Made by a program: the position numbers and the translations under genes | Shown here: positions 1 to 64,000 of the stretch, piece by piece | Layout: each line of letters begins with the position of its first letter | Numbering within the stretch: position 1 is the first letter of the stretch | From: Tessaracoccus aquimaris | GTDB lineage: Bacteria; Actinomycetota; Actinomycetes; Propionibacteriales; Propionibacteriaceae | Direction of reading: 5' to 3' | Length of the DNA stretch: 64,000 bases | Assembly: GCF_001997345.1 (NCBI RefSeq) | Contig: NZ_CP019606.1 | Location: 62,001-126,000, forward strand | Notes under the pieces: model-generated | Seen by the model: the letters and a program-made list of their open reading frames with translations, nothing else | Databases searched by the model: none | Told to the model about the DNA's origin: nothing

Positions 1-570
1 TCGTCCAACCCGACGGCGGCGGGCGCGACGACCGGCGGCGGCGTCGGCCCGACCAGGATCGACCGGACCATCGGCATCGCCAAGGCGTACACGACCCGCG
101 TCGGCGAGGGCCCCTTCCCGACGGAACTCTTCGACGAGGACGGCGAGGCGCTGCGCGCAAAGGGCGGCGAGTTCGGTGCGACCACGGGTCGCCCGCGCCG
201 CTGCGGTTGGTTCGACGCGTTGCTTGTCGAGCAGGCCGTCAAGCTGAACGGCTTCACCGACATCTTCCTGACAAAGCTCGACATCCTGAGCGGCTGGGAG
301 AAGATCCCGGTGTGTGTCGCCTACGAGGTCGACGGCGTGCGCCACGACGTGATGCCGATGACGCAGTCCGAGTTCCACCACGCCAAGCCGATCTACGAAC
401 TGGTCGACGGCTGGGCGGAGGACATCTCGAAGGCGCGCTCCTTCGACGATCTTCCCGCCAACTGCCAGGCCTACGTCCGCCGCCTCGAGGAACTGATCGG
501 CTGCCGCATCTCCGGGATCGGCGTCGGGCCGGGCCGCGAGGAGTCGGTGACCATCAACGACCTGATCTGA
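1..570 (+). CDS. purA: Adenylosuccinate synthetase, C-terminal part
   Basis: Partial gene cut by the window start; 189 codons to the TGA at 568-570. PurA joins IMP and aspartate with GTP hydrolysis, the first committed step from IMP to AMP. The reading frame from base 1 gives the conserved [14 protein letters not shown] segment, then [10 protein letters not shown] and [15 protein letters not shown], which form the IMP and GTP binding part of the PurA fold, and the C-terminal aspartate-loop region. The frame is intact to its end. It is followed after 3 bases by a small membrane protein gene. Identification is essentially certain from these blocks; the N-terminal GTPase-like loop lies outside the window. 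Confidence 0.97.
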
Positions 571-573
571 GCG

Positions 574-816
574 ATGACCACCCGCAGGCTGGTCGTCACC
601 CTCGTCACACTGTTGAGCCTGTTCATGGTCGCGACTGTCGTCGTCGCGATCTGGCAGGAGGACTTCAACTGGGGTTGGTGGTGGACGGTGCCCGTCGGCG
701 GCGGGTTCCTGCTGCTGATCATCGGGTTCCGGGTGCTCGTGCAGCGCTCGCAGGAGGCCGCGGAGCGCGCCGACCTGTTGGCTGACGCTGGGGGCGACCC
801 TGGCGTTGAGCAGTAA
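574..816 (+). CDS. Small two-helix membrane protein, unknown function
   Basis: 80-residue protein starting 3 bases after the purA stop, so probably co-transcribed. Residues about 4-26 (LVVTLVTLLSLFMVATVVVA) and about 37-53 (VPVGGGFLLLIIGFRVLV) are hydrophobic and predict two membrane helices with a Trp-rich loop (NWGWWWT) between them, followed by a short acidic cytoplasmic tail. I do not recognise a named family. No alternative downstream ATG preserves the first helix, so the ATG at 574 is used. Function is unknown and the link to purine synthesis is only positional. Confidence 0.7.
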   Translation: MTTRRLVVTLVTLLSLFMVATVVVAIWQEDFNWGWWWTVPVGGGFLLLIIGFRVLVQRSQEAAERADLLADAGGDPGVEQ

Positions 817-922
817 CGCGAGGTCGATCGCCAGAAGTGCAGCGCACACCGCGTTTTCGGGCATCGAGATCGCAATGCTGCTCAACGGTTGGTCACCCCG
901 GGAAACTGTCGGGGCCGGCCCG

Positions 923-928
923 TAGCGT
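923..928 (+). promoter_or_regulatory. -10 element of leaderless promoter for the DinB-family gene
   Basis: TAGCGT lies exactly 6 bases (ggtgcc) before the ATG at 935. This matches the TANNNT-N6/7-start pattern repeated throughout the window and implies an mRNA beginning at or next to the start codon. Confidence 0.55.
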
Positions 929-934
929 GGTGCC

Positions 935-1492
935 ATGACCGAACGCACCGATCTGATCGAGACCCTCGCCCGCCACCGCGGGTTCCTGCTGCAGACGGCC
1001 GAGGGGCTGTCCGAGGAGCAGGCCCGCACCGCGAGCACCGTCAGCGCGCTGACCATCGGCTCGCTCCTGAAGCACGTCGCCGACACCGAGGAACAGTGGA
1101 TGGGATTTGCCGTCCATGGCGCCCAGGCGTTCGAGGGCGGGGGAGTCTACGAGTCCGACGTCGACTGGGACGCCGTCGCGGCCGAGGGGGAGAGCAACGA
1201 CGGTGACTGGTCCGACAGCGAATGGGTCGACGACCGCTTCACGCTGAGCGACGCCGAGACCCTCGACGTGCTGCGGGCCCGGCTGCTGGAGGTCGCGGCC
1301 GCCACCGAGGCGATCCTCGCCGAGGCTGACCTCGACGTGTCGCACCCGCTGCCGTCGGCCCCGTGGTTCGAGCAGGGTGTTTCCTGGTCCGTGCGCCGCG
1401 TCGGGCTGCACCTGATCGCCGAGATCGCGCAGCACGCGGGCCACGCCGACATCATCCGCGAGGCGATCGACGGTCAGAAGACGATGGGCTGA
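935..1492 (+). CDS. DinB-family / mycothiol-dependent maleylpyruvate isomerase-like protein
   Basis: 185 residues, the usual size of the DinB/MDMPI four-helix-bundle fold. The N-terminus ([19 protein letters not shown]) followed by [13 protein letters not shown] and the helix [16 protein letters not shown], with its metal-ligand His, is typical of actinobacterial DinB superfamily (DUF664-type) proteins; later His residues ([23 protein letters not shown]) complete the likely three-His metal site. Members are thought to be thiol-dependent transferases or isomerases, but the substrate here cannot be told. The gene stands alone with a leaderless-type promoter. Its last 41 bases overlap the end of the convergent gene 1452-1970. 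Confidence 0.85.
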
Positions 1493-1970
1493 CCCGCTCC
1501 CCGAACAGGTCGATCACGAGCCGCGGGGTTCGCCACGCGCCGACCTCGGTGAACCAGCGCGCCAACGGGTACGACAGCCTCACCACGTAGTAGTTGACGT
1601 ACTCGACCAGGCCGAACAGCCAGATCGCCACCACCAGGATCGCAACGCCAATCCGCGCGGGCCAGAAGGCGACGATGAGGATGAGGCCCGCGAGCAGGGC
1701 GATCGGGTCGAGGATCCGAAGCACCCGGTAGAGCGAGACGACGGGCTGGGGCGCAGGCCGTTCCAGGAGCCAGCCACGTGCCAGGAGCCAGTAGCAACCC
1801 GCCTGCAGGAGGATCAGCACGAGTGGGCCGAGCGCCGCCCAGAGCGCGATCTGCTCGGTGCCGATCAGCTTGGGTTGGACCGCGAACACCGCGCCGATCA
1901 CAAAGACGGCGGTGGCCGTCAACTCGCCGGTCCCGAGGTTGAGGTAGGTGCGACGCAGGCGTTCACGCAT
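1452..1970 (-). CDS. Conserved four-helix membrane protein, unknown function
   Basis: 172 residues from the ATG at 1970. Four hydrophobic segments are visible ([77 protein letters not shown]), followed by a soluble tail with [16 protein letters not shown] short basic N-terminus ([10 protein letters not shown]) precedes the first helix. It resembles small conserved actinobacterial membrane proteins whose role is not known. A much longer upstream extension in the same frame is low-complexity and runs antisense to purD, so it was not used. The 3' end overlaps the DinB-family gene tail to tail. Confidence 0.75.
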
Positions 1971-2219
1971 GGTTGACACCCTAAAGGGAGGCGAGTGCGG
2001 CGCCGATCGATGGGTGCGCCGATGCCTGAGCCGGCCGAAGGGTGTGGATGTGTCATTCGGGACGTCTCGACGCGCTCGCCGAGCGGGTCTCACCGCTGCA
2101 CGATCCGGGCCCGGTAAAGTTCTGCCAGTCAGCGCGATCAGGGGCGTCGACCAACGAGTCCGCGGCGCCCTCGGGCCGACCCCGCGCGAACACGCGACGT
2201 CGCCCACCGGCCGCGCCGC

Positions 2220-2225
2220 TAGGCT
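2220..2225 (+). promoter_or_regulatory. -10 element of leaderless promoter for purD
   Basis: TAGGCT is 7 bases before the GTG at 2233. It supports that GTG as the true start of purD and argues against the long upstream extension of the same frame. Confidence 0.55.
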
Positions 2226-2232
2226 GACGGCC

Positions 2233-3458
2233 GTGAAGATCCTCCTCCTCGGCTCAGGCGGTCGCGAGCACGCGATCGGCCGGGCGTTCTCCGTCGATCC
2301 GGCCGTCACCGAACTCCACGCCGCCCCCGGCAACCCCGGGCTCGCGGGCATCGCGACGCTGCACGCCGCCGACCCGGCCTCGCCGTCGGCGATGGTCGAC
2401 CTGGCTGGCGCGCTCGGCGTCGACCTGGTGGTCGTCGGCCCGGAGGCGCCGCTGGTGGCGGGCGTGGCCGACGCGCTGCGCGAGGCGGGCTTCGCCACCT
2501 TCGGGCCAGGCGCCGCCGCCGCGGAACTTGAGGGCTCCAAGGCGTTCGCCAAGGAGGTGATGCTCTCCGCCGGCGTGCCCACCGCCGCCGCGCGGGTCTG
2601 CGAGACCCTGGAGCAGGTGGAGGCCGCCCTCGACGAGTTCGGCGCGCCCTACGTCGTCAAGAACGACGGCCTCGCCGCGGGGAAGGGCGTGGTCGTCACC
2701 GACGACAGGCAGGCCGCCATCGAGCACGCCGAGTCGTGTGGCCGCGTCGTGATCGAGGACTTCCTGGACGGCCCCGAGGTCTCCCTCTTCGCCATCTGTG
2801 ACGGCGAACGCGCCGTCGCGCTGCTCCCCGCGCAGGACTACAAGCGGGTGGGCAACGGAGACGAGGGCCCCAACACCGGGGGATGGGCGCCTACTCTCCT
2901 CTCGACTGGGCCGACGCCGACCTCAGCGACCGGATCATGGCCGAGGTGGTCGCGCCGACGCTGGCCGAGATGCGCCGCCGCGGCACCCCCTTCATCGGGC
3001 TGCTCTACGCGGGCCTCGCGCTCACCTCCAAGGGGCTGCGGGTCGTCGAGTTCAATGTTCGCTTCGGTGACCCCGAGACCCAGGCGGTGCTCGCCCTGCT
3101 GAAGACCCCGCTCGCCGGCGTCCTCGACGCGGCGGCGTGTGGTCGCCTGGCCGACCTCGACCCGCTCGAGTGGCGCGAGGGCGCCGCCGTGGTGATCGTG
3201 GAGGCGGCCGAGGGCTACCCCGGCCCGCCCGTCACGGGCACCCCGATCGAACTTCCCGAGGACGAGGTCGACGCCTACGTGTTGCAGGCGGGCACCCGCC
3301 TCGACGGCCACCAACTCGTCTCCGCGGGCGGCCGCGTGCTCGGCGTGGTGGGTCGCGGCGCCCACGTAACCGAGGCCCGCGACAACGCCTACGCGCTGCT
3401 CGCTAAGGTCAACCTCGAAGGCGGCTTCCACCGCGACGACATCGGCGTCGCGCACTAG
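2233..3458 (+). pseudogene. purD: Phosphoribosylamine-glycine ligase (frameshifted as sequenced)
   Basis: PurD (GARS) couples phosphoribosylamine to glycine with ATP, step two of purine synthesis. The first frame begins [19 protein letters not shown] and carries the ATP-grasp residues up to [15 protein letters not shown]. It should continue [14 protein letters not shown], but that block and the rest ([34 protein letters not shown], to the stop at 3458) are in another frame starting at 2883. One base is missing in the G run at 2878-2882 (accgggggatggg). Both halves are highly conserved and the combined length (about 408 residues) is normal, so a sequence error is more likely than a dead gene. 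The GTG start is chosen because GSGGREHA must be at the N-terminus and a -10 box lies 7 bases upstream. Confidence 0.93.
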
Positions 3459-3487
3459 CCGATGATGCCGACGAATCGGGGGCGGTC

Positions 3488-4588
3488 GTGAAGGTGACGA
3501 GGCGCAGCCTGCTGCTCTCATCCGTGGTGCTCGGCGTGGCGGGCTGCTCGCGGCCGGCAGAGACACCCACCCCTAGCCCGACACAGGCGCCCACGACTCC
3601 GAGCGTCGCCCCGACGCCGTCGCCATCGCCCTCGCCGACCCCGGCGCTGAGGGCCCCGCTGACGGGGCTCCCCGCGACCGATCCCGCGGCGCTCACCCGT
3701 CCGGCGGTCGCCGTCAAGGTGCCCAACCTCAAGGTCGAACAGCCGCAACTGGGGCTCAACGAGGCCGACATCGTCATCTGCGCGCCCAACGGCGACTCCT
3801 CGACGCGGCTCTGTCCGATCTTCCACAGCAGATTCGCCGAGGCCGTCGGGCCGGTCCGGTCGATGCGCCCAGCCGACGTGCCTCTGCTGTCGCCCATCTT
3901 CCCGGTGCTCGGCAACACCGGCGCGTCCTCCTGGGTCAACAACTACATCGAGGCGCACTCCGAGCGCCTCGAGGTGATGACCTATCTGGACTTCAAGAAG
4001 ACGGGCGCCTACAGCGTCGACAAGGCGCGGCTCTACACCGCGGGCGGCAGGACGCAGTACGACCGGGCCATCCAGGCGCATCCGGCCAAGATGGCCGAGA
4101 TCGCCGAGAAGGCGGGCGCACCCGGCCCCTACCTGACCTTCGCCCTGGACGCCGCCTCATCGTCGGCCGCGGGGGGAGCGGCCGCCACGCGCGTCGTCAT
4201 CCCCTACGGGCCCGCCCACAAGTACGACATGTCCTACGACTACGACGAGGCCTCCGGCCGCTACCTGCGCAGCCAGCCGTGGGGTGAGCACGTGCTCGCC
4301 GACGGCACCCGCGTCGACGTGGACAGCGTGCTGATCGTCAAGGCGAAGTGGGAGTACGGGAAGATCTGGAAGGGCAAGGGCGATCCTGATCCCGTCATCG
4401 AACTGATCGACGCGGAGGGGCAGTTCCTGTACGTGCACGGCGGCACCTCGGTCGCGGGCACGTGGCGCAAGGGGGCCATCGCCGAGCCGTTCGTGTTCAC
4501 CACCGACGCAGGTGCTCCGCTGCTCGTCGCGCCAGGCCGCACCTGGATAGAACTGCCGCGCCCCACGGCCGACGTGACGCTCAGCTGA
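3488..4588 (+). CDS. DUF3048 (YerB-like) lipoprotein
   Basis: 366 residues from GTG 3488. The N-terminus KVTRRSLLLSS ending in the lipobox VAGC (Cys20) marks a lipoprotein; the twin arginine hints at Tat export. A Pro/Thr/Ser-rich linker (residues about 24-52) leads to the domain with LTGLPATDPAALTRPAVAVKV, LGLNEADIVI, RFAEAVGPVRSMRPADVPLL and GNTGASSWVNNYI, the hallmarks of the DUF3048 family. A second half contains VDSVLIVKAKWEY and WIELPRP. Family function is not established; it is an extracellular membrane-anchored protein. Its last 8 bases overlap the end of the convergent transporter gene at 4581. Confidence 0.88.
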   Translation: MKVTRRSLLLSSVVLGVAGCSRPAETPTPSPTQAPTTPSVAPTPSPSPSPTPALRAPLTGLPATDPAALTRPAVAVKVPNLKVEQPQLGLNEADIVICAPNGDSSTRLCPIFHSRFAEAVGPVRSMRPADVPLLSPIFPVLGNTGASSWVNNYIEAHSERLEVMTYLDFKKTGAYSVDKARLYTAGGRTQYDRAIQAHPAKMAEIAEKAGAPGPYLTFALDAASSSAAGGAAATRVVIPYGPAHKYDMSYDYDEASGRYLRSQPWGEHVLADGTRVDVDSVLIVKAKWEYGKIWKGKGDPDPVIELIDAEGQFLYVHGGTSVAGTWRKGAIAEPFVFTTDAGAPLLVAPGRTWIELPRPTADVTLS

Positions 4589-5345
4589 GCCGCCTCCGGT
4601 AGATCAGCATCGCGGCGACGTAGGCGACAAGCAGCGCGCCGACCAGCCACGCGAGCGCGACCCACAGGTCGGAGCCGACGCCCCGGCCCGTCATCAGCGA
4701 GCGGAGGCTGTTGACGATCGACGTCACGGGTTGGTGCTCGGCGAACCACCTGACCGGCCCGGGCATCGTCGCGGTCGGCACGAACGCGGAGCTGATGAAC
4801 GGCAGGAAGATCAGGGGGTAGGAGAACGCGCTTGCGCCGTCGACGGTCTTGGCCGTCAGCCCGGGGATCACGGCGATCCAGGTCAGCGTCAGGGTGAACA
4901 GCGCAAGGATCCCCGCGATCGCCAGCCAGGCGAGCGGCCCGGCGGTGGGCCGAAAGCCCATCACGAACGCGACGATCGTCACGATCAGCAGCGACGCCAG
5001 GTTCGCCACCATCGACGTCAGCACGTGCGCCCACAGCACGCTGGAGCGGGCGATCGGCATCGACTGGAAGCGCTCGAAGATGCCGCCCTGCAGATCCTGG
5101 AACAGCCGGAAGGCGGTGTAGGCGACGCCGGAGGCGACGGTGATCAGCAGGATGCCGGGCAGCAGATAGGTCGCGTAGTTCGTGCCCGATCCGGTGGCGA
5201 TCGCGCCGCCGAAGATGTAGACGAACAGCAGCAGGAACGCGATCGGCATCACGGTGGTGGTGATGATGGTGTCCATGCTTCGCGTGATGTGTCGCAGCGA
5301 CCTGCCGAGCAGCGCGGAGGTGTCCGCGATGGCGTGCGTGCTCAT
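4581..5345 (-). CDS. ABC-2 type exporter permease (DrrB-like)
   Basis: 254 residues from ATG 5345, whose ATGA overlaps the stop of the upstream ATPase gene. About six hydrophobic segments (for example TTTVMPIAFLLLFVYIFGGAI, YLLPGILLITVASGVAYTAF, LASLLIVTIVAFVMGF, AIAGILALFTLTLTWIAVI, ALAWLVGALLVAYVAAMLIY) and the ABC-2 signature region FERFQSMPIARSS between helices match the daunorubicin-resistance DrrB family. With the preceding DrrA-like ATPase it forms an exporter for an unknown, probably hydrophobic, compound. It is the last gene of the PadR operon 6819-4581. Confidence 0.9.
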   Translation of the reverse strand: MSTHAIADTSALLGRSLRHITRSMDTIITTTVMPIAFLLLFVYIFGGAIATGSGTNYATYLLPGILLITVASGVAYTAFRLFQDLQGGIFERFQSMPIARSSVLWAHVLTSMVANLASLLIVTIVAFVMGFRPTAGPLAWLAIAGILALFTLTLTWIAVIPGLTAKTVDGASAFSYPLIFLPFISSAFVPTATMPGPVRWFAEHQPVTSIVNSLRSLMTGRGVGSDLWVALAWLVGALLVAYVAAMLIYRRRLS

Positions 5346-6103
5346 GACGCCTCCTTCCTGGTGCCGACGAGGGTGAGGAATACGTCCTCGAGCGTCGGCT
5401 GCTTCTCGACGTAGGTGACCTCCGCGGGCGGCAGCACCGCCCTGAGGTCGGCGAGCGTGCCGTCGACGAGGATGCGTCCCTCGTGCAGGATCGCGATCCG
5501 GTCGGCGAGTTGCTCGGCCTCGTCCAGATACTGCGTGGTGAGCAGGACGGTGGTGCCTCGCGCGGCCAGCCCCCGGACGGCGTCCCACACCTCCAGCCTC
5601 GCCTCGGGGTCGAGGCCCGTGGTCGGCTCGTCGAGGAAGATCACGGGGGGATCGCCGATCAGGCTCATGGCGATGTCGAGGCGACGCCTCATGCCGCCGG
5701 AGTAGGTGCCGACCCTGCGGTCCGCGGCATCGACGAGCGAGAAGCGCTCCAGGAGCGCCGCAGCCGTCGCCGCTGGATCGGCGACGTGGCGCAGCCGGGC
5801 GACCAGGGCGAGGTTCTCGCGCCCGGTCAGCACCTCGTCGACGGCCGCGAACTGTCCCGTCAGGCTGAACGAGGCGCGGGCGAGCGCAGGCTCGGCCTGC
5901 ACGTCGTGCCCGTTGACCCGGGCCGTACCGGAGTCGGGCCGGAGCAGGGTCGCAAGGATCCGGATCGTGGTGGTCTTGCCCGCTCCGTTGGAGCCGAGCA
6001 GCGCAAAGATCGAGCCGGAATCGACCGCGAAGGTGACGCCCCGCAGCACGTCGACCCCCTTGAACGACTTACGCAGCCCGTCCGCCTGGATGGCCGCGGT
6101 CAT
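5342..6103 (-). CDS. ABC exporter ATP-binding protein (DrrA-like)
   Basis: 253 residues. Walker A is GSNGAGKTT, the signature is YSGGMRRRLDIAM, Walker B is VIFLDEPTTGLDP, and the switch region is LLTTQYLDEAEQLADRIAIL. The C-terminal tail (LRAVLPPAEVTYVEKQPTLEDVFLTLVG) contains the short accessory segment common in daunorubicin-type ATPases. Its ATGA overlaps the stop of the DUF1048 gene (6100) and its own stop overlaps the permease start, so all three are translationally coupled. Substrate unknown. Confidence 0.93.
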   Translation of the reverse strand: MTAAIQADGLRKSFKGVDVLRGVTFAVDSGSIFALLGSNGAGKTTTIRILATLLRPDSGTARVNGHDVQAEPALARASFSLTGQFAAVDEVLTGRENLALVARLRHVADPAATAAALLERFSLVDAADRRVGTYSGGMRRRLDIAMSLIGDPPVIFLDEPTTGLDPEARLEVWDAVRGLAARGTTVLLTTQYLDEAEQLADRIAILHEGRILVDGTLADLRAVLPPAEVTYVEKQPTLEDVFLTLVGTRKEAS

Positions 6104-6468
6104 TCGGGCTCACCCCGTTCGGCCTCGTCGATCGACTCGATGAGGCGTTGGCGTTCCTTGTCGATCCAGCGCGTGCCGGTGTAGGCGGCGGCGAAGGTCT
6201 CGGCGAAGTCGACGGGGTCGGGGCCGACGATGTCGCGGACCGGGGTGCCGTCGGCGGCGGCGCGTTCCCACAGGTCGGCGAGGTCGCCGAGCATCGTGAC
6301 GGTGGTATCGCCGTCGGTGATGCCCCCGTAGTAGATGAAGTACCGCTGCAGCGCCTGGGCGGCACCGCGGTAGGGCTGCGGAAGGGCGTCGATGCGAGCC
6401 TTGTCGCGCCGATACTGCTTCTTCTGTTCGAGGGGTCCCGTGAGGACCTCGAACCACTTGGCTGCCAT
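6100..6468 (-). CDS. DUF1048 family protein
   Basis: 122 residues, soluble and helical, starting MAAKWFEVLTGPLEQKKQYRRDKAR. The pattern YRGAAQALQRYFIYYGGITDGDTTVTMLGDLADLWERAAADG fits the DUF1048 family, which is commonly found between a PadR regulator and an ABC exporter. Here it lies 12 bases after the PadR stop and overlaps the ATPase start, so it is probably part of the regulation or assembly of this exporter. No catalytic residues can be recognised, and the role is unknown. Confidence 0.82.
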   Translation of the reverse strand: MAAKWFEVLTGPLEQKKQYRRDKARIDALPQPYRGAAQALQRYFIYYGGITDGDTTVTMLGDLADLWERAAADGTPVRDIVGPDPVDFAETFAAAYTGTRWIDKERQRLIESIDEAERGEPE

Positions 6469-6480
6469 GGGGAGTCCTTA

Positions 6481-6819
6481 TCAGTTGGTGGGTCGGATGG
6501 GTGGGCGCAGACGCGCGATGCGTCGCGTGAGGAGGTCCCAGCTTTGCCAGAACTCCTCGAGTTGAGCGCGCCCCGCGGCGTTGAGCGAGTAGACCTTGCG
6601 CGGAGGGCCCTTCTCTGAGGGCACCTTCTCGACGTCGACGAAGCCTCGTTGTTCAATGCGGACCAGCAGTGCGTAGACCGTGCCCTCCGCGATGTCGCTG
6701 AAGCCCTGGTCGCGCAGCCAGGCCGTGATCTCGTACCCGTACGTAGGTCGCCCGGACAAGATGGCGAGCACGATGCCCTCGAGCGTCCCCTTGAGTAGCT
6801 CGGTTTCCTGCCTGCCCAT
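6481..6819 (-). CDS. PadR-family transcriptional regulator
   Basis: 112 residues. The winged-helix sequence ELLKGTLEGIVLAILSGRPTYGYEITAWLRDQGF, then AEGTVYALLVRIEQRGFVD and the wing PPRKVYSLNAAGRAQLEEFW, is diagnostic of PadR. It is the first gene of a four-gene operon (PadR, DUF1048, ATPase, permease) and most likely represses it, releasing when it binds the exported compound. A palindrome and a well-formed promoter lie directly upstream. Confidence 0.94.
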   Translation of the reverse strand: MGRQETELLKGTLEGIVLAILSGRPTYGYEITAWLRDQGFSDIAEGTVYALLVRIEQRGFVDVEKVPSEKGPPRKVYSLNAAGRAQLEEFWQSWDLLTRRIARLRPPIRPTN

Positions 6820-6837
6820 GCACCCTCCGTCAGTACT

Positions 6838-6855
6838 CAGTGATGTTGATTACTG
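6838..6855. promoter_or_regulatory. Candidate PadR operator
   Basis: CAGTGATGTTGATTACTG is an imperfect palindrome (CAGTGAT / ATTACTG) between the -10 element and the padR start. The overlapping ATGT-N11-ACAT (6843-6861) resembles the ATGT/ACAT half-sites known for PadR proteins, though the known spacing is usually 8. Position just downstream of the -10 fits autorepression. Confidence 0.5.
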
Positions 6856-6859
6856 GTAC

Positions 6860-6888
6860 ATAGTAAGCATGAGTAGCGTCAGACGCAA
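6860..6888 (-). promoter_or_regulatory. Promoter of the PadR-ABC exporter operon
   Basis: Read on the minus strand: -35 TTGCGT (6888-6883), 17-base spacer, -10 TACTAT (6865-6860). The expected start of transcription falls inside the palindrome at 6838-6855, and the mRNA has a leader with GGAGGG before the padR ATG at 6819. Confidence 0.6.
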
Positions 6889-7280
6889 GAGGCGTGAGCG
6901 TAAAACGTGTTCAAGGGCCGCTCGAGGCTCAGATTGTGTATGCCAATCACTAATTGGCTAGGGCATTAACTTCCGGCCAGCCGGTGTTATCGATCTCACC
7001 CATTGGGGTGAGTCGTGGCTATATTTCCAATGCACTCGTTCCAAAGACGGGTGCACATCCGCGTTGGACGTGTCGCCCAAGCGCCTCGCCACGGCACGGC
7101 GGGGTTGCGGCAATCGACAGCAGGCCAAACGGGGGGACACGCAGGCTGGCACCTGGGCACCCATCTCTCTCTCCCTGGGGCCCGGGTGCTGGCCCGCATG
7201 TGGGTTGGCGGCCGGAGGCCGTCGCCTGCCGACGGTATCCGCAGCTGCCCCGGCCGGGGCGACTCGACAGACGAGGAATT
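6889..7280 (+). other. Intergenic leader region upstream of the adhesin gene
   Basis: About 390 bases without a convincing gene. It holds a perfect inverted repeat GCCAAT-5-ATTGGC at 6942-6958 in a locally AT-rich stretch and a stem-loop CTCACCC-4-GGGTGAG at 6995-7012. A G-rich segment at 7120-7200 can form further stems (for example GCACCC with GGGTGC). An AGACGAGGAATT ribosome site precedes the ATG at 7281. The frame is open through much of the region but the sequence is not protein-like. A long structured 5' leader is plausible, but no known riboswitch could be matched. Confidence 0.4.
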
Positions 7281-10109
7281 ATGAGAGGTACACATACATC
7301 TACCGGGCGATCGCCGCTGAAGTGGCTTGTGGTCATACTCGCCGCGTGCCTGACGGCGCTCGGGATGACCACCCAGGCCAGCGCCGCTCCGCCGTATGCC
7401 AACAATGCGACCATCTCTGACGTGACCTTCGGGGCCACCGTCGTCACCGCCGGGCAGAAGGTCCAGATCGCGGGCAAGTGGGCGCTGCCCGACAGCCTCG
7501 AGCCGGGCAATGCCGGCTTCACGGTCGCGCTGCCCGAGGAACTCTGGGGAGTGACGCAGGGGTTCGACATGAAGGCGCCGGACGGCTCCAAGATCGGTCG
7601 CTGCGAGGTTGTCCAGACCGAGATCAACTGTGACATCGACCCGTCGGCGCCCTACTTCGTGGCGAACCCGAACAACAAGAAGGGCGACTTCGCCTTCTGG
7701 GTTGAGATCCGCACGGTCGTCACCGAGACGACCACCCACACCTACACGGTCGGCGGGGCCGACTTCACCGTGACCGTCAATCCGCCGGCAGGCCCATGCA
7801 CGGAGAACTGCGAGTGGGACGGCTACTCGGCCATCAAGTATGGCCAGTTCATCACCGACGGTGAGCCTGTCATCCAGTGGTGGATGACGCTTCCGGCCCC
7901 CACGGCGGGGTTCACGGCCGGGCAGAAGGTAACGGTCAACGAGCATCTCGGCCCCAACCAGACGATCAGCAAGGGCATGACCCTGCAGCGGGCCGCAGCG
8001 GCCTCCGAGCAGCCAGCGGACTCCGACTGGTCTGACGTGCCCACGAGCGACTACACCGTCTCGGGGGATGGCACCGAACTCGCGTTCACCGCAGAGGGGG
8101 GCTACTACTACCGGGTGCGGATGCAGAGCGAGGTCACTGACGGCCTTTCGTCGGAGACCTACACCAACTCCGCGGACTACACCATCGACGACACCACCGT
8201 CACGGCGAGTTCCAACCAGGTCAAGAACTACGCAGGGTCGGCTGGGGGCAGTGGCGACACCGTCGGCACGTTCTCGATCACCAAGAAGCTGAACTGGCTT
8301 GGCGACCCGGCGCAGAAGCCGACCGACTACGACTTCCAGGTGAAGTACGTCGTGACGCTGCCGTCGGGCACCGAGATGGACGAGCAGACCGCCACCGTCA
8401 AGGACGGCGCAGTCTGGACCGCTCCGGTCTTCTACAGCGTCGGATCCAAGGTCCACCTGGAGGAGGTCACCCCGACCATCCCAGGCCCCTGGGCCGCGCC
8501 TGTGTTCTCGGAGAACGACTTCCTCATCGGCGGCAACAAGTCCGTCAAGGCGATCACGCTGACCAATGAGGGCGGCACCCCCGCCCCCGAGGTCGGGAAG
8601 TTCTCGGCCAAGAAGGTCGTCGAGGGTGATGGTGCGTCGATGGTTCCTGCGGGGACCGTGTTCACGCTGGACTACTCGTTCCCGGCCGGTGATGGTTTCG
8701 AGGCTGGTTCGGGTTCGCTGTCGCTGCCTGCTGACGGCGCGGTCGTGACTTCGGGTGATCTTCCTGTTGGTGCCGTTGTGGCGCTGACGGAGGCCGCTCC
8801 TGCTCCGGTTGCGGGTGCGACGTGGGGTACGCCGGTGATCGATCCGACGTCGGTGACCATTGGTGCCGATCAGGTCGTGACCGCGACGGTGACCAACACG
8901 ATCACCAAGGATGTTCCGAAGGTTGGGAAGTTCTCGGCCAAGAAGGTCGTCGAGGGTGATGGTGCGTCGATGGTTCCTGCGGGGACCACCTTCACGCTGG
9001 ACTACTCGTTCCCGGCCGGTGATGGTTTCGAGGCTGGTTCGGGTTCGCTGTCGCTGCCCGCTGACGGCACGGTCGTGACCTCGGGTGATCTTCCTGTTGG
9101 TGCCGTTGTGGCGCTGACGGAGGCCGCTCCTGCTCCGGTTGCGGGTGCGACGTGGGGTACGCCGGTGATCGATCCGACGTCGGTGACCATTGGTGCCGAT
9201 CAGGTCGTGACCGCGACGGTGACCAACACGATCACCAAGGATGTTCCGAAGGTTGGGAAGTTCTCGGCCAAGAAGGTCGTCGAGGGTGATGGTGCGTCGA
9301 TGGTTCCTGCGGGGACCACCTTCACGCTGGACTACTCGTTCCCGGCCGGTGATGGTTTCGAGGCTGGTTCGGGTTCGCTGTCGCTGCCCGCTGACGGCAC
9401 GGTCGTGACCTCGGGTGATCTTCCTGTTGGTGCCGTTGTGGCGCTGACGGAGGCCGCTCCTGCTCCGGTTGCGGGTGCGACGTGGGGTACGCCGGTGATC
9501 GATCCGACGTCGGTGACCATTGGTGCCGATCAGGTCGTGACCGCGACGGTGACCAACACGATCACCAAGGACGTTCCGAAGGTTGGGAAGTTCTCGGCCA
9601 AGAAGATCGTCGAGGGTGATGGCGCGTCGATGGTTCCTGCGGGGACCATGTTCACGCTGAAGTACACCTTCCCGGCCGGTGATGGCTACGAGGCCGGCTC
9701 CGGGTCGCTGTCGCTGCCCGCTGACGGCGCGGTCGTCACCTCGGCCGATCTCCCGGTCGGCGCTGTGGTCTCCCTCGAAGAGGTCGCACCAGCGGTGATC
9801 GACGGGACGAAGTGGGGCGCCCCAGGGCTCTCGACCTCGACCGTCACCATCGGGGCGGACGACGTCGTCACCGTGACCGTGACCAACACGATCACCAAGA
9901 CGCCTACCCCGACGCCGACGCCCACGCCGAAGCCCACGCCGAAGCCCACGCCGAAGCCGACGCCGAAGCCGACGCCGAAGCCCACTCCGACCCCGTCGAA
10001 GCCGTCCCGTCCCGGGCTGCCGCACACGGGTGCCGACGGTGGCTCGGTCCGGATCGCCTCGGTTGGTGGCGCGGTCGCCGTTCTCCGGCGCCGTGGGGAC
10101 CTGAGCTAG
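7281..10109 (+). CDS. LPXTG surface adhesin with DUF5979-like repeats
   Basis: 942 residues from ATG 7281, preceded by GAGG. Residues 1-34 are a signal peptide (LKWLVVILAACLTALGMTT, cleavage near QASA-APP). Residues about 35-320 look like MSCRAMM-type Ig folds (ISDVTFGATVVTAGQKVQI; TYTVGGADFTVTV; CTENCEWDGYSAIKYGQF). Residues about 330-435 are a diverged DUF5979 domain (FSITKKLNW). Residues 438-873 are four 110-residue repeats (GKFSAKKVVEGDGASMVP ... TVTNTITK). A (TP/KP)n linker spans 874-912, then LPHTG at 913-917. The tail after LPHTG has only about 11 hydrophobic residues (IASVGGAVAVL) before RRRGDLS, short for a sortase signal. Likely cell-wall anchored and involved in adhesion. No sortase gene is present in the window. 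Confidence 0.88.
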   Translation: MRGTHTSTGRSPLKWLVVILAACLTALGMTTQASAAPPYANNATISDVTFGATVVTAGQKVQIAGKWALPDSLEPGNAGFTVALPEELWGVTQGFDMKAPDGSKIGRCEVVQTEINCDIDPSAPYFVANPNNKKGDFAFWVEIRTVVTETTTHTYTVGGADFTVTVNPPAGPCTENCEWDGYSAIKYGQFITDGEPVIQWWMTLPAPTAGFTAGQKVTVNEHLGPNQTISKGMTLQRAAAASEQPADSDWSDVPTSDYTVSGDGTELAFTAEGGYYYRVRMQSEVTDGLSSETYTNSADYTIDDTTVTASSNQVKNYAGSAGGSGDTVGTFSITKKLNWLGDPAQKPTDYDFQVKYVVTLPSGTEMDEQTATVKDGAVWTAPVFYSVGSKVHLEEVTPTIPGPWAAPVFSENDFLIGGNKSVKAITLTNEGGTPAPEVGKFSAKKVVEGDGASMVPAGTVFTLDYSFPAGDGFEAGSGSLSLPADGAVVTSGDLPVGAVVALTEAAPAPVAGATWGTPVIDPTSVTIGADQVVTATVTNTITKDVPKVGKFSAKKVVEGDGASMVPAGTTFTLDYSFPAGDGFEAGSGSLSLPADGTVVTSGDLPVGAVVALTEAAPAPVAGATWGTPVIDPTSVTIGADQVVTATVTNTITKDVPKVGKFSAKKVVEGDGASMVPAGTTFTLDYSFPAGDGFEAGSGSLSLPADGTVVTSGDLPVGAVVALTEAAPAPVAGATWGTPVIDPTSVTIGADQVVTATVTNTITKDVPKVGKFSAKKIVEGDGASMVPAGTMFTLKYTFPAGDGYEAGSGSLSLPADGAVVTSADLPVGAVVSLEEVAPAVIDGTKWGAPGLSTSTVTIGADDVVTVTVTNTITKTPTPTPTPTPKPTPKPTPKPTPKPTPKPTPTPSKPSRPGLPHTGADGGSVRIASVGGAVAVLRRRGDLS
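8592..9900 (+). repeat. Four tandem 330-bp repeats inside the adhesin gene
   Basis: Units begin at 8592, 8922, 9252 and 9582 (each at a V-G-K-F codon group). By eye, units 2 and 3 are identical apart from one T/C difference near their ends (ggatgtt against ggacgtt); unit 1 differs at a handful of sites and unit 4 is the most diverged. In frame, each unit encodes one 110-residue DUF5979-like domain, so gain or loss of a unit keeps the gene open. Confidence 0.93.
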
Positions 10110-10125
10110 GTTCCTGAAGCCGCAC

Positions 10126-10169
10126 GCGACTCGCCCCGCATCCCCTCGAGGGGATGCGGGGCGAGTCGC
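10126..10169. terminator. Perfect 22-bp palindromic hairpin, bidirectional terminator
   Basis: A 44-base perfect inverted repeat centred on CTCGAG (arms gcgactcgccccgcatcccc and its complement) lies between the convergent adhesin and acyl-CoA oxidase genes. It has no long T tract but is the obvious stop for both. Confidence 0.8.
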
Positions 10170-10175
10170 TGTGTC

Positions 10176-12104
10176 TCAGTCGCGGTCGATCAGCGGCGGG
10201 ATGGCGGTGCGCGGATGGACCAGCCAGCCGCGCGGCACCCCGAGCCCCTCGACGAGCTCCTTCGACTTGCCGCGCAGTTCGCCGCACAGCTCGTCAACGG
10301 CGGCCGTGATCGACTTGCTCCGCCTGGGGTCGAACGCCTCGTGCTCGAGGTACCACGCCCGGTTCGTCTCGATGGTCGACAGCGCGTACAGGTCGCAGAC
10401 CTTGACCAGCAGCGCCTTGACGTAGTCGTCCTCGCATTCCTCGATGGCGGCAACGAAGGCCTCGAGGACCACGCGCTCGATGTGGGCCTTCGCGGCCTCG
10501 AGCATGTGGGTCTGGCACTGGTTGACTGCGGCGAAGGCGTCGTCGGCCTTGCTTGCCGCGCGCATCCGCTGCGCGAGGCCCTCGAGCACATGCTCCTCGC
10601 GGAACTCGAACATCTGGATCTGCCAGCCCCGGGCCCGCAGCTTCTGCGACTCAGGCTTCCGGTTGGCAGAGGCCACAAGCCGGTCGATCAGCGAGCGGGC
10701 TGTGGTGCGCTCCAGAACCGTTCCGCCGATCAGCCGGGCGGTCTTCTGCGCCGTGCCGCGCAGGTCCATCTCGCCCCAACTGGTCCTGTAGTGCAGCAGC
10801 AGCGCCTTGGCGACCAGTTGCAGCAGCACGGTGTTGTCGCCCTCGAAGGTGGCGAACACGTCTGCGTCCTGGCGCAGCAGGGTGATGGCGTTGTCCGACA
10901 TGTAGCCTGCGCCACCGCATGCCTCTCGGCACTCCTGCAGCGTGTCGTTCGCCCACCGCGTCTGCAGTGCCTTCATGCCTGCCGCCAGCGTCTCGAGCGC
11001 GCGTGCCGCCTGCGGGTCGGCGCCCTCGGCCTCCATCACCTTCTGCAACTCGAGCGACAACTGGTTCTGAGCGAACCCGAAGGCGTACGCGGCGGCGACG
11101 TTCGGCAGCAGGCGCCGTTGGTGCGTCAGGTAGTCGAGCAGCGCGATCTCCTCGCCGAGGCCAGGCTCGCGAAACTGGCGACGACGGTTGGCGTAGTCGA
11201 CGGAGATCGTCAGGGCCTTGCGGGCCGCCGAGGACGCACCGCCGCCCACGCAGATCCGGCCGCGCACGAGCGTTCCGAGCATCGTGAAGAAGCGGGCGTT
11301 CTTCGACTTGATGCGCGAGTGGTACGCGCCGTTCTCGTCGACGCCTCCATAGCGGTCAAGCAGCATAACCCGCGGCACTCTCACCTGGTCGAAGCGGATG
11401 GTGCCGTTGTCGACCCCAAGCAGGCCGCCCTTGTGGCCATGGTCGCCCGTGGTGACGCCCGGCAGGTCTGCGCCGAGCTCGTCGCGGATCGGCACAAGCA
11501 CCACGTGGACGCCCTCATGCTCGCCGTCGACGTACAACTGCCCGAAGACCGCAGCCATCCTGCCGTCGCGCCCTGCGTTGCCGATGTAGGCCTTCGTCGC
11601 GGTCGGGGTGGGGGAGTCGACGATGAACTCGCCGGTCTCGTGGTCCCACGTGATGGTCGTCTCGAGGGACTGGACATCGGAGCCGTGGCCGAGTTCCGTC
11701 ATGGCGAAGCAGCCAGGCAACGACACGCTGATCGCGTCGGGCAGGAACGTCTCGTGGTGGTGCTGCGTGCCGAGGTTGACGATCGCGCCGCCGAAGAGGC
11801 CGTGCTGGACGCCCGACTTGATGGTCAGCGACAGGTCGCCCATGGCGACCATTTCGAAGTTGGCCACCGAGTCGGCCGCGTTGCCTGTGCCGCCCTGCTC
11901 GGTCGGGAAGCCCGCCGTCACGAAGCTACGGTCGGCCAGTTTGATGACGCGATCCAGCGCCCAGTCGCGTGCCTCCTCCATCGAGTAGGCCGTGTCGCGC
12001 ACGACGTCGTCGGCCGTCACCTCCTCGCGCCACCGCTGTTTGATGGCGTGGAAGGGGCCGTCGAGCACCTTGCGGAGGGCTTCACCGGTGGGTGAGATGG
12101 TCAT
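10176..12104 (-). CDS. Acyl-CoA oxidase/dehydrogenase (ACOX type)
   Basis: 642 residues, typical of acyl-CoA oxidases rather than the shorter (about 380) acyl-CoA dehydrogenases. Flavin-site blocks CFAMTELGHGSDVQSLET and YIGNAGRDGRMAAVFGQL are present. The C-terminal half has YANRRRQF, ECREACGGAGYMSDNAI and FEGDNTVLLQLVAKALL, where Glu421 is the likely catalytic base. It would oxidise acyl-CoA to trans-2-enoyl-CoA. ATG 12104 is used because AGGAG lies 11 bases upstream; a TTG at 12134 would add ten residues overlapping the regulator gene. It follows the TetR gene in the same operon and faces away from the thiolase-reductase-hydratase genes, which supply the later steps. Confidence 0.9.
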   Translation of the reverse strand: MTISPTGEALRKVLDGPFHAIKQRWREEVTADDVVRDTAYSMEEARDWALDRVIKLADRSFVTAGFPTEQGGTGNAADSVANFEMVAMGDLSLTIKSGVQHGLFGGAIVNLGTQHHHETFLPDAISVSLPGCFAMTELGHGSDVQSLETTITWDHETGEFIVDSPTPTATKAYIGNAGRDGRMAAVFGQLYVDGEHEGVHVVLVPIRDELGADLPGVTTGDHGHKGGLLGVDNGTIRFDQVRVPRVMLLDRYGGVDENGAYHSRIKSKNARFFTMLGTLVRGRICVGGGASSAARKALTISVDYANRRRQFREPGLGEEIALLDYLTHQRRLLPNVAAAYAFGFAQNQLSLELQKVMEAEGADPQAARALETLAAGMKALQTRWANDTLQECREACGGAGYMSDNAITLLRQDADVFATFEGDNTVLLQLVAKALLLHYRTSWGEMDLRGTAQKTARLIGGTVLERTTARSLIDRLVASANRKPESQKLRARGWQIQMFEFREEHVLEGLAQRMRAASKADDAFAAVNQCQTHMLEAAKAHIERVVLEAFVAAIEECEDDYVKALLVKVCDLYALSTIETNRAWYLEHEAFDPRRSKSITAAVDELCGELRGKSKELVEGLGVPRGWLVHPRTAIPPLIDRD

Positions 12105-12111
12105 CTGCGAA

Positions 12112-12741
12112 TCAACTCCTTTGTTGGGCTTCAAATGCGGGGGCGAAGAACTGGTCGATGTAGGCGACCACTTCGGCGCGAGGTCTTCTCAGGTTCGTCA
12201 CGATCCAGCGGTCCGCGACCGCCCAGATGAAGCCGACGGCGCCGTGGGCCCAGATGTTGGCAGGCTCCTCGTCGAGTTCCTGGGAGCGAAGCCAGCCGCG
12301 CAGCGCGATGGCGACCTCGTTGCCGATCCTGGTGGTGATCGAGAGGACGGGGTCCTCGGTGGGGGTCTCGCCCGTGGGGCGTGAAGAGACGAAGAGGTAC
12401 AGGTTGCGGTCCCGCTCGACCACCGCGAGGTAGGCGTCGGCAAGCGACGCGACCAGTTCCCTCGGGCCGAGCCGCTCCGCCTCTGCGAGCGGGAGCTTGC
12501 GCAGGATGTAGTCGTGCACGGAGGCGACCACTGCGCGGTACAGCCCGGCCTTGTCGCCGAAGTGCCGGTAGAGGACCGTCTTGGAGGTTTTGGCCTGCGC
12601 CGCGATCTCGTCCATCCCGACGCCGGGGCCGAGTTCGCGGATCGCTCGGACGGCGTCCTCGACCAACGCGCGCCGTCGATCGGCGTTGTGTTGTTCCCAG
12701 CGGGCGGCGCGCCCGTCGACGGGAATGTCCGTGACGTTCAT
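12112..12741 (-). CDS. TetR-family regulator of the fatty-acid module
   Basis: 209 residues. The N-terminal HTH is DRRRALVEDAVRAIRELGPG then MDEIAAQAKTSKTVLYRHFGDKAGLYRAVV, typical of TetR. The C-terminal ligand domain (about 130 residues) contains LFVSSRPTGETPTEDPVLSI and a helix ending FFAPAFEAQQ. It is the first gene of an operon with the acyl-CoA oxidase and diverges from the thiolase operon. By analogy with FadR/KstR-type TetR proteins it probably represses both directions until an acyl-CoA accumulates. Ligand unknown. Confidence 0.92.
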   Translation of the reverse strand: MNVTDIPVDGRAARWEQHNADRRRALVEDAVRAIRELGPGVGMDEIAAQAKTSKTVLYRHFGDKAGLYRAVVASVHDYILRKLPLAEAERLGPRELVASLADAYLAVVERDRNLYLFVSSRPTGETPTEDPVLSITTRIGNEVAIALRGWLRSQELDEEPANIWAHGAVGFIWAVADRWIVTNLRRPRAEVVAYIDQFFAPAFEAQQRS

Positions 12742-12748
12742 GACACTC

Positions 12749-12794
12749 AGGGTATCCGAAACTATGCGTACCTGCTACCCTCGGTATCAGATAC
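12749..12794. promoter_or_regulatory. Divergent promoters and candidate TetR operator
   Basis: Minus-strand -10 TACCCT (12754-12749) is 7 bases before the tetR ATG (leaderless type). Plus-strand -10 TACCCT at 12776-12781 serves the thiolase gene, which has a leader with GAGAGGA. GTATC-A-GATAC at 12784-12794, a perfect 11-base palindrome, sits at the expected thiolase transcription start and is the best operator candidate. Confidence 0.5.
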
Positions 12795-12813
12795 ATCCCC
12801 GAGAGGATCAACG

Positions 12814-14058
12814 ATGACTTCACGCAACGCAGTGGTGGTCGGCGGAAACCGCACCCCCTTCGTTAAGGCAGGCGGCAAATATGCCATGGCCTCCGCCCAG
12901 GACCTGATGACCGCGGCCCTCGACGGCCTCGTGGCGCGCTTCGGGCTCTCGGGCCAGCGCGTCGACGAGGTGGTGGGTGGCGCCGTCCTCAAGCACACCC
13001 GCGACTTCAACCTGACACGCGAGTCGGTGCTCGGCTCCGCGCTGTCGCCCCTGACCCCGGCGTGCGACCTCCAGCAGGCCTGCTGCACCGGTCTCGAGGC
13101 GGTCGTCTACGCGTCGAACAAGATCAAGCTCGGCCAGGCGAGGCTGGCGATCGCGGGAGGCGTCGACTCAGCCTCCGACGCGCCCATCGTCGTGACCGAG
13201 CCGCTGCGCAAGGCGCTGCTCGCCCTGAACCGGGCCCGTAGCCTCCCCGAGAAGCTGGCCGCGATCGCGAAGATCCGTCCAGGCGACCTGATGCCCGTTC
13301 CGCCGGGCGTCGTCGAACCCCGCACCGGGATGTCGATGGGCGAGTCCCAGGCCATGACCACCAAGAAGTGGGGCATCAGCCGTGAGGACCAGGACGAGTT
13401 GTCGCTCGCGTCGCACCGCAACCTGGCAAAGGCCTGGGACGAGGGCTTCTTCGACGACCTCGTCACGCCGTACCTGCGGGTCGCCAAGGACGGCATCCTC
13501 CGCCCCGACACCACGCGCGAGGCGCTCGCCAAGCTGCGCCCCGTCTTCGGCAAGGGCGACACCGCCACCATGACGGCGGGCAACTCCACGGCGCTGACCG
13601 ACGGCGCGGCCGTCGTGCTGCTCGCCGAGGAGGAGGAGGCCCGCGGCCGCGGCTGGCCCGTGCTCGCCAAGGTCATCGACGCGCAGGTCGCGGCGAGCGA
13701 CTACGTCAACGGGGCTGACGACCTGCTGCTTGCCCCGGCCCAGGCGATCCCCGTGCTGCTGGAGCGCAACGCCCTCACGCTCGCCGACTTCGACTTCCTG
13801 GAGTTCCACGAGGCCTTCGCCTCCACCGTCCTTGCGACGCTCAAGTCGCTCGAACAGGCGGGCGTCGGCACCGTCGACCGCACCAAGCTCAACGTGAAGG
13901 GCTCGTCGCTGGCCGCCGGACACCCGTTCGCCGCGACCGGCGCCCGCATCGTCGCCTCGCTGGCGAAGATGCTCGCCGAGAAGGGCCCGGGCTCCCGCGG
14001 CCTGATTTCGATCTGTGCGGCGGGCGGCCAGGGCGTCGTCGCGATTCTGGAGGCATGA
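12814..14058 (+). CDS. Acetyl-CoA C-acyltransferase (thiolase, FadA2/FadI-like)
   Basis: 414 residues. The N-terminus RNAVVVGGNRTPFVKAGGKYA is thiolase-like; the acylated cysteine is Cys90 in QQACCTGLEAV. The C-terminal domain carries EFHEAFASTVLATLKSL, GSSLAAGHPFAATGARIV and the second cysteine in ISICAAGGQGVVAI. It cleaves 3-oxoacyl-CoA or condenses acyl-CoA units. ATG 12814 has GAGAGGA upstream. The next gene starts one base after its stop. The order thiolase, FabG4-like, MaoC-like, with an acyl-CoA-oxidising enzyme divergent, parallels mycobacterial fadE5/fadA2-fabG4-htdX. Confidence 0.93.
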   Translation: MTSRNAVVVGGNRTPFVKAGGKYAMASAQDLMTAALDGLVARFGLSGQRVDEVVGGAVLKHTRDFNLTRESVLGSALSPLTPACDLQQACCTGLEAVVYASNKIKLGQARLAIAGGVDSASDAPIVVTEPLRKALLALNRARSLPEKLAAIAKIRPGDLMPVPPGVVEPRTGMSMGESQAMTTKKWGISREDQDELSLASHRNLAKAWDEGFFDDLVTPYLRVAKDGILRPDTTREALAKLRPVFGKGDTATMTAGNSTALTDGAAVVLLAEEEEARGRGWPVLAKVIDAQVAASDYVNGADDLLLAPAQAIPVLLERNALTLADFDFLEFHEAFASTVLATLKSLEQAGVGTVDRTKLNVKGSSLAAGHPFAATGARIVASLAKMLAEKGPGSRGLISICAAGGQGVVAILEA

Positions 14059-14059
14059 C

Positions 14060-15448
14060 ATGAGCGTTCTCGAAATGATCTACGGCACCCCCGCCGGCAA
14101 GTTCGTCGCCAGGAAGGCGGGCCTCTCCGACCCGCCGAAGCTGCGCCGCGGCCGCGTGCTGCCGACCGGCCCCGTCGTGCTGGGCGAACTGGCGGGCGGC
14201 GGCATCGCCCGCGAGACCCTCCGACTGCTCGGGATCGACGCGGGCCAGCCGATCCTCGACGAGCCCGGCGCACGCGTTAAGGACGACAAGGGCCGCGACG
14301 TGCCGCCCCGCTACCCGGCCAAGCCGGGAGCCATCGTCATCGACGCGACGGGGCTGCGTCAGATCACCCAACTCGAGGGCATCAGGGCGCTGCTGCGCCC
14401 CGTGATGCGCTCCCTGGAGGGGTCGGGCCGGATCATCATCCTGGCGACCGACGCGTCCGCGGTCGAGGGCCTCGAGGCCAAGGCCGTCGCGCAGGGCATC
14501 GACGGCATCGACCGGACCGTCGGCAAGGAGTTGCGCGGCGGCGCGACCACCAACCTGGTCTTCCTCAAGGAGGGCGTGCGGCCCTCCGACCTCGCCTCGA
14601 CGCTCTCCTTCCTGCTTGAGGGGCGCTCCGCGTTCGTCGACGGCCAGACCTGGCGCGTCGGGCCGGCCGAGGTCACCCACGACCTGACGCCGCGTCCCTT
14701 CGAGAAGCGGATCGTGGTGGTCACCGGGGCGGCGCGCGGCATCGGCGCGGCCATCGCCCGCACCTTCGCCCGTGACGGCGCGACGGTCGTCGCGGTCGAC
14801 ATGCCCGCCTCCGGGGATGCGCTCGCCAAGGTCGCCAACGAGATCGGCGGGTCGACGCTGCAACTCGACATCACCGCGGCCGACGCGGGCGCCAAGATCA
14901 CCGACCACATCGCCTCGCGCTACGGCCACGAGGCGAGGATCTGGGCGATCGTGCACAACGCCGGCATCACACGCGACAAGATGCTTGCCAACCTCGACGA
15001 GAAGCAGTGGGCCGCGGTGCTCGACGTGAACCTCGCGGCCGAGATGCGGATCAACGACTTCCTCCTGGCCGGCGATCGTCCGGGAGGCCTCGGCGAGGAG
15101 GCCCGGATCGTCGGGATCGCCTCGACCTCCGGCGTCGCGGGCAACAAGGGGCAGACCAACTACGCGGCCTCCAAGGCGGGCGTGATGGGCTACGTCTGGG
15201 CGCTCAAGGACGAACTGGAGGGCCGCCCGATCACGATCAACGCGGTGGCACCCGGCTTCATCGAGACGGAGATGACCGCGGCCATTCCCTTCGTGCAGCG
15301 CGAGATCTTCAAGCGGACCAATTCGCTGAGCCAGGGCGGCAACCCCGTCGACGTCGCCGAGACCCTCGCCTACCTGTGCGGGCCCGCCTCCGGCGGCGTC
15401 AACGGGCAGGTCATCCGGGTCTGCGGCCAGAACCTGATCGGGGCATGA
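14060..15448 (+). CDS. 3-oxoacyl-thioester reductase, long FabG4-type SDR
   Basis: 462 residues, almost double a normal FabG. The N-terminal flavodoxin-like domain (residues about 1-215, with VLPTGPVVLGELAGGG and ATDASAVEGLEAKAVAQG) precedes a classical SDR domain. That domain has the NAD(P) motif TGAARGIGAAIARTFA (near residue 223), NAGITRDKMLANL, the catalytic Ser in ASTSGVAGNKGQTN and Tyr368-x3-Lys (YAASKAG). This layout matches mycobacterial FabG4, a NADH-dependent reductase acting on CoA thioesters. The order with thiolase and hydratase supports a reversible fatty-acyl chain module. Confidence 0.92.
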   Translation: MSVLEMIYGTPAGKFVARKAGLSDPPKLRRGRVLPTGPVVLGELAGGGIARETLRLLGIDAGQPILDEPGARVKDDKGRDVPPRYPAKPGAIVIDATGLRQITQLEGIRALLRPVMRSLEGSGRIIILATDASAVEGLEAKAVAQGIDGIDRTVGKELRGGATTNLVFLKEGVRPSDLASTLSFLLEGRSAFVDGQTWRVGPAEVTHDLTPRPFEKRIVVVTGAARGIGAAIARTFARDGATVVAVDMPASGDALAKVANEIGGSTLQLDITAADAGAKITDHIASRYGHEARIWAIVHNAGITRDKMLANLDEKQWAAVLDVNLAAEMRINDFLLAGDRPGGLGEEARIVGIASTSGVAGNKGQTNYAASKAGVMGYVWALKDELEGRPITINAVAPGFIETEMTAAIPFVQREIFKRTNSLSQGGNPVDVAETLAYLCGPASGGVNGQVIRVCGQNLIGA

Positions 15449-15449
15449 C

Positions 15450-16313
15450 GTGGGCCGCGACGTCCGTTCCCTCTCCTCGCCGCCCGACACGGGCAAGCTG
15501 CTCGTCAAGGGCCTGACGGGGGCGCTCACCAAGCGTGGCGCGTCGGTCAGCGCGCTGCCAGAGCGCAGCTATCTCCTGATGGACCAGAAGCAGGACCTTG
15601 CGCTGCTGGCCGGCTACGACCGCGTCTGCGGCTTCACGCTACGCGACGACGTGCCCGCCACCTGGCTGCACGTCCAGACGTTCCCTCTGCAGGCCGCGCT
15701 GATGGCTGAGGACGACTTCCCGTTCTCGCTTGCCGGGCTGGTCCACGTCAGCAACGAGATGACGCAGCACCGGCGCGTCTCGGTGTCCGAGACTCTGCGC
15801 ATCAAGGTCTGGGCCGACAACCTCCGCCCGCACGCCAAGGGCGCCGTGTTCGATATGCGCGGCGAGATCCACGTCGGCGACGAACTCGTCTGGGAGGGCA
15901 CCTCGAACTACCTCGCCACCGGCGCGAAGGTTGCGGGTGAGCCCGTCAAGGCCGAACGCCTCGCCGCGCCCGCGGTGGAGCCGTCCCAGATGTGGCGACT
16001 GCCCGCGAACCTCGGTCGCCAGTACGCGGCGGTCTCGGGTGACTCGAACCCGATCCACCTTTCCGCGGCGACCGCGAGGCTGTTCGGGTTCCCCCGGGCG
16101 ATCATCCACGGCATGTGGACGCACGCCAGGGCGCTCGCGGCGCTGGGTGGCAGGCTGCCGTCGGCGTACTCGGTGCGGGTCCAGTTCGCCAAGCCGATCC
16201 TGCTGCCGGGGAGGGTGTTTTTCGCCTCCGAGCAGTCCGACGGCGACTGGGCCTTCTCGGTCGTCAACAAGGAGGGCAAGCCGCACCTGGTCGGCGACCT
16301 GACGCCGCTCTGA
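15450..16313 (+). CDS. MaoC-like (R)-specific enoyl-CoA hydratase, HtdX-like
   Basis: 287 residues from GTG 15450, one base after the reductase stop. A degenerate N-terminal hotdog domain (residues about 60-165) is followed by the active hydratase-2 motif YAAVSGDSNPIHLSAATA, with Asp and His, then FGFPRAIIHGMWTHARALA. The double-hotdog length and the place after a FabG4-type reductase match HtdX (Rv0241c-like) proteins, which interconvert enoyl-CoA and (R)-3-hydroxyacyl-CoA. An ATG inside the reductase stop is in another frame. The gene ends 4 bases from the convergent GH15 gene. Confidence 0.9.
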   Translation: MGRDVRSLSSPPDTGKLLVKGLTGALTKRGASVSALPERSYLLMDQKQDLALLAGYDRVCGFTLRDDVPATWLHVQTFPLQAALMAEDDFPFSLAGLVHVSNEMTQHRRVSVSETLRIKVWADNLRPHAKGAVFDMRGEIHVGDELVWEGTSNYLATGAKVAGEPVKAERLAAPAVEPSQMWRLPANLGRQYAAVSGDSNPIHLSAATARLFGFPRAIIHGMWTHARALAALGGRLPSAYSVRVQFAKPILLPGRVFFASEQSDGDWAFSVVNKEGKPHLVGDLTPL

Positions 16314-16317
16314 GAGT

Positions 16318-18099
16318 TCAGCGACGGTGGACGCCCCGGCCGCCGTGTCCGGCGAGCGCGTCCGCCGCGCGAACGAACGCCAGGTGCGAGAAGGCCTGGG
16401 GCGTGTTGCCGGTCTGTCGCCGGGCGACGGGGTCGAACTCCTCGCTGAGCAGGCCGACGTCGTTGGCGGCTCCGTCGACCAGGTCCATCAGTCGGTGCGC
16501 GTCGTCGAGGCGACCGCTCATCGCGTACTGCTCCACGAGCCACAGGCTGCACGCCAGGAACGGGTTCTCCCCGCCCCCGACCCCGTCGTCGCTGCGGTAC
16601 CGCATCACGAACCCGTCTCGCATCAACTGGCGCTCGATCTCCGCGACGGTGCCGAGCATCCGCGGATCGTCGGGCGCGCAGAAGCCGACCTGGGGGAGAA
16701 GCAGCAGCGCGGCGTCGACGTGCGTTGAGTCGTAGTACTGCACGAAGTGGCCCCGCTGCGCGTCGTAGCCCGAGGCCTCGATCTCGGCGCGCATGGCGTC
16801 GCGCAACCTTGCCCAGTGCTCCGCGTCGCCGGGCAGGCGGTGTTCTCCCACGGCCCGCACCGCCGTGTCGAGCGCGGCCCAGATCATCACGCGCGAGTGC
16901 GTGAACATGCGCGGGCCGCCGCGCATCTCCCACATCCCCTGATCGGGCTGGTCCATCCGCGCGATGACCTCCTCGAGCAGGGCCCGCTGCAGTGCCCACG
17001 AGGTCTTCGTCTCCCGAAGCCCAGCGACTCGGGCCGCCTCGAGGGCCATAAGTACCTCGCCCAGGACGTCGCCCTGATACTGCTCGACGGCACCGTTGCC
17101 GATCCGCACCGGGACCGACCCCTCATAGCCCGGGAGGCTGGTGAGTTCGCGCTCGGCCAGGTCGCGTTCCCCGCCTGCGCCGTACATGATCTGCACCTGC
17201 GCGGGGTCGCCCGCCACGGCCCGCAGGAGCCAGTCGCGCCAGTGGTGGGCGATCGACACGAAGCCGTGCGAGATGAGCACCTCCAGCGTGAGCGCGGCGT
17301 CGCGGAGCCACACATAGCGGTAGTCCCAGTTCCGGCTCCCGCCGATCGCCTCAGGCAGTGAGGTGGTCGCGGCCGCGACGATCCCGCCGGTCGCCCGGTC
17401 GGTCAGCGCCCGCAGCACCAGCAGCGATCGCACGACGCCCGCGATGTGATGGCCTTCCTGGCGGATGTGGTCGGCCCAGTCCTGCCACCACCGTCGGGTG
17501 GTCTCAAGTTCGCGTTCGGCGTCGACGGTGCCGGGCCGGTTCTGGTGCGAGGGCCACCAGACGGCTGTCAGGTCGTGCGTCTCGCCCTCGCCAACCGTGA
17601 ACTCGGCGACGTGACGGTGATCGTCGCCGTGCAGCCTGAGCCCGCGCAGTTCCACGGCGTCGGGACCCGCGAGCGCGCGCAGGGCTGGCTCGTTCGCGGT
17701 GCCGACCTGGCTCACCCACGGCACGGCCCTTGCGTAATCGAACCGGAACCGCACCTCGGTGCGGAACCCGACGCTGCCCGAGACACCCCGGATGCGGCGG
17801 ATCAGTGTCGTGTCTGGCCCGATGGGCAGCGCGTCGATCACCTCGGCGACCCCCTGCGGCGTCGTCCAGCGCGTCACGAGCACGAAGGTGTCGCCGTCGT
17901 AGCGGCGGGTGACGACGGCGTCCGGGTCGGTGGGGCGCAGCGACCAGCGGCCCTGGTCCTCGCCGCCGAGGAGCGCACCGAAGATGGAGGCCGAGTCGAA
18001 GCGGGGCGCGCACCACCAGTCGATCTCGCCCGTGCGTGAGATCAGCGCAGCGGTGCGGGCGTTGCTCACCAACGCGTAGTCCTCGATGCGGGTGCCCAT
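16318..18099 (-). CDS. Glycoside hydrolase family 15 (trehalase/glucoamylase)
   Basis: 593 residues from ATG 18099. The N-terminal beta-sandwich begins IEDYALVSNARTAALISRTG and IDWWCAPRFDSASIFGALLG, a signature of bacterial GH15 proteins. The (alpha/alpha)6 barrel carries GGSRNWDYRYVWLRDAALT, QIMYGAGGERDLAERELTSL, GSVPVRIGNGAVEQYQGDVL and a C-terminal FLACSLWLVEQYAMSGRLDDA. These fit the actinobacterial GH15 trehalase group better than starch glucoamylases, but the substrate cannot be decided from sequence alone. There is no signal peptide, so it acts in the cytoplasm. Confidence 0.88.
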   Translation of the reverse strand: MGTRIEDYALVSNARTAALISRTGEIDWWCAPRFDSASIFGALLGGEDQGRWSLRPTDPDAVVTRRYDGDTFVLVTRWTTPQGVAEVIDALPIGPDTTLIRRIRGVSGSVGFRTEVRFRFDYARAVPWVSQVGTANEPALRALAGPDAVELRGLRLHGDDHRHVAEFTVGEGETHDLTAVWWPSHQNRPGTVDAERELETTRRWWQDWADHIRQEGHHIAGVVRSLLVLRALTDRATGGIVAAATTSLPEAIGGSRNWDYRYVWLRDAALTLEVLISHGFVSIAHHWRDWLLRAVAGDPAQVQIMYGAGGERDLAERELTSLPGYEGSVPVRIGNGAVEQYQGDVLGEVLMALEAARVAGLRETKTSWALQRALLEEVIARMDQPDQGMWEMRGGPRMFTHSRVMIWAALDTAVRAVGEHRLPGDAEHWARLRDAMRAEIEASGYDAQRGHFVQYYDSTHVDAALLLLPQVGFCAPDDPRMLGTVAEIERQLMRDGFVMRYRSDDGVGGGENPFLACSLWLVEQYAMSGRLDDAHRLMDLVDGAANDVGLLSEEFDPVARRQTGNTPQAFSHLAFVRAADALAGHGGRGVHRR

Positions 18100-18233
18100 A
18101 CCTGATTGTGCCGCGAATCCAGGGCGCGCTCGGTCGGATCGGGGAGTACCCACCCTCACTGCTGGCCGACAAGGGGAAATGACCTCGAGGCGTCCCTAGA
18201 CTCGGGGCGAGCGAGAGTCTGGGGAGGTCGCAC

Positions 18234-20519
18234 ATGCTGGGTTGGCGTCGAGGGATCGCGGCGGGTCTCGTCTGCGGGGTGCTTGGCACGATGGTCGCCA
18301 CCGCGACGGCCGAGGCCGACGAGAACGGGCGCGATGAGGTCGGCCACGGTCGTTACGTGATCAGCGAAGACGGGGCCTCGGTGCAGGCAACCATCACCAT
18401 GACCGTGACCAACACCGACACGCGTGTGACGCCGGATAACCCGGGCGGCAGGTGGCTCGTGACGACCGTCAAGACGAACATCCCGGCCTCGGCGGAGAGC
18501 GTGAAGGCCACCTCGAGCGGTGCCGCGCTCACGGTGAGTCTGGCCGACGTCACGCAGAAGGATCCGAACATCCGCGTCGCCACCATCACGGTGCCCGAAC
18601 TGAAGTACGGCGAGACGGGCACGATCGTGCTGACCTATACCGTGCCCGGCGCACCCTTCCGGGCGAAGGACTACACGAGGATTGGAAGGGGCTACGCCGG
18701 GATCGGGCTCTGGATCGAGGGCGACCCCGGGAAGACGACAGCCGAGGTCGTCGCCCCGACCTCGATGCAACTGATCACCGACGACCCCGGCTACACCGGG
18801 GTGCCCGACGGGGACACGACCGTGTGGACCTCGAAGAACTCCCCGGTGGCGAACTACTGGGCGTACCTGGTGCTGCGCGACCCCTCCGTCAACGACGGCC
18901 GAACCGTGAAGGTCGGGAAGGCGACGATCGCGCTGGAGGCCCTGCCGGGGGACGGCGAGTGGCTCGACAGCACCGAGCGGGCGCTCACCGAGGGGCTGCC
19001 GAGGCTGGAGAAGCTCATGGGGGTCGAGTGGGAGGGCGCCGAGGTCACGCTGTTCGAGGACCTGTCGGTCTACACGTTCGGTGGGTACACCACACTCCTC
19101 GACAAGCGCACGGCGGGAGTCACCGAGAAGGAGAGCCCCCACGACGTGCTGCGCCAGGCCACCAGCGCCTGGCTCGGCGAGGACAGGCTCAAGGAGCGGT
19201 GGCTGCACGAGGGGATCGCCGCGTTCGTCGCGTACCGTGCGAGCGACGGGGTGGGGGCCACGCTGGTGACCCCGAAGCCGGGGTCCGGGAAGGGCTCGCT
19301 GCCGCTCGGGCAGTGGCAGTGGACCCCACGTGCGGACCCGACGCCCGAGGAGGACTACGCGTACCCGACGTCGCACGGCACCATGAGGCTGCTCCTCGAC
19401 GGGTTGGACGACGAGGCGGTGGCACGCGTGCTGAGCGGGGCCGTCCGCGGGGAGTCCGCCTACGAGGAGCCAGGCGCGGCGGACGGCGTCGCGATCACCG
19501 ACCAACGGCGCTTCCTCGACCTCGTGGAGGTCCGGGGAGGCAACGCCAAGGCCGCCGACGCGTACGTGGCGCAGTCGGTCTTCGACGCGGAACAGGCCAA
19601 GGCGCTCGAGCCGAGGGCAGCGGCGCGGGCGGCGTACGTCGGTATCGACGAGAAGGACGGCGCCTGGCTGCCGCCCAAGGCGCTACGGGCGCAGATGGCG
19701 GGCTGGGAGTTCGCCGAGGCCGAGAAGTCCTTGGCGGGCCTCGGCGACCTGCCCGAGTCCGCCGGAGGCCTTCAGTCGAGCGCTGAGAAGGTCGGGCTGA
19801 AGGTGCCCGCGAGCGTGCGCGCGGCCTATGACGGCGCGGATGGTGCGAACCCGGACGCGGCGGTGAAGACGCTCGGCGAGGCCAAGGACGTCCTGTTCGA
19901 CCTGACGGGTGCCATCCGCTCGGCGCAGCGCGGCGACGGCCCCTTCGTCGGGATCGGCCGGGCGGTGCTCGGGGCGAACCAGGCGCTCGACCGCTCGCGC
20001 TCGGCGTTCGAGTCGGGCGACCTCGACCAGGCCCGCCGCAGCCTTTCGGCCTACCAGGACAAGCAGCGCGGCGCCGCCGGGGTCGGCATTGCCATCGTCG
20101 TGGGGGCAGCAGTGTTGCTGCTCGGCGCGGTCGCGGGGGTGCTGATCTGGCGTCGCCGCCGCTCCAGGCCCTCGGCCGCGCAGGCACCGCCGTCGGCCGA
20201 TCGGTTGCTCTCCGCGGACCCGTGGTCGGGGTCCGCGAACGCGAGTCGGCCACCCTTCGCGGGCCCGGCCCAGCAGTCGCCGCCCTTCCGGGGGCCGACG
20301 CAGGGTGGACCCCCGACGCAGGGCCCAGCGGTTCGACCGCCCGGGAACCCGGGCGGGCAGGGGCAACCGCCTCCAGGGCCGCAGTTCGCATCCCCTGGGT
20401 CGGGCGGACCACCGCCGCGGCCGAACCCGGCGCCTCCTGGCGGTCAACCGCGACCCGGCGGCCCCGCCCAGCCAGGGCGCCAGCCGCCGCCGGGGCCATC
20501 TGGACCTCCCCGGAGTTGA
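18234..20519 (+). CDS. Membrane-anchored M1-peptidase-like protein lacking the zinc motif
   Basis: 761 residues. A signal peptide (residues 1-27, ending near TAEA) is followed by a beta-rich domain (VSISEDGASVQATITM-like region to about residue 220) and a helical region resembling the gluzincin fold of M1 aminopeptidases. Where M1 enzymes have HEXXH, residues 307-311 read RQATS, followed by AWLGEDRLKERWLHEGIAAF with Glu326; both zinc histidines are absent. Residues about 620-645 (GVGIAIVVGAAVLLLGAVAGVLIW) form one membrane helix, then RRRR and a Pro/Gly/Gln-rich tail of about 110 residues. The protein is therefore extracellular with a disordered inner tail. GGGGAGG precedes the ATG; a TAGACT -10 box is at 18197-18202. 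Confidence 0.72.
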   Translation: MLGWRRGIAAGLVCGVLGTMVATATAEADENGRDEVGHGRYVISEDGASVQATITMTVTNTDTRVTPDNPGGRWLVTTVKTNIPASAESVKATSSGAALTVSLADVTQKDPNIRVATITVPELKYGETGTIVLTYTVPGAPFRAKDYTRIGRGYAGIGLWIEGDPGKTTAEVVAPTSMQLITDDPGYTGVPDGDTTVWTSKNSPVANYWAYLVLRDPSVNDGRTVKVGKATIALEALPGDGEWLDSTERALTEGLPRLEKLMGVEWEGAEVTLFEDLSVYTFGGYTTLLDKRTAGVTEKESPHDVLRQATSAWLGEDRLKERWLHEGIAAFVAYRASDGVGATLVTPKPGSGKGSLPLGQWQWTPRADPTPEEDYAYPTSHGTMRLLLDGLDDEAVARVLSGAVRGESAYEEPGAADGVAITDQRRFLDLVEVRGGNAKAADAYVAQSVFDAEQAKALEPRAAARAAYVGIDEKDGAWLPPKALRAQMAGWEFAEAEKSLAGLGDLPESAGGLQSSAEKVGLKVPASVRAAYDGADGANPDAAVKTLGEAKDVLFDLTGAIRSAQRGDGPFVGIGRAVLGANQALDRSRSAFESGDLDQARRSLSAYQDKQRGAAGVGIAIVVGAAVLLLGAVAGVLIWRRRRSRPSAAQAPPSADRLLSADPWSGSANASRPPFAGPAQQSPPFRGPTQGGPPTQGPAVRPPGNPGGQGQPPPGPQFASPGSGGPPPRPNPAPPGGQPRPGGPAQPGRQPPPGPSGPPRS

Positions 20520-20527
20520 GCCGGGGT

Positions 20528-20553
20528 GCGGGTCCGGGACGTGCGCGACCCGC
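20528..20553. terminator. Hairpin between convergent genes
   Basis: GCGGGTC (20528-20534) and GACCCGC (20547-20553) form a 7-bp GC-rich stem with a 12-base loop, between the stops of the M1-like gene and the DMT transporter gene. There is no T tract. Confidence 0.4.
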
Positions 20554-21468
20554 TCACCCGCGACCGGTGTGGCGCGGGGCCAATGGTGCCGGGGCCGGGT
20601 GCGTGTTTGCGGGACGGCGGCGCGCCGCATGCGCCTGCACGGCCACCATGGAGCCGAGCACGATCGCCAGCCCGAGCCACTGGGTCGCGCCGAGGTGCTC
20701 ATGCCCGACCAGCAGTCCGACGGTCACGCCAGCAACCGGGTTGAGCAGTCCCACGACGCCAACCACCCCCGCGTCCAGGTGTGCGAGGGCCCCGAACCAG
20801 CACAGGTAGGCCACCGCGGTCGCGAGGATCGACAGGTACGCAACGGCGCCGATCTGGGGCAGGCCAAGGTGCGGGGGAGTGCCCTCGAGGAGCAGTGCCG
20901 CCACGACCAGCGCCCCTCCGCCCCACAGCAACTGCCAGCAGGTGGTGTGCAGGATGGGGATGTCGCCCTGCCAGCGCCTGGCAAGGATCGAGCCGACGCT
21001 GTTCATGGCCATCGCGCCGAGAGAGGCCGCGAGGCCCCACGGCTGAAAGTTGCCCGACCCCACACCGACAAGGAGCGGGACTCCGAGCGCGCCCAGCGCG
21101 GCCCCTGCGAGCAGCACGGCGGTCGGCCGCTGCCCGAGCAGCCCCCAGGCGCTGAGGGTCAGCGCGATCGGCGCCAGGGCCATCACCGACGACGCGACGG
21201 CGCTGGGGAGCAGTTGGGCGGCCAGGAAGATCAGCAGGAAGAACCCGCCGATGTTGAGAAGTCCGAGCAGGGCTGAGCGCCACCACCACGACCCCGAGGG
21301 CAACCGTCGAACGAAGAGGAGCAGCAGCAGCCCTGCAGGGGCGGCCCGCAGTGCAGCCCCCCAGAGCGGAGAGTCTGCGGGCATGAAGTGGGAGTTCACG
21401 AAGTAGGTGCTTCCCCACAGCACCGGAGGGATCGCCGCGATCAGCATCCAACGCAATTTACTTTCCAT
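20554..21468 (-). CDS. DMT-superfamily (EamA) transporter
   Basis: 304 residues with ten predicted helices arranged as two EamA repeats. The first repeat starts MLIAAIPPVLWGSTYFVNSHF and the second starts WGLAASLGAMAMNSVGSIL, ending VGLLNPVAGVTVGLLVGHE and LGLAIVLGSMVAVQAHA. Such proteins export amino acids, nucleotides or drugs. The start is set at ATG 21468 because a consensus TATAAT lies 7 bases upstream; an in-frame ATG at 21477 would fall inside that -10 region. It is divergent from a MarR regulator and shares its two operators, so its export substrate is probably the MarR ligand. Confidence 0.9.
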   Translation of the reverse strand: MESKLRWMLIAAIPPVLWGSTYFVNSHFMPADSPLWGAALRAAPAGLLLLLFVRRLPSGSWWWRSALLGLLNIGGFFLLIFLAAQLLPSAVASSVMALAPIALTLSAWGLLGQRPTAVLLAGAALGALGVPLLVGVGSGNFQPWGLAASLGAMAMNSVGSILARRWQGDIPILHTTCWQLLWGGGALVVAALLLEGTPPHLGLPQIGAVAYLSILATAVAYLCWFGALAHLDAGVVGVVGLLNPVAGVTVGLLVGHEHLGATQWLGLAIVLGSMVAVQAHAARRRPANTHPAPAPLAPRHTGRG

Positions 21469-21474
21469 GGAAAG
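21461..21474. promoter_or_regulatory. MarR operator 1 (perfect palindrome over the transporter start)
   Basis: CTTTCCATGGAAAG is a perfect 14-base palindrome whose central CAT is the start codon of the DMT transporter on the minus strand. Core TTTCC-AT-GGAAA. Confidence 0.65.
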
Positions 21475-21481
21475 CATTATA

Positions 21482-21493
21482 GTTTCCGAGGAA
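21482..21493. promoter_or_regulatory. MarR operator 2
   Basis: GTTTCCGAGGAA repeats the TTTCC-NN-GGAA core of operator 1, about 21 bases (two helical turns) away, and is placed between the two divergent -10 elements. Confidence 0.55.
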
Positions 21494-21495
21494 GA

Positions 21496-21501
21496 TATAC
21501 T
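21496..21501 (+). promoter_or_regulatory. -10 element of the marR promoter
   Basis: TATACT; 3 bases before ATG 21505 and 6 before the next codon, GTG 21508. The standard spacing would make the mRNA start at GTG 21508, so the first residue of the protein may be that codon. Confidence 0.5.
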
Positions 21502-21504
21502 GAA

Positions 21505-22005
21505 ATGGTGACCGATCATGTCTCTCAGATCCGCGAACAGTGGGCCCAGGAACGACCCGACCTCGACACCGAGCCGATCGCGATCGTCGGCCGCCTACAC
21601 CGCATCGGCGATCACCTCCGGGAGCGCATCGCGGTGGTGCAGGCGGAGTTCGGGCTCAACGAGGGCGAGTTCGATGTGCTCGCGACCCTGCGGCGCGCCG
21701 GGCAGCCGTTCGAGTTGTCGCCCAACGAGTTGGCGGCGTGGACGATGGTCACCAGCGGGGCGATCACCAAGCGCGTCGACAGGCTCGCGGCCGCGGGGTA
21801 TGTGGAGCGCGAGAGGGCCGCGCATGACCGCCGCGGGCGCGTCGTTCGGTTGACAGCGGAGGGCAGGGACCTGATCGATCGGGCGGTCGAGGCGCACCTC
21901 GCGAACGAGCGAGCGCTCCTTGCCCCGCTCCGAGCCTCGGAGCGCGTCCACCTGGCGGCGCTCCTCCGCGCCTGGTCTGAGGCGATCGAGAACGGCGCTG
22001 GTTGA
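21505..22005 (+). CDS. MarR-family transcriptional regulator
   Basis: 166 residues. The winged helix spans AEFGLNEGEFDVLATLRRAGQPFELSPNELAAW, the recognition helix is MVTSGAITKRVDRLAAAGYVERE, and the wing is DRRGRVVRLTAEGRDLID, the typical MarR DRR-G-R-x-V-x-LT pattern. It is divergent from a DMT exporter and two matching palindromes lie between the genes, so it very likely represses both itself and the exporter. The start may be GTG 21508 rather than ATG 21505. Its stop codon lies inside a short repeat element (22000-22015). Confidence 0.93.
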   Translation: MVTDHVSQIREQWAQERPDLDTEPIAIVGRLHRIGDHLRERIAVVQAEFGLNEGEFDVLATLRRAGQPFELSPNELAAWTMVTSGAITKRVDRLAAAGYVERERAAHDRRGRVVRLTAEGRDLIDRAVEAHLANERALLAPLRASERVHLAALLRAWSEAIENGAG

Positions 22006-22128
22006 GCCATGAAGCCCGTTGGTTGAGCCATGAAGCGGCCCGCAGCGTCGCTTCATCGGTCGAAACCCCTCGCACCCGGTGCAGGGACTGACCCCGCGTC
22101 GCTTCATCGGTCGAAACCTCTTGCACCC
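22000..22128. repeat. Paired REP-like repeat elements
   Basis: GGTTGAGCCATGAAGC occurs at 22000-22015 and again at 22021-22036. It is followed by two copies of a 33-base unit containing GCGTCGCTTCATCGGTCGAA at 22045-22077 and 22096-22128. ATGAAGCG in the first type and CGCTTCAT in the second are complementary, so the copies can fold on each other. The first copy supplies the marR stop codon. It looks like a non-coding repetitive extragenic element. Confidence 0.75.
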
Positions 22129-22183
22129 TACGAGGAAACCCGCGCCCATCGTCTGCCCCGACCGGCATCGACCCGCCCGCCGA

Positions 22184-22189
22184 TACTGT
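22184..22189 (+). promoter_or_regulatory. -10 element of leaderless promoter for the monooxygenase gene
   Basis: TACTGT is 6 bases before ATG 22196 and supports that start. Confidence 0.5.
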
Positions 22190-22195
22190 GGCCCG

Positions 22196-22465
22196 ATGAT
22201 CATCGTGGCAGGACACCTGAAGATCGCGACCGGCAGCAGGGAGGACTTCCTCGAACGGTCTCTCGACGCGATCGGGACGGCGCGAACGGCCCCCGGCTGC
22301 CTGGACTACAGCGTCTCGCCCGATCCCATCGACGTCGACCGCGTCAACGTGTGCGAGATCTGGCGCGACGCCGACGCCCTCGAGGCCTTCCGTGGCAGCG
22401 GCATCGACGATGCGCAGGGTCTGCTGGTGGTGGCGGCCGCCGTCGGCCAGTTCGACGTCAACTGA
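22196..22465 (+). CDS. Antibiotic biosynthesis monooxygenase (ABM) domain protein
   Basis: 89 residues, the normal length of a single ABM/YgiN ferredoxin-like domain. It begins MIIVAGHLKIATGSREDFLE, with ARTAPGCLDYSVSPDPID and CEIWRDADALEAFRGS matching the second and third strands and helix of the fold. Such proteins act as small cofactor-free quinol or anthrone oxygenases. The substrate is unknown. It is a lone gene ending 3 bases before the convergent end of the lipid locus. Confidence 0.85.
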   Translation: MIIVAGHLKIATGSREDFLERSLDAIGTARTAPGCLDYSVSPDPIDVDRVNVCEIWRDADALEAFRGSGIDDAQGLLVVAAAVGQFDVN

Positions 22466-22468
22466 GCC

Positions 22469-23410
22469 CTACAACTGCAGCAGCAGCGCGTTGGCCGTCA
22501 GGCCTGCGGCGGTCCCGCACAGCAGCACCCGCGAGCCTGGGCCGATCCGGCCCTCATCCAACGACCTGGCAAGCGCGAAGGGCACCGAGGCGGAGACCAT
22601 GTTGCCGAAGTCCTCGACGTAGTTGGCGTACCTGCCCTCTGGGATGCCGATCCTGCGCATGATCAGCGGCAGCGCCCGGCTCGCCTGGTGCGGGATCACG
22701 TAGTCGATCTCGTCGATCGAGACCTCAGCCCGCTCGAAGAAGCGGTCGAAGAACGCGGGCAGCACCCGTGACGCCGACAGCAGCACCGCGCGGCCGTTCA
22801 TGTCGAAGCGGTGGTCGTGGTCGGTCTCAGGCGTGTAGTCGCGCGCCGGGTAGCGGCTTCCGCCGCCGCGCAGTTCGGTCTCGTGTGCGTGCCGAGGCCA
22901 GGTCTGCTGCAGAGAGGCGACCACGCCCACGCCCGGCTCTGAGGGCGTCGAGACCACCACGGCGACCGCTGCGTCGGAGAACAGTTCGTAGCTCTCCTTC
23001 TGCTCCGGGTTGAGGAACTGGGCGCCGACGTCGCCGGAGACGATCAGGATCCGTCGGTAGTCGCCGTCGCGCAGGTACCTCGACGCGACGTCGAGGGCGG
23101 TGATGAAACTCGTGCAGGTGGAGTTGACGTCGAGCGCCGCGCACCGCGCGTCGGGGGCGACCTGCTCCTGCACGAGCGCCGCGGTGCAGGGGATCGGCTG
23201 CACGTCGCTTGCTGTCGCGCCGAGCACGCAGTCGATGTCGTCGGGACCGACGCCCGCGGCAGAGAGGGCCTTGCCCGCCGCCTCAACGAGCATTCCCAGG
23301 TGCTGCGACGGGGCGTCGGCGCGGTATCTGGTCACCGATCCGAAGGTGACCCTCCGGCTTGGCAGGACGACGCCGTAGCCGTCGATCTGGAGTCCGCGGA
23401 CAGCGGTCAT
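22469..23410 (-). CDS. KAS III / OleA-like condensing enzyme
   Basis: 313 residues of thiolase fold. It begins VRGLQIDGYGVVLPSRRVTF; the acylated cysteine is Cys99 in DVNSTCTSFITALDVA; the catalytic His is in VIPHQASRALPL and the Asn in VEDFGNMVSASVPFALA. The full Cys-His-Asn triad means it can condense acyl thioesters. It is shorter and more diverged than housekeeping FabH and lacks any ACP or fatty-acid gene next to it. Last gene of a four-gene operon (SDR, MBL, adenylating enzyme, this), starting one base after the preceding stop. In this context it resembles the OleA role, condensing two acyl chains, but that is inference. Confidence 0.87.
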   Translation of the reverse strand: MTAVRGLQIDGYGVVLPSRRVTFGSVTRYRADAPSQHLGMLVEAAGKALSAAGVGPDDIDCVLGATASDVQPIPCTAALVQEQVAPDARCAALDVNSTCTSFITALDVASRYLRDGDYRRILIVSGDVGAQFLNPEQKESYELFSDAAVAVVVSTPSEPGVGVVASLQQTWPRHAHETELRGGGSRYPARDYTPETDHDHRFDMNGRAVLLSASRVLPAFFDRFFERAEVSIDEIDYVIPHQASRALPLIMRRIGIPEGRYANYVEDFGNMVSASVPFALARSLDEGRIGPGSRVLLCGTAAGLTANALLLQL

Positions 23411-23411
23411 A

Positions 23412-24680
23412 TCAAAGCCTCTCCACCCGGCGCAGTTTGCGCGTCGGGTCGTGCAGATAGGGCTGGAAGTCGAACGTGACGCCTTCCGCGCCCTGAGCCT
23501 CCAGCAGTGCCGCCAGTTCCGTGGTCACAGACTCGACGACATGCGGCGAAAGTGGCTCAAGGTGAATGCGCAGCAGGCGCGGCGAAGCCTGGACGACCCG
23601 GTACTCCTCGACGCCGTCGGCATAGACCACCGCCCGGGCGACCAGGTCCGGATAGACGGACACGACCCCACCCTCACCTGAGGCGAGATGGAGGACGTCG
23701 TCCTCGCGGCCCTCGATCCGCTCCAGCGCCGTGAACACGCTCCCGCATGGGCACGGGTCGTCGCGCAGCAAGAGGACGTCGCCCATCCGGTAGCGCACGA
23801 TCGGCTGCGTGCGGCGCATGAAGTCGGTCACGATCGGCACGAACCTGCGCTCGTCGAGGTGCTCGCGCTCGACGAGCACGACGTCCTCGTTGAGGTGCAG
23901 CGTGCCGTGCTCGCAGGTGCAGCCGAGGAACCCCTCTGTGCACTGGTAGATCTGGTGGATCACCCCGACGCCGAGGCCCTCCCGGAGCCGCGCCTCGTCG
24001 AGCGGGGTGAGCACCTCGGCGACCGAGTACACCTTCTCGGGGGCGATCCTCAGCCTGCCTGCCGAGACCTCGTCGGCGATGCCGCGCAGCACCGACGGCG
24101 GGCCGACAAGCACCGTCGGCGACAGCCCTTCCAGTCTCGCGAGGTGCTGCTCGACCGGCTCGAAGGTGTCGAAGTACTCGAACCGGACGGCGCGCGAGCC
24201 GACGGTGTCGTACAGGTCGCCTCCCGCCCGCAGGAACAGCGCGATCCGTTGCCCCCGGAGGTGGGGGAGGGTCTTGGCGAGCATGGTGCCAGCCCATTGG
24301 GCGCGCTCCGTCGCGCTGGTGAGGAACATGCCGCGGTGCCCGCTGGTGCCCGACGACAGCCCGATCGAGCAGCCGCCGAGGGTGGCGTCGAAACGGCGGG
24401 TCCGTTCGGCCTCGATGGCGAGCGCCAGCGCCTCATCGCGGTCGACGTCGACCGTCACGAGGTCGTCGAAGTCGGCCATCATGGTGCGCTTGTCCATCAG
24501 CGGCAGTTCAGCGAACGGCCGGGGCAGCAGCCGCGCGTACCAGGGCGATCGACGGGCAAGGAAGCGAAGGTGTTTCGCGACGCGTCGGCGCTGGTACCGC
24601 TCCAGCGCCGCCCGGTCGCGGAAGCGGAGCAGCCTGGTGCGGGCGTACCAGGCGGCGATCCGGAGTGTGTCGGCGCTCAT
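23412..24680 (-). CDS. Adenylate-forming enzyme, F390 synthetase/PaaK-like
   Basis: 422 residues. The N-terminal helical part (RFRDRAALERYQRRRVAKHLRF, ARRSPWYARLL) resembles coenzyme F390 synthetase and phenylacetate-CoA ligase relatives. The ATP loop is SSGTSGHRG, the adenine motif YQCTEGFLG, the later motif YRMGD followed by CPCGS, and EGREDDVLHL the ribose-binding GR-D pattern; a Lys near the end (DPTRKLRRVERL) could be the catalytic lysine. It should adenylate a carboxylic acid, possibly passing it to CoA or cyclising a hydroxy acid. Its ATG overlaps the MBL gene stop (ATGA). Substrate unknown; this subgroup is poorly characterised. Confidence 0.85.
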   Translation of the reverse strand: MSADTLRIAAWYARTRLLRFRDRAALERYQRRRVAKHLRFLARRSPWYARLLPRPFAELPLMDKRTMMADFDDLVTVDVDRDEALALAIEAERTRRFDATLGGCSIGLSSGTSGHRGMFLTSATERAQWAGTMLAKTLPHLRGQRIALFLRAGGDLYDTVGSRAVRFEYFDTFEPVEQHLARLEGLSPTVLVGPPSVLRGIADEVSAGRLRIAPEKVYSVAEVLTPLDEARLREGLGVGVIHQIYQCTEGFLGCTCEHGTLHLNEDVVLVEREHLDERRFVPIVTDFMRRTQPIVRYRMGDVLLLRDDPCPCGSVFTALERIEGREDDVLHLASGEGGVVSVYPDLVARAVVYADGVEEYRVVQASPRLLRIHLEPLSPHVVESVTTELAALLEAQGAEGVTFDFQPYLHDPTRKLRRVERL

Positions 24681-25492
24681 GGCAGGAGCCGCGCCCCGTC
24701 GTAGCGGTCGTGGCTGAGGCAGATCCGCAGCCCGGCCGCCTCGGCCTCGCGCAGCCCGAGCGCTGTCGCCTGGTAGGCCCGCCGGTCGTGCTGGATGAAG
24801 CCGGGCAGGGGGCGAAGAGACGCGGTGCGCTCGATCAGGTCGGAGCCCCACGCGGCGTCCCCTGCGAGCAGCACCCGCTCCTCGACGACGGCGCCAAGAT
24901 GCCCGCGGGCGTGGCCCGGCAGCGGGGTGAGCAGGTAGGTTCCGTCGCCGAGCAGGTCGTGCGCCGACAGGTCGAGGCCCCGAACCGTCGTCGGGGAGAG
25001 GTCTGCCGCGGTCAGCACGGTGCGCTTGGCGGAGGCGAACCAGTCGGGCAGCAGCGCCCTCAGGACGCCCTCCTTCAGGCGCGGCGACGCGAGGGTCTCG
25101 GCGATCCCTGCCGACATCACGAACGTGGCCGCTGGGAAGTGACGGACGCCGCCGATGTGGTCGGGGTGGGCGTGCGACAGGACGACGTGCGTGACGTCGT
25201 CGGGGGAGAGGCCCGCGGCGCGCAGGCGCGCGTCGATCGTGTCGCCCGGACCCACCGTTGGAGGCAGCAGCCTGCTGTAGAGCCGTCCAGGGAGCCCTGC
25301 GGCGGCGGTGTCGGGGGCGTAGCCGGTGTCGAACAGCACGACGGCGCCCGAGGGGGATTGGTACAGGAAGGCCCCCGCAGGGAAGGTGCGGGTCTCGGCG
25401 AGGGCTCCGCGGAACAGTAGCGCCAGGTCGTGGCTGGTGCTCCCGCACGCGAAGTAGTCCAGCGTCCCGGCGGCTCGGCGTGGGGAACTCAA
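24677..25492 (-). CDS. Metallo-beta-lactamase-fold hydrolase (lactonase-like)
   Basis: 271 residues. The metal-binding motif is SHAHPDHIGG, the third His lies in PLPGHARGHLG, the bridging Asp in VLLAGDAAW, and a last His in CLSHDRYDG, so both metal sites look intact. The layout is like the AHL-lactonase/hydrolase branch of the fold. The start is a TTG 2 bases after the SDR stop, supported by GGAGG 8 bases upstream; no in-frame ATG occurs before the first strand. It is coupled to the next gene by an ATGA overlap. In an Ole-like scheme it would take the place of OleB, acting on a lactone or ester; this is inference. Confidence 0.88.
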   Translation of the reverse strand: MSSPRRAAGTLDYFACGSTSHDLALLFRGALAETRTFPAGAFLYQSPSGAVVLFDTGYAPDTAAAGLPGRLYSRLLPPTVGPGDTIDARLRAAGLSPDDVTHVVLSHAHPDHIGGVRHFPAATFVMSAGIAETLASPRLKEGVLRALLPDWFASAKRTVLTAADLSPTTVRGLDLSAHDLLGDGTYLLTPLPGHARGHLGAVVEERVLLAGDAAWGSDLIERTASLRPLPGFIQHDRRAYQATALGLREAEAAGLRICLSHDRYDGARLLP

Positions 25493-25494
25493 CG

Positions 25495-26472
25495 TCAGGC
25501 CCTCCGCTGGGTCGCTGCGAACGCCGCCAGCGCGTCGTCGAGGGAAACGAGCGGACGGTAGCCGAGGTCGGCGCGCGCCCGGGCGATGTCGAGCGTCTGT
25601 GAGAACGCGATCGTGGTGAGCGTGTAGCGCGTCACGGGCGGCTCGGGGTGCCCTGGCAGCACCGAGCAGACGCCCTCGAGGGCACCGGCGAGCGGGTACA
25701 AGGCTCGGATCGACGCGCGGCGGTAGCGCGGCGTCTCGCCGAGGAGCCCCAGTAGGCGGTCGAGCAGGTCCTTGAACGGGCGGGGGTCGTCGTTGGTGAT
25801 GTTGTAGGCCTGCCCGTGCGCGTCCGGATGCTCGACGGCGAGCCTCAGCGCCGTGGCGACGTTCTCGACGGCGGTCAGGTCGACGAGGTTGCGGCCGCCC
25901 CGGAACAGGGGAATCCCGACGCGGCGGTGCACCTTCAGCAGCCTCGGGGCGAGGCTCGGGTCGCCCGCGCCGATCAGGCCGCGGGGCCGCAGTGTGATCA
26001 ACTCCGCGATGTCGTCTCGCTCAAGCGCCGCGGTCAGCAGCGCCTCTGCCCGGATCTTCGACGCGATGTAGTGGTTGAGCCGGTTGGTGACGTCGACCTC
26101 GTCCTCGGTGATGCCGAGCCGGTCGCCGAACGCGGCGTACACGCTGGGCGATGAGACGTTGACGATCCGTCGGATGCCGCGCCGGCGCGCCGCCTCGATG
26201 ACCGCGGCGGTGCCGTCCACGTTGGCCTCGCGGAAGTCGGCCCAGCGTCCCCACGGCGACGAGAGGGCCGCGCAGTGCACGATCGCGTCGAGCCCCTCTG
26301 GCGCGGCGGCTGGAAGGTCGGACAGCGCGGCCGGGAGCGTCGCTGTGCCGAGCGGTTCGAGTTTGGCCTTGTCGCGGCCGCTCGCCAGCACGTCGTGGCC
26401 GCCCGCGAGCAACTCGGCGACCACGCGGCCGCCCAGGAACCCGGAAGCGCCGGTGACTAGGACGTGAGACAC
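25495..26472 (-). CDS. NAD(P)-dependent epimerase/dehydratase-family SDR (3beta-HSD/OleD-like)
   Basis: 325 residues from GTG 26472. The Rossmann motif VTGASGFLGG sits directly at the N-terminus, the acidic residue region is SGRDKAKLEPLG, and HCAALSSPWGRWADFREANV is the third strand. The active site shows Ser (NVSSPSVY) and a Tyr before VASKIRAEALL-type sequence read here as HYIASKIRAEALLTAAL, giving the YxxxK-like motif with Tyr-Ile-Ala-Ser-Lys. Such extended SDRs include 3beta-HSD and OleD, which reduces 2-alkyl-3-oxoacids. GTG 26472 is preferred over ATG 26484 because a TATGCT -10 box lies 7 bases before it and the fold starts at once. First gene of the operon. Confidence 0.87.
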   Translation of the reverse strand: MSHVLVTGASGFLGGRVVAELLAGGHDVLASGRDKAKLEPLGTATLPAALSDLPAAAPEGLDAIVHCAALSSPWGRWADFREANVDGTAAVIEAARRRGIRRIVNVSSPSVYAAFGDRLGITEDEVDVTNRLNHYIASKIRAEALLTAALERDDIAELITLRPRGLIGAGDPSLAPRLLKVHRRVGIPLFRGGRNLVDLTAVENVATALRLAVEHPDAHGQAYNITNDDPRPFKDLLDRLLGLLGETPRYRRASIRALYPLAGALEGVCSVLPGHPEPPVTRYTLTTIAFSQTLDIARARADLGYRPLVSLDDALAAFAATQRRA

Positions 26473-26479
26473 GCCCGAC

Positions 26480-26509
26480 AGCATAAACCTGGTAGGCCAC
26501 TACTACACT
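26480..26509. promoter_or_regulatory. Divergent leaderless promoters of the lipid locus
   Basis: Minus-strand -10 TATGCT (26485-26480) is 7 bases before GTG 26472 of the SDR gene. Plus-strand -10 TACACT (26504-26509) is 6 bases before GTG 26516 of the glycosyltransferase. Only 43 bases separate the two start codons, so the two promoters overlap and are likely to be co-regulated. Confidence 0.55.
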
Positions 26510-26515
26510 CAACCC

Positions 26516-27721
26516 GTGCGAATCGCGATGGTCACCGACTACTACCTGCCGACGCTCGGCGGGGTTCAGACCCTCGTCAAGGCCCACAAGGAGGCCCTCG
26601 AGGACGCTGGCCACGAGGTCATCGTCGCGTGCCCATTGGTGGCACCGTCGGCCGATGACACGGTGGTCGCGCTGCCAGCGTCGGCCCTCTTCGCGCCAGA
26701 CGGCTACCCCTTCACCTGGCCCTACGGTCGGACGGCGGACGTGCTGCGCGGCGCGCTGTCGGGCGCGGACGTGGTCCATGTGCACAGCGAACTGATCGGG
26801 GCGATCGCCGGGCTGAGGGTGGCGCGGGACCTTGGCATCCCCACCGTGCAGACGATGCACGGCCGCGTCGACGTGTACACGGCGAAGGTGCTCCCGCTGC
26901 CTTCCATCTCCAGCATCCCGCTCGCCTGGCTGCACCGCCGCCGGATCCCGCACGTGGCGCCGATCTCGGGCGGGCAGCGCTACACGTCGACCCGACTGGC
27001 TCGACGGATGTGGCGGCTGATGGTCAACCAGGCCAACTTCGCCGACCACGTCATCGTCCCCTCCGAGCACTTCGCGGGAAAGTTGGCGGGGCAGGGCGTC
27101 GTCACGCCCATGACGGTGCTGTCGAACGGGCTGGAGGGCTCGGTGCTCGCGCAGGTCACGGGCGCACGGGCGCGGCGCCCCGACGGCGGGCTGCGCGTGA
27201 TGTGGTGCGGCAGGGTCTCGCCCGAGAAGCGGCCCGAGGTGTTCGTCGAGGCCATGGCGGCGCTTCCCGACTCCGTCACCGCCGACATGTACGGAGAGGG
27301 CCTCGCGCTCGCCGCGACCGGGCGACTCGTGCGCAGGCTCGGGCTGGAGGGCCGCGTCCGCCTGCACGGCGCCGTCCCGCGGGAGGCCGTGCTCCGCGCG
27401 GCGCTCGAGCACGACGTGTTCGTCTCCACGTCCTACGACTTCGACAACCAGCCCATGGTCATCCTGGAGGCCATCGCGAGCGCGCTGCCCGTGGTGATCT
27501 CTGACCCCGACCTTGCCGAGTTCATCCCCGCGGGCGGCGTCGAGGTGACGCGCGAACCGTCGGCCGCCTCCCTGGCGGCGACCCTGGCGCGGCTCGCCGA
27601 CGACCCGGCCCGCGTCACCGCGATGAGCGAGGCGATGGCCGACGGTGCCGACGGGGCCGCGCAGCGCACGCACCTGAGCGGGCTGCTCGGGGTCTACGAG
27701 TCGCTGACCGGGGCCGGATGA
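26516..27721 (+). CDS. GT4-family glycosyltransferase
   Basis: 401 residues, GT-B fold. It begins MRIAMVTDYYLPTLGGVQT, with the GGV glycine loop of GT4 enzymes. DVVHVHSELIGAIAGLRVA and TVQTMHGRVDVYT follow in the acceptor domain, and the C-terminal donor domain has RVSPEKRPEVFVEAMAAL, VRLHGAVPREAVLRAA and the E-x7-E-like nucleotide-sugar region STSYDFDNQPMVILEAIASA. Relatives include PimB-type mannosyltransferases and diacylglycerol glucosyltransferases acting at the inner membrane face. It shares a 43-base divergent promoter with the SDR-MBL-ligase-KAS operon, suggesting it glycosylates that lipid product or a related lipid. Confidence 0.88.
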   Translation: MRIAMVTDYYLPTLGGVQTLVKAHKEALEDAGHEVIVACPLVAPSADDTVVALPASALFAPDGYPFTWPYGRTADVLRGALSGADVVHVHSELIGAIAGLRVARDLGIPTVQTMHGRVDVYTAKVLPLPSISSIPLAWLHRRRIPHVAPISGGQRYTSTRLARRMWRLMVNQANFADHVIVPSEHFAGKLAGQGVVTPMTVLSNGLEGSVLAQVTGARARRPDGGLRVMWCGRVSPEKRPEVFVEAMAALPDSVTADMYGEGLALAATGRLVRRLGLEGRVRLHGAVPREAVLRAALEHDVFVSTSYDFDNQPMVILEAIASALPVVISDPDLAEFIPAGGVEVTREPSAASLAATLARLADDPARVTAMSEAMADGADGAAQRTHLSGLLGVYESLTGAG

Positions 27722-27747
27722 CGTCGGGCGGGTCACCGCGGCGCCAC

Positions 27748-27753
27748 TAGACT
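27748..27753 (+). promoter_or_regulatory. -10 element of leaderless promoter for purB
   Basis: TAGACT is 7 bases before ATG 27761. Confidence 0.55.
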
Positions 27754-27760
27754 GCGCCCC

Positions 27761-29190
27761 ATGAGCGTCCCCAATGTCCTGGCCAACCGCTACGCCTCCA
27801 CCGCCATGCGCGACATCTGGGCCCCGAGGCCAAGATCGTCTCCGAACGGAGGCTGTGGCTCGCCGTGCTGCGCGCCCAGCGCGACCTCGGCGTCGACTTC
27901 GGAGGCGCAGATGCCGACGAGGTGATCGCCGCCTACGAGGCCGTGATCGACCGGGTCGACCTGGACTCCATCAACGCCCGCGAGCGGATCACCCGCCACG
28001 ACGTGAAGGCCAGGATCGAGGAGTTCAACGACCTCGCCGGCTTCGAGCACATCCACAAGGGGATGACCTCGCGCGACCTCACCGAGAACATCGAGCAGTT
28101 GCAGGTGCTCGAGTCGCTGCGCCTGATCCGCCGCCGCGTCGTCGCCGCCCTCGCCCAGTTGGCGCGCCTCGCCGCCCAGTACGCCGACCAGCCGCTGACG
28201 GGCCGCTCGCACAACGTCGCGGCGCAACTCACCACGCTCGGGAAGCGGTTCGCCACCGCGGCAGACGAGTTGATCGTCTCGCTGGAGCGCCTCGATGACC
28301 TGATCGGCAGGTACCCCGCCCGCGGCATCAAGGGCCCGGTCGGCACCGCGCAGGACATGCTCGACCTGCTCGGCGGCGACGCGGAGAAGCTCGCCGAACT
28401 GGAGCGCCGGATCGCCGACGAACTCGGCTTCGCGCAGGTCTTCACCTCGACGGGCCAGGTCTACCCGCGCTCGCTCGACTACGACGCGGTGACCGCGCTC
28501 GCCCAGGTCGCGGCGGCGCCGTCCAATGTCGCCACCACCGTCCGCCTGATGGCCGGCCTCGAACTGGTCACGGAGGGATTCAAGGAGGGGCAGGTCGGCT
28601 CGTCCGCGATGCCCCACAAGATGAACACCCGCTCCTGCGAGCGCGTCAACGGGCTGGCAGTGATCGTCCGTGGCTACGTGTCGATGGTCGGCGAACTGGC
28701 GGGCGACCAGTGGAACGAGGGCGACGTGTCGTGTTCCGTGGTGCGCCGCGTCGCGCTTCCCGACTCGTTCTTCGCGCTCGACGGCCTCTTCGAGACCTTC
28801 CTGACGGTGCTCGCCGACTTCGGCGCGTTCCCGGCGGTGATCGAGGCCGAACTGCAGCGCTACCTGCCGTTCCTGACCACCACCAAGGTGCTGATGGCCG
28901 CCGTCCGCAAGGGCGTGGGTCGCGAGGTGGCGCACGAGGCGATCAAGGAGCACGCGGTCGCGGTCGCGCTCGACCTGCGCAAGGGAGCCCGCAGCAACGA
29001 CCTGCTCGACCGGCTCGCCGCCGACGAGCGCCTCGGCCTGACGCGCGAGGACCTCGACGCGCTGATCGTGTCCCCGCTCGAGTTGGCTGGCACGGCCCAG
29101 GCACAGGTCGCCCGGGTCGCGGAGCGCGTCGCCGGGATCGTCTCCTCCGACCCTGACGCCGCCGCCTACACCCCGGGCGCGGTGCTCTGA
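27761..29190 (+). pseudogene. purB: Adenylosuccinate lyase (frameshifted as sequenced)
   Basis: PurB removes fumarate from SAICAR and from adenylosuccinate. The ATG at 27761 gives SVPNVLANRYASTAMRDIWAP, and the expected continuation EAKIVSERRLWLAVLRAQ is in another frame: one G is missing at about 27825 (ccccgaggcc for ccccggaggcc). The rest is intact, with GMTSRDLTENIEQLQ, the signature loop GSSAMPHKMNTRSCERV and DQWNEGDVSCSVVRR. The corrected protein has about 476 residues, normal for PurB. Such an early frameshift in an essential gene, with a leaderless promoter in place, points to a sequence error. Confidence 0.93.
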
Positions 29191-29221
29191 CCCCGGATCG
29201 CGGGCCGCTCGACTGGATGGC

Positions 29222-29245
29222 TAAACGTATGGATACGTACGTTTA
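29222..29245. promoter_or_regulatory. Candidate HipB operator
   Basis: TAAACGTA-8-TACGTTTA, perfect 8-base arms with an 8-base spacer, lies upstream of hipB. A further CGTACG palindrome at 29257-29262 may be a second site between the -35 and -10 regions. Confidence 0.65.
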
Positions 29246-29274
29246 TCAGGGTTAATCGTACGTAGAGTTGCTGG

Positions 29275-29280
29275 TAACAT
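29275..29280 (+). promoter_or_regulatory. -10 element of leaderless promoter for hipBA
   Basis: TAACAT is 6 bases before ATG 29287. A weak -35 (TTAATC) at 29252-29257 has a 17-base spacer. Confidence 0.5.
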
Positions 29281-29286
29281 CGGTGC

Positions 29287-29592
29287 ATGGACCGATATGC
29301 AGTGGCCGACCCGATGGCCGAGCGGGCGCTCTCGCGCGTCGGGGAGAGCGTCGCGGCCTGGCGCAAGTTGCACAAGCTCACCCAGGAGGAACTGGCCCGA
29401 CGGGCGGGGATCTCGCGCCCCGTCGTGACGCGTCTGGAACGCGGCGACGAGGGCGTCGGCATCGGTGCCCTGATGCGCGTTCTGGCGGTACTGCGGGTTG
29501 ACGATGACGTGCTCGAGGCGCTTGATCCCATGAGCACGAGGTTCGGCCGCGAGTTGGCCGATCGCACGCGGGTGCAGCGGGTGCGCAGATGA
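29287..29592 (+). CDS. hipB: HipB-like HTH antitoxin
   Basis: 101 residues. The Xre-type HTH runs from VGESVAAWRKLHKLTQEELARRAG through the recognition helix ISRPVVTRLERGDEG to IGALMRVLAVLRVDDDVLEAL. A short C-terminal tail rich in Arg (DRTRVQRVRR) follows. It should bind the HipA-like kinase and repress the operon through the palindrome at 29222-29245. Its last codons overlap the hipA start by ATGA, as is usual for hipBA pairs. Confidence 0.9.
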   Translation: MDRYAVADPMAERALSRVGESVAAWRKLHKLTQEELARRAGISRPVVTRLERGDEGVGIGALMRVLAVLRVDDDVLEALDPMSTRFGRELADRTRVQRVRR

Positions 29593-30800
29593 TCCGCCAC
29601 CTCGACGTCCGGATGGGCATCAATGCCGAGGTGCCCGTCGGAAGCCTTACCGCGGCGGGCGACACGGAGTCCTCACCTGTCTACTTCACCTACGATCCGT
29701 CCTTCCTCTACGAGGGCCACGGTTTCGATCTCGCCCCGATGCTGCCGATCGCGGGGTCCGGAGACTTCACCTTCGCAGGTGTGCCCCTGTTCCTGCAGGA
29801 CGCTGGCCCCGACAGATGGGGAAGGCACCTGCTCCTTCGGCAGGCGCGCTCCGTTGACCCGTTGGCGCGACTGGGGGAGGTCGACTACCTCAGAAACGTC
29901 AGCGATTTCGCGCGTCAGGGCGCCCTCCGGCTGACCGACCCGGTTACCGGAGAGGTGCTCAGCGATACGCCGGTGCCGAGCGAGTTGACGCTTGACGTGC
30001 TGCTGGACGCGGCCGACCGGGCGGCTGACGACGTCGACTCGTTTGCGCCGTTCGCGAGGTTGCTCGAGACCGGTACGTCCGCTCTCGGAGGGGCGCGACC
30101 CAAGGCATCCGTGATCGACGGCGGAGACCTGAAGATCGCCAAGTTCCCGATGCCTGCAGACCGTTGGAACGTGCCTGCCTGGGAACAGGTGACGCTTGAT
30201 CTTGCTGGGAGAGCAGGGATCGAGCGTCCAGTCAGCAGGCTCGTCCAGGTCGGCGGGCGCGGTGTGGTGGTCCTCGACCGCTTCGACAGGGCGGGTGCCA
30301 CCCGGGTCCCATACATGAGCTTCAGCACGCTTCTGGACAACCCCGACGACGGGCGGCGGCCGCCCGACTATCTCGATGTGGTGGCCATGCTGCGGCGCTA
30401 CACCGACGCGGATCTGGCCGAGGTGTTCAGGCGGGTGGTGTTCGGCGTCCTGATGAACAACACCGACGACCACCTCCGCAACATGGGGTTGCTCCGTCGC
30501 CGGGAACGTTGGGAACTGGCGCCCATGTTCGACGTCAATCCCGAGCCTGAGTTCGGCCGGCCGCGACACACGTCGATTGCGGGCCGCTCCACGCACATCG
30601 GCATCGCCGAGGCGTTGGGGAAGCTTGGCGGTGCCTGCAGGCTGACCGCCCGCGGGTCCCTCACGGTGGTGGCCGAGGTGGCCGACGCCACTGCCGACTG
30701 GCGCGAGGTGGCGGAGGCCTCAGGCATACCGGAACCCGAGATCGCACGGATGGCCACCGTCCTCGACGCGGTCCGCGCCGAGGTGCTCCGAGCGCGATGA
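29589..30800 (+). CDS. hipA: HipA-like serine/threonine kinase toxin
   Basis: 403 residues, within the normal HipA range. The N-terminal subdomain has GSGDFTFAGVPLFLQDAGPDRWGR. The glycine-rich loop is TSALGGARPKASV, the ATP-lysine region GGDLKIAKFPMP, the catalytic loop NNTDDHLRNMG (about residues 290-300, with the Asp base), and the metal Asp region LAPMFDVNPEPE. All key residues are present, so the kinase is probably active. E. coli HipA phosphorylates glutamyl-tRNA synthetase to cause growth arrest; the target here is unknown. Flanked by purB and pntA, with no phage or transposon genes. Confidence 0.9.
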   Translation: MIRHLDVRMGINAEVPVGSLTAAGDTESSPVYFTYDPSFLYEGHGFDLAPMLPIAGSGDFTFAGVPLFLQDAGPDRWGRHLLLRQARSVDPLARLGEVDYLRNVSDFARQGALRLTDPVTGEVLSDTPVPSELTLDVLLDAADRAADDVDSFAPFARLLETGTSALGGARPKASVIDGGDLKIAKFPMPADRWNVPAWEQVTLDLAGRAGIERPVSRLVQVGGRGVVVLDRFDRAGATRVPYMSFSTLLDNPDDGRRPPDYLDVVAMLRRYTDADLAEVFRRVVFGVLMNNTDDHLRNMGLLRRRERWELAPMFDVNPEPEFGRPRHTSIAGRSTHIGIAEALGKLGGACRLTARGSLTVVAEVADATADWREVAEASGIPEPEIARMATVLDAVRAEVLRAR

Positions 30801-30870
30801 GCCGCGCTGCCGGTGTGGTGAAGGTCCGGCGCGTGAGCATGTTCGGTAACTCGTTGCCGATTTGGCCACT

Positions 30871-30882
30871 GTTGAACGTTCA
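30871..30882. promoter_or_regulatory. Palindrome upstream of pntA
   Basis: TTGAACGTTCAA is a perfect 12-base palindrome in the 193-base gap between hipA and pntA. GTTCGG (30840-30845) and CCGAAC (30886-30891) flank it as an outer inverted repeat. It could be an operator or a stem after hipA; no regulator gene is adjacent. Confidence 0.45.
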
Positions 30883-30980
30883 AATTCCGAACGAGCAACC
30901 AAACATGCTCAAGGCAAGGGGGAAAGGCCGAGTGGATCGGGCTAATCCGACCCCGCCGGGCCGGGAAAGTCTCCAGCCGA

Positions 30981-30986
30981 TATGGT
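30981..30986 (+). promoter_or_regulatory. -10 element of leaderless promoter for pntAB
   Basis: TATGGT is 7 bases before ATG 30994. This favours ATG 30994 as the pntA start over the in-frame ATG 30982, which lies inside the -10 box. Confidence 0.5.
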
Positions 30987-30993
30987 CGCGTGC

Positions 30994-32532
30994 ATGCGTA
31001 TCGGCATCCCCCTCGAAGTGGTCCCGGGCGAGAACCGGGTAGCGGCGACGCCGACCACCGTCTCACAACTGATCAAGCTCGGCTATGACGTCGCCGTCCA
31101 GACCGGAGCGGGGGAGCGGGCGGCCTTCCCTGACGACGCCTACGCCTCCGCCGGCGCCGTCGTCGGCGACGTGAACGACGCGTGGCACAGCGACATCGTG
31201 CTCGGCGTCAACCCGCCAACCGACGACCAGATCGCCGCCCTCAAGCACGGCACGGTGCTGATCACCTTCCTCGCACCCCGCCAGGACGCGGAGCTCACCG
31301 AGAAGCTTGCCCGCCAGGGCGTCACCGCCATGAGCATGGACATGGTGCCGCGCACCAGCCGCGCCCAGGCGCTCGACGCGCTCAGCTCGATGGCCAACAT
31401 CTCCGGCTACCGCGCCGTGGTCGAGGCTGCCCACGCGTTCGGACGCTTCTTCACCGGCCAGGTCACCGCCGCAGGCAAGGTCCCGCCCGCCAAGGTGCTC
31501 GTCGCCGGGACGGGTGTCGCGGGCCTCGCCGCGATCGGCGCCGCCAACTCGCTCGGCGCGATCGTCCGGGCGACCGACGTCCGCCCGGAGACCGCAGAGC
31601 AGGTCGAGTCGATGGGCGCGACGTTCCTACACGTCGACACCGCGGGCCAGGGCGTCAGCTCCGACGGCTACGCCAAGGAGGTCGGCGCCGACTACGCCGA
31701 GCAGGCTGCACGGCTCTACGCGGAGCAGGCCAAGGACGTCGACATCATCGTCACAACGGCCGCCATCCCCGGCCGCCCCTCGCCGAGGCTGCTCACCGCC
31801 GAGATGGTCGCGACCATGAAGCCCGGCTCCGTGATCGTCGACCTCGCGGCGCTCGGCGGCGGCAACTGCGAGCTGACCCGCCCGGGTGAGAGCTACACCA
31901 CCGAGGGCGGCGTCACGATCATCGGCTGGACCGACCTCGCGTCCCGGCTGCCCGGACAGTCGTCCCAGCTTTACGGCACCAACCTCGTCAACGCGCTCAC
32001 GCTGATGACGCCCGAGAAGGACGGCCGACTGGTCGTCGACTTCGACGACGAGGTCGTGCGCACCATGACCACCGTCCGCGACGGCGAGATCACCTTCCCG
32101 CCGCCGCCCATCGAGGTGTCGGCAGCGCCCGCCCCTGCGGCGAAGGAGGTCGCGCCGATCGAGCCCCCGCCGCCGCCGAAGGAGCGGCCGTGGTGGCATC
32201 AGGTCGTCGCGGTCGGGCTCGGGTCCATCGCGCTGATCGCGACGCTGACCGTCGCGCCCGCCTCGTTCGTCGCACTGTTCGGCATCTTCGCCCTAGCCTG
32301 CGTCGTCGGCTACTACGTCGTCTGGAACGTCACGCACGCGCTGCACACCCCGCTGATGAGCGTCACCAACGCCATCTCCGGCATCATCATCGTCGGCGCC
32401 ATGACGCAACTCGCGAGCGACTCCTATGTCGTCAAGATCATCGCGGCGGTCGCCGTGCTGCTCGCCTCGATCAACGTGTTCGGCGGCTTCGCCGTCACCC
32501 AGCGCATGCTCGGCATGTTCCGGAAGGGCTGA
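30994..32532 (+). CDS. pntA: NAD(P) transhydrogenase alpha subunit, fused form
   Basis: 512 residues. Domain I binds NAD(H) and starts [20 protein letters not shown], with [21 protein letters not shown] as the Rossmann motif and [20 protein letters not shown] Pro/Ala-rich linker ([16 protein letters not shown]) leads to about four membrane helices ([77 protein letters not shown]). This is the E. coli-like PntA with domain I and part of domain II in one chain; many actinobacteria split them. With PntB it uses the proton gradient to reduce NADP+ with NADH. Confidence 0.95.
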
Positions 32533-32537
32533 GAATC

Positions 32538-33937
32538 ATGCTGACCAACTTCATCAACGCGACCTACATCGCCGCGGGCCTGATGTTCATCCTGGCGCTC
32601 GCAGGCCTGTCGAAGCACGAGACGGCGCGCAAGGGCAACGTCTACGGGATCATGGGCATGGTCTTCGCCGTGGTCGCCACGAACTTCGCGATCGCCTACC
32701 GCGACTACGCCAACCACAACCTGCAGGTCGACGCGGCCATCATGCTTTACGCCGCGCTTGCCATCGGCGGCGCGATCGGACTCTGGCGCGCTAAGAAGGT
32801 CCAGATGACCGGCATGCCGGAACTCGTCGCGCTGCTGCACAGCTTCGTGGGCGCCGCTGCGGTGCTGGTCGGCTTCAACGTGCACCTCGAGTCCCAGGGC
32901 CACGCCGACGCGCTGCACTCCATCGAGGTGTTCCTCGGGTGTTCATCGGCGCCGTCACGTTCACCGGTTCGCTCGTCGCGTGGGGCAAGCTCAACGGCAG
33001 GATCAAGTCCAAGCCGCTGACCCTGCCCGGCAGGCACTGGCTGAACCTGGCCACCGTCGTCGCGATCGGGCTGCTCGGCTGGTGGTACCTGGCGACCGGC
33101 TCGATCATCCCGCTGATCATCGCCGCCGTCTTGTCGCTGCTGCTCGGCGCGCACCTGGTGGCCGCGATCGGCGGCGCCGACATGCCCGTCGTGGTGTCGA
33201 TGCTCAACTCGTACTCGGGCTGGGCGGCCGCCGCGAGCGGCTTCATGCTCGACATGTCGATCCTGATCATCACCGGTGCGCTGGTCGGCGCGTCCGGCGC
33301 GATCCTCAGCTTCATCATGTGCAAGGCCATGAACCGCTCCTTCATCTCCGTGATCCTCGGCGGCTTCGGCGACGACTCGTCGTCCGCCGTCGACAAGGAC
33401 TACGGCGAGCACCGGGAGGCGCTGCCCGCGGAGGTCGCGACGCTGCTCGACCAGGCCGACTCCGTGATGATCGTGCCCGGCTACGGCATGGCGGTCGCGC
33501 AGGCACAGTACGCGGTTGCCGAACTGACGGCGCGACTTCGGGCCCAGGGCAAGAAGGTCGGCTTCGGCATCCACCCGGTCGCGGGTCGCCTGCCGGGCCA
33601 CATGAACGTGCTGCTCGCCGAGGCGAAGGTGCCATACGACATCGTCTTCGAGATGGACGAGATCAACGACGACCTCAAGGACACCGACGTCGTCCTCGTG
33701 ATCGGCGCCAACGACACCGTCAACCCCGCCGCCATGGAGCCGGGCTCGCCGATCTCCGGGATGCCGGTGCTTCGCGTCTGGGAGGCGGGCACCGTCGTGG
33801 TCTTCAAGCGCTCGATGAGCGCCGGCTACGCGGGCGTGCAGAACCCGCTGTTCTTCAACGAGAACTCGGTGATGTGCTTCGGCGACGCGAAGGCGACGGC
33901 CCAGGCCATCGTCTCCGCGCTGCCTGCAAACGTGTAG
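32538..33937 (+). pseudogene. pntB: NAD(P) transhydrogenase beta subunit (frameshifted as sequenced)
   Basis: PntB supplies the remaining membrane helices and the NADP(H)-binding domain III. The first frame from ATG 32538 ([21 protein letters not shown]) runs to [13 protein letters not shown]. The expected next block [19 protein letters not shown] is in another frame beginning at 32939. One base, probably G, is missing in ctcgggtgttc near 32937-32939. The second part has [40 protein letters not shown] and [17 protein letters not shown], all standard domain III motifs. Corrected length is about 466 residues, normal for PntB, so an error in the sequence is likely. Confidence 0.93.
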
Positions 33938-33974
33938 GGCCCTCGGCCTAGCCGACCGCGCGGCAACGAGCGGG

Positions 33975-34856
33975 TCAGGCTTCGGCGCGCCCCATCGTCT
34001 TGGTGTTCTGCGTCATCAGGGCCGCCTCGGCCTTCGGGCCGGTGCGCCTGGCCAGCCAGCGCGCCAGCGCCGACAGGGCGAAGTTGACGATCAGGTAGGC
34101 GACGAGCACCACCACGAACAGCGAGAACGCGTAGCGGTTGCCGTAGAACTGCTTCAACTGGTCGGCCTTGCGCAGGATCTCCGGGTAGGCGACCACGTAG
34201 GCGAGCGAGGTGTCCTTCAGGAGCACGACCAGTTGCGCGACGATGATCGGAAGCATCTGGCGGAACGCCTGCGGGAACTCGATCAGCAGTCGGGTGGCCG
34301 TGCCGGTGAGCCCCAGCGAGAGACCCGCCTCGCGCTGACCCTTCGGCAGCGCGGCCAGGCCGGCGCGCAGCGCCTCGCCGATGATCGCGCCGTTGTAGAT
34401 GGTCAAAGCTCCGACGGCGGCCCAGTAGCCGTTGGTCTTCAGCGCGAGCATGATGAACAGCATCATCAGCAGCACGGGCAGGCCGCGGAAGAACTCGAGG
34501 ATGATCTTGGTGGGGACGCGGACCCAGCGCGACGACGCCGTCCGTGCGAAGCACAGCACCACGCCGAGGATCAGCGCGAGGATGGCGGCGAGGCCTGCGG
34601 CCCGCAGCGTCCCCATCACCATGCCGTCGACGAGCAGGGTGCGCCACACGACGGACTCGCCGAAGATGTCCCAGCGGGCAGGGTCCCACAGCCCGCTCAG
34701 GACGGTGCCGTTGACGGTCGTGCGTGGCTGGCCGAGGCGCCACATGAACCAGGCGAAGCCGCCGATCAGTAGCACGGCGAGCAGCACGGAACTGACGAGC
34801 GACAGGCGGCGAGCCTTGGGGCCTGGCGCGTCGTAGAGGACGTTCGAGGTACTCAT
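33975..34856 (-). CDS. gluD: Glutamate-type ABC transporter permease (GluD-like)
   Basis: 293 residues with an N-terminal helix (LSLVSSVLLAVLLIGGFAWFM), a periplasmic segment, and the HisMQ-type core of about five helices. The coupling loop is EALRAGLAALPKGQREAGLSLGLT, the polar amino-acid permease EAA signature. Its ATG at 34856 overlaps the stop of gluC. The gene order (ATPase, binding protein, two permeases) is the same as Corynebacterium gluABCD. It imports glutamate or a related acidic amino acid; the substrate is inferred from order and from the binding protein. Confidence 0.9.
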   Translation of the reverse strand: MSTSNVLYDAPGPKARRLSLVSSVLLAVLLIGGFAWFMWRLGQPRTTVNGTVLSGLWDPARWDIFGESVVWRTLLVDGMVMGTLRAAGLAAILALILGVVLCFARTASSRWVRVPTKIILEFFRGLPVLLMMLFIMLALKTNGYWAAVGALTIYNGAIIGEALRAGLAALPKGQREAGLSLGLTGTATRLLIEFPQAFRQMLPIIVAQLVVLLKDTSLAYVVAYPEILRKADQLKQFYGNRYAFSLFVVVLVAYLIVNFALSALARWLARRTGPKAEAALMTQNTKTMGRAEA

Positions 34857-35503
34857 CGCTGCACCATCGCCTTCCGCTCCATCCACCCGGCGAGCTGGCC
34901 GAGCGGGATCGTGATGATGAGGTAGCACACGGCGATCCCGAGCAGGATCGGCACGACGGCGTTGCCGTTGGCGTTGGCGAGCGACTTGGAGATGGCCACG
35001 AGCTCGACGATGGTGAAGCCGGCCGCGACGGAGGTGTTCTTCGTCAACGCGATGAACACGTTGATCAGCGGCGGGATGACCATCCGGATGGCCTGCGGCA
35101 TGATGATCAGCCGCACCGTCTGACCGAAGGTGAGGCCGACCGACCGCGCGGCCTCGGCCTGCCCGACGGGGACGCCGTTGATGCCCGAGCGGATCGCCTC
35201 CGCCACGAACGCTGAGGTGTACAACGCCAGGGCGATGAACGCGCCGATCTTCGGGTTGGGGAACTTGATGTCGAGCGAAGGAAGCACGATCAGCATGAAG
35301 AAGAACACCAGGGTCAGTGGCGTGTTGCGCAGCAGTTCGGTGTAGCCCGTCGCGACGGCGCGGAGGCTCGCGATCGGGGAGATCCGAAGCAGCGCGATGA
35401 CGATCCCGAGAAGGAGGGCGCCGATGCCGCCCACTACGAGCAGTTCGAGGGTGACCTTGAACCCGAGCCAGTACTGGTCCAGGTTGCTCAGGACGGCCTC
35501 CAT
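34853..35503 (-). CDS. gluC: Glutamate-type ABC transporter permease (GluC-like)
   Basis: 216 residues, five helices of the HisM/GlnP family (ELLVVGGIGALLLGIVIALL at the N-terminus), with the EAA coupling loop SGINGVPVGQAEAARSVGLT and the family region NTPLTLVFFFMLIVLPSLDI. A strong AAGGAGG site precedes ATG 35503. It pairs with GluD as the transmembrane heterodimer. Confidence 0.92.
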   Translation of the reverse strand: MEAVLSNLDQYWLGFKVTLELLVVGGIGALLLGIVIALLRISPIASLRAVATGYTELLRNTPLTLVFFFMLIVLPSLDIKFPNPKIGAFIALALYTSAFVAEAIRSGINGVPVGQAEAARSVGLTFGQTVRLIIMPQAIRMVIPPLINVFIALTKNTSVAAGFTIVELVAISKSLANANGNAVVPILLGIAVCYLIITIPLGQLAGWMERKAMVQR

Positions 35504-35553
35504 CGGCGCCTCCTTCTCAGAGAGTCAGGTGTGGTGTGTGCGGGTGGTGAGGA

Positions 35554-36423
35554 TCAGTAGCGATCGACGGCCGGGGGCTCCGGCGTCGGCAGCACCTTTC
35601 CTGCGGTGTCCTCCCAGGCCTTCTTCCAGGCGCCGTCCTTCTCGGACTCCTCGAGGGTGTCGTTGATGAACGTCCGGAAGTCGTCGTCGCCCTTCTTCAG
35701 GCCGATGCCGTAGGGCTCCTCGGTGAAGGTGTAGTCGAGGACCTCGAACTCGTCGCCGTTCTGGTCGACGAGGCCCGCCAGGATGACGTTGTCGGTGGTC
35801 AGCGCCTGCGCCTGGCCGGTGCGGATCGGCTCGAGGCAGTCGGAGTACTTGTCGACGGTGATGACCTTGTCGGTGTGCTCCTTGATGTTCTTCTCGGAGG
35901 TCGAGCCGGTCACGGTGCAGATCGTGTTGTCGCCCAGGCTCTCCACGTCCTTGATGCCTGCCGGGTTGCCCTTCGCGACGAGGAAGGACTGGCCAGCGAC
36001 GTAGTACGGGCCTGCGAAGTCGATGACTTCCTTGCGCTTGTCGTTGATGGTGTAGGTGGCCACCACGATGTCGACCTGGCCGTTCTGGATGAAGGGTTCG
36101 CGGTTCTGGGAGACCGTCTCGACCCATTCGATCTTGTCTGCGGGGATGCCGAGCTTGGCGGCGACCAACGTGCCGATCTCGACGTCGAAGCCGACCGGCT
36201 TGTTGTCGGGGCCCATCAGGCCGAACAGCGGCTGGTCGAACTTGGTGCCGATGGTGATCTTCTGCGCCTTGTTCAGCTTTTCCATCGTGCTTCCGGCGGC
36301 GAACTTGGCGTCGGTGGCTACCGGGGTGTCGGTGCCCCCTGGCGTCGCGTCGCCTCCGCAGGCCGTCATGGCTGCCGCCATCAGCAGGGCTGCCGCCCCG
36401 GCTGCGATCTTGGTGAGTTTCAT
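35554..36423 (-). CDS. gluB: Glutamate-binding lipoprotein of ABC transporter (GluB-like)
   Basis: 289 residues. The signal peptide ends in the lipobox MTAC with Cys22 as the lipid-modified residue. The SBP family 3 domain shows ITIGTKFDQPLFGLMGPDNK, VGFDVEIGTLVAAKLGIPAD and VETVSQNREPFIQNGQVDIV, and the second lobe EPIRTGQAQALTTDNVILAG and FTEEPYGIGLKKGDDDF. These match GluB-type glutamate receptors. It lies 23 bases after the ATPase gene. Confidence 0.92.
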   Translation of the reverse strand: MKLTKIAAGAAALLMAAAMTACGGDATPGGTDTPVATDAKFAAGSTMEKLNKAQKITIGTKFDQPLFGLMGPDNKPVGFDVEIGTLVAAKLGIPADKIEWVETVSQNREPFIQNGQVDIVVATYTINDKRKEVIDFAGPYYVAGQSFLVAKGNPAGIKDVESLGDNTICTVTGSTSEKNIKEHTDKVITVDKYSDCLEPIRTGQAQALTTDNVILAGLVDQNGDEFEVLDYTFTEEPYGIGLKKGDDDFRTFINDTLEESEKDGAWKKAWEDTAGKVLPTPEPPAVDRY

Positions 36424-36446
36424 GGCTGACTCCGTTTTCTCGTGAG

Positions 36447-37199
36447 TTAGTCGAGGATCTTGGACAGGAAGTCCTTGGCTCGGTCGGACTTGGGGTGGGA
36501 GAAGAACTCCTCTGGCGGCGCCTCTTCCACGATGGCGCCGTCGGACATGAACACGACCCGGTCGGCCGCCTTCTTGGCGAAGCCCATCTCGTGCGTGACG
36601 ACGAGCATCGTCATGCCGCTGCGGGCGAGCTCGATCATGACGTCGAGCACCTCGTTGATCATCTCCGGATCGAGCGCCGAGGTGGGCTCGTCCAGGAGGA
36701 TCACCTTCGGATCCATCGCCAACGACCGTGCGATCGCGACGCGCTGCTGCTGGCCGCCCGAGAGTTGGGCGGGCAACTTGTTTGCATGGTCGGCGACCCC
36801 GACGCGGGTGAGCAGTTCCATGGCCCGCTTCTTCGCGTCGGCCTTGGACGTCTTGTGCACCTTGATGGGGGCGAGGGTGACGTTCTCCAGGACGGTCTTG
36901 TGTGCGAAGAGGTTGAACGACTGGAACACCATGCCGACCTCGCTGCGCAGGTGTGCGAGCGCCTTACCCTCCTCGGGGAGGAGGTTGCCGTCGATGTAGA
37001 TGTCGCCCGAATCGATGGTCTCGAGCCGGTTGATCGAGCGGCAGAGCGTCGACTTACCCGAGCCGGAGGGGCCGATCACGATCACGACCTCGCCACGCTG
37101 GACATCGAGGTCGATGTCCTTCAGAACGTGGTGGACGCCGAAGTACTTGTTGACACCTCGGACCTCGACGAGTGGCCGCTCTGCGGCTGGGGCTGACAT
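36447..37199 (-). CDS. gluA: Glutamate-type ABC transporter ATPase (GluA-like)
   Basis: 250 residues. Walker [19 protein letters not shown], signature [16 protein letters not shown], Walker [21 protein letters not shown] and the His switch [16 protein letters not shown] are all intact and typical of polar amino-acid transporters. It is the first gene of gluABCD, with a leaderless-type promoter directly upstream. Confidence 0.94.
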
Positions 37200-37205
37200 G
37201 TCGGC

Positions 37206-37211
37206 ACACTA
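37206..37211 (-). promoter_or_regulatory. -10 element of leaderless promoter for gluABCD
   Basis: On the minus strand TAGTGT lies 6 bases (gccgac) before ATG 37199. The remaining upstream bases up to 37486 hold no convincing gene. Confidence 0.5.
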
Positions 37212-37486
37212 ACAGTGCACATTGGCAACTGGGCGGTGCCTTAACGGATTGTTGTCAGAACGTTGCGGGCCGCCCGGAGGGGTGAGGATCGGTCGTCAGG
37301 CCTTGTTGCGACGCATTGAAGCCCTTCAATTTCGTACCCCCGCTGCGGGTGTTTTCACTTCGCGTCGATTGCGGATCGGTTGCCAAATGTCCACCTCGCA
37401 GTGTTGTCAACAGATTCGGCAGGTTCGCTATCCAGGCCGGCGTTGCTTGGTTGAATGGCCCTCTACGGAGATGGGAGGGGGCTGCG

Positions 37487-37960
37487 ATGGTGGGCGTGTG
37501 GCGAGTCGGGCGTGATCGCCCCGGCCCCGGTCGCCTGGGCGCTGCCGAGCCGCGCGACAAATGTAACCAGCGAGGCCTCAGCCTGTCGGTCTGGACGGCG
37601 GTCGCCATGCCCGCCTTCGTGATCGCGGTGGGCCTCGGCGTCGACTTCTCCGGCCATGCGGCCGCCGAGCAGGAGGCGCGTGAGATCGCCGCCCAGGCCG
37701 CCCGGGCCGCGACCCACGCGGTGGTCCTGACCGACGACGGGCCGCGCCTCGACCGTGCGGCGGCGGCACGGGCGGGGCGCGACTTCGCCGCAGCCGCAGG
37801 CCTGCCCGCCACCGTCGCCCTCGATGGCCTGACGGCAACGGTCACCGTCGAGGGCTCCTACGACACGCTCTTCCTCGGGCTCATCGGGGTGCGGAGCATC
37901 GACGTCCGCGCCTCGGCCAGTGCGACCGCCGTCAGCACCGTCGACGGCGAGCAGGCCTGA
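37487..37960 (+). CDS. TadE/TadG-like pilus assembly or secretion protein
   Basis: 157 residues. After a basic start (DKCNQRGLSLSVW), residues about 34-54 (VAMPAFVIAVGLGVDFSGHA) form a membrane helix resembling the N-terminal segment of TadE/TadG-like proteins; the rest is an Ala-rich extracellular domain with HAVVLTDDGPRLDRAAAARAG and a C-terminal beta part. GGGAGGGGG is well placed before ATG 37487. Such proteins normally sit within tad pilus operons; here the gene is alone, so it may be an orphan copy. Its role is uncertain. Confidence 0.65.
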   Translation: MVGVWRVGRDRPGPGRLGAAEPRDKCNQRGLSLSVWTAVAMPAFVIAVGLGVDFSGHAAAEQEAREIAAQAARAATHAVVLTDDGPRLDRAAAARAGRDFAAAAGLPATVALDGLTATVTVEGSYDTLFLGLIGVRSIDVRASASATAVSTVDGEQA

Positions 37961-38101
37961 CCTCCTGCTCAACGTGAGACCCGCCACAGCGCACGGTGGT
38001 TGAACGACGTACTACTTCGCTCACGGCGATCACGGGCGATTCGCGGGAATGTCACCAGAAAATGACGGGTTGGTCGCAGATAACCGAGACGAAGGATCGT
38101 C

Positions 38102-39769
38102 ATGTCACAAGCGACCGCGCGTCCCACGCGCAACCAGGCAACCGGAGCCTGGGCCGAGGGCGACACGACGCCGCTCAACGCGAACGAGGCGTTCAAGCAG
38201 GACGACGACGGGCTCAACGTCCGCGCCAGGATCGAAGAGGTGTACTCCAAGGAGGGCTTCGCCTCGATCCCCGGCGAGGACCTCCGCGGCCGGATGCGCT
38301 GGTGGGGCCTCTACACGCAGCGACGACCAGGCATCGACGGGGGCAAGACCGCAACGCTCGCAGCAGAGGAACTCGACGACGAGTTCTTCATGATGCGGGT
38401 CCGCTCCGACGGAGGGGCGCTCAGCAACGAGCAGTTGCGCGTGATCGCGACCATCTCCACGGAGTTCGGCCGCGACACGGCAGACATCACCGACCGGCAG
38501 AACATCCAACTGCACTGGATCCGCGTCGAGGACGTGCCAGAGATCTGGCGCCGCCTCGAGGACGTCGGCCTCACAACGGCGGAGGCCTGCGGTGACGTGC
38601 CGCGCGTGATCCTCGGCTCGCCCGTCGCCGGGATCGCCGCAAACGAGGTCGTCGACGGCACCCCTGCGGTCCGTGAGATCCTCGAGAAGTACATCGGCAA
38701 CCCCGAGTTCTCGAACCTGCCCCGCAAGTTCAAGACGGCGATCTCCGGCAGCCCCAACCTCGACATCGCGCACGAGATCAACGACGTGTCCTTCGTCGGC
38801 GTCGAGCATCCCGAGCACGGCCCCGGCTTCGACCTCTGGGTTGCGGGAGGGCTCTCCACCAACCCCATGTTCGCCAAGCGGCTCGGCGCCTGGGTGCCGC
38901 TCGCGGAGGTGCCGGAGGTGTGGCGCGGCGTCGTGTCGATCTTCCGCGACTACGGCTACCGCAGGCTGCGGAACCGCGCCCGGCTGAAGTTCCTGATGGC
39001 CGACTGGGGCCCGGAGAAGTTCCGCGAGGTGCTCGAGACCGAGTACCTGCGCCGCCCGTTGATCGACGGCCCCGCGCCTGAGGCGAACCGGCTGCGCCGC
39101 GACCACGTCGGCGTGCACCCGCAGAACGACGGCCTCTACTGGGTCGGCGTCGCCCCCGTCGCAGGCCGCGTCTCCGGCACCCGCCTCACCGAGATCGCCG
39201 ACGTCGCCGCGCGGCACGCCTCCGGGCGGGTCCGGCTCACGCCGCACCAGAAGTTGCTGATCCTCGACGTCCCCGACGCCGCCATCGAGGGCCTCGTACG
39301 CGACCTCGACGCCCTCGACCTGCCCGCCGAGCCGAGCGAGTTCCGTCGCGGCGTGATGGCGTGCACCGGCATCGAGTTCTGCAAGCTGGCGCTCGTCGAG
39401 ACCAAGGCGCGGGCCCGCACCATCGTCGAGGAGTTGGAGGCGCGGCTGCCCGACTTCGACGTGCCGTTCACCATTCACGTCAATGGCTGCCCCAACGCCT
39501 GTGCCCGCACCCAGGTCGCCGACGTCGGGCTGAAGGGCATGGTGACCTCCGACGCCGACGGGAACCTCACCGAGGTGTTCCAGGTGCACCTGGGCGGCGA
39601 ACTGGGCGCCTCGGCCCAGGTGGCGCGAAAGACCCGCGCGCTCAAGGTGGCGGCCGACGACCTGCCCGACTACATCCAGCGGCTCGCCACGACCTTCCTG
39701 GCGCAGCGCGGGGAAGGCGAATCATTCGCGCACTGGGCCCACCGCGCCGACGAGGAGGACCTGCGATGA
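38102..39769 (+). CDS. sirA: Ferredoxin-dependent sulfite reductase (SirA/NirA type)
   Basis: 555 residues. The siroheme-[4Fe-4S] ligands are in MACTGIEFCKLAL and HVNGCPNACARTQVAD. The Tyr of LYTQRRPG and the Cys of AEACGDVPR correspond to the Tyr-Cys cross-link pair seen in mycobacterial sulfite reductase, favouring sulfite over nitrite as substrate. It reduces sulfite to sulfide. GAAGGA precedes ATG 38102. It leads an operon with cysX-like, cysH, cysD, cysN and a siroheme gene, all overlapping, which confirms a role in assimilatory sulfate reduction. Confidence 0.95.
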   Translation: MSQATARPTRNQATGAWAEGDTTPLNANEAFKQDDDGLNVRARIEEVYSKEGFASIPGEDLRGRMRWWGLYTQRRPGIDGGKTATLAAEELDDEFFMMRVRSDGGALSNEQLRVIATISTEFGRDTADITDRQNIQLHWIRVEDVPEIWRRLEDVGLTTAEACGDVPRVILGSPVAGIAANEVVDGTPAVREILEKYIGNPEFSNLPRKFKTAISGSPNLDIAHEINDVSFVGVEHPEHGPGFDLWVAGGLSTNPMFAKRLGAWVPLAEVPEVWRGVVSIFRDYGYRRLRNRARLKFLMADWGPEKFREVLETEYLRRPLIDGPAPEANRLRRDHVGVHPQNDGLYWVGVAPVAGRVSGTRLTEIADVAARHASGRVRLTPHQKLLILDVPDAAIEGLVRDLDALDLPAEPSEFRRGVMACTGIEFCKLALVETKARARTIVEELEARLPDFDVPFTIHVNGCPNACARTQVADVGLKGMVTSDADGNLTEVFQVHLGGELGASAQVARKTRALKVAADDLPDYIQRLATTFLAQRGEGESFAHWAHRADEEDLR

Positions 39770-39939
39770 GCGCCGTGATCTACCACTGCCCGTTCTGCGC
39801 CGAGGAGGACCTGCGCCCCGTAGAGGAGCCGCGCGGGGCCTGGCACTGCATCGCATGCGCCCGGGTGTTCTCCGTCACGCAGCACCGCGTCGAGGATTCG
39901 TCGATCCCCGGCCGCATCCGCGAGGAGGCGGCGCTGTGA
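39766..39939 (+). CDS. Small CxxC zinc-ribbon/electron-carrier protein (CysX-like)
   Basis: 57 residues, too short to notice unless the operon is read closely. Two CxxC pairs, CPFC (near residue 8) and CIAC (near residue 28), flank EEDLRPVEEPRGAWH; the pattern could bind zinc or an Fe-S cluster. It overlaps the sulfite reductase stop (ATGA) and its own stop overlaps the cysH GTG, so it is translated with them. Corynebacterium has a small gene, cysX, at this same place in its cysIXHDNYZ operon; by position it may pass electrons to the reductases. Function not proven. Confidence 0.75.
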   Translation: MSAVIYHCPFCAEEDLRPVEEPRGAWHCIACARVFSVTQHRVEDSSIPGRIREEAAL

Positions 39940-40651
39940 GCGGACCCGAGGTCGCGGCCGCCGCGGCCAGCCGTTTTGCCGCGCTGGAGGCCGAGGAGCG
40001 CTACCAGGGACATCTCGGACGGGTCGAACTTAGCCGCGAGGTGCTGCGGTGGGCGCACGACACCTTCGGCGACGACGTCACGCTCGCCTCCTCGATGGGC
40101 GACGAGGTGCTCGTCGAGTTGACGGCCCAGTCCGCCCCGAGATCGACGTGTTCTTCCTCGACACCGGCTTCCACTTCGACGAGACGCTGCGGACCCGCGA
40201 CCACTACGCGGGCCGGGTGCGGCTGCGCACCGTGCTGCCGCTGCTGACCGTCGAGGAGCAGGCCAGCGCACACGGCGAGCGGCTCTACGAGCGCGACCCG
40301 GACGGCTGCTGCGCCATCCGAAAGGTCGAACCCCTCAACCGGGCGATCGCGGGACGCAGCGCCTGGATCACCGGCATGCGCCGAGTCGACGCCCCCACGC
40401 GTACCGACATCGACCTGGTCGGCTGGGACGAGCGGAGGGGGATGGTCAAGGTCAACCCGATCGCCGCCTGGAGCGACGACGACGTCGACCGCTTCGCCTT
40501 CGAGGAGGACGTCTTCCTCAACCCGTTGCGCGAGCGCGGCTACCCGTCGATCGGCTGCGCGCCGTGCACAAGGGCGGTCGCAGCAGGCGAAGACCCACGA
40601 GCCGGCCGCTGGGCCGGAACCTCCAAGACCGAATGCGGACTCCACACATGA
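39936..40651 (+). pseudogene. cysH: APS reductase (frameshifted as sequenced)
   Basis: CysH reduces adenylylsulfate to sulfite and AMP. The frame from GTG 39936 gives VTLASSMGDEVLVELTAQSAP, then breaks: PEIDVFFLDTGFHFDETLRT continues in the next frame. One G is missing at about 40139 (ccccgagatc for ccccggagatc). Cysteines in DPDGCCAIRKVEPL and GCAPCTRAV with KTECGLH make the four-Cys [4Fe-4S] set that marks an APS rather than a PAPS reductase. Corrected length about 238 residues. The gene overlaps both its neighbours, so a sequence error is more likely than true loss. Confidence 0.93.
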
Positions 40652-41550
40652 ACCAGCACTTCCTCAACCATCTCGACCACCTCGAGTCGGAGGCCGTCCA
40701 CATCTTCCGCGAGGTCGCTGGCGAGTTCGAGCGCCCCGTGATCCTGTTCAGCGGAGGCAAGGACTCCGTCGTGATGCTGCATCTCGCGCTGAAGGCGTTT
40801 GCGCCCGCGCCGCTGCCGTTCGCGCTGCTGCACGTCGACACCGGACACAACTTCCCAGAGGTCCTCGACTACCGCGACGAGACCGTCGGCCGGATCGGCG
40901 CGCGACTGCACGTCGCGAAGGTGCAGGACTACATCGACGACGGCAGGCTGAGGGAGCGGCCCGACGGCACCCGCAACCCACTCCAGACCGTCCCACTGCT
41001 CGACGCGATCGAACAGGGCCGCTTCGACGCGGTCTTCGGTGGCGGACGCCGCGACGAGGAGAAGGCGCGCGCCAAGGAAAGGGTCTTCTCGCTGCGCGAC
41101 GCCTTCGGGGCGTGGGACCCGCGCAGGCAGCGCCCCGAACTGTGGGACCTGTACAACGGCCGCCACTCGCCAGGCGAGCACGTGCGCGTCTTCCCGCTGT
41201 CCAACTGGACCGAACTGGACGTGTGGCGCTACATCGAACGCGAACGGATCGCGCTGCCCAGCCTCTACTACGCCCACGAGCGCGACGTCTTCCAGCGCGA
41301 CGGCATGTGGCTCACCGCGGGCGACTGGGGAGGCCCCAGGGACAGCGAGCCCGTCGAGGCGCGGGTGGTGCGCTACCGCACCGTCGGCGACATGTCGTGC
41401 ACCGGGGCCGTCGAGTCCGAGGCCGCCGACGTCGGGGGAGTGATCCTCGAGGTCGCCGCCTCCCGGATCACCGAACGCGGCGCGACGCGCGCCGACGACC
41501 GCCTCTCCGAGGCCGCCATGGAAGACCGCAAGAAGCAGGGATACTTCTGA
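40648..41550 (+). CDS. cysD: Sulfate adenylyltransferase subunit 2
   Basis: 300 residues. The PP-loop FSGGKDSVVMLHLALKAF binds ATP; LLHVDTGHNFPEVLDYRDE and GGGRRDEEKARAKERVFS are typical CysD blocks. With CysN it makes APS from sulfate and ATP. ATG 40648 overlaps the cysH stop (ATGA) and the stop overlaps the cysN start; an in-frame ATG at 40633 would extend it by five codons. Confidence 0.96.
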   Translation: MNQHFLNHLDHLESEAVHIFREVAGEFERPVILFSGGKDSVVMLHLALKAFAPAPLPFALLHVDTGHNFPEVLDYRDETVGRIGARLHVAKVQDYIDDGRLRERPDGTRNPLQTVPLLDAIEQGRFDAVFGGGRRDEEKARAKERVFSLRDAFGAWDPRRQRPELWDLYNGRHSPGEHVRVFPLSNWTELDVWRYIERERIALPSLYYAHERDVFQRDGMWLTAGDWGGPRDSEPVEARVVRYRTVGDMSCTGAVESEAADVGGVILEVAASRITERGATRADDRLSEAAMEDRKKQGYF

Positions 41551-42842
41551 TGACCCACGACCTCCTCCGGCTGGCCACCGCCGGCTCCGTCGACGACGGC
41601 AAGTCCACCCTGGTCGGCAGGCTGCTCTACGACACGAAGTCCGTGCTCGCCGACCAACTCGACGCCGTCGCCCGCGTCTCCGAGGCCCGCGGCCAGGCGG
41701 CGCCCGACCTCGCGCTGCTCACCGACGGCCTACGTGCCGAGCGCGAGCAGGGCATCACGATCGACGTCGCCTACCGGTACTTCTCCACCGCGAACCGCTC
41801 CTACGTGCTCGCCGACACCCCCGGCCACGTGCAGTACACCCGCAACATGGTCACGGGCGCCTCCACCGCCGAACTCGCGCTGATCCTCGTCGACGCCCGG
41901 CACGGCGTGGTCGAGCAGACAAGGCGCCATCTGGCCGTCACGGGCCTGCTCGGCGTGCGGCACGTCGCGGTCGCCGTCAACAAGATGGACCTGGTCGGCT
42001 GGGACCGCGGGCGATACGACGCCATCGTCGCCGAGGTGCGCGCGGTGGCGGCCCGCTTCGACATCGACGAGGTCGTCGCCGTCCCGCTGTCGGCGCTGCT
42101 CGGCGACAACGTGGTGGACCGCTCCGCCAACACCGCCTGGTACGACGGCCCGACGCTGCTCGAGCACCTGGAGAGCGTCCCCGTCGGCACCGACCCGGCG
42201 ACCCAGCCGCTCCGGTTCCCCGTCCAGGTAGTGCTCCGGCCCCAGTCCGACCCGCACCGCGACTACCGCGGCTACGCGGGCAGGCTCGCGGCAGGCACCG
42301 TCTCGGTCGGCGACGAGGTGACGGTGCTGCCCTCAGGTCGCACGACCACCGTCGTCGGCATCGACCTCGGCCAGGCCGACGGCACGGTCACGACGCTGGA
42401 GAACGCCTTCTCGCCCCAGTCGGTGACGCTGCGCCTGGCCGACGACATCGACGTGTCGCGGGGCGACCTGATCGCCTCGACCGAGCGGCCGGGCCACGTC
42501 ACCCGCAGCGTCAGCGGCATGGTGTGCGTGGTGTCGGAGCGACCCATCCGCCCGCGCGACCGCGTGCTGCTCCGGGCGGGCACCCGCACCGTCCGTGCCC
42601 TCGTGGAGGAGATCCTCGACCAACTCGACATCGAGACCGTCGAGTACAGCCGCGCCACCAGCCAGTTGGACCTCAACGACATCGGACGGGTGCGCATCCG
42701 GCTTGCCGACGATCTGCCCATCGACGACTACCACGAACTGCGCCGCACGGGCGCCTTCCTGCTGATCGACGAGGCGGACGGGGCAACGCTCGCCGCAGGC
42801 ATGGCCGACGCACCGGAACGCTACGCCGGGGCCTCGATCTGA
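41550..42842 (+). CDS. cysN: Sulfate adenylyltransferase subunit 1 (GTPase)
   Basis: 430 residues. GTPase motifs: G1 GSVDDGKSTLVGRLL, G2 region EREQGITIDVAYRYF, G3 DTPGH, G4 NKMD. EF-Tu-like domains II and III follow. There is no C-terminal APS kinase (CysC) fusion, in keeping with a pathway that goes through APS reductase and needs no PAPS. TGATG overlaps join it to cysD and to the siroheme gene. Confidence 0.96.
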   Translation: MTHDLLRLATAGSVDDGKSTLVGRLLYDTKSVLADQLDAVARVSEARGQAAPDLALLTDGLRAEREQGITIDVAYRYFSTANRSYVLADTPGHVQYTRNMVTGASTAELALILVDARHGVVEQTRRHLAVTGLLGVRHVAVAVNKMDLVGWDRGRYDAIVAEVRAVAARFDIDEVVAVPLSALLGDNVVDRSANTAWYDGPTLLEHLESVPVGTDPATQPLRFPVQVVLRPQSDPHRDYRGYAGRLAAGTVSVGDEVTVLPSGRTTTVVGIDLGQADGTVTTLENAFSPQSVTLRLADDIDVSRGDLIASTERPGHVTRSVSGMVCVVSERPIRPRDRVLLRAGTRTVRALVEEILDQLDIETVEYSRATSQLDLNDIGRVRIRLADDLPIDDYHELRRTGAFLLIDEADGATLAAGMADAPERYAGASI

Positions 42843-43330
42843 TGTACCCGCTCTTCCTCGACCTGACCGGGCGACGCGTGGTCGTCGTCGGCGGTGGGCG
42901 CGTCGCGACCAGGCGGGTCGGCGGACTGCTGGAGGCGGGCGCCGTCGTGCACGTGGTCGCCCCGAGCGTGACGGACAAGCTTTCGGCCCTGGTCGGCCAG
43001 GACTCCGTCTCCTGGGAGCCGCGCGGCTACCTGCCGGGCGACCTCGAGGGGGCGCTGCTCGTGCACACCGCGACGGGGGTCAAGGGGGTCGACGCGCAGG
43101 TGGCCTGGGACGCGGCGGCGGCAGGCATCTGGTGCGTCAACGCGGCCGACCACGCGCGCTCGGCCGCCTGGACCCCGACCATCGCCCGCGGTGAAGGGGC
43201 CGCCGAGGGGATCGAGGTCGCCGTCACGGCGGGGGGCGATCCCCGGCGTGCCGTGCGGGTGCGCGACGCCATCGCCGACCTGCTCGCGGCGGGCGGGCTC
43301 CCGACCGCCCGGTTCCGGGCCGCGCGGTGA
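42842..43330 (+). CDS. Precorrin-2 dehydrogenase (SirC/CysG N-terminal type)
   Basis: 162 residues. The NAD-binding motif GRRVVVVGGGRVATRRV starts the Rossmann fold, as in CysG N-domain and Met8p; IEVAVTAGGDPRRAVRVRDAI is the family C-terminal block. It oxidises precorrin-2 to sirohydrochlorin for siroheme, the cofactor of the sulfite reductase encoded at the start of this operon. No uroporphyrinogen methyltransferase domain is attached. Confidence 0.9.
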   Translation: MYPLFLDLTGRRVVVVGGGRVATRRVGGLLEAGAVVHVVAPSVTDKLSALVGQDSVSWEPRGYLPGDLEGALLVHTATGVKGVDAQVAWDAAAAGIWCVNAADHARSAAWTPTIARGEGAAEGIEVAVTAGGDPRRAVRVRDAIADLLAAGGLPTARFRAAR

Positions 43331-43428
43331 CCTCTCAGGGTTCGGCGGCGGTCACACCGGGGTCTGACGCGGGTCGGACCCAGGTGTCCATTTTTCCTTA
43401 TGCATTTTCTCAGGAAACTCTCAGACTC

Positions 43429-43434
43429 TAGGGT
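43429..43434 (+). promoter_or_regulatory. -10 element of leaderless promoter for the chelatase gene
   Basis: TAGGGT is 6 bases before ATG 43441, at the end of an AT-rich stretch (43389-43410). Confidence 0.5.
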
Positions 43435-43440
43435 GGGGGT

Positions 43441-44124
43441 ATGCCGGACATCGTTCTCATCGCTCACGGCTCGCCCGATCCGCGTCACGCGGCTGACGTC
43501 GAGCGGCTCGCCGACGCCGTTCGCGACAGGGCGCGGGCAGGGCGGGCCGTGGGGGCCTGCTACCTGGACCACCACGCGCCGAGCCCCGACGAGTTGGCTG
43601 CCGAACTCGAGCGACCTGCCGTCGCCGTTCCGCTGCTGCTCACGCCCGCCTTCCACGCCCGGGTCGACATCCCGGCGGCGGTCGGCAGGCTCAGAGCCCG
43701 CGGCGCCGACGTGCGCCTCGCGCCACCATTGGGGCCCGACGACCGACTCCTCGACGCGTGCGAGGAACTGCTCGCCGCCGCTGGCGTCACCCCCGACCCA
43801 GGAACCGCCGTCGCCGTCTTCGCGGCAGGCTCGTCGGACACGGCCGCCGTTGCGAGTATCGGTGAGACGATCGAGCGCTCTCCGCGGCGCGGGTGGGGGC
43901 ACTGGGCCGTCGCCGCGCTGGACGGGGGAGCCGAGATCGAGGACGTGGTCGCCCTGCTGCGCCTGGACGCCGAGCGAGTGGTCGCCGTGAGTTTCATGGT
44001 CGCGGAGGGGATCCTGCGTGACCGGATGGTCGAGCGGTGCGCGCTGCTCGGGGTGGACATGGTGCCTGGTGCGCTCGCCCGGACCGCGACGCTCGCCGAT
44101 CTGGTGATCGCCCGCGCCCTCTGA
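43441..44124 (+). CDS. Sirohydrochlorin ferrochelatase (CbiX/SirB-like)
   Basis: 227 residues. The metal-binding His is in VLIAHGSPDPRHAADVERLA and a second in VPLLLTPAFHARVDIPAAV, the standard CbiX/SirB pair. It inserts Fe2+ into sirohydrochlorin to give siroheme. Two CbiX-like halves are recognisable, the second (VAVFAAGSSDTAAV) lacking the His motif. It has its own leaderless-type promoter but is functionally part of the sulfate reduction cluster. Confidence 0.88.
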   Translation: MPDIVLIAHGSPDPRHAADVERLADAVRDRARAGRAVGACYLDHHAPSPDELAAELERPAVAVPLLLTPAFHARVDIPAAVGRLRARGADVRLAPPLGPDDRLLDACEELLAAAGVTPDPGTAVAVFAAGSSDTAAVASIGETIERSPRRGWGHWAVAALDGGAEIEDVVALLRLDAERVVAVSFMVAEGILRDRMVERCALLGVDMVPGALARTATLADLVIARAL

Positions 44125-44173
44125 GCGTCGACCGCCCGTGGATCGGCCCGGTCCGACCGGGGCGCCCGAGCAC

Positions 44174-44179
44174 TAGGAT
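44174..44179 (+). promoter_or_regulatory. -10 element of leaderless promoter for purC
   Basis: TAGGAT is 6 bases before GTG 44186. Confidence 0.55.
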
Positions 44180-44185
44180 GACGCC

Positions 44186-45061
44186 GTGAGCCAGTTCGGA
44201 GATGCCCTCAACCTCCCGCTTCGACACGCAGGGAAGGTGCGCGAACTCTACGACGTGACCTCCGACGGCGAGCCGGCGATCCTGATGGTCGCCACCGACA
44301 ACATCTCGGCCTTCGACCACGTCCTGGCGACCAGCATTCCCGACAAGGGCGCCATCCTCACCCAACTCTCGCTCTGGTGGTTCGACCAACTGGACGTGCC
44401 CAACCATGTTGTCTCGACCCAGGTGCCAGACGCCGTCGCAGGCCGGGCGACCATCGTCGAGTCGCTCGACATGGTCGACGTCGAGTGCGTCGCCCGCGGC
44501 TATCTCACCGGGTCCGGCTGGGTCGAGTACCAAGCCAGCGGCACCGTCTGCGGCGTGCCGCTTCCCGAGGGGCTGCGCGACGGCGACAAGCTGCCCGAGC
44601 CGATCTTCACCCCGGCGATCAAGGCGCCGATGGGGGAGCACGACGAGAACGTCGACTTCGCCACGATCGAGCGCCTGCACGGCACCGAACTGGCGACCCA
44701 ACTGCGCGACGTGACGCTGCGCCTCTACGCCGACGCCGAGCGGATCGCCGCGGCGCGCGGCATCATCCTGGCCGACACGAAGTTCGAGTTCGGCCACCGC
44801 GACGACGGCACCCTCGTGCTGGGCGACGAGGTCCTCACCCCCGACTCCTCCCGGTTCTGGGACGCCGCCGCCTGGCGTCCCGGCGAGTCGCTGCCGAGCT
44901 TCGACAAGCAGTACGTGCGGGACTGGCTCGCCAACGACTCGGGCTGGGACAGGTCCTCCGACACCCCACCCCCCGCGCTGCCCGACGAGGTCGTCGGCGC
45001 GACGCGCGAACGCTACCTCGAGGCCTTCCGCCGACTGACCGGAGCAGACTTCGCGCTCTAG
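44186..45061 (+). CDS. purC: SAICAR synthetase
   Basis: 291 residues from GTG 44186. Blocks LRHAGKVRELYDV, VATDNISAFDHVLATSIPDKG, VVESLDMVDVECVARGYLTG (read IVESLDMVDVECVARGYLTG) and ADTKFEFGHRDDG with EVLTPDSSRFW are PurC signatures. It joins CAIR with aspartate using ATP. Length matches the longer PurC form. The gene stands alone; it ends 9 bases from the convergent LacI-type gene. Confidence 0.96.
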   Translation: MSQFGDALNLPLRHAGKVRELYDVTSDGEPAILMVATDNISAFDHVLATSIPDKGAILTQLSLWWFDQLDVPNHVVSTQVPDAVAGRATIVESLDMVDVECVARGYLTGSGWVEYQASGTVCGVPLPEGLRDGDKLPEPIFTPAIKAPMGEHDENVDFATIERLHGTELATQLRDVTLRLYADAERIAAARGIILADTKFEFGHRDDGTLVLGDEVLTPDSSRFWDAAAWRPGESLPSFDKQYVRDWLANDSGWDRSSDTPPPALPDEVVGATRERYLEAFRRLTGADFAL

Positions 45062-45070
45062 TCCGGGGCG

Positions 45071-46101
45071 TTACTCCAGGGCGCCGCTGGAGCGGCGCAC
45101 CACCAACTCCGGCTTCAGCACCACCCGGCGGTGCCGGTGCTCCGGGCCGCCTGCGGCGTGCTCGAACAGCAGATCGGCCGCCATCCGCCCCATCTCCCTG
45201 GTCGGCTGCCGCACCGAGGTGAGCGGCACGATCCAGTTCGCGGCGAAGTCGATGTCGTCGTAGCCGACCAGGGCGACGTCGCCCGGCACGTGCACCCCTG
45301 CCCGCGCGAAGCGTCGGTACAGCCCGAAGGCCAGCATGTCGTTGCCGCAGCAGATTCCGGTCGGCAGGTCGCCTCGGTCGAGCAGCAGGCTCGCGGACCG
45401 CTCGCCGCTCTCGACGCCGATGCCCTCTGAGGCGACCTCGAGCAGCGACTCGGGGTCGAGGCCCGCCTCCGCGAGCGCCTGCTTCATGCCGAGGACGCGC
45501 TGCTCGAACTGGCGCAGGTCGGGAAGGCCCCGATGAAGCAGAGCCGCCGGTGCCCAAGGCCGATCAGGTGCCGCGCCGCCTGCCGCCCGCCCTCGACGTG
45601 GTCGACGACGACCGAACACGGATGCTCGGGGCTCTCGTAGTCGATCAGGACAAGCGGCACGCCCGCGTCGGCCTCGCTGTCGGGCCTGCCGCCGCCCGAT
45701 GGGGTGACGAGCGCCCCGACCACGCGCTGCGCGGCGAGCAGTTGGAGTCGCTGGCTCTCGCGGGAGCGCTCGTTCTCCGAGGTGGTCAGGATCACGACGT
45801 GGCCCGCGTCCGAGGCCGCCTGCTCGACGGCGTGCGCCAGTTCCATGAAGAAGGGGCTCGGCAGGTCCACGATGACGAGGCCAATGGTGCTGCTCGGCGC
45901 CCCCGTGAGCACCCGCGCCTGCTGGTTGGGCACGAAGCCGAGCGTCGCGATGGCGTCCAGCACCCGGTCGCGAGTCTCGGCGGTGACGTGCTCGGGATGG
46001 TTCAGCGAGTTCGAGACGGTGCCGAGAGACACCCCTGCGGCCGCGGCGACGTCCGTCATTCGGACCCGCTGCTGAGGCCCTTGCCATTTCTGTGGTGCCA
46101 T
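45071..46101 (-). pseudogene. LacI-family regulator of the sugar operon (frameshifted as sequenced)
   Basis: The N-terminal HTH is RMTDVAAAAGVSLGTVSNSLN with the hinge VTAETRDRVLDAIATLGFVPN. The ligand domain runs SSTIGLVIVDLPSPFFMELA to LGHRRLCFIGAFP, then breaks; DLRQFEQRVLGMKQALAEAG and ICCGNDMLAFGLYRRFARAG and VALVGYDDIDFAANWIVPLT continue in another frame to the stop at 45071. One base is missing at 45520/45521 (on the coding strand ttcccgacctg for ttcccggacctg). Corrected length about 343 residues, normal for LacI. Divergent from the sugar ABC operon, which has a matching palindrome. Confidence 0.92.
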
Positions 46102-46161
46102 GCGCGTGCCTCCTCGTCGAGGTGAATATCACGGATCGGTATCGATTGAACCCGGGCGGGT

Positions 46162-46189
46162 TTGTTCTGTCAGAGAAACAGAGTAGTGT
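46162..46189 (+). promoter_or_regulatory. Promoter of the sugar ABC operon
   Basis: -35 TTGTTC (46162-46167), 16-base spacer, -10 TAGTGT (46184-46189). Transcription would start near 46196, giving a leader of about 75 bases with GAAAGGA before ATG 46272. Confidence 0.55.
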
Positions 46190-46203
46190 CTCGCCTAGCA
46201 AAA

Positions 46204-46217
46204 TTGAAGCGCTTTAA
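46204..46217. promoter_or_regulatory. LacI-type operator
   Basis: TTGAAGCGCTTTAA is a 14-base near-perfect palindrome with the central CG typical of LacI-family operators. It sits just downstream of the expected transcription start, where repressor binding would block the operon. Confidence 0.7.
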
Positions 46218-46271
46218 TCGGAGCGAAGGTGCCCGGTTACACACCCAAGAGGTCTCGAAAGGACTACCACA

Positions 46272-47327
46272 ATGGAGCGGCGTCTATTCATCAAGATCAA
46301 CGGCATCGCCATTGCCGCCGCCGTCGGCCTCAGCGCCTGTGTCGATGACACCGCGGGCCCGTCGGCGGGCACCAGCAGCGGTGCAGGCGGAGGCGGTGGC
46401 GACAAGAAGTACAACATCGCCGTCGTGCCGAAGGACTCGACCAACCCGTGGTTCGTGCGCATGGAGGTCGGCGTCAAGAAGTACGCCGCCGACACCGGCC
46501 TGAACGTCTACCAGAAGGGCCCGGCCACCACCGACGCGACGCAGCAGGCCCAGGTCATCCGCGACCTCATCGCCCAGAAGGTCGACGCCCTGTGCGTCGT
46601 CCCCGTCGACCCGGGCGCGCTCGAGCCGGTCCTCAAGGAGGCCATGGACGCGGGCATCACCGTCATCACGCACGAGAGCGCGACCCAGCAGAACACCAAG
46701 TACGACATCGAGGCCTTCAACAACGCGGCCTACGGTGGCTTCATCATGCAGAACCTGGCAGAGGCCATGGGCGAAGAGGGCACCTACACCACGATGGTGG
46801 GCCACGTCACCAACGCCTCCCACAACGAGTGGGCAGACGGCGGCGTCGCGTACGCCAAGGAGAAGTTCCCCAAGATGGTGCTGCTCGAGGCCGAGCCCCG
46901 CGTCGAGTCGCAGGACGACGGCGAGGTGGCCTACCAGAAGGCCAAGGAGCTCATGAAGAAGTACCCCGACCTCAAGGGCATCATGGGCACGTCGTCGTTC
47001 GACGCCCCCGGCGTCGCCCGCGCGATCGAGGAACTCGGCCTGCAGGGCAAGTTCTTCACGGCAGGCACCGGCATGCCCGAGGCCAACAAGGCCATCCTGG
47101 AGAAGGGCCTCGTGCACGCCCTCACGCTGTGGGATCCGGCCGACGCCGGCTACGCGATGGCCGCGCTCGCCGTCAAGGTCCTCAAGGGCGAAGAGATCAA
47201 GGCTCCGGTCGATCTCGGCGTGAAGGGCTACGAAGAGGTCAACTTCGCTGAGGGTAGCGACAAGGTGATGGAAGGCGCTGGCTGGATCGTCATCACCAAG
47301 GACAACGTCGACGAGTTCGGCTTCTGA
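46272..47327 (+). CDS. Sugar ABC transporter substrate-binding lipoprotein
   Basis: 351 residues. The lipobox is LSAC (Cys23), followed by a Gly/Ser linker and the periplasmic-binding-protein I fold (YNIAVVPKDSTNPWFVRMEV, GPATTDATQQAQVIRDLIAQ, VDALCVVPVDPGALEPVLKE). The closest families are ribose/rhamnose/AI-2-type binding proteins. First gene of a five-gene operon ending with an RpiB-family isomerase, suggesting a pentose, tetrose or polyol as substrate; the exact sugar is not known. Confidence 0.9.
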   Translation: MERRLFIKINGIAIAAAVGLSACVDDTAGPSAGTSSGAGGGGGDKKYNIAVVPKDSTNPWFVRMEVGVKKYAADTGLNVYQKGPATTDATQQAQVIRDLIAQKVDALCVVPVDPGALEPVLKEAMDAGITVITHESATQQNTKYDIEAFNNAAYGGFIMQNLAEAMGEEGTYTTMVGHVTNASHNEWADGGVAYAKEKFPKMVLLEAEPRVESQDDGEVAYQKAKELMKKYPDLKGIMGTSSFDAPGVARAIEELGLQGKFFTAGTGMPEANKAILEKGLVHALTLWDPADAGYAMAALAVKVLKGEEIKAPVDLGVKGYEEVNFAEGSDKVMEGAGWIVITKDNVDEFGF

Positions 47328-47338
47328 TGTCCAGCGCC

Positions 47339-47369
47339 CGGGGCCGCCTCCCACACGGAGGCGGCCCCG
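47339..47369 (+). terminator. Intercistronic hairpin (attenuator)
   Basis: A perfect 13-bp stem (CGGGGCCGCCTCC with its complement) and a CACAC loop lie between the binding-protein gene and the ATPase gene. No T tract follows. Such hairpins usually stabilise the upstream mRNA so the binding protein is made in excess. Confidence 0.65.
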
Positions 47370-47400
47370 CGGCGCCAACCCACGTGTGTGAGGAATCCCC

Positions 47401-48912
47401 ATGACTGAACCATTTCTGTCGCTTCGTGGGGTCAGCAAGACGTTCTCGGGTGTGAAGGCCCTCGACAACATCGACTTCGACATCTACCCCGGCGAGGTGC
47501 ACTGCCTGGCGGGGGAGAACGGTTCGGGGAAGTCCACGATGATCAAGGTCATCTCGGGCGTCTACGAACCGGATGCCGGCGGTGAGATCGTCATGGACGG
47601 CACCCACTACGCCAAGCTGACTCCGATCGAGGCAATCAACAACGGGGTCCAGGTGATCTACCAGGACTTCTCCGTGTTCCCCAACCTGACCGTCGCCGAG
47701 AACCTGGCACTGACGGGCGAGGTCTCCAACGGCCGCAAGCTGGTCAACTGGAAGCGGATGCGCACGATCGCCGAGGAGGCGGTCAAGAAGGTCAACTTCA
47801 AGGTCGACCTGGATGCCCGCGTCGGCGACCTCTCCGTCGCGGACAAGCAACTCGTCGCCATCTCGCGCGCGCTGATCACCGAGCCGAAGCTCCTGATCAT
47901 GGACGAGCCGACCACGGCCCTGACGCACCGCGAGGTTGAGGCACTGTTCAAGGTGGTGGCCGACCTGCAGTCGCGCGGCATCGCGATCCTGTTCGTCAGC
48001 CACAAGCTCGAAGAGGTCTTCGAGATCAGCGAGCGGTTCACCATCATCCGCAACGGCAAGGTCGTCATCACGACGATGCCAGAGGAGCTGAACCACAAGA
48101 AGTTCGCCGAGTACATGACCGGACGCGACTACGACGACAGCTCAAGCGCGCCCACGGGCGAGCCGGGCGAGCCGATCCTCGAGGTGTCCGGGCTGGGGCT
48201 GAGCGAGGCCTTCGAGGACGTCAGCTTCACGCTGCACCGCGGCGAGGTGCTGGGCATCACGGGCCTGCTCGGCTCGGGTCGCACCGAACTGGCGCTCTCG
48301 CTGTTCGGGGTCTTCACCGCGGACGAGGGCGAGATCAAGGTCGGCGGCAGGCCGGTGCGACTCAAGCGCATCCGCGACGCCATCGCCAACAAGATCGCCT
48401 ACGTGCCGGAGGACCGGCTCACCGAGGGCCTGATGCTGGAGCGCTCGATCGCAGACAACATCGTGATCTCCGAACTCGACGACCTCAGCAAGCTCGGCTT
48501 CCTCGACAGGAAGTTGCGCGCGGAGGCCGTCAAGCGCTGGGTGCAGGAGATGAAGATCGCCACCAAGCGGCCCGCGAACGCCGTCAACACGCTCTCCGGA
48601 GGCAACCAGCAGCGCGTCGTGCTCGGCAAGTGGCTCGCCACGGAGCCAGACGTGCTGATCCTCAACGGCCCGACGGTCGGCGTCGACATCGGCTCGAAGC
48701 GCGACATCCACCTCATCCTGCGCGACCTGGCAGACCAGGGCATGGGCATCATCGTCATCACCGACGACATCCCCGAACTGCTGCAGGTCTCCAACCGCGT
48801 CCTGCTCCTGAAGGAAGGCCGCATCACAGAAGAGGTCGATCCGGCCTCCGTCACCGAACAGGAGATGTCGGCGATGATCACCGGCGGTTCGATCTCGGGG
48901 GAGGTGGCCTGA
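47401..48912 (+). CDS. Sugar ABC transporter ATPase, double-domain (RbsA-like)
   Basis: 503 residues with two ATPase domains. Domain 1: Walker A GENGSGKSTM, signature LSVADKQLVAISRAL, Walker B LLIMDEPTTAL. Domain 2: degenerate P-loop GLLGSGRTELALSLFG, signature LSGGNQQRVVLGKWL, and Walker B VLILNGPTVGVDIG, in which the usual LDEPT is LNGPT (Asp to Asn, Glu to Gly). This variant is a recognised trait of one branch of CUT2 ATPases and leaves domain 1 as the likely hydrolysing site. Followed after one base by the first permease gene. Confidence 0.92.
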   Translation: MTEPFLSLRGVSKTFSGVKALDNIDFDIYPGEVHCLAGENGSGKSTMIKVISGVYEPDAGGEIVMDGTHYAKLTPIEAINNGVQVIYQDFSVFPNLTVAENLALTGEVSNGRKLVNWKRMRTIAEEAVKKVNFKVDLDARVGDLSVADKQLVAISRALITEPKLLIMDEPTTALTHREVEALFKVVADLQSRGIAILFVSHKLEEVFEISERFTIIRNGKVVITTMPEELNHKKFAEYMTGRDYDDSSSAPTGEPGEPILEVSGLGLSEAFEDVSFTLHRGEVLGITGLLGSGRTELALSLFGVFTADEGEIKVGGRPVRLKRIRDAIANKIAYVPEDRLTEGLMLERSIADNIVISELDDLSKLGFLDRKLRAEAVKRWVQEMKIATKRPANAVNTLSGGNQQRVVLGKWLATEPDVLILNGPTVGVDIGSKRDIHLILRDLADQGMGIIVITDDIPELLQVSNRVLLLKEGRITEEVDPASVTEQEMSAMITGGSISGEVA

Positions 48913-48913
48913 G

Positions 48914-49924
48914 ATGACCTTGATCAACAAGATGGTGCGCTCCAACGAGTTCTACCTGTTCCTGGTGATCGTCGTGATCTGCGTCATCATCCAGATCCGC
49001 AGCGGGCAGTTCTTCACCCCCAACAACCTCGTCGACCTGGCAAACGCCATGGTGGTGCCAGGCCTGTTCGGCGTCGGCGCCTACCTGGTGATCGTCTCCG
49101 GCGGCATCGACGTCTCGTTCCCGGCCCTCGCGTCGCTCGCGGTGTACGCGGTGACCAGGGTGCTCGTCGACTCGGACTTCCAGGGCCCCTGGATCGTGCC
49201 GTTCCTGCTGATCGTGGTGCTGGGGGCGGTGCTCGGCGCCTTCAACGGCCTGTTCACGTCCCGGATCGCGATCCCGACGCTGATCATCACGCTCGGCACC
49301 GCCAACGTGTTCTCCGGCATCATGCAGGGCGCGCTGTCTTCGGTGCAGATCTCGCAACTGCCCCCGTCGATGGAGGCGTTCGGCAGGGCGTCGCTGTTCA
49401 CGGCGACCAACCCGAAGTCGGGCCTCACCTCCGCGATGCCGGTGTCGTTCCTGCTGCTCGTCGCGGTCGTCGCGATCGCGTTCCTCGTCATGAGGTACAC
49501 GATGTTCGGACGCGGCATCTTCGCCCTCGGCGGCGACGAGAGTTCCGCGGTCCGCGCGGGCTTCAAGGTCCGCCGGATCAAGTTCTGGCTGTACGTGCTG
49601 GTCGGCGTGATCGCCGCTATCGGTGGCTTCGTGCGCACCACCTCGATGGGGCAGATGCACCCGACCAACCTGCTCGGCAGCGAGATGCTCGTCATCGCCG
49701 CGGTCGTGCTCGGCGGCGCGGCGATCACCGGTGGCACCGGGTCGCTGACGGGCGTGATGCTCGGCACCCTGCTCATCGTGATCGTGCAGAACTCCATGAT
49801 CCTGCTCGGTATCCCCACCTTCTGGCAGCGTGCCGCGCTCGGCATCCTGATCATCGTGGGCACCGGCATTTCCGCGGTCCAGATCACCCGCAGGCGCCGA
49901 CGCCAGCGCCTGGTGGCGGAGTGA
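48914..49924 (+). CDS. Sugar ABC transporter permease 1 (RbsC-like)
   Basis: 336 residues, eight to ten hydrophobic helices (FYLFLVIVVICVIIQIRSGQ; VPGLFGVGAYLVIVSGGIDV; FLLIVVLGAVLGAFNGLF). The BPD_transp_2 blocks VSGGIDVSFPALASLA, TLIITLGTANVFSGIMQG and the coupling segment FALGGDESSAVRAGFKV are present. One of two different permeases forming a heterodimer in this CUT2 transporter. Confidence 0.92.
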   Translation: MTLINKMVRSNEFYLFLVIVVICVIIQIRSGQFFTPNNLVDLANAMVVPGLFGVGAYLVIVSGGIDVSFPALASLAVYAVTRVLVDSDFQGPWIVPFLLIVVLGAVLGAFNGLFTSRIAIPTLIITLGTANVFSGIMQGALSSVQISQLPPSMEAFGRASLFTATNPKSGLTSAMPVSFLLLVAVVAIAFLVMRYTMFGRGIFALGGDESSAVRAGFKVRRIKFWLYVLVGVIAAIGGFVRTTSMGQMHPTNLLGSEMLVIAAVVLGGAAITGGTGSLTGVMLGTLLIVIVQNSMILLGIPTFWQRAALGILIIVGTGISAVQITRRRRRQRLVAE

Positions 49925-49934
49925 AAGGAAAGCC

Positions 49935-50972
49935 ATGACAACCTCCACCAGCACTCCAACCACCACCAAGAACCGGTTCGGCTTCCTCAAGGACCTCGAC
50001 CCGCAGATCATCCGGCTCGTCGTGATCCTCGCGGCCCTGCTGCTGTTCTTCATGATCACCCGCGGCGGCGCCTTCGTCCGCGTCTCCACCTGGCAGGCGA
50101 TGGGCGTCGCGTTCCCCGAGTTCGGCCTGATGGCGCTCGGCGTGATGCTCACCATGATCACCGGCGGCATCGACCTGTCCTCCGTCGGCATCGCGAACAT
50201 GACGGCGATCGCCTCGGCGACCGTGATGCTCTCGATGGCCCCGGCGGGCGCGACCCCCGGCCAGCAGGCGACCGCGATGGTCGTCGGCATCCTGATCTCG
50301 ATCGGGCTCGGCACCCTCGCGGGAGCGTTCAACGGCTTCCTCGTTGCGAAGGTGAAGATCCCTGCGATCCTCGTCACGCTCGGCACCCTCGAACTCTTCA
50401 CGGGCATCGCCATCGTGATGACGGCGGGCAAGCCGCTCAGCGGCCTGCCGATGATCTTCTCCGAGACGCTCGGCGGCAAGGTGATGAAGATCCCCATGCA
50501 GTTGATCATCTTCGTGATCGTCGCCGTCATCATCGGCGTCATCCTCAGCAGGACGTCCTTCGGGGCGAAGCTCTACATGCTCGGCTCGAACGCCACCGCC
50601 GCCAAGTTCAGTGGGCTGAACTCCGGCAGCCTGCTGATCCGCACCTACGCCCTCTCCGGCATGTGCGCGGGCGTCGCGGGCCTCGTGATGATGGCCAACT
50701 ACAACTCCGCGAAGGCCGACTACGGCAGCACCTACACACTGCTGACGGTGCTGATCGTCGTGCTCGGCGGCGTCAGCCCGCTCGGCGGCAGCGGCAAGCT
50801 GATCGGCGTCGTGTTGGCGATCACGGTGCTGCAGATCCTGCAGTCCGGGCTGAACATGTTCCCGCAGGTCAGCAACTTCTACCTGCCGCTGATCTGGGGC
50901 GCGACGCTGCTGCTGGCCATCAGCATCCCGAACATCACAGCGACACTGAGAAAGCTCACGAAGAAGGACTGA
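49935..50972 (+). CDS. Sugar ABC transporter permease 2 (RbsC-like)
   Basis: 345 residues of the same BPD_transp_2 family: MLTMITGGIDLSSVGIANMT, VKIPAILVTLGTLELFTGIA and the coupling loop MLGSNATAAKFSGLNSGSLL. GAAAGGAAAG precedes ATG 49935. It is followed after 5 bases by the isomerase gene. Confidence 0.92.
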   Translation: MTTSTSTPTTTKNRFGFLKDLDPQIIRLVVILAALLLFFMITRGGAFVRVSTWQAMGVAFPEFGLMALGVMLTMITGGIDLSSVGIANMTAIASATVMLSMAPAGATPGQQATAMVVGILISIGLGTLAGAFNGFLVAKVKIPAILVTLGTLELFTGIAIVMTAGKPLSGLPMIFSETLGGKVMKIPMQLIIFVIVAVIIGVILSRTSFGAKLYMLGSNATAAKFSGLNSGSLLIRTYALSGMCAGVAGLVMMANYNSAKADYGSTYTLLTVLIVVLGGVSPLGGSGKLIGVVLAITVLQILQSGLNMFPQVSNFYLPLIWGATLLLAISIPNITATLRKLTKKD

Positions 50973-50977
50973 TTGCA

Positions 50978-51541
50978 ATGAAGACCACCAAGGACAAGCA
51001 GGTCGTCGTCGGAGCCGACTTCGCCGGCTTCCCGCTGAAGGAGTACGTCAAGCGGCACCTGGTCGACAACGGCTGGGAGGTCACCGACCTGACGCCCGAT
51101 CCCGACACCACCCCGATGTACCACCGGGTCGGGTTCCTGATCGGCTCGAAGATCGCGGAGGGCGAGTTCGAGAAGGCGCTCGCGTTCTGCGGCACCGGCA
51201 TGGGCATCCACGTCGCCGCCAGCAAGGTGCCCCATGTGCACGCCGCCGTCGCGGAGAGCGTCAAGGCGGCCAAGCGGGCCGCGGCCGCCAACGGTTGCAA
51301 CGTGCTCGCCATGGGCGGCTTCTGGATCGCACCCCGACTGGGGCAGGCCATGGCCGACGCGTTCCTGCAGTCGAACCTGGGGGACGGCTACGAGGACTGG
51401 GACGGGTTCTACGACTACCACAAGCTCGGCTTCGACGAGACCGAGAACTTCGACTACGAGGCCTACAAGGCCAACGGGTTCGAGGTCGTCGAGCCGGGCA
51501 CCGTCGAGATGGGACCCGAGCCGACGCGGCTCGCGTTCTGA
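50978..51541 (+). CDS. RpiB/LacA-family sugar-phosphate isomerase with C-terminal extension
   Basis: 187 residues against about 150 for RpiB. VVVGADFAGFPLKEYVKRHL is the N-terminal block (RpiB has GxDHAG; here His is Phe), and the catalytic Cys is in AFCGTGMGIHVAASKVP. A tail of about 45 residues rich in Tyr, Asp and Glu (YEDWDGFYDYHKLGFDETE) follows. Related proteins isomerise tetrulose or pentulose phosphates in polyol catabolism. The operon supplies uptake but no kinase, so the phosphorylated substrate must come from elsewhere. Function beyond the family is inference. Confidence 0.85.
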   Translation: MKTTKDKQVVVGADFAGFPLKEYVKRHLVDNGWEVTDLTPDPDTTPMYHRVGFLIGSKIAEGEFEKALAFCGTGMGIHVAASKVPHVHAAVAESVKAAKRAAAANGCNVLAMGGFWIAPRLGQAMADAFLQSNLGDGYEDWDGFYDYHKLGFDETENFDYEAYKANGFEVVEPGTVEMGPEPTRLAF

Positions 51542-51554
51542 TCCACGCACGACG

Positions 51555-51584
51555 AGGGGCGGGTGGCAATCGCCACCCGCCCCT
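51555..51584. terminator. Bidirectional terminator after the sugar operon
   Basis: A 13-bp GC-rich stem (AGGGGCGGGTGGC and complement) with an AATC loop, followed by TT, lies between the convergent isomerase and amidotransferase-fold genes. Confidence 0.8.
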
Positions 51585-51596
51585 TTGCGCGTCGTC

Positions 51597-52343
51597 TCAG
51601 GCGCCGGCGAGCCAGTCGACCGAGCGTCCGAAGAGGTGGGCGTAGCCGGGCCACGCCATGAACTCTTCGGGTGCCCAGTGCGGGGAGATGTCGGAGGCGT
51701 AGGCGAGCGTGCGGCCCTTGCCGTACTCGCGCACGGCAAGCAGCGGCCTGCCCTCCACCTCGGCGAGCACCCGCGCGTCGTCGCGGGGGGTGAGCTTCTG
51801 GTAGCCGAGGATCGCGGGCCAGGTGGCGTCCAGGCCGGCGGTGATCGGGTGGTCGGCGTCGGTCACGACACCCTCCACGCCCTCAGGCGTCTCGACGCGG
51901 TCGTCGTAGGGGAGGATCGTCACCGGCAGCACCTCCTCGACGGCGGTGTCGTGGTAGTTGGCCTTCGCCTGGAAGCCCTGGAAGCTCAGGTAGCCGCCCG
52001 CCATCATGAGACCGCCGCCGCCGTCGACCCACTCGCGCAGCAGTTTCAGCCGGTTGGGGGCCCGCAGGCCCTCCTCGAAGACCTGCGGGGGAAGAAGCAG
52101 GCTGTTGGCGCCGATGTCGGAGAGGATGACGACGTCGTAGGCTCCGAGCTCCTCCAGCGTCAGCGGGAAGTCGGCCGCCACATCGTGCGAGCGCAGGTGC
52201 GTCACCTCGTGGCCCTCCGCTGCCAGCGCCTCGAGCAGTCGGGCGCACCCGATGTGCACCTGTGTGTGCGGGAAGGCGTCGTAACCCTTGTGGTCGACGA
52301 CGGCACTGATCCAGGACTCTCCTGCCAGCAGCACCTTGGCCAT
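51597..52343 (-). CDS. Glutamine-amidotransferase-fold cytoplasmic protein
   Basis: 248 residues from ATG 52343, with AGGAG upstream. MAKVLLAGESWISAVVDHKG, then GAYDVVILSDIGANSLLLPP and WVDGGGGLMMAGGYLSFQGF match a class of putative GATase1-like proteins related to ThuA. There is no nucleophilic Cys at the usual elbow (AGGYLSF), so it is probably not an active amidotransferase. Members often occur beside sugar or polyol catabolic operons, as here, but their role is unknown. Confidence 0.75.
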   Translation of the reverse strand: MAKVLLAGESWISAVVDHKGYDAFPHTQVHIGCARLLEALAAEGHEVTHLRSHDVAADFPLTLEELGAYDVVILSDIGANSLLLPPQVFEEGLRAPNRLKLLREWVDGGGGLMMAGGYLSFQGFQAKANYHDTAVEEVLPVTILPYDDRVETPEGVEGVVTDADHPITAGLDATWPAILGYQKLTPRDDARVLAEVEGRPLLAVREYGKGRTLAYASDISPHWAPEEFMAWPGYAHLFGRSVDWLAGA

Positions 52344-52397
52344 GGCGTCTCCTTGCGTGACGGTGTCGCTGCGGTGCGACGGGGGTCTCACAAGGCT

Positions 52398-52433
52398 AGC
52401 GGCCCCGGCCTCCGAGGGGAGACCGGGGCCGCT
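52398..52433 (-). terminator. Terminator hairpin of the Gly/Tyr-repeat protein gene
   Basis: An 11-bp stem AGCGGCCCCGG / CCGGGGCCGCT with a 14-base loop lies just past the stop codon at 52447. Confidence 0.65.
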
Positions 52434-52446
52434 GCCGTGGACTGGC

Positions 52447-53421
52447 TCAGGCGTTCTTGGCCGCGATGGCGTCGGCGACCGCCGCGACATCGGGGATCTT
52501 GATGGCGCTGTCGCTTCCGCCGATCATGACGACGCCGAACTCCTTCGTCGAGACGAAGCAGGTCGCCATGTCGGTACTGGTGCCACACGCGACGCGATCG
52601 CCGCTGGACTTCACCTTGTCGGCGAGGCCCAGCGACCACGTTTCGACGTCCAGGTCGTCACCAAAGGCCATCACGGTCATCTGCCCCGGGGTGCCCTGCT
52701 TCTCGTAGACGACGAAGACGTCGGCGATGGTGCTGGCCTTCCACCCGTTGACGTCGGCCGGGATGTCGTCGAGGGAGATCTCGGGCATTTCACCTGGATC
52801 GGTTCCCGGCTCGCTCGGCTGGGGGGCCGGCTCGCTCGGCTGGGGCGCTGGCTCGCTGGGCTGCGGCGCGGGCTCGCTGGGCTGAGGCTCCGGCTCCGTC
52901 GGCTTGGGCGAGGGCTTGTCAGTCGGCTTGGGCTGCGCCTGTGTCGAGGTCGGCTTGGGCTCGGCCGCCCCGCCGTCGCCCCTGGTGAGGAAGAAGATGA
53001 CAACGCCGATGATGCCGATCAGCAGGATCGCGCCACCGATGATCAGCGGCAGCTTGGAGCCGCCACCGCCGCCGCCCTGAGGGCCTCCGCCGCCCTGCGT
53101 GAAGGCCTGCGTTTGGTCGTAGGACTGCTGAGAGCCCTGGTAGCCCTGGCCACCCTGGGGATAGCCGCCCTGCTGGTAGCCGCCCTGGCCGCCCTGTCCG
53201 TAGCCGCCCTGACCGCTCTGCGGGTAACCGCCCTGGCCGCCTTGGCCGTAGCCGCCCTGGGCGCCTTGGCCGCCCTGGGGGTATCCGCCGCCTTGGCCGT
53301 AGCCGCCCTGGCCGCCTTGGCCGCCCTGCGGGTATCCGCCGCCCTGGCCGTAGCCTCCCTGACCGCCTTGACCGCCCTGCGGGTATCCACCCTGGCCGCC
53401 GTTCCAACTCTGATTGCTCAT
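52447..53421 (-). CDS. Gly/Tyr/Gln-repeat single-pass membrane protein
   Basis: 324 residues. Residues about 5-110 are low-complexity repeats of GGYPQGGQGGQGGYGQGG type. Residues about 125-150 (KLPLIIGGAILLIGIIGVVIFF) form one membrane helix followed by LTRGDGG. A Pro/Glu/Ser/Lys linker has four near-identical EPAPQPS units. A C-terminal extracellular domain of about 100 residues (ISLDDIPADVNGWKASTIAD, VACGTSTDMATCFVSTKEFG) follows, possibly with one disulfide between its two Cys. With a cytoplasmic repeat tail and an outer domain, it could be a sensor or scaffold. No family recognised. GAGGAGGG precedes ATG 53421. Confidence 0.72.
   Translation of the reverse strand: MSNQSWNGGQGGYPQGGQGGQGGYGQGGGYPQGGQGGQGGYGQGGGYPQGGQGAQGGYGQGGQGGYPQSGQGGYGQGGQGGYQQGGYPQGGQGYQGSQQSYDQTQAFTQGGGGPQGGGGGGSKLPLIIGGAILLIGIIGVVIFFLTRGDGGAAEPKPTSTQAQPKPTDKPSPKPTEPEPQPSEPAPQPSEPAPQPSEPAPQPSEPGTDPGEMPEISLDDIPADVNGWKASTIADVFVVYEKQGTPGQMTVMAFGDDLDVETWSLGLADKVKSSGDRVACGTSTDMATCFVSTKEFGVVMIGGSDSAIKIPDVAAVADAIAAKNA
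53115..53415 (-). repeat. Low-complexity Gly/Tyr/Gln/Pro-coding tandem repeats
   Basis: Imperfect repeats of about 15 to 51 bases containing CCGCCCTGGCCGCCTTGGCC-like units encode the N-terminal part of the protein 52447-53421. The units keep the reading frame (multiples of 3), so copy-number change would alter only the tail length. Confidence 0.7.
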
Positions 53422-53514
53422 ATGCCCTCCTCGTGCGCCACAAGACTACGGTGCGGCCTGGTCAGTACCGTCACCGTTCCGCGCCCCGCGCACCCTCTTC
53501 CTTCACCGCTGGCC

Positions 53515-53520
53515 TAGAGT
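53515..53520 (+). promoter_or_regulatory. -10 element of leaderless promoter for pabC
   Basis: TAGAGT is 6 bases before ATG 53527. Confidence 0.55.
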
Positions 53521-53526
53521 CGGGCC

Positions 53527-54374
53527 ATGGCAATCACGATGGTCGCGCTGCTCGACGGAACCCTCATTGACCCGGCTCAGCCCATCGTCAGGGCGGACGA
53601 CCAGGGCGTCGTCCGCGGTGACGGTGTCTTCGACGCCCTGCTGGCGGTCGACGGCGAGGCGCGCGACCTGGAGGCGCACCTTGACCGCCTGGGCGTCTCG
53701 GCAGGGCTTCTCCACCTACCCGCCCCCGACCGGGCAGGCTTCGGCCGCGCCGTCGACGCCGTCCTCGCGGCCTGGGATTGGGCCGCCTCGCCCGAGGCGG
53801 TGCTGCGGATGATCCACACCCGGGGGCCGAGGGCATCGAGGAGCCCAACGGGTGGGTGATGGCCGCCCCACTCGACGCCGCCTCGCGCAGGCAGCGCACT
53901 GAGGGGGTGCGGGTGCTGCTGCTCGACCGCGGCTTCGACGGCACCCAGATCGCCGACCTGCCGTGGCTGCTGCCAGGAGCCAAGTCGCTGTCCTACGGGA
54001 TCAACATGGCCGCCAAACGCTACGCGGTCGCCAACGGGGCCGACGACGTCGTGTTCACCACCCCAGAGCGGGCGCTGCTCGAGGGCCCCACCTCCTCGGT
54101 GGTGCTCGACCTCGACGGCGAACTCGTCACCCCTCCGCTGGACGGCATCCTTCGCTCCATCACCATCGACGACCTGGCCACCGCCGCAGAGTCGGCGGGC
54201 CTCACCATGCGGTTCGCGCCGCTGCACGCCGACGACTTCGCCCGCTGCCGAGGCGCATGGCTGCTCTCCAGCGGACGCATCCTCGCCCGCATCACGCACG
54301 TCGACGGGGACCCGCTACCAACCTCGCCGCTGAACGCCGACCTGGTCACACTGCTGGACGTGCCCGGCGCATGA
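53527..54374 (+). pseudogene. pabC: Aminodeoxychorismate lyase-like class IV aminotransferase (frameshifted as sequenced)
   Basis: A fold-type IV PLP protein. IVRADDQGVVRGDGVFDALLAV is the N-terminal block; the PLP Lys is in LLPGAKSLSYGINMAAKRYA; EGPTSSVVLDLDGELVTPPL is the phosphate-binding region. The first frame ends after RMIHTRGP and the sequence EGIEEPNGWVMAAPLDA continues in another frame; one G is missing near 53829 (ggccgagggc for ggccggagggc). Corrected length about 282 residues. PabC makes p-aminobenzoate for folate; a branched-chain or D-amino acid aminotransferase role cannot be excluded. Overlaps the glycosylase start (ATGA). Confidence 0.85.
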
Positions 54375-54991
54375 GCCTCGTCCCCTCCGACATCGCCTAC
54401 GGCGACCTGCCGGGGGAGGCGCGCCGGCTGCTGGACAAGGTCGCGGCGCGCGCCCGAGGGCTGCTCGGCGCCCATCTGAGCGTCGAACGCGACGACGGCC
54501 GCGTCACGGCCCGGATCATGGAGGTCGAGGCCTACGGCGGCGGGTTCGACCCGGGCTCACACGCCTACCGCGGGCCTTCCGCCCGCAACGCGGCGATGTT
54601 CGGCCCGCCGCTGCACGCCTACGTCTACCGCCACATGGGGCTGCACACCTGCTTCAACGTGGTCGTCGCCGTCGACGGCACCCCCACCGGGGTGCTGATC
54701 CGTGCGGGAGAGATCGTCGAGGGCCTCGAGGCGGCGCGCGCCAGGCGCTCGGCAAAGGGGCGCACCCGCTCCGACAACGACCTGGCCGCGGGGCCCGCCC
54801 GGCTGACCGTCGCGCTCGGCATCACGCTCGCCGACGTCGGGGCACCTCTTGACGGCAGCACGGGGATCACCTTGACGCCGCGTCCCGGCCCTGAGCCGAC
54901 GATCGCCTCCGGCCCCCGCATCGGGCTCGGAAAGGCGACCGACTTTCCGCTGCGGTTCTGGATCGAGGGGGATCCGAGCGTCTCGCGCTGA
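54371..54991 (+). CDS. 3-methyladenine DNA glycosylase (AAG/MPG family)
   Basis: 206 residues, the size of bacterial AAG. The catalytic Glu lies in ARIMEVEAYGGGFDPGSHAY; RNAAMFGPPLHAYVYRHMG and HTCFNVV follow, then GVLIRAGEIVEGLEAARARR and LAAGPARLTVALGIT, all AAG family blocks. It excises alkylated purines in base-excision repair. Coupled by ATGA overlap to the PabC-like gene, a pairing without an obvious functional reason. Confidence 0.92.
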   Translation: MSLVPSDIAYGDLPGEARRLLDKVAARARGLLGAHLSVERDDGRVTARIMEVEAYGGGFDPGSHAYRGPSARNAAMFGPPLHAYVYRHMGLHTCFNVVVAVDGTPTGVLIRAGEIVEGLEAARARRSAKGRTRSDNDLAAGPARLTVALGITLADVGAPLDGSTGITLTPRPGPEPTIASGPRIGLGKATDFPLRFWIEGDPSVSR

Positions 54992-55070
54992 GCCGCGCTT
55001 CGTGACCTCTGGACCTCTGACGAGGTCTTTGGCACAGTGGTGTCACCGCCATCGCTTGTCAGGAGGTCAC

Positions 55071-55430
55071 ATGGACCTGAGTTCGGTTCCCCTGTGGCCC
55101 ACCGCGCTGCTCGCCTGCGTGGTGCTCGCAGACGCCGCGATGTCGCTGCGGCCGCCCGGATTCATCCGCGACTGCCTCGACGGGGTCCGCTTTCCGCGCG
55201 ACTGGTGGTGGCTGCTGATCTACGTGAAACTTCTCGCGGTCGCCGGTCTGGTCGCCGGCTTCTGGCTGCCCGGGATCGGAGTGGCCGCGAACGTGGGCGT
55301 CGTCGCCTACTTCGTCGCCGCCGTGATCGCGCACGTCCGGGCCCGGTTCTACGGCCGCGTCTTCTTCGTCAACTGTCTCGGCATGCTGGCGCTCGCCTTG
55401 GCGACCCTCGCGCTGACGCTGCTGCTGTGA
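55071..55430 (+). CDS. DoxX-like small membrane protein
   Basis: 119 residues with four predicted helices (LWPTALLACVVLADAAMS; WWWLLIYVKLLAVAGLVAGFW; GVAANVGVVAYFVAAVIAHV; FFVNCLGMLALALATLALTLL). The layout and the RARFYGR loop resemble DoxX-family membrane proteins. A strong AGGAGGT precedes ATG 55071. Function unknown. Confidence 0.75.
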   Translation: MDLSSVPLWPTALLACVVLADAAMSLRPPGFIRDCLDGVRFPRDWWWLLIYVKLLAVAGLVAGFWLPGIGVAANVGVVAYFVAAVIAHVRARFYGRVFFVNCLGMLALALATLALTLLL

Positions 55431-55442
55431 GGCCCGGGGCGC

Positions 55443-56609
55443 TCAGCCCTGGAAGTCGAGGATCCGCTCGATGGCCTCCGCGATGGCCCCGGGACCCGCG
55501 GCGAAGCTGATCCGCACCGTCCGATGGCCGTTGGCCGCGTCAAAGTCGGTGCCGGGCGTGAGCGCGACGCCCGTGGCATCGAGCAGCGCCGCCGCGTACG
55601 CGCTCGAGTCGGCGTACCTGTCGAGTTGTGGGCCCAGATCCGCGTAGTAGTAGAAGGCGCCGTCCGCGGGCGCCGCGACGCCCCAGCCCAGCCTGTCGTG
55701 CGCTCCGAGCAGCAGCCTGCGGGCCTCGGCGAAGCCCTCCAGCGCCGCGTCGCACTCGGCGTAACTCGCCTGCGTGAACGCCTCGAGCGCGGCGTGCTGG
55801 GCGGGCGCGGGCGGGCAGAGCGCCAGGTTGCCCGCCAGTGCGTCGACGGCCTCGACCAGGCCGGGCGGCAGCACCAGCCATCCCAGCCGCCAGCCCGTCA
55901 TGCCCCAGTACTTGCTGAACGACGACACCACCAGCGCGCCGTCGCCGAACTCGAGCGCCGAGACGCCACGGGAACCGGCATAGGTCACGCCGTGGTAGAT
56001 CTCGTCGCTGACCAGCAGCACGTCGTGCTCCGCGCACCAGGCGGTGAGTGCGGCCAACTCGTCGCGCGTCACCATGGTGCCGGTCGGGTTGGCCGGGGAG
56101 GCGAGGATCAGGCCGCGGAGCGGGGAGCGGGCGTGTTCGGCGGCCACCTGTTCGACCGTCGGCTGGAACCGCACCTCGGGTCCGCAGTCGAGGTCGACGA
56201 CCCGGCAGCCGAGCGAGGAGAGGATGTTGCGGTAGGCCGGGTACCCGGGCCGTGCGAGCGCCACGGCGTCGCCGTGGTCGAACGCGGCGAGGAAGGCCAG
56301 CAGGAAGCCCCCCGATGAGCCGGTCGTGATGGCGAACCGGCGGGGGTCGACGTCGAGGCCGTACCAGCGCCGGTAGTGGCCGGCCAGGGCCTCGCGCAGC
56401 GGCGCGATGCCAAGGGCCGGTGTGTAGCCGAACGGCGTCCCGGCCGCATGCAGTTCCGCGGCCGCACGGTTGACGTCGGAGGGAGCGCCGCCCGCCGGTT
56501 CGCCCGCGCACAGCGAGATCACGTCGCGACCCGACGCGCGCAGCCGGGCGACCCTGTCCAGCACCGTCATCACCTCGAACGGCGGAACCTCGGATCGCAT
56601 GGACGGCAT
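55443..56609 (-). CDS. Class I/II pyridoxal-phosphate aminotransferase
   Basis: 388 residues. The PLP lysine is in SFSKYWGMTGWRLGWLVLPP; other fold-type I blocks are TTGSSGGFLLAFLAAFDHGD, LASPANPTGTMVTRDELAAL and LVSDEIYHGVTY. The N-terminal ISLCAGEPAGGAPSDVNRAA differs from the usual GEPDFxTP. Likely an aspartate or aromatic-type aminotransferase; the substrate cannot be told. ATG 56609 has a leaderless-type -10 box 6 bases upstream. Confidence 0.9.
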   Translation of the reverse strand: MPSMRSEVPPFEVMTVLDRVARLRASGRDVISLCAGEPAGGAPSDVNRAAAELHAAGTPFGYTPALGIAPLREALAGHYRRWYGLDVDPRRFAITTGSSGGFLLAFLAAFDHGDAVALARPGYPAYRNILSSLGCRVVDLDCGPEVRFQPTVEQVAAEHARSPLRGLILASPANPTGTMVTRDELAALTAWCAEHDVLLVSDEIYHGVTYAGSRGVSALEFGDGALVVSSFSKYWGMTGWRLGWLVLPPGLVEAVDALAGNLALCPPAPAQHAALEAFTQASYAECDAALEGFAEARRLLLGAHDRLGWGVAAPADGAFYYYADLGPQLDRYADSSAYAAALLDATGVALTPGTDFDAANGHRTVRISFAAGPGAIAEAIERILDFQG

Positions 56610-56615
56610 GGGCCG

Positions 56616-56621
56616 AGGCTA
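56616..56621 (-). promoter_or_regulatory. -10 element of leaderless promoter for the aminotransferase
   Basis: Minus strand TAGCCT, 6 bases before ATG 56609. Confidence 0.5.
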
Positions 56622-56733
56622 CCGCGCGGTTGCCGGGCCCCGAGAGGCCGACCGTGAGGCGCGCCGAGCCCGCGGACCACCGGTCGATCCTGTCCGCCCC
56701 CGCCGCGGAGAGTGCCATCCGGGGCGGCGCCGA

Positions 56734-56739
56734 TAGAGT
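56734..56739 (+). promoter_or_regulatory. -10 element of leaderless promoter for purSQ
   Basis: TAGAGT is 6 bases before ATG 56746. Confidence 0.55.
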
Positions 56740-56745
56740 GAGGCC

Positions 56746-56985
56746 ATGCCACGCGTCGTTGTCAACGTCATGCCAAAGCCCGAGATCCTCGATCCGCAGG
56801 GAAAGGCCGTCACCGGGGCCCTTCAGCGGCTCGGTTTCCAGGGCCTCTCCGTGCGTCAGGGCAAGCGCTTCGAGGTCGAGGTCGACGGCGACGTCACGCC
56901 CGAGGTGCTCGCCCAGATCGAGCGGGCCGCCGAGACCCTGTTCGCCAACACGGTGATCGAGTCCTACGACGTGGTGACGAACTGA
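56746..56985 (+). CDS. purS: FGAM synthase subunit PurS
   Basis: 79 residues. [20 protein letters not shown], then [20 protein letters not shown] and a C-terminal [10 protein letters not shown], is the PurS fold. It bridges PurQ and PurL in the three-part FGAM synthase. Overlaps purQ by one base (TGATG). Confidence 0.95.
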
Positions 56986-57659
56986 TGCCGCGCATCGGCG
57001 TCGTCACGTTCCCAGGGTCGCTCGACGACCAGGACGCGCTGCGCGCCGTGCGGATCGCGGGCGCCGAGCCCGTGCCGCTGTGGCACGGCTCCGACTCGGT
57101 CGACGGCGTCGACGCGATCATCCTGCCCGGCGGCTTCTCCTACGGCGACTACCTGCGCTGCGGAGCCATCGCCCGCTTCAGCCCCGTGATGTCGACCGTC
57201 ATCGACGCGGCGAACAAGGGCATGCCCGTGCTCGGCATCTGCAACGGCTTCCAGGTGCTGTGCGAGGCTCACCTGCTCGAGGGCGCCATGATCCGCAACG
57301 CCGGGCAGCAGTTCGTCTGCCGCGACGAGCGACTCCGGGTCGAGACCGTCGACACCATCTGGACGTGCGCCTTCGAGAAGGGCGACGAGATCACCATCAC
57401 GCTGAAGAACGGTGAGGGCAACTACCAGGCCTCACCCGAGACGCTGAAGCGCCTCGAGGACAACGACCAGATCGTGTTCCGCTACCTCGACAACCCCAAC
57501 GGCTCCGCCAACGACATCGCGGGCATCACCAACGAGCGCGGCAACGTCGTCGGCCTGATGCCGCACCCGGAGCACAACGTCGAGGAGTTGACCTCCCCGA
57601 CCGTTGACGGGCTGAGGTTCTTCCAGTCGGTCCTGCAGTTCCTGTCCTCGCGCGTCTGA
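56985..57659 (+). CDS. purQ: FGAM synthase glutaminase subunit PurQ
   Basis: 224 residues, class I glutamine amidotransferase. The nucleophile is in [11 protein letters not shown], and the His-Glu pair in [33 protein letters not shown] and [17 protein letters not shown] are PurQ blocks. It feeds ammonia to PurL, encoded at 61779 after four other genes. Confidence 0.96.
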
Positions 57660-57702
57660 GGCGCCGACGCCGGGTTCGGCACCACACCTCGGGGGTGGTT
57701 GG

Positions 57703-60230
57703 ATGGTCAACATGTCAGCCAACCTCACCCAGTTCGAGACCGCCGACCGCGCAGGGGCGGTCACCCTCCACTCGTACCGCGTCGACGTCGACGTGCGCGA
57801 CGCCGTCTCCCCGGAGGTGCCCGGCTATCCGGTCGCGACGACCATCGAGCTGACCGCAACCGGCGACACCTGGCTCGACTTCATCGGTGCGGCCGTCACG
57901 GCTGTCACCGTCGACGGCGAGGCCCGCGAGGTCGACTACGACGGCGCCCGGATCCGGTTGACGGGGCTCCCCGAGGCGCGCTGCACAGTCCGCGTCGAGG
58001 CGACGGCGCTGTATTCGCGCACCGGCGAGGGCCTGCACCGCTTCGTCGACCCGGCAGACGGGCAGACGTACCTGTACACCCAGTACGAGCCCGCCGACGC
58101 GCGGCGCGTCTTCCCCAACTTCGAGCAGCCCGACCTGCGAGCCCCGTTCACCTTCTCGTTGACCGGCCCCGACGGCTGGTGGTTCGGATCGAACCAGCCG
58201 AAGGCGTCCCGGGAGGTCGTCGCCGACGGCGTCGTCCGGGTCCAGTTCGAGCCGACCGAGGTGCTCTCCACCTACATCACGTGCCTCTGTGCTGGGCCGT
58301 ACCACCGCGTCACCGACCGGTGGGAGGGCATGGAACTCGGCCTGCTCTGCCGCGAGAGCCTCGCCCGCTACCTCGACGCCGAGGAACTGTTCCGCCTGAC
58401 CCGCGAGGCGCTCACCTGGTTCACCGAGAACTTCGGCCCGTACCCGTGGGGCGCCAAGTACGACCAGATCTTCGTCCCCGAATACAACCTCGGAGCGATG
58501 GAGAACCCGGGACTTGTCACCTTCACCGAGGCCTACCTGTTCCGCTCGCCTGCCACGCCCTATCAACTGCAGGCCCGCGCCAACACCCTGGTGCATGAGA
58601 TGAGCCACATGTGGTTCGGCGACCTCGTCACCTGCCGCTGGTGGGGGGACCTGTGGCTGAAGGAGTCCTTCGCCGAGTTCATGGGCAGCCACGTCTCCGT
58701 CGAGGCCAACGGGTTCGCCGACGGCTGGGTCAACTTTGCCACCGGCCGCAAGGTCGGCGCCTACCAGGCCGACTCGATGCCGACCACGCACCCGATCGTC
58801 GCCCGGATCGACGACCTGGAGGCCGCCAAGACGAACTTCGACCGGATCACCTACTCGAAGGGCTCCGCGGCCCTGACCCAACTGGTCCACTACGTCGGCC
58901 TCGACGCGTTCCTCGCGGGCGCCCGCCGCTACTTCGCGGAGCACGCCTTCTCCGCTGCCACGCTGCAGGACTTCGTCGCGGCCCTCGACGCCGAGACCGA
59001 CGCCGACCTCAGTGGCTGGATCGCGGCGTGGCTGGAGAGCGCGGGCCACGACACGCTCCGCCCCGTCACCGTCCTTGACGACGAGGGTCGCGTCGCGGGC
59101 CTCACCATCGAGCGGATCGGCCCGGACTCGGCCCGCCGCCCGCACGCCACCACCGTCGGCCTCTACGAACTGCGCGACGGCAGGCTCGAACTCGCCGAGC
59201 GGCAGGCGGTCACGCTGCACGACGACGCGACCCGCGTCGACTTCGCCCGGGGAGACCTCGCGCCAGACCTGGTGCTCGTCAACGACCAGGACCACACCTT
59301 CGCGGCGGTCGCGCTCGACGAACGCGGCCGCGAGGTGCTGCTCGGTCACATCGGCGACCTCGAACCGCTTGCGCGCGCCGTCGCCTGGACGGCCCTCTGG
59401 ACCGAGTTGCGGGCGGGCGCCATCACCGCCCGCCAGTTCGTCGCCGCGGTGCTCGCCGCCCGTGAGAAGCAGAGCGGGCTCCTGACCGCCGTGCTCGGGT
59501 GGTCCATGACGGCCGTGTCCTGCTACGCGGCCGAGCCGGACGCCACCCCCTCGCCGCATTCTGGCGTGACGGGGCCCGCGCGGCGCTGCTGGGGGCCGAG
59601 CCCGGCTCGGCGGAGCAACTGCTGTGGGCGAAGGCCTACCTGCGGGCCGCGTCCCTGGCGCCCGAGGATGTCCGTTGGCTGCTCGCCGACGGCGCCGTGC
59701 CCGGCCTCGAGGCATCGGTCGACCTCACGTGGCTGGCGTGGGAGTCCCTCGCGACGCAGGGCTCCGTCACGGACGCCGAACTGGACGCGGTGCTCGCCAC
59801 CGACGACACCGCCGCGGGACGGGTGTCACGGCTGCGCTGCTGGGCGTCGCAGCCCGACCCGCTCGTCAAGGCCGAGGCGTGGCGACGGGCACACGTCGTG
59901 GGCGGAGAGACCAACGAGCAGGTCGACGCGCTGATGGCGGGGTACAACGCGCTGGGCCAGGGCAGGCTGCGCGCGCCGTTCGTCGGGCCGTACTTCGAGA
60001 TGCTGCTTCCCGTGTGGCAGGAGCACCCCATCGAGATCGCGATGCGCCTGGTGCGGGCAGGGTTCCCGGACCGTGGCCACGTGGACGCCGCGGACTGGCT
60101 CGCGGCGAACCCGACGGCCCCACGCACGCTGCGCAGGCTCGTGATCGAGGGGGCCTACGAGGCCGAGGTCGCCGCGGACGCCCGCAAGGCGGCCAAGCCG
60201 CGCCCAGGGCTGCCGAACCTCGGCGACTGA
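57703..60230 (+). pseudogene. pepN: Aminopeptidase N (M1), frameshifted as sequenced
   Basis: Zinc aminopeptidase of the cytoplasm. The first frame carries the substrate motif LGAMENPGLVTFTEAYLF, the zinc site HEMSHMWFGDLVTC and the third ligand Glu in WLKESFAEFMGSH. It loses frame after YAAEPDATP; LAAFWRDGARAALLGAEPGS continues in another frame to the stop at 60230. One C is missing in the run at 59546-59550. Corrected length about 842 residues, normal for PepN. The start may be ATG 57703 or ATG 57712 (MSANLTQFETADRA, the usual family N-terminus). Confidence 0.9.
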
Positions 60231-60234
60231 GGGC

Positions 60235-60882
60235 TCAGCCCCGCGCGAACAGTTCGGCCTGCGCGTCCAGCCAAGCAGGCAGCGTCGGGGCGTCGTCGAC
60301 GGTGTAGACGGAGTACTCCGGGCAGCCGTCGAGGACCGTGACGTCGTCCCTGGCGTGATCCGGCAGGAAGGCGAGCAGGGTGTCGTCGCGGCGGTGCGTC
60401 ACGAGCAGGTTGCCGTTGGCCTCGAGCGCGACGGGTGCGTAGTCGGCGGGGTCGAACGGGATCTCGAGATCCTCGTCCTCCCATGCCCACGCGTAGGCGC
60501 TCACCGATTCCCCGAAGTCCGCGCCGCGGGCGTCGGCGTCGAGCACCCAGCGCTGGTTCTCCCACCACTCGTCGTCGGTTCCGTAGGCGGCGACGATGCC
60601 CCCGAACAGGCGGGCGACCTGCCGCTGCGTGGGGGAGGCCGACTCGTCCACGGCGCCGCTGGGCGGCGTGACGACCCACCCCGTCTCGCCGTCACCCCAG
60701 GTGATGAGTTCGTAGTCGATGCCGTCGGAGGTGAAGGGCTGGACCTGCGCGGAGGCAAGCAGAGCCGTGAAGGTCCCGGCCCCGTCCACGCCGCCACGGT
60801 CCCACGCGTGGGTCTCGGCGGGTTGGGTCTCGGGGGCGACGGGGAAGGAGTCGCTGCTGAGGAATGCGTCCCAGGTTGTCAT
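60235..60882 (-). CDS. Uncharacterised acidic cytoplasmic protein
   Basis: 215 residues, acidic, no signal or membrane segment. It begins TTWDAFLSSDSFPVAPETQP and is rich in Trp and Asp (DDEWWENQRWVLDADARGAD). The C-terminal half, GNLLVTHRRDDTLLAFLPDH then CPEYSVYTVDDAPTLPAWLD, faintly recalls SMI1/KNR4 (SUKH)-type domains, but no motif is decisive. A leaderless-type -10 element 6 bases before ATG 60882 supports that the gene is expressed. Confidence 0.65.
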   Translation of the reverse strand: MTTWDAFLSSDSFPVAPETQPAETHAWDRGGVDGAGTFTALLASAQVQPFTSDGIDYELITWGDGETGWVVTPPSGAVDESASPTQRQVARLFGGIVAAYGTDDEWWENQRWVLDADARGADFGESVSAYAWAWEDEDLEIPFDPADYAPVALEANGNLLVTHRRDDTLLAFLPDHARDDVTVLDGCPEYSVYTVDDAPTLPAWLDAQAELFARG

Positions 60883-60888
60883 GCGTCG

Positions 60889-60894
60889 ATGCTA
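60889..60894 (-). promoter_or_regulatory. -10 element of leaderless promoter for the unknown protein
   Basis: Minus strand TAGCAT, 6 bases before ATG 60882. Confidence 0.45.
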
Positions 60895-60907
60895 GTCGGA
60901 CGCCGGT

Positions 60908-61687
60908 TCACTGGCTCTGCAGCAGTTCGAAGACGCCGTCGAGGGTCTCGTTCGGGCGGAACGGGAACTGCTCGACGACGGCGGGCGTCGAGATGCCGGT
61001 CAGCACAAGCACGGTGTGCAGGCCCGCCTCGATGCCCGCGACGATGTCGGTGTCCATCCGGTCACCGATCATGCCGGTGGTCTCGGAGTGCGCCTTGATC
61101 TTGTTGAGCGCGGAGCGGAACATCATCGGGTTCGGTTTGCCGACCACGTACGGCTCCTTGCCGGTCGCCTTGGTGATCAGCGCCGCGATCGCACCGGTGG
61201 CAGGCACGATGCCGTCGAGCGCCGGGCCGGTCGCGTCGGGGTTGGTGACGATGAAGCGCGAGCCTGCGTCGATCAACCGGATGACGGTGGTGATGGACTC
61301 GAAGGAGTAGGTGCGGGTCTCACCGACGACCACGAAGTCGGGGTGCCGATCGGTCATGATCATCCCCTTCTCGTGCAGGGCGGTGATCAGGCCGGCCTCG
61401 CCGACCACGTAGCAGGAGCCGCCCGGCTTCTGCTCGGCCAGGAACTGCGCCGTCGCCATCGCGGAGGTCCAGATCCGATCCTCAGGCACGTCGAGGCCCG
61501 CGTCGCGCAGTCGCGCCGACAGGTCGCGAGGCGTGTAACTGGAGTTGTTGGTCAGCACCAGGAACGGCGTGTCGTTGCGGCGCCACTGCTCGATCAGTTC
61601 GGGCGCCCCAGGCAGCGCGCGCGAGTCGTGGACGAGCACCCCGTCCATGTCGGTGAGCCAGCAGGTGATGTCAGAGCGGGTGCGCAT
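60908..61687 (-). CDS. HAD-IIA family sugar/nucleotide phosphatase (NagD-like)
   Basis: 259 residues from ATG 61687. Motif I is TDMDGVLVHDSRALPGA, motif II FLVLTNNSSYTPRDLSARL, and the C-terminal motifs are GKPNPMMFRSALN and MIGDRMDTDIVAGIEAGLHT. The cap between them (ATAQFLAEQKPGGSCYVVGE) is of the C2/NagD type. It dephosphorylates small phosphates such as NMP or sugar phosphates. ATG 61687 is preferred over ATG 61693 because a TACGGT -10 box lies 7 bases upstream of it. Confidence 0.9.
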   Translation of the reverse strand: MRTRSDITCWLTDMDGVLVHDSRALPGAPELIEQWRRNDTPFLVLTNNSSYTPRDLSARLRDAGLDVPEDRIWTSAMATAQFLAEQKPGGSCYVVGEAGLITALHEKGMIMTDRHPDFVVVGETRTYSFESITTVIRLIDAGSRFIVTNPDATGPALDGIVPATGAIAALITKATGKEPYVVGKPNPMMFRSALNKIKAHSETTGMIGDRMDTDIVAGIEAGLHTVLVLTGISTPAVVEQFPFRPNETLDGVFELLQSQ

Positions 61688-61694
61688 GGCCATC

Positions 61695-61700
61695 ACCGTA
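61695..61700 (-). promoter_or_regulatory. -10 element of leaderless promoter for the HAD phosphatase
   Basis: Minus strand TACGGT, 7 bases before ATG 61687; it overlaps the alternative start at 61693. Confidence 0.45.
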
Positions 61701-61766
61701 GGGCATCCCCCGCGGCGGGTGGGACGGGGCCGATGATCGGATGAGCCCTCCTCGCGCCGAACCCGA

Positions 61767-61772
61767 TAGATT
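61767..61772 (+). promoter_or_regulatory. -10 element of leaderless promoter for purL
   Basis: TAGATT is 6 bases before GTG 61779. Confidence 0.55.
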
Positions 61773-61778
61773 GGGCCC

Positions 61779-64000
61779 GTGGCAGACACCGTTGAGCACG
61801 CGATCCAGACCCCTGAGCTCGAGCAGCCCTACGCGGCGCTCGGCGTCAAGGACGACGAGTACACCCGGATCCGCGAGATCCTCGGCCGCCGCCCCACCTC
61901 GGCCGAGCTGGCCATGTACTCCGTGATGTGGTCGGAGCACTGCTCCTACAAGTCCTCCAAGGTGCACCTGAAGAAGTTCGGCGCGCTGTCCCAGGAGACG
62001 CCCCGCGGGCCGCTGCTTGCTGGCATCGGCGAGAACGCGGGCGTCGTCGACATCGGCCAGGGCTACGCCGTCACGTTCAAGGCGGAGTCGCACAACCACC
62101 CCTCCTATGTCGAGCCTTACCAGGGCGCTGCGACCGGCGTCGGCGGCATCGTCCGCGACATCCTCGCGATGGGCGCCCGCCCGATCGGCGTGATGGACTC
62201 GCTGCGCTTCGGCCCGCTCGACGAGCCCGACACGCTGCGGGTGTTGCCTGGCGTCGTCGCGGGCGTCGGCGGCTACGGCAACTGCCTCGGGCTGCCCAAC
62301 ATCGGCGGCGAGGTCCAGTTCGACCCCTCCTACCTCGGTAACCCGCTGGTCAACGCGCTGTGCGTCGGCGTGCTGCGCCACGAGGACCTGCACCTCGCCC
62401 ACGCCACCGGCGTCGGCAACCAGGTGATCCTGTTCGGCGCCGCGACCGGCGGCGACGGCATCGGCGGCGCGTCGATCCTCGCGTCCGAGACCTTCGACGA
62501 GACCGGCCCCGCGAAGCGGCCGAGCGTGCAGGTCGGCGACCCGTTCATGGAGAAGCTTCTGATCGAGTGCACGCTTGAGCTGTTCCAGGCGGGCATCGTC
62601 AACGGCATCCAGGACTTCGGCGCCGCCGGCATCTCGTGCGCCACCTCCGAGCTTGCGTCGGCCGGCGACGGCGGCATGTTCGTCGACCTCGACCTCGTCC
62701 CGCTGCGCGACCCGAATCTCGCGCCGGAGGAGATCCTGATGAGCGAGTCTCAGGAGCGCATGATGGCGGTCGTCGAGCCCGCCAATGTCGAGCGCTTCAT
62801 GGAGATCTGCGCCAAGTGGGACGTGCTCGCAACGGTCGTCGGCGAGGTCATCGAGGGCGACCGGCTGATCATCCAGTGGCACGGCGAGACCATCGTCGAC
62901 GTCGACCCCAGGACGGTCGCGCACGAGGGCCCCGTCTACGAGCGCCCGTACCACCGCCCCGAGTGGCTGGACGCCGTCAACGCCGACCCCGCGGAGGCGC
63001 TGCCCCGCGACAACTCCGCAGAGGGGTCCGTGCCGCGGTGCTCGGCGTGCTCGCGCATCCCAACGTCGCGGACAAGACGTGGGTCACGCAGCAGTACGAC
63101 CGCTATGTGCGGGGCAACTCCGTGCTCGCGCAACCCGAGAACTCCGGGATGCTGCGCATCGACGAGGAGACCGGGCTCGGCATCGCCCTTTCGCTTGACG
63201 CCAACTCTCGATTCTCCTACCTGAACCCGTACCTCGGGGCGCAGTTGTCGCTGGCCGAGGCATACCGCAACGTCGCCGTGACCGGCGCGGAGCCCGTCGC
63301 CATCACCGACTGCCTCAACTTCGGTTCCCCCGAGGACCCCGAGGTGATGTGGCAGTTCTCCGAGGCCGTGATCGGCCTGGTCGACGGCTGCCGCGAACTC
63401 GGCGTCCCCGTCACGGGCGGCAACGTCAGCCTGTACAACCAGACGGCGTCCACGCCGATCCTGCCGACGCCCACCATCGGCGTGCTTGGCGTGATCGACG
63501 ACGTCGCCACCCGGATCCGCAGCGGCTTCCAGCACCCGGGCGACGCGATCTACCTGCTCGGCGAGACCCGCGAGGAACTGTCGGGGTCCATCTGGGAGGC
63601 CGTCACTGCGCCCGGACATCTTGGCGGCGTGCCCCCGAAGGTCGACCTGGCCGCGGAGAAGGCGCTCGCCTCGGTGATGGGGGAGTGCGCAAAGCGCGGC
63701 CTGCTCACCTCCGCCCACGACGTCAGCGAGGGCGGCGTCGCGGCGACGCTTGCCGAGTCGGCCTTCCGCAACGGGGTCGGCTTCGCGGTCACGCTGGAGG
63801 GTGAGCCGACCGTCGCTCTGTTCTCCGAGTCTGCGGCGCGCGCCGTCGTGTCGCTGCCCGGCTCGTCTGTCGCGGAGTTCGAGGCGCTCTGCGCCGAGCG
63901 CGGCGTCCCTGCGCAGCGGATCGGCGAGGTGACGGGCGAGTCGGAACTGGAGTTCGTCGGCCTGATCTCGCTGTCGCTGGATGAGACGAGGGACGTGTGG
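61779..64000 (+). pseudogene. purL: FGAM synthase large subunit PurL (frameshifted as sequenced, 3' end outside window)
   Basis: PurL (small-type, about 760 residues) makes FGAM from FGAR with ATP and ammonia from PurQ. The first frame has [40 protein letters not shown] and [20 protein letters not shown], up to PRDNSAEG. The conserved continuation [20 protein letters not shown] and then VTGGNVSLYNQT and LLTSAHDVSEGGVAATLAES are in another frame. One base is missing in gaggggtccg at about 63022-63028. The gene runs off the window. A GTG start and leaderless promoter are intact, so sequence error is likely. Confidence 0.94.

Follow-up and report, generated by a model that had tools for sequence, protein, structure and literature searches.

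We identified, in a window of 64,000 nucleotides from Tessaracoccus aquimaris (the whole stretch of DNA analyzed), a set of four enzymes that has no named pathway and that probably builds an undescribed kind of lipid, which would here be capped with a sugar. The four genes, all on the minus strand, may well be the form that a widespread, modular core for lipid biosynthesis takes in actinobacteria, with the divergent gene for a GT4 glycosyltransferase as its head-group module.

The first of the four minus-strand genes encodes a KAS III-family condensing enzyme of 313 aa (KAS; 22469-23410), in which the catalytic triad predicted to be intact is present as Cys99-His241-Asn270. It is followed by genes for a PaaK-fold adenylating enzyme of 422 aa (ADEN; 23412-24680), a metallo-beta-lactamase-fold hydrolase of 271 aa that resembles AHL lactonases and begins at a TTG (MBL; 24677-25492), and an extended SDR of 329 aa (25495-26484). 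The SDR gene starts at the ATG at 26484, with the GTG at 26472 as an alternative. The glycosyltransferase, of 401 aa, is encoded on the plus strand (26516-27721). Coordinates and family assignments of all five genes agreed with the original prediction, as did the tight coupling of the core (proposed as -4 to +2 bases), for which we measured spacings of +1, -4 and +2 from KAS to SDR.

Using tblastn, we found all four core genes on one strand in 77 of the 85 ADEN-bearing loci, and the loci with the core came from nine named phyla. The named loci correspond to the best 80 of 564 ADEN matches and are therefore a biased sample. Linkage in this many loci places the arrangement far beyond chance; the core genes generally stay together across genomes, contrary to the outcome that the original prediction had named as its own refutation. 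Compact cores were also present in eight of ten loci opened from the plasmid collection, and 672 of 5426 complete E. coli genomes (approximately 1 in 8) have the core within an island. The SDR query gave one match in the phage collection. On Pseudomonas megaplasmids, one locus (L157) has ADEN without the core and another (L150) has scattered core genes; because ADEN occurs there without a compact core, it may act alone on these replicons.

The genes that accompany the core vary by clade. They encode glycosyltransferases of three kinds, ATP-grasp and GNAT/FemAB-like proteins, a sulfotransferase, or PAP2, hydroxylase and desaturase proteins. Most of the cassettes retrieved from actinobacteria have a GT4 gene as their divergent neighbor. 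ATP-grasp/GNAT partners occur in 35 of the 85 loci, and 12 loci have neither these nor a glycosyltransferase. An ACP-like gene follows the KAS gene in five of the 85 loci. In one locus (L085), genes for an ACP, a carboxyltransferase, an acyltransferase and a FabF-family protein adjoin the core; the ACP, carboxyltransferase and FabF genes of this locus are equally compatible with an ordinary malonyl-using KAS. The partners resemble the finishing enzymes of sphingolipids (GT21, fatty-acid hydroxylase, desaturase, PAP2 phosphatase and sulfotransferase). The presence of glycosyltransferases, ACP and FabF, fatty-acid hydroxylase and desaturase among the partners gives good support to the suggestion in the original prediction of a lipid or glycolipid pathway, and we consider it very likely that the cassette is dedicated to one.

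Polysaccharide loci often contain extended SDRs and GT4 enzymes, and the locus could be imagined as one for head groups or surface polysaccharide, with the SDR as a sugar epimerase, the GT4 enzyme building the polysaccharide and the remaining enzymes decorating the sugar with acyl groups. The SDR does match epimerase models, but more weakly than OleD: its best NCBIfam model is OleD (2-alkyl-3-oxoalkanoate reductase; 196.3 bits, under the cut-off of 580, which no genome in a sample of 246 from the class passes), twice the score of HpnA, the next-best other family (98 bits). In addition, 47 of the 85 loci had no glycosyltransferase near the core in a search for the glycosyltransferase families seen in this analysis. 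The recurring neighbor families that were identified include no sugar-nucleotide or polymerase gene, with many families, including those found only in Microbacterium, outside the identified set. From the SDR scores and the partner genes, we judge a polysaccharide locus to be very unlikely.

The cassette resembles OleABCD in having a condensing enzyme of the thiolase superfamily, an adenylate-forming enzyme, a hydrolase and an OleD-like SDR, and all 32 SDR members scanned match OleD models. The SDR residues S111, Y139 and K143 are invariant in the 32 aligned proteins. PMC7064751 describes an ole locus that also has a glycosyltransferase. These likenesses would fit the pathway put forward in the original prediction, a true Ole-type route to beta-lactones or olefins with replaced parts, in which ADEN would close a beta-lactone in the manner of OleC and MBL would act on the lactone. 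Models and structures of AHL lactonases are matched by MBL, although the top structure carries no name beyond Zn-dependent hydrolase, and MBL has the AHL lactonase motif (HxHxDH plus His, Asp and His metal ligands): H107, H109, D111, H112, H194, D212 and H261 are invariant in 34 of 34 aligned proteins. Its score on the AttM model is 72.1 bits, below the cut-off of 390. In its MBL fold, the hydrolase of the cassette differs from OleB, given in the original prediction as an alpha/beta hydrolase.

The PaaK fold of the adenylating enzyme is one point against an Ole-type pathway. The best matches of ADEN by both sequence and structure are PaaK-family ligases; OleC was absent from the matches listed in the structure search, which excludes nothing; the set of structures compared may lack OleC. 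ADEN scores 466.5 bits on the NCBIfam model TIGR02304 ('F390 synthetase-related protein'), above the curated cut-off of 251.9, and the E. coli cassette enzyme scores 755.5. The family name does not give a function and implies no role for ADEN in the formation of F390.

The condensing enzyme sets the cassette apart from OleABCD. PMC7064751 reports that Glu117 of OleA is essential, and only two of the OleA proteins in its alignment lack this residue. We looked for this residue as a Glu followed by Pro, 26 residues ahead of the catalytic Cys. It was present in three of three OleA-like references, and the corresponding position is Ile73-Pro74 in the KAS of the window and Ile (74) or Leu (11) in all 85 cassette enzymes. 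Two of the five OleD-like regions fetched as references (L144 and L146) had no KAS match and therefore contributed no OleA reference. The KAS of the window scores 86.5 bits on NCBIfam PRK09258 (cut-off 285), which we take to be the model that holds OleA because the KAS of a reference ole locus (L148) scores 419.6 on it. In each of the two trees that we constructed, the cassette enzymes also lie apart from the OleA references. The absence of Glu117 from 85 of 85 proteins, together with the position in both trees, rules out that the KAS is OleA. The Ole analogy of the original prediction is thus borne out by the SDR and by the enzyme types present but fails for the KAS, and an Ole-type pathway is quite unlikely.

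Instead, the cassette KAS groups with MxnB and CorB, with support of 98/95 in the first tree and 94/98 in the second. Each tree has few references (two or three OleA and three FabH proteins); the first carries a warning of long branches and unsettled bootstrap, and the 94/98 node is not among the starred branches of the second, in which placement of MxnB/CorB with FabH is rejected only marginally (p-AU 0.048). Profile comparison and the trees both make MxnB and CorB the nearest solved relatives of the KAS, and for MxnB structure agrees. The motif Q-x-[ILV]-P and an insert of the GGGS type are common to them and the cassette enzymes; Q71, P74 and G183 are present in all 85, a comparison made with few references. 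MxnB is the stand-alone ketosynthase in myxopyronin biosynthesis, and CorB that in corallopyronin biosynthesis. MxnB joins two carrier-bound acyl chains supplied by type I PKS assembly lines, according to PMC5724707. Unlike in the MxnB setting, there was no PKS among the identified neighbors of the cassettes, many neighbors being outside the identified set.

Several properties of the KAS point toward FabH. Its triad is the same as that of FabH, its best NCBIfam models are KAS III of the FabH type, and a FabH of S. aureus ranked top, by a very narrow margin, in a Foldseek comparison. On PRK07204 ('beta-ketoacyl-ACP synthase III'), the KAS of a Bacillus cassette (L117) scores 495.9, above the cut-off of 402, whereas the KAS of the window scores 247.7 and lacks the N-terminal loop. 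The FabH-type triad and models, and the ACP-like, carboxyltransferase, acyltransferase and FabF-family genes described above, would suit a single-chain pathway. A FabH-like KAS would then use malonyl-ACP to make one 3-oxoacyl chain, MBL would act as a thioesterase, the SDR would produce a 3-hydroxy acid, ADEN would re-activate it, and a tailoring enzyme would add the head group, here giving a glycosylated hydroxy fatty acid. However, the KAS groups with MxnB/CorB and not with FabH, and the loop that holds Trp32 and Arg36 in E. coli FabH is missing from the KAS of the window, as is the Trp32 loop from 40 of the 85 cassette enzymes. Housekeeping synthesis already yields 3-hydroxyacyl chains, so that a separate single-chain pathway would need another purpose. 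We regard this alternative as somewhat unlikely.

Our preferred pathway builds on the conserved linkage, the intact catalytic residues, the family placements and the exchange of partners by clade; from these we infer a lipid product, all of the substrates, the order of steps and the joining of two chains. The KAS, as a relative of MxnB/CorB, would join two ACP-carried acyl chains, of which one or both probably bear a beta-keto group; we propose this joining tentatively. The MBL hydrolase might free the product as an acid, or open a lactone. The OleD-like SDR would reduce the beta-keto group to a beta-hydroxyl, the PaaK-like ADEN would convert the carboxyl to an acyl-adenylate and hand on the acyl group, and the GT4 enzyme would place a sugar on the lipid. 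A broader proposal, which we rate as rather improbable, is that two-chain lipids in which a beta-hydroxyl adjoins a branch point arise not just by the sphingolipid and mycolate pathways but also by a third, encoded by the core. An MxnB-type ketosynthase would fuse two ACP-bound chains, and the product would be reduced, activated and fitted with a head group that depends on the clade (sugar, sulfate or amino acid), with MxnB and CorB of the myxobacterial antibiotics as recruits from this family.

In searches of open-access literature we found no description of the cassette, which does not prove that it is unpublished. The mention in PMC2649909 of an F390 synthetase encoded among clustered fatty-acid genes in D. 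psychrophila does not describe it, nor does the table row in PMC9823363 on a transposon mutant of a 'Coenzyme F390 synthetase'. The occurrence of a four-enzyme core whose catalytic residues are conserved, in nine named phyla and about one-eighth of complete E. coli genomes, would imply that bacteria commonly make a class of lipid that has so far gone undescribed. With its exchangeable head-group modules (sugar, amino-acid-type and sulfate), the cassette would be a natural toolkit; its KAS family ties it to the chemistry of myxopyronin and corallopyronin.

The divergent intergenic region (26485-26515, without strand) is 31 bases long with the SDR ATG at 26484; the 43 bases given in the original prediction hold if the GTG at 26472 is used. 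The two -10 elements proposed within it were not recovered: a scan of 26300-26700 for sigma-70-like sites gave none. By eye, we noticed a TACACT six bases ahead of the GTG of the GT4 gene.

The five genes lie where the original prediction had placed them, and family scans concur with the families it named. Four are on the minus strand and encode a KAS III enzyme (22469-23410), an adenylating enzyme (ADEN; 23412-24680), a metallo-beta-lactamase-fold (MBL) hydrolase that is AHL-lactonase-like by family scan (24677-25492), and an extended SDR (25495-26484); a GT4 glycosyltransferase gene is on the plus strand (26516-27721). ADEN is a member of NCBIfam TIGR02304 (466.5 bits; cut-off 251.9). Of the -10 elements claimed between SDR and GT4, none was found by consensus scan. 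Directly past KAS (20554-22465) are genes for an EamA transporter, a MarR-type regulator and an antibiotic-biosynthesis-monooxygenase-fold protein; relatives of all three are near the cassette of genome G020. In the host genome, a single contig of 3.93 Mb, another cluster made up of FabH, ACP and FabF lies at 1.00 Mb (FabH and ACP above their cut-offs; FabF 461.3 against 493.75), which makes the cassette KAS a second one for the host.

The TIGR02304 family is patchy near home, as a protein above the cut-off was found in only 3 of 35 other genomes of the genus, and the window's own genome was the only one above it among 396 sampled from the phylum. We scanned 84,980 species genomes for ADEN and took the best 80 of 564 relatives, which are not a random sample; five further loci brought the set to 85. 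All four core genes (KAS, ADEN, MBL and SDR) were detected by tblastn in 77 of these 85 loci, on one strand every time, spanning a median of 4.1 kb (range 3.5-9.3). The core genes thus stay together in other genomes, a point on which the original prediction had staked itself. The 77 include loci in which a contig end cuts a gene (L077 and L078) and one, L095, with only short SDR and MBL matches. Eight loci fell short of a full core: L056 and L100, both of which are short contigs, and L086, L099, L110, L112, L133 and L136. Phyla represented among the 77 include Actinomycetota, Bacillota, Cyanobacteriota, Pseudomonadota, Fusobacteriota, Campylobacterota, Mycoplasmatota, Bdellovibrionota and Saccharimonadota, several of which are represented in this set by MAGs alone.

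The genes usually run SDR-MBL-ADEN-KAS in Actinomycetota, Streptococcus, Enterococcus, Lachnospiraceae, Acholeplasma and some other groups. In Paenibacillus, Brevibacillus and Bacillus they usually run KAS-x-SDR-MBL-ADEN, with x (1.1-1.6 kb) being an ATP-grasp gene in most cases. Neither order applies to L054 and L131. Gaps between neighboring core genes are mostly near zero, with exceptions that include L084, L096, L114, L126 and L135. In another species of the window's genus (G009), the core takes a second, divergent form (L055; about 33-43% identity) that sits on a long branch.

Active-site residues were conserved. KAS Cys and His were present in 85/85 rows and Asn in 84/85 (drawn from the window, 77 loci, and seven named records of plasmids or E. 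coli); the single row without Asn is taken to be the frame-shifted L053. In alignments of 32 to 37 chosen members each, seven positions of the MBL metal site (34/34) were invariant, as were SDR S111, Y139 and K143 (32/32) and ADEN G107, S109, G111, T112, D301, R325 and K415 (37/37), which we take to be motif residues of their families.

The partners of the cassette differ from clade to clade. Within 6.5 kb of ADEN, using HMMs limited to partner families seen at these loci, we found a glycosyltransferase in 38 of the 85 loci (36 by HMM, plus L069 and L077, which are cut by contig ends, by tblastn) and an ATP-grasp and/or FemAB-like (GNAT) partner in 35, with zero overlap between the two sets. 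Neither was found in 12 (L053, L055, L056, L064, L071, L081, L084, L085, L089, L131, L133 and L136); L084 has an ATP-grasp-family gene, and L081 a glycosyltransferase-family gene, past 6.5 kb or outside the scored ORFs. The glycosyltransferases were of three kinds: GT4, GT21 and one that we call GT1/UDPGT-like. GT4 diverges from SDR over 23-101 bases in all 19 actinobacterial loci with both genes called, and was not found at L053. In a Fusobacterium record, a GT21 gene is ~0.6 kb upstream of SDR. Partner labels, which we assigned ourselves, were strongly clustered along the ADEN tree (76 rows, short search, 16 near-duplicate, partial or aberrant loci excluded), with 13 changes against a shuffled mean of 33.5 and none of 200 shuffles as low. 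One and the same pair of glycosyltransferase families, GT1-like and GT21, is found with the core at L062, L068, L112 and L054, which belong to Enterococcus, a cyanobacterium and an actinobacterium in the same order as the window. An ACP-like gene adjoins KAS in five loci, one of which, L085, has a run of ACP, acetyl-CoA carboxyltransferase-like, acyltransferase and FabF-family genes. A divergent TetR-sulfotransferase pair was seen in Ketogulonicigenium and Paracoccus, with a Pfam check on the former.

The G020 locus, which shares purB, MarR and EamA neighbors with the window, appears decayed. Compared with related genes, its KAS (L053:10432-11475) has a shifted reading frame, and the 20 kb fetched yielded no GT4. 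Joint decay of KAS and GT4 fits the two genes contributing to one product.

Our best reading is that the cassette probably encodes a pathway dedicated to a lipid, whose last step can be exchanged. In the likeliest chemistry, two carrier-bound chains would be fused, the fused product released, its beta-keto group then reduced and a carboxyl activated, with glycosylation as the probable last step at the window locus. The main rival is a single-chain route with a FabH-like KAS. The predicted Ole analogy survives as a kind of logic and for the SDR, whose top model was OleD (196.3 bits, far below the cut-off of 580); identity of the KAS with OleA, judged against small sets of reference KAS, does not, and the lactone formation that the analogy implies is putative.

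In the plasmid collection (72,556 records), 50 records matched ADEN at E values up to 1e-20, and tblastn found a compact core in eight of ten plasmid-collection places opened (L149, L151-L155, L158 and L159). On two Pseudomonas megaplasmids, ADEN may act outside the cassette, since it occurs with an ATP-grasp homologue and without a compact core: L150 (Leaf58) has the core genes dispersed across 10 kb, and L157 (P. amygdali pMPPla107) has only ADEN of the four, with the ATP-grasp homologue close by. In E. coli CFT073, a seven-gene island (L156:4001-10882) ordered KAS-SDR-MBL-ADEN-PAP2-FA_hydroxylase-FA_desaturase lies between narI and rttR/tRNA-Tyr; it shares the direction of narI and starts 111 bases downstream of that gene. 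The same interval in K-12 holds ychS, rttR and tpr. This cluster is present in 672 of 5426 complete E. coli genomes, in 671 at ≥80% of its length. The sole phage-collection match of the window SDR at E 1e-20 was a relative in a record named Escherichia phage vB_EcoM-813R9 (ON470620.1:3402-4346), possibly misassigned bacterial DNA.
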